Assembly (NCBI GenBank): GCA_015494675.1
Contig: WGAW01000060.1
Location: 1-5,513, forward strand
Origin: Hydrogenimonas sp.
GTDB taxonomy: Bacteria; Campylobacterota; Campylobacteria; Campylobacterales; Hydrogenimonadaceae
Reading direction: 5' to 3'
DNA length: 5,513 nucleotides
The notes beneath the pieces were generated by a model. It was not told the origin of the DNA and did not search any database. It saw only the letters and a list, made by a program, of their open reading frames with translations. The position numbers and the translations under genes were made by a program. Every line of letters starts with the position of its first letter. Positions within the stretch are counted from its first letter, which is position 1. Below, piece after piece: positions 1 to 5,513 of the stretch.

Positions 1-204
1 ATCGAGCGGTTCGACGCGATGATAAACAGACAAGACAGTGCGATCGCGGCGGTCGGAAGTGAAATCGAAGGAAAGATTGCGGTTACACTGACTGTAGATC
101 ACAGAGTCGTTAACGGTTACCAGGCAGCCCTGTTTATGCGTACCCTGAAGAGCATGGCGGTTGATGAGAGATTTTTCGAGAGGGCGAAAAAGGGTGGCGA
201 CTGA
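1..204 (+). CDS. 2-oxoacid dehydrogenase complex E2 (lipoamide acyltransferase), C-terminal end, partial
   Basis: The reading frame enters from the left edge and stops at TGA 202-204, showing the last 67 residues. The visible part is the end of the E2 catalytic domain. It contains DHRVVNG (His at 100-102, Asn at 112-114) followed by YQAALFM, matching the family's DHRxxDG active-site motif and following helix. E2 cores transfer the acyl group from lipoyl-lysine to CoA in pyruvate or other 2-oxoacid dehydrogenase complexes. The substrate (pyruvate, branched-chain or acetoin) cannot be told from this fragment. The normally Asp position of the HxxxDG motif is Asn here. The lipoyl and E1/E3-binding domains lie outside the window. 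An E3-like gene follows one gene later on the same strand, which supports a complex-encoding operon. The family call is good; the specific complex is unknown. Confidence 0.85.
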   Translation: MERFDAMINRQDSAIAAVGSEIEGKIAVTLTVDHRVVNGYQAALFMRTLKSMAVDERFFERAKKGGD

Positions 205-523
205 GTTTCAAAAGAGGGTTTGGGAGGCTTTGAAGCTCATTCCCGAAGGGAGAGTCACCACATATAAAGCGATAGCCGAATATATAGGTACCCGGGCAGT
301 CCGTGCCGTGGGAAGTGCCGTAGGTAAAAACCCTTACGCCCCGGAAGTTCCATGCCACAGAGTGGTATCGTCGGACGGCAGTCTGGGCAACTACTCCGCC
401 CCCGGCGGCGCGAAGAGGAAGATGGAGCTCTTGGCAGCGGAGGGAGTGAGGGTTGAAAAGGGAAAAATAGCCGACTTCGAAAGTCTGCTGTTTGAATATG
501 AAAGGGGTAAAAAAGATGGATGA
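194..523 (+). CDS. Small O6-alkylguanine-DNA alkyltransferase (MGMT/Ogt catalytic domain only)
   Basis: This protein of about 109 residues removes alkyl groups from O6-alkylguanine by irreversible transfer to its own cysteine. Visible motifs are a helix-turn-helix with VTTYKAIAEYIG (residues 21-32), the RAVG arginine-finger segment (R37), the active-site PCHRVV (Cys54), and the usual GxxxxK-LLxxEG tail (residues 72-84). Cys54 is retained, so it is not an alkyltransferase-like protein of the Trp type. It lacks the N-terminal domain of full-length Ada/Ogt (about 160-180 residues). I place the start at GTG 194, after GAGAGGG near 178-184, overlapping the E2 gene by 11 bp. ATG 164 in the same frame would add 10 residues of unlikely sequence. 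Its 3' end overlaps the E3-like gene by 8 bp. The position between E2 and E3 genes is odd and suggests co-transcription rather than shared function. Confidence 0.9.
   Translation: MATEFQKRVWEALKLIPEGRVTTYKAIAEYIGTRAVRAVGSAVGKNPYAPEVPCHRVVSSDGSLGNYSAPGGAKRKMELLAAEGVRVEKGKIADFESLLFEYERGKKDG
501..507 (+). promoter_or_regulatory. Ribosome binding site for the E3-like gene
   Basis: AAAGGGG lies 8 bases before ATG 516. It decides that start over the in-frame ATG at 498, which lacks a good upstream site and would add residues before the conserved first beta strand. The site sits inside the coding sequence of the alkyltransferase gene. Confidence 0.6.
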
Positions 524-1826
524 TAGATACGATATCTGCTTCATAGGAGGCGGTCTGAACTACGCAGGTGCGGTGGTAGCCGCAAAAGCGGGGCTTAAAA
601 CCCTTCTTGTGGAAAAAGATATGGAACATCTTGGAGGCACATGCCTGCACAACGGCTGCATACCGTCCAAACTCTTTCTTCATGCCGCAACTGCCTCTTT
701 GCAAAGTAAAAAGACGCTCTATAACAGCTTTGCCGCTTTGGATATGAAAGCACTGCTCGAAGAGAAAGAGAGAGTGGTCGGGGCGGCTACGGAAGCGATA
801 CGAAGACAGTGCAGCAGGGTAGATCTCTCAGGGGGAGAGGCAAAAATTGTAGAACCGAACAGAGTCGAGATTGACGGAACATCGATCACAGCCGACAATA
901 TCGTCATCGGCACCGGCTCGAGGCCGTTTATACCCGACGGCATCGAGTATGACGGCAAAAGCGTAGTAACAAGCGATGAGATACTCAATCTAAACACACT
1001 TCCAAAAAAAGCGGCTATTTACGGTGACGGAGCGATAGGTCTCGAAATGGCCTCATTCATGGCGGCTTCAGGAGTAGAGACAGAGCTCATTTGGAGGCAC
1101 GATACGCTTCTTAGAAAAGCCCACCCCGCAATCGGCAAAGCGATGGCTGCCCAACTCGAGGCGATAGGTGTGAAGCTGATACCGAACAGCTCCATAAAAA
1201 AAGCGGCAGCCACTTCCAAAAAGGGTGTACATATAACTTTCGAAGAGGGTTCACAGCACTACGTACCTCTTCTGCTGGTAGCCACAGGAAGAAGAGCCGT
1301 TACCGATGCGGTGGGTGTCGAAGAGATAAAAATAGGTAAAAAAGGTATCGAGACCGACTCTTTTTTCGAGACGACGCTCCCTTCACACTACGCCATAGGA
1401 GACTGCAACGGCAAATTGCAGCTTGCGCACGCCGCGAGAGCGGAGGTGCTGAACGTTGTCGCAAGGATAACCGGAAACAACCCGTCACCTCTCGATCTCG
1501 GACGAGTAGTCAAATTCATACACACCCTTCCGATGAGTTACGCGACCGTCGGCTCTTTCAGTGCCGATGACAATGCTGTTTTGATGCCAATGAAAGGGTG
1601 GCCGTATGCTCAGATCTGCGATGCCGACAACGGAATTGTGATTCTCTACGAAGACTCCGACGGCTTCGTTACCGGTGCGGAGATTTTGGCCCCTGGTGCA
1701 GAGGAGCTGATAGCGGTGGTTTCGATGGCGCTTGCCGGGGAGATGGACGCAAAGCTCTGCAGAGATACTATTCTCGCCCATCCGACATTCAGCGAGATTC
1801 TCGAAAGGGCCTTTTACAGGCTTTGA
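516..1826 (+). CDS. Dihydrolipoyl dehydrogenase-like flavoprotein disulfide reductase (E3-like)
   Basis: This is a 436-residue class I pyridine nucleotide-disulfide oxidoreductase. E3 reoxidises the dihydrolipoyl arm of E2 using FAD and a redox disulfide. The domain order is: an N-terminal FAD fold (IGGGLNYAG, residues 10-18; E33), the redox disulfide in GGTCLHNGCIPSK (Cys43/Cys48), a second Rossmann fold (GDGAIGLE, 170-177), the FAD motif AIGD (293-296), and a C-terminal dimerisation domain ending in HPTFSE (His422-Glu427 dyad). All catalytic residues for a disulfide reductase are present. Two oddities stand out. The first glycine motif departs from GxGxxG. After the second fold, the usual acidic NAD-selecting residue is replaced by W193-R194-H195-D196 with R200, as in NADPH-binding glutathione reductases. 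At 436 residues it is slightly shorter than typical E3 (about 460-480). The HNG loop and the upstream E2 gene favour an E3 role, but another disulfide substrate is possible. Confidence 0.85.
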   Translation: MDDRYDICFIGGGLNYAGAVVAAKAGLKTLLVEKDMEHLGGTCLHNGCIPSKLFLHAATASLQSKKTLYNSFAALDMKALLEEKERVVGAATEAIRRQCSRVDLSGGEAKIVEPNRVEIDGTSITADNIVIGTGSRPFIPDGIEYDGKSVVTSDEILNLNTLPKKAAIYGDGAIGLEMASFMAASGVETELIWRHDTLLRKAHPAIGKAMAAQLEAIGVKLIPNSSIKKAAATSKKGVHITFEEGSQHYVPLLLVATGRRAVTDAVGVEEIKIGKKGIETDSFFETTLPSHYAIGDCNGKLQLAHAARAEVLNVVARITGNNPSPLDLGRVVKFIHTLPMSYATVGSFSADDNAVLMPMKGWPYAQICDADNGIVILYEDSDGFVTGAEILAPGAEELIAVVSMALAGEMDAKLCRDTILAHPTFSEILERAFYRL

Positions 1827-1848
1827 TCCTCTGCCGTGTAAAGAGAGC

Positions 1849-2634
1849 TTAAAGAGGAGTTCCGCTCCTTTTTTGATGACACTCTCTATACTCCTTCATC
1901 GCATCCGGCATAAGCTCTTTGAGCTGCTCTATACGGCTCCTTGAAGTCGGGTGCGTCGAGAGATATACGATCGGCTCCTTGCCCGCCTTCGCGAACTTCT
2001 CCCAAAACTTCAAAGCCTCTCTCGGATCGTAGCACGCCATCGCCATGATTATAAGCCCTATATGGTCGGCTTCGCTCTCCTGCATCCTCGAGTATGGAAG
2101 CATAACCCCCACCTGCGAGCCGATCCCTACAGCCGCCTGATAGAGCTGCGTATACTCGCTGCCGCTTTGGCTGATGGCCTGGTTCGCTACAGCTGCCGCC
2201 AGTCCTGTAAGCTGTGCCACGCTAAGCCTCTCCGCAACATGGTGGGCTATGGCGTGTGCAATCTCATGCGCCATTACGGCCGCAAGCTGCGCATCGTTGC
2301 TTATGTACTTGAATAGACCGGTATAGACAAAGACATGGCCGTTTGCCAGGCAGAATGCGTTCGGTATCTTGTCGTTATCTATTACGTAAAACTTCCAGTC
2401 CAGATCCATCTTCGTGGCCTCCGCTATCCTTCTGCCTACACGCTCGACCGGGACCGTGTATTTGGGATCGTGCGAAATCTTTTCGGTTTTGAATATCTCC
2501 TGTTCGGTCTGAAGCCCCAGTGCCGTCTCCTGATCGGGCGATAGCATGATGATCTGCGTTCTTCCCGTTATCGGAGCTTTCGCGCATCCGGCGATTAGTA
2601 AAAGAGCGGCCATTAAAATATAGAGGCGTTTCAT
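1849..2634 (-). CDS. M48 family zinc metalloprotease, predicted outer-membrane lipoprotein (LoiP/YcaL-like)
   Basis: This 261-residue protein is predicted to be a periplasm-facing zinc endopeptidase of the type that handles misfolded envelope proteins. The N-terminus is a lipoprotein signal (MKR, then a hydrophobic stretch, then LIAGC) with the lipidated Cys at residue 17. Residue +2 is Ala, so outer-membrane sorting is expected by the Asp+2 rule. The zinc site is HEIAH (residues 123-127), with the third ligand in ESEAD (Glu186). The family's STHPTSRSRI segment lies near residues 226-236. Length fits the short M48 lipoproteins without TPR repeats, unlike BepA. The start at ATG 2634 has AAAGG seven bases upstream. 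The gene is divergent from trmL and convergent with the E3-like gene, whose terminator hairpin falls within its last codons. The family is secure; the substrate is unknown. Confidence 0.92.
   Translation of the reverse strand: MKRLYILMAALLLIAGCAKAPITGRTQIIMLSPDQETALGLQTEQEIFKTEKISHDPKYTVPVERVGRRIAEATKMDLDWKFYVIDNDKIPNAFCLANGHVFVYTGLFKYISNDAQLAAVMAHEIAHAIAHHVAERLSVAQLTGLAAAVANQAISQSGSEYTQLYQAAVGIGSQVGVMLPYSRMQESEADHIGLIIMAMACYDPREALKFWEKFAKAGKEPIVYLSTHPTSRSRIEQLKELMPDAMKEYRECHQKRSGTPL
1851..1874 (+). terminator. Rho-independent terminator of the E2-alkyltransferase-E3 operon
   Basis: A stem AAAGAGGAG (1851-1859) pairs with CTCCTTTTT (1865-1873) through one G-T wobble, around a 5-base loop TTCCG. 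The strong GC-containing part is AGGAG/CTCCT, followed by a run of six T (1869-1874). It begins 25 bp after the E3 stop codon. It lies inside the last codons of the convergent M48 protease gene. The minus-strand side has only a short T run, so termination in that direction would be weaker. Confidence 0.65.
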
Positions 2635-2657
2635 GGCAAACCTTTCGGCTTTTTGGT

Positions 2658-2667
2658 TACAATTGTA
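2658..2667. promoter_or_regulatory. Symmetric -10 box shared by divergent M48 protease and trmL promoters
   Basis: TACAATTGTA is a perfect 10-bp palindrome. It reads TACAAT, a good -10 hexamer, on the + strand (2658-2663) and again TACAAT on the - strand (2667-2662). It lies 30 bp upstream of trmL ATG 2694 and 23 bp upstream of the M48 start at 2634, leaving short leaders that still contain the ribosome sites (GGAG at 2680-2683; AAAGG for M48). No convincing -35 is visible, as is common in Campylobacterota. Because the hexamers overlap, initiation in the two directions should be mutually exclusive on one DNA molecule. Alternatively the palindrome could be an operator. Confidence 0.5.
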
Positions 2668-2693
2668 CCAACTTTTCCTGGAGTCATCGTGAA

Positions 2694-3161
2694 ATGGTAA
2701 ATATCGTACTTGTAGAACCCAAAATAGCCCCGAATACCGGAACTATAGGCCGGCTCTGCGTCAATATGGGAGCGAGCCTGCACCTGATAGAGCCTATGGG
2801 TTTCGTCATCGAAGACAGCAGGCTCAAACGTGCGGGACTCGACTACTGGCACAGCCTGAATCCAACCATCTGGCCCTCTCTGGATGCCTTTATGAAAGAG
2901 CACTCGGACAAAAGGCTGTGGCTGGCTACGACCAAGAGCGACAGGCCATACTTCGAAGCCGACTTCAGACCGGATGACTACCTTCTTTTCGGAAGCGAGA
3001 CGACGGGCCTGCCGGCAGATCTGCTCGAAAAGTACCGTGACAGATGCATTACTATACCGCAGACACCGCAGGGGCGCAGCCTCAATATCTCGATAAGCGC
3101 CGGCATAGTCGCTTACGAGGCGGTAAGGCAGAATTTTGAAACTTTCAAGGAGATGATGTGA
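2694..3161 (+). CDS. trmL: tRNA (cytidine(34)-2'-O)-methyltransferase TrmL
   Basis: This 155-residue SPOUT-class enzyme 2'-O-methylates the wobble nucleotide of tRNA-Leu isoacceptors using S-adenosylmethionine. It is collinear with E. coli TrmL (about 157 residues): MVNIVLVEPKIAPNTG at the N-terminus, LIEPMGF (31-37), RLKRAGLDYW (43-52), LLFGSETTGLP (97-107), and the knot segment IPQTPQG-RSLNIS (121-133). The start ATG 2694 has GGAG 10 bases upstream and matches the family start exactly. It is the first gene of a + strand operon, with a GTGA overlap to the small membrane protein gene. The knot reads SLNISISAG where SxNLSNAV is more usual, but the core Ser and Asn are retained. Confidence 0.93.
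   Translation: MVNIVLVEPKIAPNTGTIGRLCVNMGASLHLIEPMGFVIEDSRLKRAGLDYWHSLNPTIWPSLDAFMKEHSDKRLWLATTKSDRPYFEADFRPDDYLLFGSETTGLPADLLEKYRDRCITIPQTPQGRSLNISISAGIVAYEAVRQNFETFKEMM
3147..3152 (+). promoter_or_regulatory. Ribosome binding site for the small membrane protein gene
   Basis: AAGGAG, five bases before GTG 3158, is the best Shine-Dalgarno match in this operon. It supports translation of the 57-codon frame starting at GTG 3158, which overlaps the trmL stop as GTGA. It lies within the last codons of trmL. Confidence 0.6.
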
Positions 3162-3331
3162 GAGAGATTATGGATATAATTATGATAATAGCCTTTGTGC
3201 TCTTTATGGTCTGGATTATAAAGGGCTACCACGCCCAGAAGTACGAGGAGCGTTACGGAGAGAACGGTACCGAACTCAAAAAAGATGATAAGAGCGGCGA
3301 AGAGAATGAGAGCGGTTCTTCAAAGAGTTAA
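3158..3331 (+). CDS. Small single-span membrane protein of unknown function (57 aa)
   Basis: I do not recognise this protein. The frame runs GTG 3158 to TAA 3329-3331. It encodes a short start (MREIMD), one strongly hydrophobic segment at about residues 5-21 (IMDIIMIIAFVLFMVWI), then a positively charged KGYHAQKYEERYG segment. It ends in a hydrophilic Lys/Glu/Ser-rich tail. The charge pattern suggests the tail is cytoplasmic. A strong ribosome site (AAGGAG), the 4-bp GTGA overlap with trmL and a 26-bp overlap with dtd all argue that it is translated as part of the operon. ATG 3170 in the same frame is an alternative start that keeps the membrane segment. A role in translation or tRNA quality control is suggested only by its neighbours. 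Confidence 0.7.
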   Translation: MREIMDIIMIIAFVLFMVWIIKGYHAQKYEERYGENGTELKKDDKSGEENESGSSKS

Positions 3332-3749
3332 ACGCTCCTGCGTGACGGTCGATGGAGTGAAGATCGCTCAAATCGGTACCGGGCTCAACATCCTGCTCGG
3401 TGTCGTAAAGGGAGACGGCGAAGAGGATGCAAGAAAGCTTGCCTCGAAGGTTGCGAACCTCAGAATCTTCGCCGACGATGACGGAAAGATGAACCTCTCT
3501 TTGAAAGATATGGGAGCCGAAGCGCTGATAATAAGCCAGTTCACACTAGCGGCAGATATAAAAAAGGGGCGAAGACCCGCTTTCGACAGTGCGATGGAGC
3601 CCAAAGAGGCCGAAAGGCTGTACGAATATTTCTGTGAGCTTATGGAGAGGGAGTGCAGCGTAAAAAGGGGACTCTTCGGCGCCATGATGGAGGTGGAGAT
3701 AGTAAACGACGGCCCCGTTACGATAATTGCCGATTCGAAGGAGCTCTGA
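3306..3749 (+). CDS. dtd: D-aminoacyl-tRNA deacylase
   Basis: This 147-residue enzyme hydrolyses D-amino acids from mischarged tRNA (and can remove glycine from tRNA-Ala), protecting translation. Diagnostic features are MRAVLQRV at the N-terminus, LRIFADDDGKMN (53-64), the active-site SQFTLAAD (77-84), RRPAF (89-93), and the Gly-Pro motif NDGPVT (Gly136-Pro137) that enforces chiral selection across the dimer. Length equals the usual 145-150. I chose ATG 3306 because it matches the family start; ATG 3285 would add a 7-residue non-conserved leader. The gene overlaps the preceding small membrane protein gene by 26 bp and is followed one base later by the cupin start codon. No strong ribosome site precedes it (GAAGAG only), so coupling to the upstream gene is likely. 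Confidence 0.94.
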   Translation: MRAVLQRVKRSCVTVDGVKIAQIGTGLNILLGVVKGDGEEDARKLASKVANLRIFADDDGKMNLSLKDMGAEALIISQFTLAADIKKGRRPAFDSAMEPKEAERLYEYFCELMERECSVKRGLFGAMMEVEIVNDGPVTIIADSKEL

Positions 3750-3919
3750 GATGGCAAGAGTCGTAGAGACCGGAATAACCGATGAGAGCGAGATCAGACA
3801 AATACTCGAAGAGGAGGGGTGTTTCAATATCTTCAGGTGGAGTGACGCCGCTTCCACTTCATACTCCGAGCACACCCACCCGCACGAGGAGGTGCGCTGG
3901 GTGCTTTCAGGGGTTCCAG

Positions 3920-3936
3920 GAGCCTGTCGGATTCAT
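3920..3936 (+). repeat. Left terminal inverted repeat of the MITE
   Basis: GAGCCTGTCGGATTCAT pairs with the right end at 4063-4079 at 16 of 17 positions (C/T difference at position 4). Confidence 0.88.
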
Positions 3937-4062
3937 GCAAGATTGGCTGCAAAATCCACTCTTTTGTCCTATTTTCGGCTCCTTTTCGTTAAATAGCTAT
4001 GGCTATTCGCCTCAAACGAGCCAAAAATATGCCTAAAAGATTGAATTTTTCGCTTCAATCCG

Positions 4063-4079
4063 ATGAATCCGACAGACTC
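4063..4079 (-). repeat. Right terminal inverted repeat of the MITE
   Basis: On the minus strand this reads GAGTCTGTCGGATTCAT, differing from the left end at one base. It is followed directly by CTAG, the intact target-site copy. Confidence 0.88.
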
Positions 4080-4083
4080 CTAG
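4080..4083. repeat. Target-site duplication CTAG, right copy
   Basis: CTAG at 4080-4083 corresponds to CCAG at 3916-3919 left of the element. Keeping one CTAG copy gives the in-frame codon CTA (Leu) of the ancestral cupin. The left copy would carry a single T-to-C change. Confidence 0.65.
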
Positions 4084-4216
4084 AGATTACGGAGGGAAAA
4101 AGGCGCCTGCGGCTGCATCCGGGCGACAGGCTGGAGAGCTCGGCAAATACTCCACATTCGGCATACGTGCCCGAGGATGTCGTCTACATATGCGCCAGCC
4201 GCAGGCCGAAAGAGAG

Positions 4217-5020
4217 TTAACCGAGCCTCTTTTCGACCCTTTGAAGTATCTGCTTCATCTGCTCTATCTCGCCTCTGAGGCGCTCTATCTCGCTTATCGG
4301 TTCTTCACTCTTCGACTCCGCCTTTTCAGGCTCTTTGTCATCATCTTTTATGGCGAAGATCGCGTCGACGATAATACCGATAAGAAGGTTCACCATTATG
4401 AAGGTCGATATAAGGACGAAGGTTACAAAAAAGACCCACGCACCCGGAAACTGTTCCATCACCGGCCTGGCAATACCCATAGACCAGCTCTCAAGCGTCA
4501 TCACCTGAAAGAGTGTATACATAGAGGCTCCGAGTGTTCCGAACCACTGCGGAAACGCCTCACCGTACATGGAGGTGGCCATGATCGAAAAGACGTAGAA
4601 GATAAGCAGCAGCACCAAAGATACCGAGCCTATGCCGGGAATTACGCTGATCAGCGCTCCTATTACCTTTCGCATCTGCGGAACGATCGTAAGAAGCCTG
4701 AAGAGCCTCAACACCCTGAGGGCTCTTAAAATTGCGAACTCTTCACCGGCGGGGACTAAGCAGATTGCCACGACAGAAAAGTCAAAAAGGCTCCACGGGT
4801 CTTTGAAAAAGGCCTTTTTATGCACATAGATCCTCATGGCGATCTCTACGGTAAAGATAGCTATGACCAGACCGTCCAGAAAGAGCAGCAATCCGCCGAA
4901 ATTGCTCATAATACTCTTCGATGTCATCAGACCAAGGGTTATACCGTTGAAGATGATCATTGCCGTTATGAAATTTTTGAACCTGGCAGACTCTACGACA
5001 GCTTCGACTCTTTTGTACAT
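4217..5020 (-). CDS. Bacterial voltage-gated sodium channel (BacNav, NavAb-like)
   Basis: This 267-residue homotetrameric ion channel subunit has six membrane segments. S1-S3 carry N25, E59 and D80. S4 carries gating arginines R99, R102, R105 and R108 in [14 protein letters not shown]. The S4-S5 linker is [17 protein letters not shown], and the pore filter TLESWSM (175-181) is the Na+-selective BacNav signature, with E177 as the selectivity glutamate. S6 ([20 protein letters not shown]) leads to an acidic neck and a C-terminal coiled coil (about 240-265, [18 protein letters not shown]). As I recall NavAb, filter and arginine numbering are identical. Differences include M32, D49 and S150. The start is ATG 5020, with GGAGG at 5029-5025; an upstream TTG at 5035 would place the ribosome site inside the gene. 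Its stop overlaps that of the cupin remnant by four bases. BacNav channels have been linked to motility, pH and Na+ homeostasis; the role here is unknown. Confidence 0.95.
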
Positions 5021-5066
5021 TCTCCCTCCAACCAAAGAATTGTTGCCTGAATTTTAATCTACTCTT

Positions 5067-5079
5067 CTCTATAATAGAG
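5067..5079. promoter_or_regulatory. Symmetric promoter-like box between the sodium channel gene and the cytochrome region
   Basis: CTCTATAATAGAG is a perfect inverted repeat (6 bp arms, one central base). On the + strand it contains the consensus -10 TATAAT (5070-5075); on the - strand it contains TATTAT (5076-5071). The minus copy would give the channel gene a leader of about 40-45 nt. The plus copy would start a transcript near 5082 that includes the hairpin region and the cytochrome gene. No clear -35 is visible in either direction. A dyad operator is an alternative. Confidence 0.45.
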
Positions 5080-5104
5080 TGACGGTTGAAGATTTAAAAT
5101 TTTT

Positions 5105-5245
5105 ATGAAAGCGATCTTTTGGTTTATATTATTGTTGTTAACAGAACCCGTAGTTCGGCAGGGGGTGAGCGGCCCTGCAACTCCCCGAAGCTTCGAAATC
5201 CAAGATTTCGAGACTCTTTTACGCACTCTGCGTAAAACCGGTTAA
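5105..5245 (+). other. Possible 46-codon reading frame in the leader of the cytochrome gene, doubtful
   Basis: ATG 5105 to TAA 5243-5245 would encode 46 residues, starting MKAIFWFILLLLTEPVV and ending LLRTLRKTG. The hydrophobic start resembles a truncated signal sequence. The frame has no convincing ribosome site (only GAAGA 13 bases upstream), and its second half is occupied by perfect hairpins, which better explain the sequence. It could be a leader peptide, a remnant or chance. Confidence 0.15.
5144..5237 (+). other. Array of compact hairpins upstream of the cytochrome gene
   Basis: Within 94 bases there are four consecutive stem-loops. They are GAAC/GTTC (5144-5156), GCAGGG/CCCTGC (5158-5178, 9-nt loop), TCGAAATC/GATTTCGA (5193-5211, 3-nt loop) and TTTTACGC/GCGTAAAA (5217-5237, 5-nt loop). 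The last two are perfect 8-bp stems only 5 bases apart. None is followed by a T tract, so they do not look like terminators. They could be a structured 5' leader of the cytochrome mRNA, a small RNA, or a REP-like palindromic repeat. I do not recognise a known riboswitch class. This is the main content of the 242-bp gap 5021-5262. Confidence 0.5.
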
Positions 5246-5252
5246 ATTAGTT

Positions 5253-5257
5253 GGAGG
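5253..5257 (+). promoter_or_regulatory. Ribosome binding site of the multiheme cytochrome gene
   Basis: GGAGG is located five bases before ATG 5263. It fixes the start of the cytochrome gene, just before its signal peptide. Confidence 0.7.
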
Positions 5258-5262
5258 TACCG

Positions 5263-5513
5263 ATGAGAGTGACGTTACTGACGCTTCTTCTCTTTGCGAC
5301 TGCGGCATTCGCCTGCAGTGGAGACTGCATAAAGTGCCATCCGGTTCTGAAAAAGAGCATAGACGAACCTCACCACAAAGTCATCAAACGCTGCATCAAG
5401 TGCCATAAAGATAGTTCCACGGGAGTATCTACCTGCGGGCAGGACTGTTTCGAGTGCCACGACAAAAAGAGGCTCGCAAACTCACCGCTTCCGGAGCACA
5501 GAGCCATAGCCGG
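5263..5513 (+). CDS. Periplasmic multiheme cytochrome c, N-terminal part (runs off the window)
   Basis: The first 84 residues are visible. A Sec signal peptide (MRVTLLTLLLFATAAFA) has a likely signal peptidase I site at AFA, before Cys18. There are three CxxCH heme-attachment sites: CIKCH (22-26), CIKCH (44-48) and CFECH (62-66). Non-CxxCH histidines H37, H38 and H79 could be distal axial ligands. Two of the heme sites are preceded by an extra cysteine, giving C-x3-C-x2-CH in CSGDCIKCH (18-26) and CGQDCFECH (58-66). This suggests an internal repeat. Multiheme c-type cytochromes carry electrons in periplasmic respiratory chains. The exact partner cannot be told from the fragment. It is divergent from the sodium channel gene, with a hairpin-rich leader between them. 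The frame is open at the right edge, so more hemes may follow. Confidence 0.88.
   Translation, partial: MRVTLLTLLLFATAAFACSGDCIKCHPVLKKSIDEPHHKVIKRCIKCHKDSSTGVSTCGQDCFECHDKKRLANSPLPEHRAIA

What the first reader, a model, noticed from the sequence alone, without database searches (positions are those of the whole stretch)
3916..4083. A 160-bp MITE with CTAG target duplication inside a cupin gene
The sequence shows 17-bp terminal inverted repeats with one mismatch, arms of identical length (80+80) symmetric about the exact midpoint, and CCAG/CTAG flanks. Removing 164 bp restores the cupin frame across motif 1 and motif 2. Together these are hard to explain other than by transposition of a non-autonomous palindromic element. 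I do not recognise it as a named family, so it may be an undescribed MITE of this lineage.
Basis: partly seen in the sequence, partly recalled or inferred. Interest (0 to 1): 0.75.

Follow-up and report, generated by a model that had tools for sequence, protein, structure and literature searches.

The report
A 160-bp MITE splitting a cupin
A short piece of mobile DNA without a gene of its own has jumped into, and split, a small gene of a bacterium related to Hydrogenimonas; related copies, with ends like those of a known class of jumping gene, sit in other groups of bacteria.

Summary
Window 3920-4079 is a 160-bp near-palindrome with 17-bp ends (one mismatch), flanked by CCAG/CTAG, that splits a Cupin_2 gene. 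Two relatives have the gene uninterrupted; the window is exactly 164 bp longer. It is a MITE, but not of this lineage alone: full or near-full copies lie in six of 398 genomes of the order searched, parts in three more; copies lie in 20 of 40 Desulfuromonadales-type genomes, the starting genome included, and, by covariance model, in 48 of 398 Pseudomonadota genomes. Length, midpoint core and inner motifs are shared between phyla. Ends and site match IS1182-family insertion sequences, one of them, apparently intact, in a genome holding the window's subfamily. Most likely it is moved in trans by IS1182-family transposases; this was not observed. Two corrections: the family is cross-phylum, and a plain CTAG duplication is not favoured, since in 130 copies the outer flank bases depart from CTAG 84 times, the inner 24 times, and only two copies have equal non-CTAG flanks. 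An IS1182-linked 160-bp MITE is in print for an archaeon (PMC3852290, passages).

The parts
3920..4079 (+). 160-bp MITE (miniature inverted-repeat transposable element); 3918-4081 if the AG/CT dinucleotides belong to the mobile unit
   Evidence: Inverted repeat, DNA fold, empty sites, aligned full-length copies in three phyla
3920..3936 (+). left terminal inverted repeat GAGCCTGTCGGATTCAT
   Evidence: 14 of 17 bases as in the left end of the IS1182-family element in L357 and also in that of L266
4063..4079 (-). right terminal inverted repeat (reads GAGTCTGTCGGATTCAT on the - strand)
   Evidence: 15 of 17 bases as in the left end of the L357 IS and of the L266 IS; the end plus CTAG matches each of these two over 22 bases at 91%
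3916..3919 (.). left flank CCAG (CTAG-type insertion site)
   Evidence: in 130 copies both flanks are CTAG in 67
4080..4083 (.). right flank CTAG
   Evidence: in 130 copies both flanks are CTAG in 67
3983..4016 (+). central conserved core TTTTCGTTAAATAG-(CTATGG)-CTATTCGCCTCAAA with a short hairpin at the exact midpoint
   Evidence: Alignments A1 and A2; mean identity of the core between phyla 0.66-0.81 against 0.52-0.57 for the middle of the arms
3751..3915 (+). N-terminal half of the split cupin gene (its frame stops inside the element at 3994-3996)
   Evidence: the intact relative L001 is Cupin_2 PF07883, E 2.4e-8
4084..4220 (+). C-terminal half of the split cupin gene, open from an ATG at 3999 inside the element

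Best explanation
Window 3920-4079 is a non-autonomous transposable element (MITE) that was mobilised in trans by an IS1182-family DDE transposase and inserted at a CTAG-type tetranucleotide in a Cupin_2 gene of a Hydrogenimonas-like Campylobacterota bacterium, splitting the gene. Shown: a discrete insert (net gain 164 bp), empty sites in two relatives, many dispersed full-length copies in other genomes, and end sequence and CTAG-type flank shared with IS1182-family elements. Inferred: that an IS1182-family transposase binds the SAGNCTGTCSGA ends and moves the element; that the conserved midpoint hairpin and inner motifs serve transposition (binding sites or strand pairing) rather than the host; that the cupin is inactive.
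For: Empty sites in L001 and L004 with exactly the length difference of insert plus four bases. Full or near-full copies in six of 398 genomes of the order of G001 (G185, G206, G051, G174 at 87-95% identity; G347 80%; G419 82% over 137 bases with decayed ends), plus parts or a deletion derivative in G291, G237 and G173; the other 11 of the 20 genomes reported match over only 23-36 bases. 20 of 40 genomes, G006 included, match in the relatives search of G006. In single-contig genome G040 the end motif occurs 66+62 times against 1+0 for the reversed control, and 42 of 50 candidate copies differ from their consensus by 0-7 bases, which suggests recent amplification. G185, with two copies of the window's subfamily, also has an apparently intact IS1182-family element (NF033551, 365.6 bits with its neighbours in the frame, cut-off 270; Pfam DDE_Tnp_1 and DUF772) flanked CTAG|GAGTCTGTCGGGCTCA...|CTAG. 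A second, in G369, has ends GAGTCTGTCGG and CTAG flanks. Elements on plasmids that encode IS1182-type transposases (most so annotated, some unannotated) have SAGNSTGTCGGR ends and CTAG-type flanks: 5 of 6; 10 of 10 Komagataeibacter/Acetobacter copies (at 9 sites) and 4 of 5 others. The MITE on a Pseudomonas plasmid (L081) abuts a remnant of an IS1182-type transposase (tblastn to ISAzo1's, E 2e-21). The bare motif CTAGGAGNCTGTCSGA in viral contigs hit 28 contigs; 7 of the 16 with at least 245 bp on the inner side, and 3 of 12 with less (weakly, E 0.002-0.009), show IS1182-like transposase. Closest end matches found: window and other copies of its order to the G185 IS and equally to the Methylobacter IS (15 of 17); the CAGCCTGTCGGAC subfamily of G006 to ISAzo1 and the P. 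putida IS (15 of 17).
Against: No whole genome is held for the window, so copies and a partner IS in its own genome could not be sought. G185 is the only genome of the order found to hold both: the G185 transposase was found in 4 of 398 genomes (G057, G185, G246, G369), of which only G185 is among the MITE carriers. Among MITE-carrying Desulfuromonadales-type genomes PF13751 gave no match in 9 of 14 and 2 of 5. No longer element with the MITE's ends was seen in 20 fetched regions around ends of G040 that lacked a listed partner; the list showed only the first 100 of its 128 motif places. Nine of the 16 viral contigs with enough DNA show no such transposase. The interior of the MITE has no match better than E 0.13 in 32 IS loci, some incomplete. 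Flank behaviour differs: 2 of 10 IS1182 copies show equal non-CTAG flanks, i.e. a real 4-bp duplication, against 2 of 130 MITE copies.
Confidence: 0.85

Rival explanations
1. The element is a MITE, but its partner belongs to another DDE family with YTAR or CTAG targets (for example the IS5 group), and the likeness of the ends to IS1182 is a relic or convergence.
For: Several MITE-carrying genomes gave no PF13751 match. A G039 element whose best NCBIfam model is IS5 (NF033581), with IS1182 second, also uses CTAG/CTAA/TTAG sites and ends CAGGCTGTTGAAAA. The flank pattern of the MITE differs from that of the IS copies examined.
Against: The closest end matches found (15 of 17) are to IS1182-family elements, one of them in a genome with the same MITE subfamily. 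The end motif by itself retrieves IS1182-like transposases in 10 of 28 viral contigs.
Confidence: 0.09
2. The unit is primarily a structured RNA or regulatory element (terminator, small RNA, protein-binding site) whose spread is incidental.
For: 38 consensus pairs with 94.8% of cells paired and 88 cells changed on both sides, 0 of 500 shuffles reaching either; the interior is conserved between phyla.
Against: Only two weak Rfam matches, both below gathering scores. It splits the window's cupin, and 28 of 129 joined sites are open through at least 110 of 120 codons (no control run), so some other copies seem to lie in genes. Arms of a palindromic mobile element can change together without any RNA, and related sequences exceed the shuffles easily. 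Flanks show a preferred insertion site.
Confidence: 0.05
3. The insert is conserved coding or intergenic sequence, or a chance palindrome, not an insertion.
For: An open frame runs from 3999 in the element into the cupin C-half.
Against: Two relatives lack it at the exact site, and homologous copies lie at other sites in three phyla.
Confidence: 0.01

Closest known systems
IS1182-family MITEs of Methanosarcina acetivorans (partner ISMac2), Kamoun et al. 2013, PMC3852290 (passages incl. part of Table 4 seen)
   Same: 160 bp, 14 copies, inverted repeats 26 bp, direct repeats 4 bp, IS1182 partner; the passages say the new MITEs share little more than their ends with their partners
   Different: An archaeon; its sequence was not fetched, so homology of the interior to the present family is untested; the same table lists a second, 169 bp, with direct repeat 0
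IS1182-family insertion sequences (ISAzo1 in L265; the IS in L266, L267, L357, L368; ISPse1 in PMC3281130, table row seen: ends 16/16, 4-bp repeat)
   Same: For the sequences compared here: ends SAGNSTGTCGGN, CTAG-type site
   Different: About 1.4-1.65 kb with a transposase; MITE interior not found in them; some copies show equal non-CTAG flanks
Chunjie MITE of Geobacter uraniireducens (Chen et al. 2008; paper not held, nothing of it seen; known here through the review PMC10969869, passages)
   Same: MITE of a Geobacter (Desulfuromonadia by recall), many copies, size variants, mostly intergenic
   Different: 178-235 bp per the review; its sequence could not be compared
IS1272 (IS1182 family), PMC5678879 (abstract and passages seen)
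   Same: IS1182-family element reported to insert without target duplication; palindromes as targets
   Different: It is reported to replace a target inverted repeat; at the empty sites seen here a 4-base site is kept in the best-aligned cases and no larger loss is evident there

Membership tests
MITE | Short (under about 500 bp), no transposase gene, terminal inverted repeats | tested here: met
   160 bp, 17-bp ends with one mismatch, no frame in it longer than the short ones listed
MITE | Discrete insertion with an empty site in relatives | tested here: met
   L001 and L004; sites of G006 copies L112 and L114 are empty in relatives
MITE | Several dispersed copies in one genome | tested here: met
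   Met for relatives: 51+44 left-end matches in G006 against 2+0 in the control, 66+62 end matches in G040, two each in G185, G206 and G051. Not testable for the window's own genome
MITE | Target site duplication | tested here: inconclusive
   67 of 130 copies have CTAG on both sides; 2 have equal non-CTAG flanks; outer bases depart 84 times, inner 24; 12 Pseudomonadota copies 6 against 0, 8 short derivatives 6 against 3 with one equal CTGG pair; empty sites too diverged at the four bases to decide
MITE mobilised by an IS1182-family transposase | Ends shared with an autonomous element of the family | tested here: met
MITE mobilised by an IS1182-family transposase | Autonomous partner in the same genome | tested here: inconclusive
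   Met in G185; no NF033551 match at E<=1e-5 in G051, G206, G347, G419, G291, G237 and only a fragment in G174; window genome not held
MITE mobilised by an IS1182-family transposase | Mobilisation in trans observed | not testable with these tools
   Needs a transposition assay
Internal-deletion derivative of an IS1182 element | Interior derived from the IS | tested here: not met
   No interior match better than E 0.13 in the 32 IS loci compared; other IS1182 elements were not compared
Chunjie | Same sequence | not tested
   Paper not held

The most novel reading that the evidence does not exclude
One ancient 160-bp MITE superfamily has spread through at least Campylobacterota, Desulfuromonadia and Pseudomonadota as a separate mobile lineage with nearly fixed length and a conserved asymmetric interior (midpoint hairpin TTTTCGTTAAATAG..CTATTCGCCTCAAA, CTG and TCGCTnCG motifs). 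It keeps this interior while its ends differ between subfamilies, each resembling the ends of some IS1182-family element. It inserts as an AG...CT unit into CT|AG-like sites without net target duplication, so the interior is a working part (folded strand or extra binding sites) rather than debris of a deleted insertion sequence.
Probability: 0.38. Interest if true: 0.68.

Novelty: new member of a known kind. Interest (0 to 1): 0.5.

Why it matters
MITEs are thought to arise by internal deletion of complete insertion sequences (so PMC3852290, passage). A 160-bp element with the same length, centre and inner motifs in three phyla, whose interior is in none of the insertion sequences compared, would instead be a long-lived parasite of IS1182-family transposases with an interior kept by selection or by frequent transfer. 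That makes two questions testable: what the interior of a MITE does, and how a folded non-coding DNA hitch-hikes on several related transposases. It also warns annotators: copies can split genes, as here.

Tried and rejected
Rfam at E<=5 gave two weak matches (a snoRNA and a microRNA family), both far below gathering. No tRNA. DNA similarity of the window element in plasmids gave one Pseudomonas plasmid, a true relative; in phages one 32-base match taken as chance. An exact pattern of the core in viral contigs gave 0. Plasmid searches with two Pseudomonadota copies found only that same plasmid, and nothing. A look for a longer element with the MITE's ends in 20 regions of G040 found MITEs, short derivatives and single ends. 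The two PF13751 proteins of G006 have no such pair of ends. The empty-site comparison in 15 relatives of G006 (13 joined sites given, of 32 prepared, all of these with unequal flanks) confirmed empty sites but could not settle duplication, because the four bases had changed. Literature searches by end sequence found six papers with single chance occurrences (one opened: a primer) and none; searches pairing MITE with IS1182 or with Desulfuromonas, Geobacter or Campylobacterota terms showed the Methanosarcina case and Chunjie but, in the listings and passages seen, no description of this family. This covers open-licence PMC only, without supplements. Considered and not favoured: IR-replacing insertion as in IS1272; deletion derivative of one of the IS compared; phage-borne element.

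Dropped rows: one search took 136 candidate full-length pairs; one search added the window (137) and dropped 7 that scored low against reference copies. Five of the seven look like chance pairs (scores 0.37-0.43); two (L318 and one pair in L352, scores 0.59-0.60) may be diverged real copies. Eight short derivatives were counted apart. Some G006 flanks may be off by a base where an end has an indel; of these 130 copies one had too little flank, leaving 129; the window itself counts there as 'not open', its cupin being shorter than the test. In one search only the best two candidates per genome were scored, so copy numbers are lower bounds. The 12 Pseudomonadota loci are those with the best model scores, so they favour likeness to the model.

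Full report
OBSERVATION. The window holds an inverted repeat with arms 3915-3936 and 4063-4084. Within it, 3920-3936 and 4063-4079 are 17-bp inverted repeats with one mismatch; the symmetric match is not reached in 20,000 shuffles. The DNA fold is 3.9 standard deviations better than dinucleotide shuffles. The unit is 160 bp; its midpoint is also the centre of a small inner hairpin (read). The flanks are CCAG and CTAG.

INSERTION. The nearest relatives by the neighbouring DTD-type protein (named by eye) are a Campylobacterales MAG (L001, 88%) and Hydrogenimonas-type MAGs. In L001 and L004 the cupin gene follows in the same place without insert; aligned to them the window has exactly 164 extra bases, and removing 164 bases gives one open frame colinear with the relatives. 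The intact relative is Cupin_2. L002 has only what looks like a cupin remnant and no element, so the gene seems dispensable here (inference). None of G001-G005, the genomes of L001-L005, has a convincing copy (best E 0.02).

COPIES ELSEWHERE. One locus of the first search happened to hold a related copy: L030, a Desulfuromonadales MAG. Its genome G006 has 40 scored matches of 73 candidates, all at E<=1e-12, and 51+44 left-end matches with up to 3 mismatches, against 2+0 for the reversed pattern. Of 40 genomes in the relatives search, G006 included, 20 match at E<=0.001. Of 398 genomes of the order of G001, the genome of L001, 20 match at E<=0.001: four carry 87-95% identical full or near-full copies (G185, G206, G051, G174), two 80-82% copies (G347, and G419 with decayed ends), three parts or a deletion derivative (G291, G237, G173), and 11 match only over 23-36 bases. 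A covariance model from 32 copies found matches in 48 of 398 genomes of the phylum of G439 (Marinobacterium, so Pseudomonadota) at E<=1e-5, most listed ones over the whole model. The 12 best loci have ends close to SAGNCTGTCSGA and 159-161 bp, with CTAG on both sides in 8 of 12. A copy is also on Pseudomonas plasmid pMPC6-328K. Names of most host genomes are not given by the tool.

ANATOMY. In 85 copies examined first, lengths were 159 (22), 160 (27) and 161 (36). The alignment of 32 chosen copies has 38 consensus pairs, 16 of them with changes on both sides; 94.8% of cells pair against 85.6% after shuffling, and 88 against 20.5 cells are changed on both sides, 0 of 500 shuffles as high for either; the number of pair types is less striking (36 against 31.0; 10 of 500 reach it). 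Related copies exceed this control easily, so it shows that the arms change together, not why. Between phyla the outer ends (identity 0.81-0.90) and the core (0.66-0.81) are conserved, subterminal DNA is not (0.33-0.44) (18 copies). Internal-deletion forms of 68 bp (six) and 86-87 bp (two) occur in the G040 regions fetched, and one of 86 bp in G291. In G040, 42 of 50 candidate copies differ from the consensus by 0-7 bases, one by 17; the other seven, at 58 or more, are largely the false pairs dropped.

SITE AND FLANKS. Over 130 verified copies both flanks are CTAG in 67. Departures from CTAG fall on the outer two bases 84 times and on the inner two 24 times (binomial p 5e-9); without G006 it is 33 against 4 in 90 copies. 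Equal flanks other than CTAG occur twice, both in G006. In the 12 Pseudomonadota copies, fetched later, it is 6 against 0. A 4-bp duplication at degenerate sites would give equal flanks; duplication followed by decay would hit inner and outer bases alike. The pattern fits a unit AG...CT set into CT|AG-like sites without duplication. Against this: the two equal-flank copies; 8 short derivatives with 6 against 3 and one equal CTGG pair; and insertion sequences with CTAA/CTAA and TTAG/TTAG flanks, 2 of 10 IS1182 copies and 2 of 4 copies of an IS5/IS1182-like element in G039, though two further IS1182 copies have unequal flanks. Empty sites confirm a short site but were too diverged to decide. For the window the codon at the site is leucine in both relatives (CTC, CTG), which fits a CTAG site whose left copy later changed at least as well as it fits a CCAG site.

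PARTNER. In L081 the MITE lies next to a remnant of an IS1182-type transposase, first named by eye and then tested, and shares a CTAG with what looks like its end. Elements on plasmids with IS1182-type transposases, most annotated so and some unannotated, have SAGNSTGTCGGR ends and CTAG-type flanks: 5 of 6, 10 of 10 Komagataeibacter/Acetobacter copies at 9 sites and 4 of 5 others (sites compared in 127). L207 and L237, in MITE-bearing genomes G008 and G013, carry IS1182-type transposases (L207 below, L237 above the NCBIfam cut-off) with CTAG|CAGTTTGTCGGAC at one end; the other end of L207 is less like it. In the window's order, G185 carries both close copies of the MITE and an apparently intact IS1182-family element with ends GAGTCTGTCGGGCTCA and CTAG flanks. 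In 398 genomes this transposase was found in four; G369 has one with both ends, and G057 one end next to a broken gene. The window's right end plus CTAG matches the G185 IS, and equally a Methylobacter IS, over 22 bases at 91%, so the end likeness points to the family, not to one local partner. Viral contigs with the bare end motif carry IS1182-like transposase in 10 of 28 (three of these weakly), including two complete elements of 1,602 bp with flanks; 9 of 16 with enough DNA do not. The interior of the MITE has no match better than E 0.13 in 32 IS loci.

MECHANISM. Most likely an IS1182-family transposase in the same cell binds the ends and moves the element to CTAG-type sites; copies then decay. 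Shown: insertion, copies, ends, site. Inferred: the transposase, the role of the interior, loss of cupin function. The frame after insertion opens again at an ATG inside the element (3999-4220), so a truncated product is possible.

KNOWN OR NEW. IS1182-linked MITEs are in print: 160 bp, 14 copies, 26-bp repeats, 4-bp direct repeats in Methanosarcina acetivorans with ISMac2 (PMC3852290, passages). Whether that is the same family could not be tested. ISPsy32 in Pseudomonas is said to target CTAG, and the IS1182-family ISPsy36 GGCC (PMC8027508, passages). ISPse1 (IS1182) has a 4-bp repeat (PMC3281130, table row). IS1272 of this family is reported to lack target duplications (PMC5678879, abstract and passages). 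Chunjie of Geobacter is 178-235 bp (PMC10969869, passages; original not held). No paper in the searched library was found to hold the end sequences as a repeat family. So: a new family of a known kind, with an unusual breadth. After checking, the confidence and the odds of the novel reading were each lowered slightly (0.86 to 0.85, 0.40 to 0.38), because the end match is shared with a Methylobacter IS and one short derivative has equal CTGG flanks.

Noticed in passing
window 3999-4220: The element supplies an in-frame ATG, so the C-terminal half of the cupin stays open as a 73-aa frame that begins inside the MITE.
   Followed up: partly
L002 3642-4000: A Hydrogenimonas-type relative shows only what looks like a degraded remnant of the cupin, without any MITE: the gene may decay independently in this lineage.
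   Followed up: partly
L334, L335, L336, L245, L249, L252 (68 bp); L255, L259 (86-87 bp); L221 (86 bp): Short internal-deletion derivatives of the MITE that keep both ends; flanks are CTAG on both sides in two of the eight G040 ones and in L221.
   Followed up: partly
L173, L184, L081: Copies that abut another copy, or an IS1182-like remnant, and share one CTAG: the CTAG at one element's end seems to be reused as a target.
   Followed up: partly
L389, L390, L392, L393, L397-L399, L401, L402, L408, L409: Fetched viral stretches that end 95-127 bp inside the IS1182-type end, as if assembly broke at a repeat; limits of the stored data could also explain it.
   Followed up: no
window 5190-5245: Two short adjacent hairpins (CGAAATCCAAGATTTCG and TTTTACGCACTCTGCGTAAAA), seen by eye, upstream of the cytochrome-type gene.
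   Followed up: no
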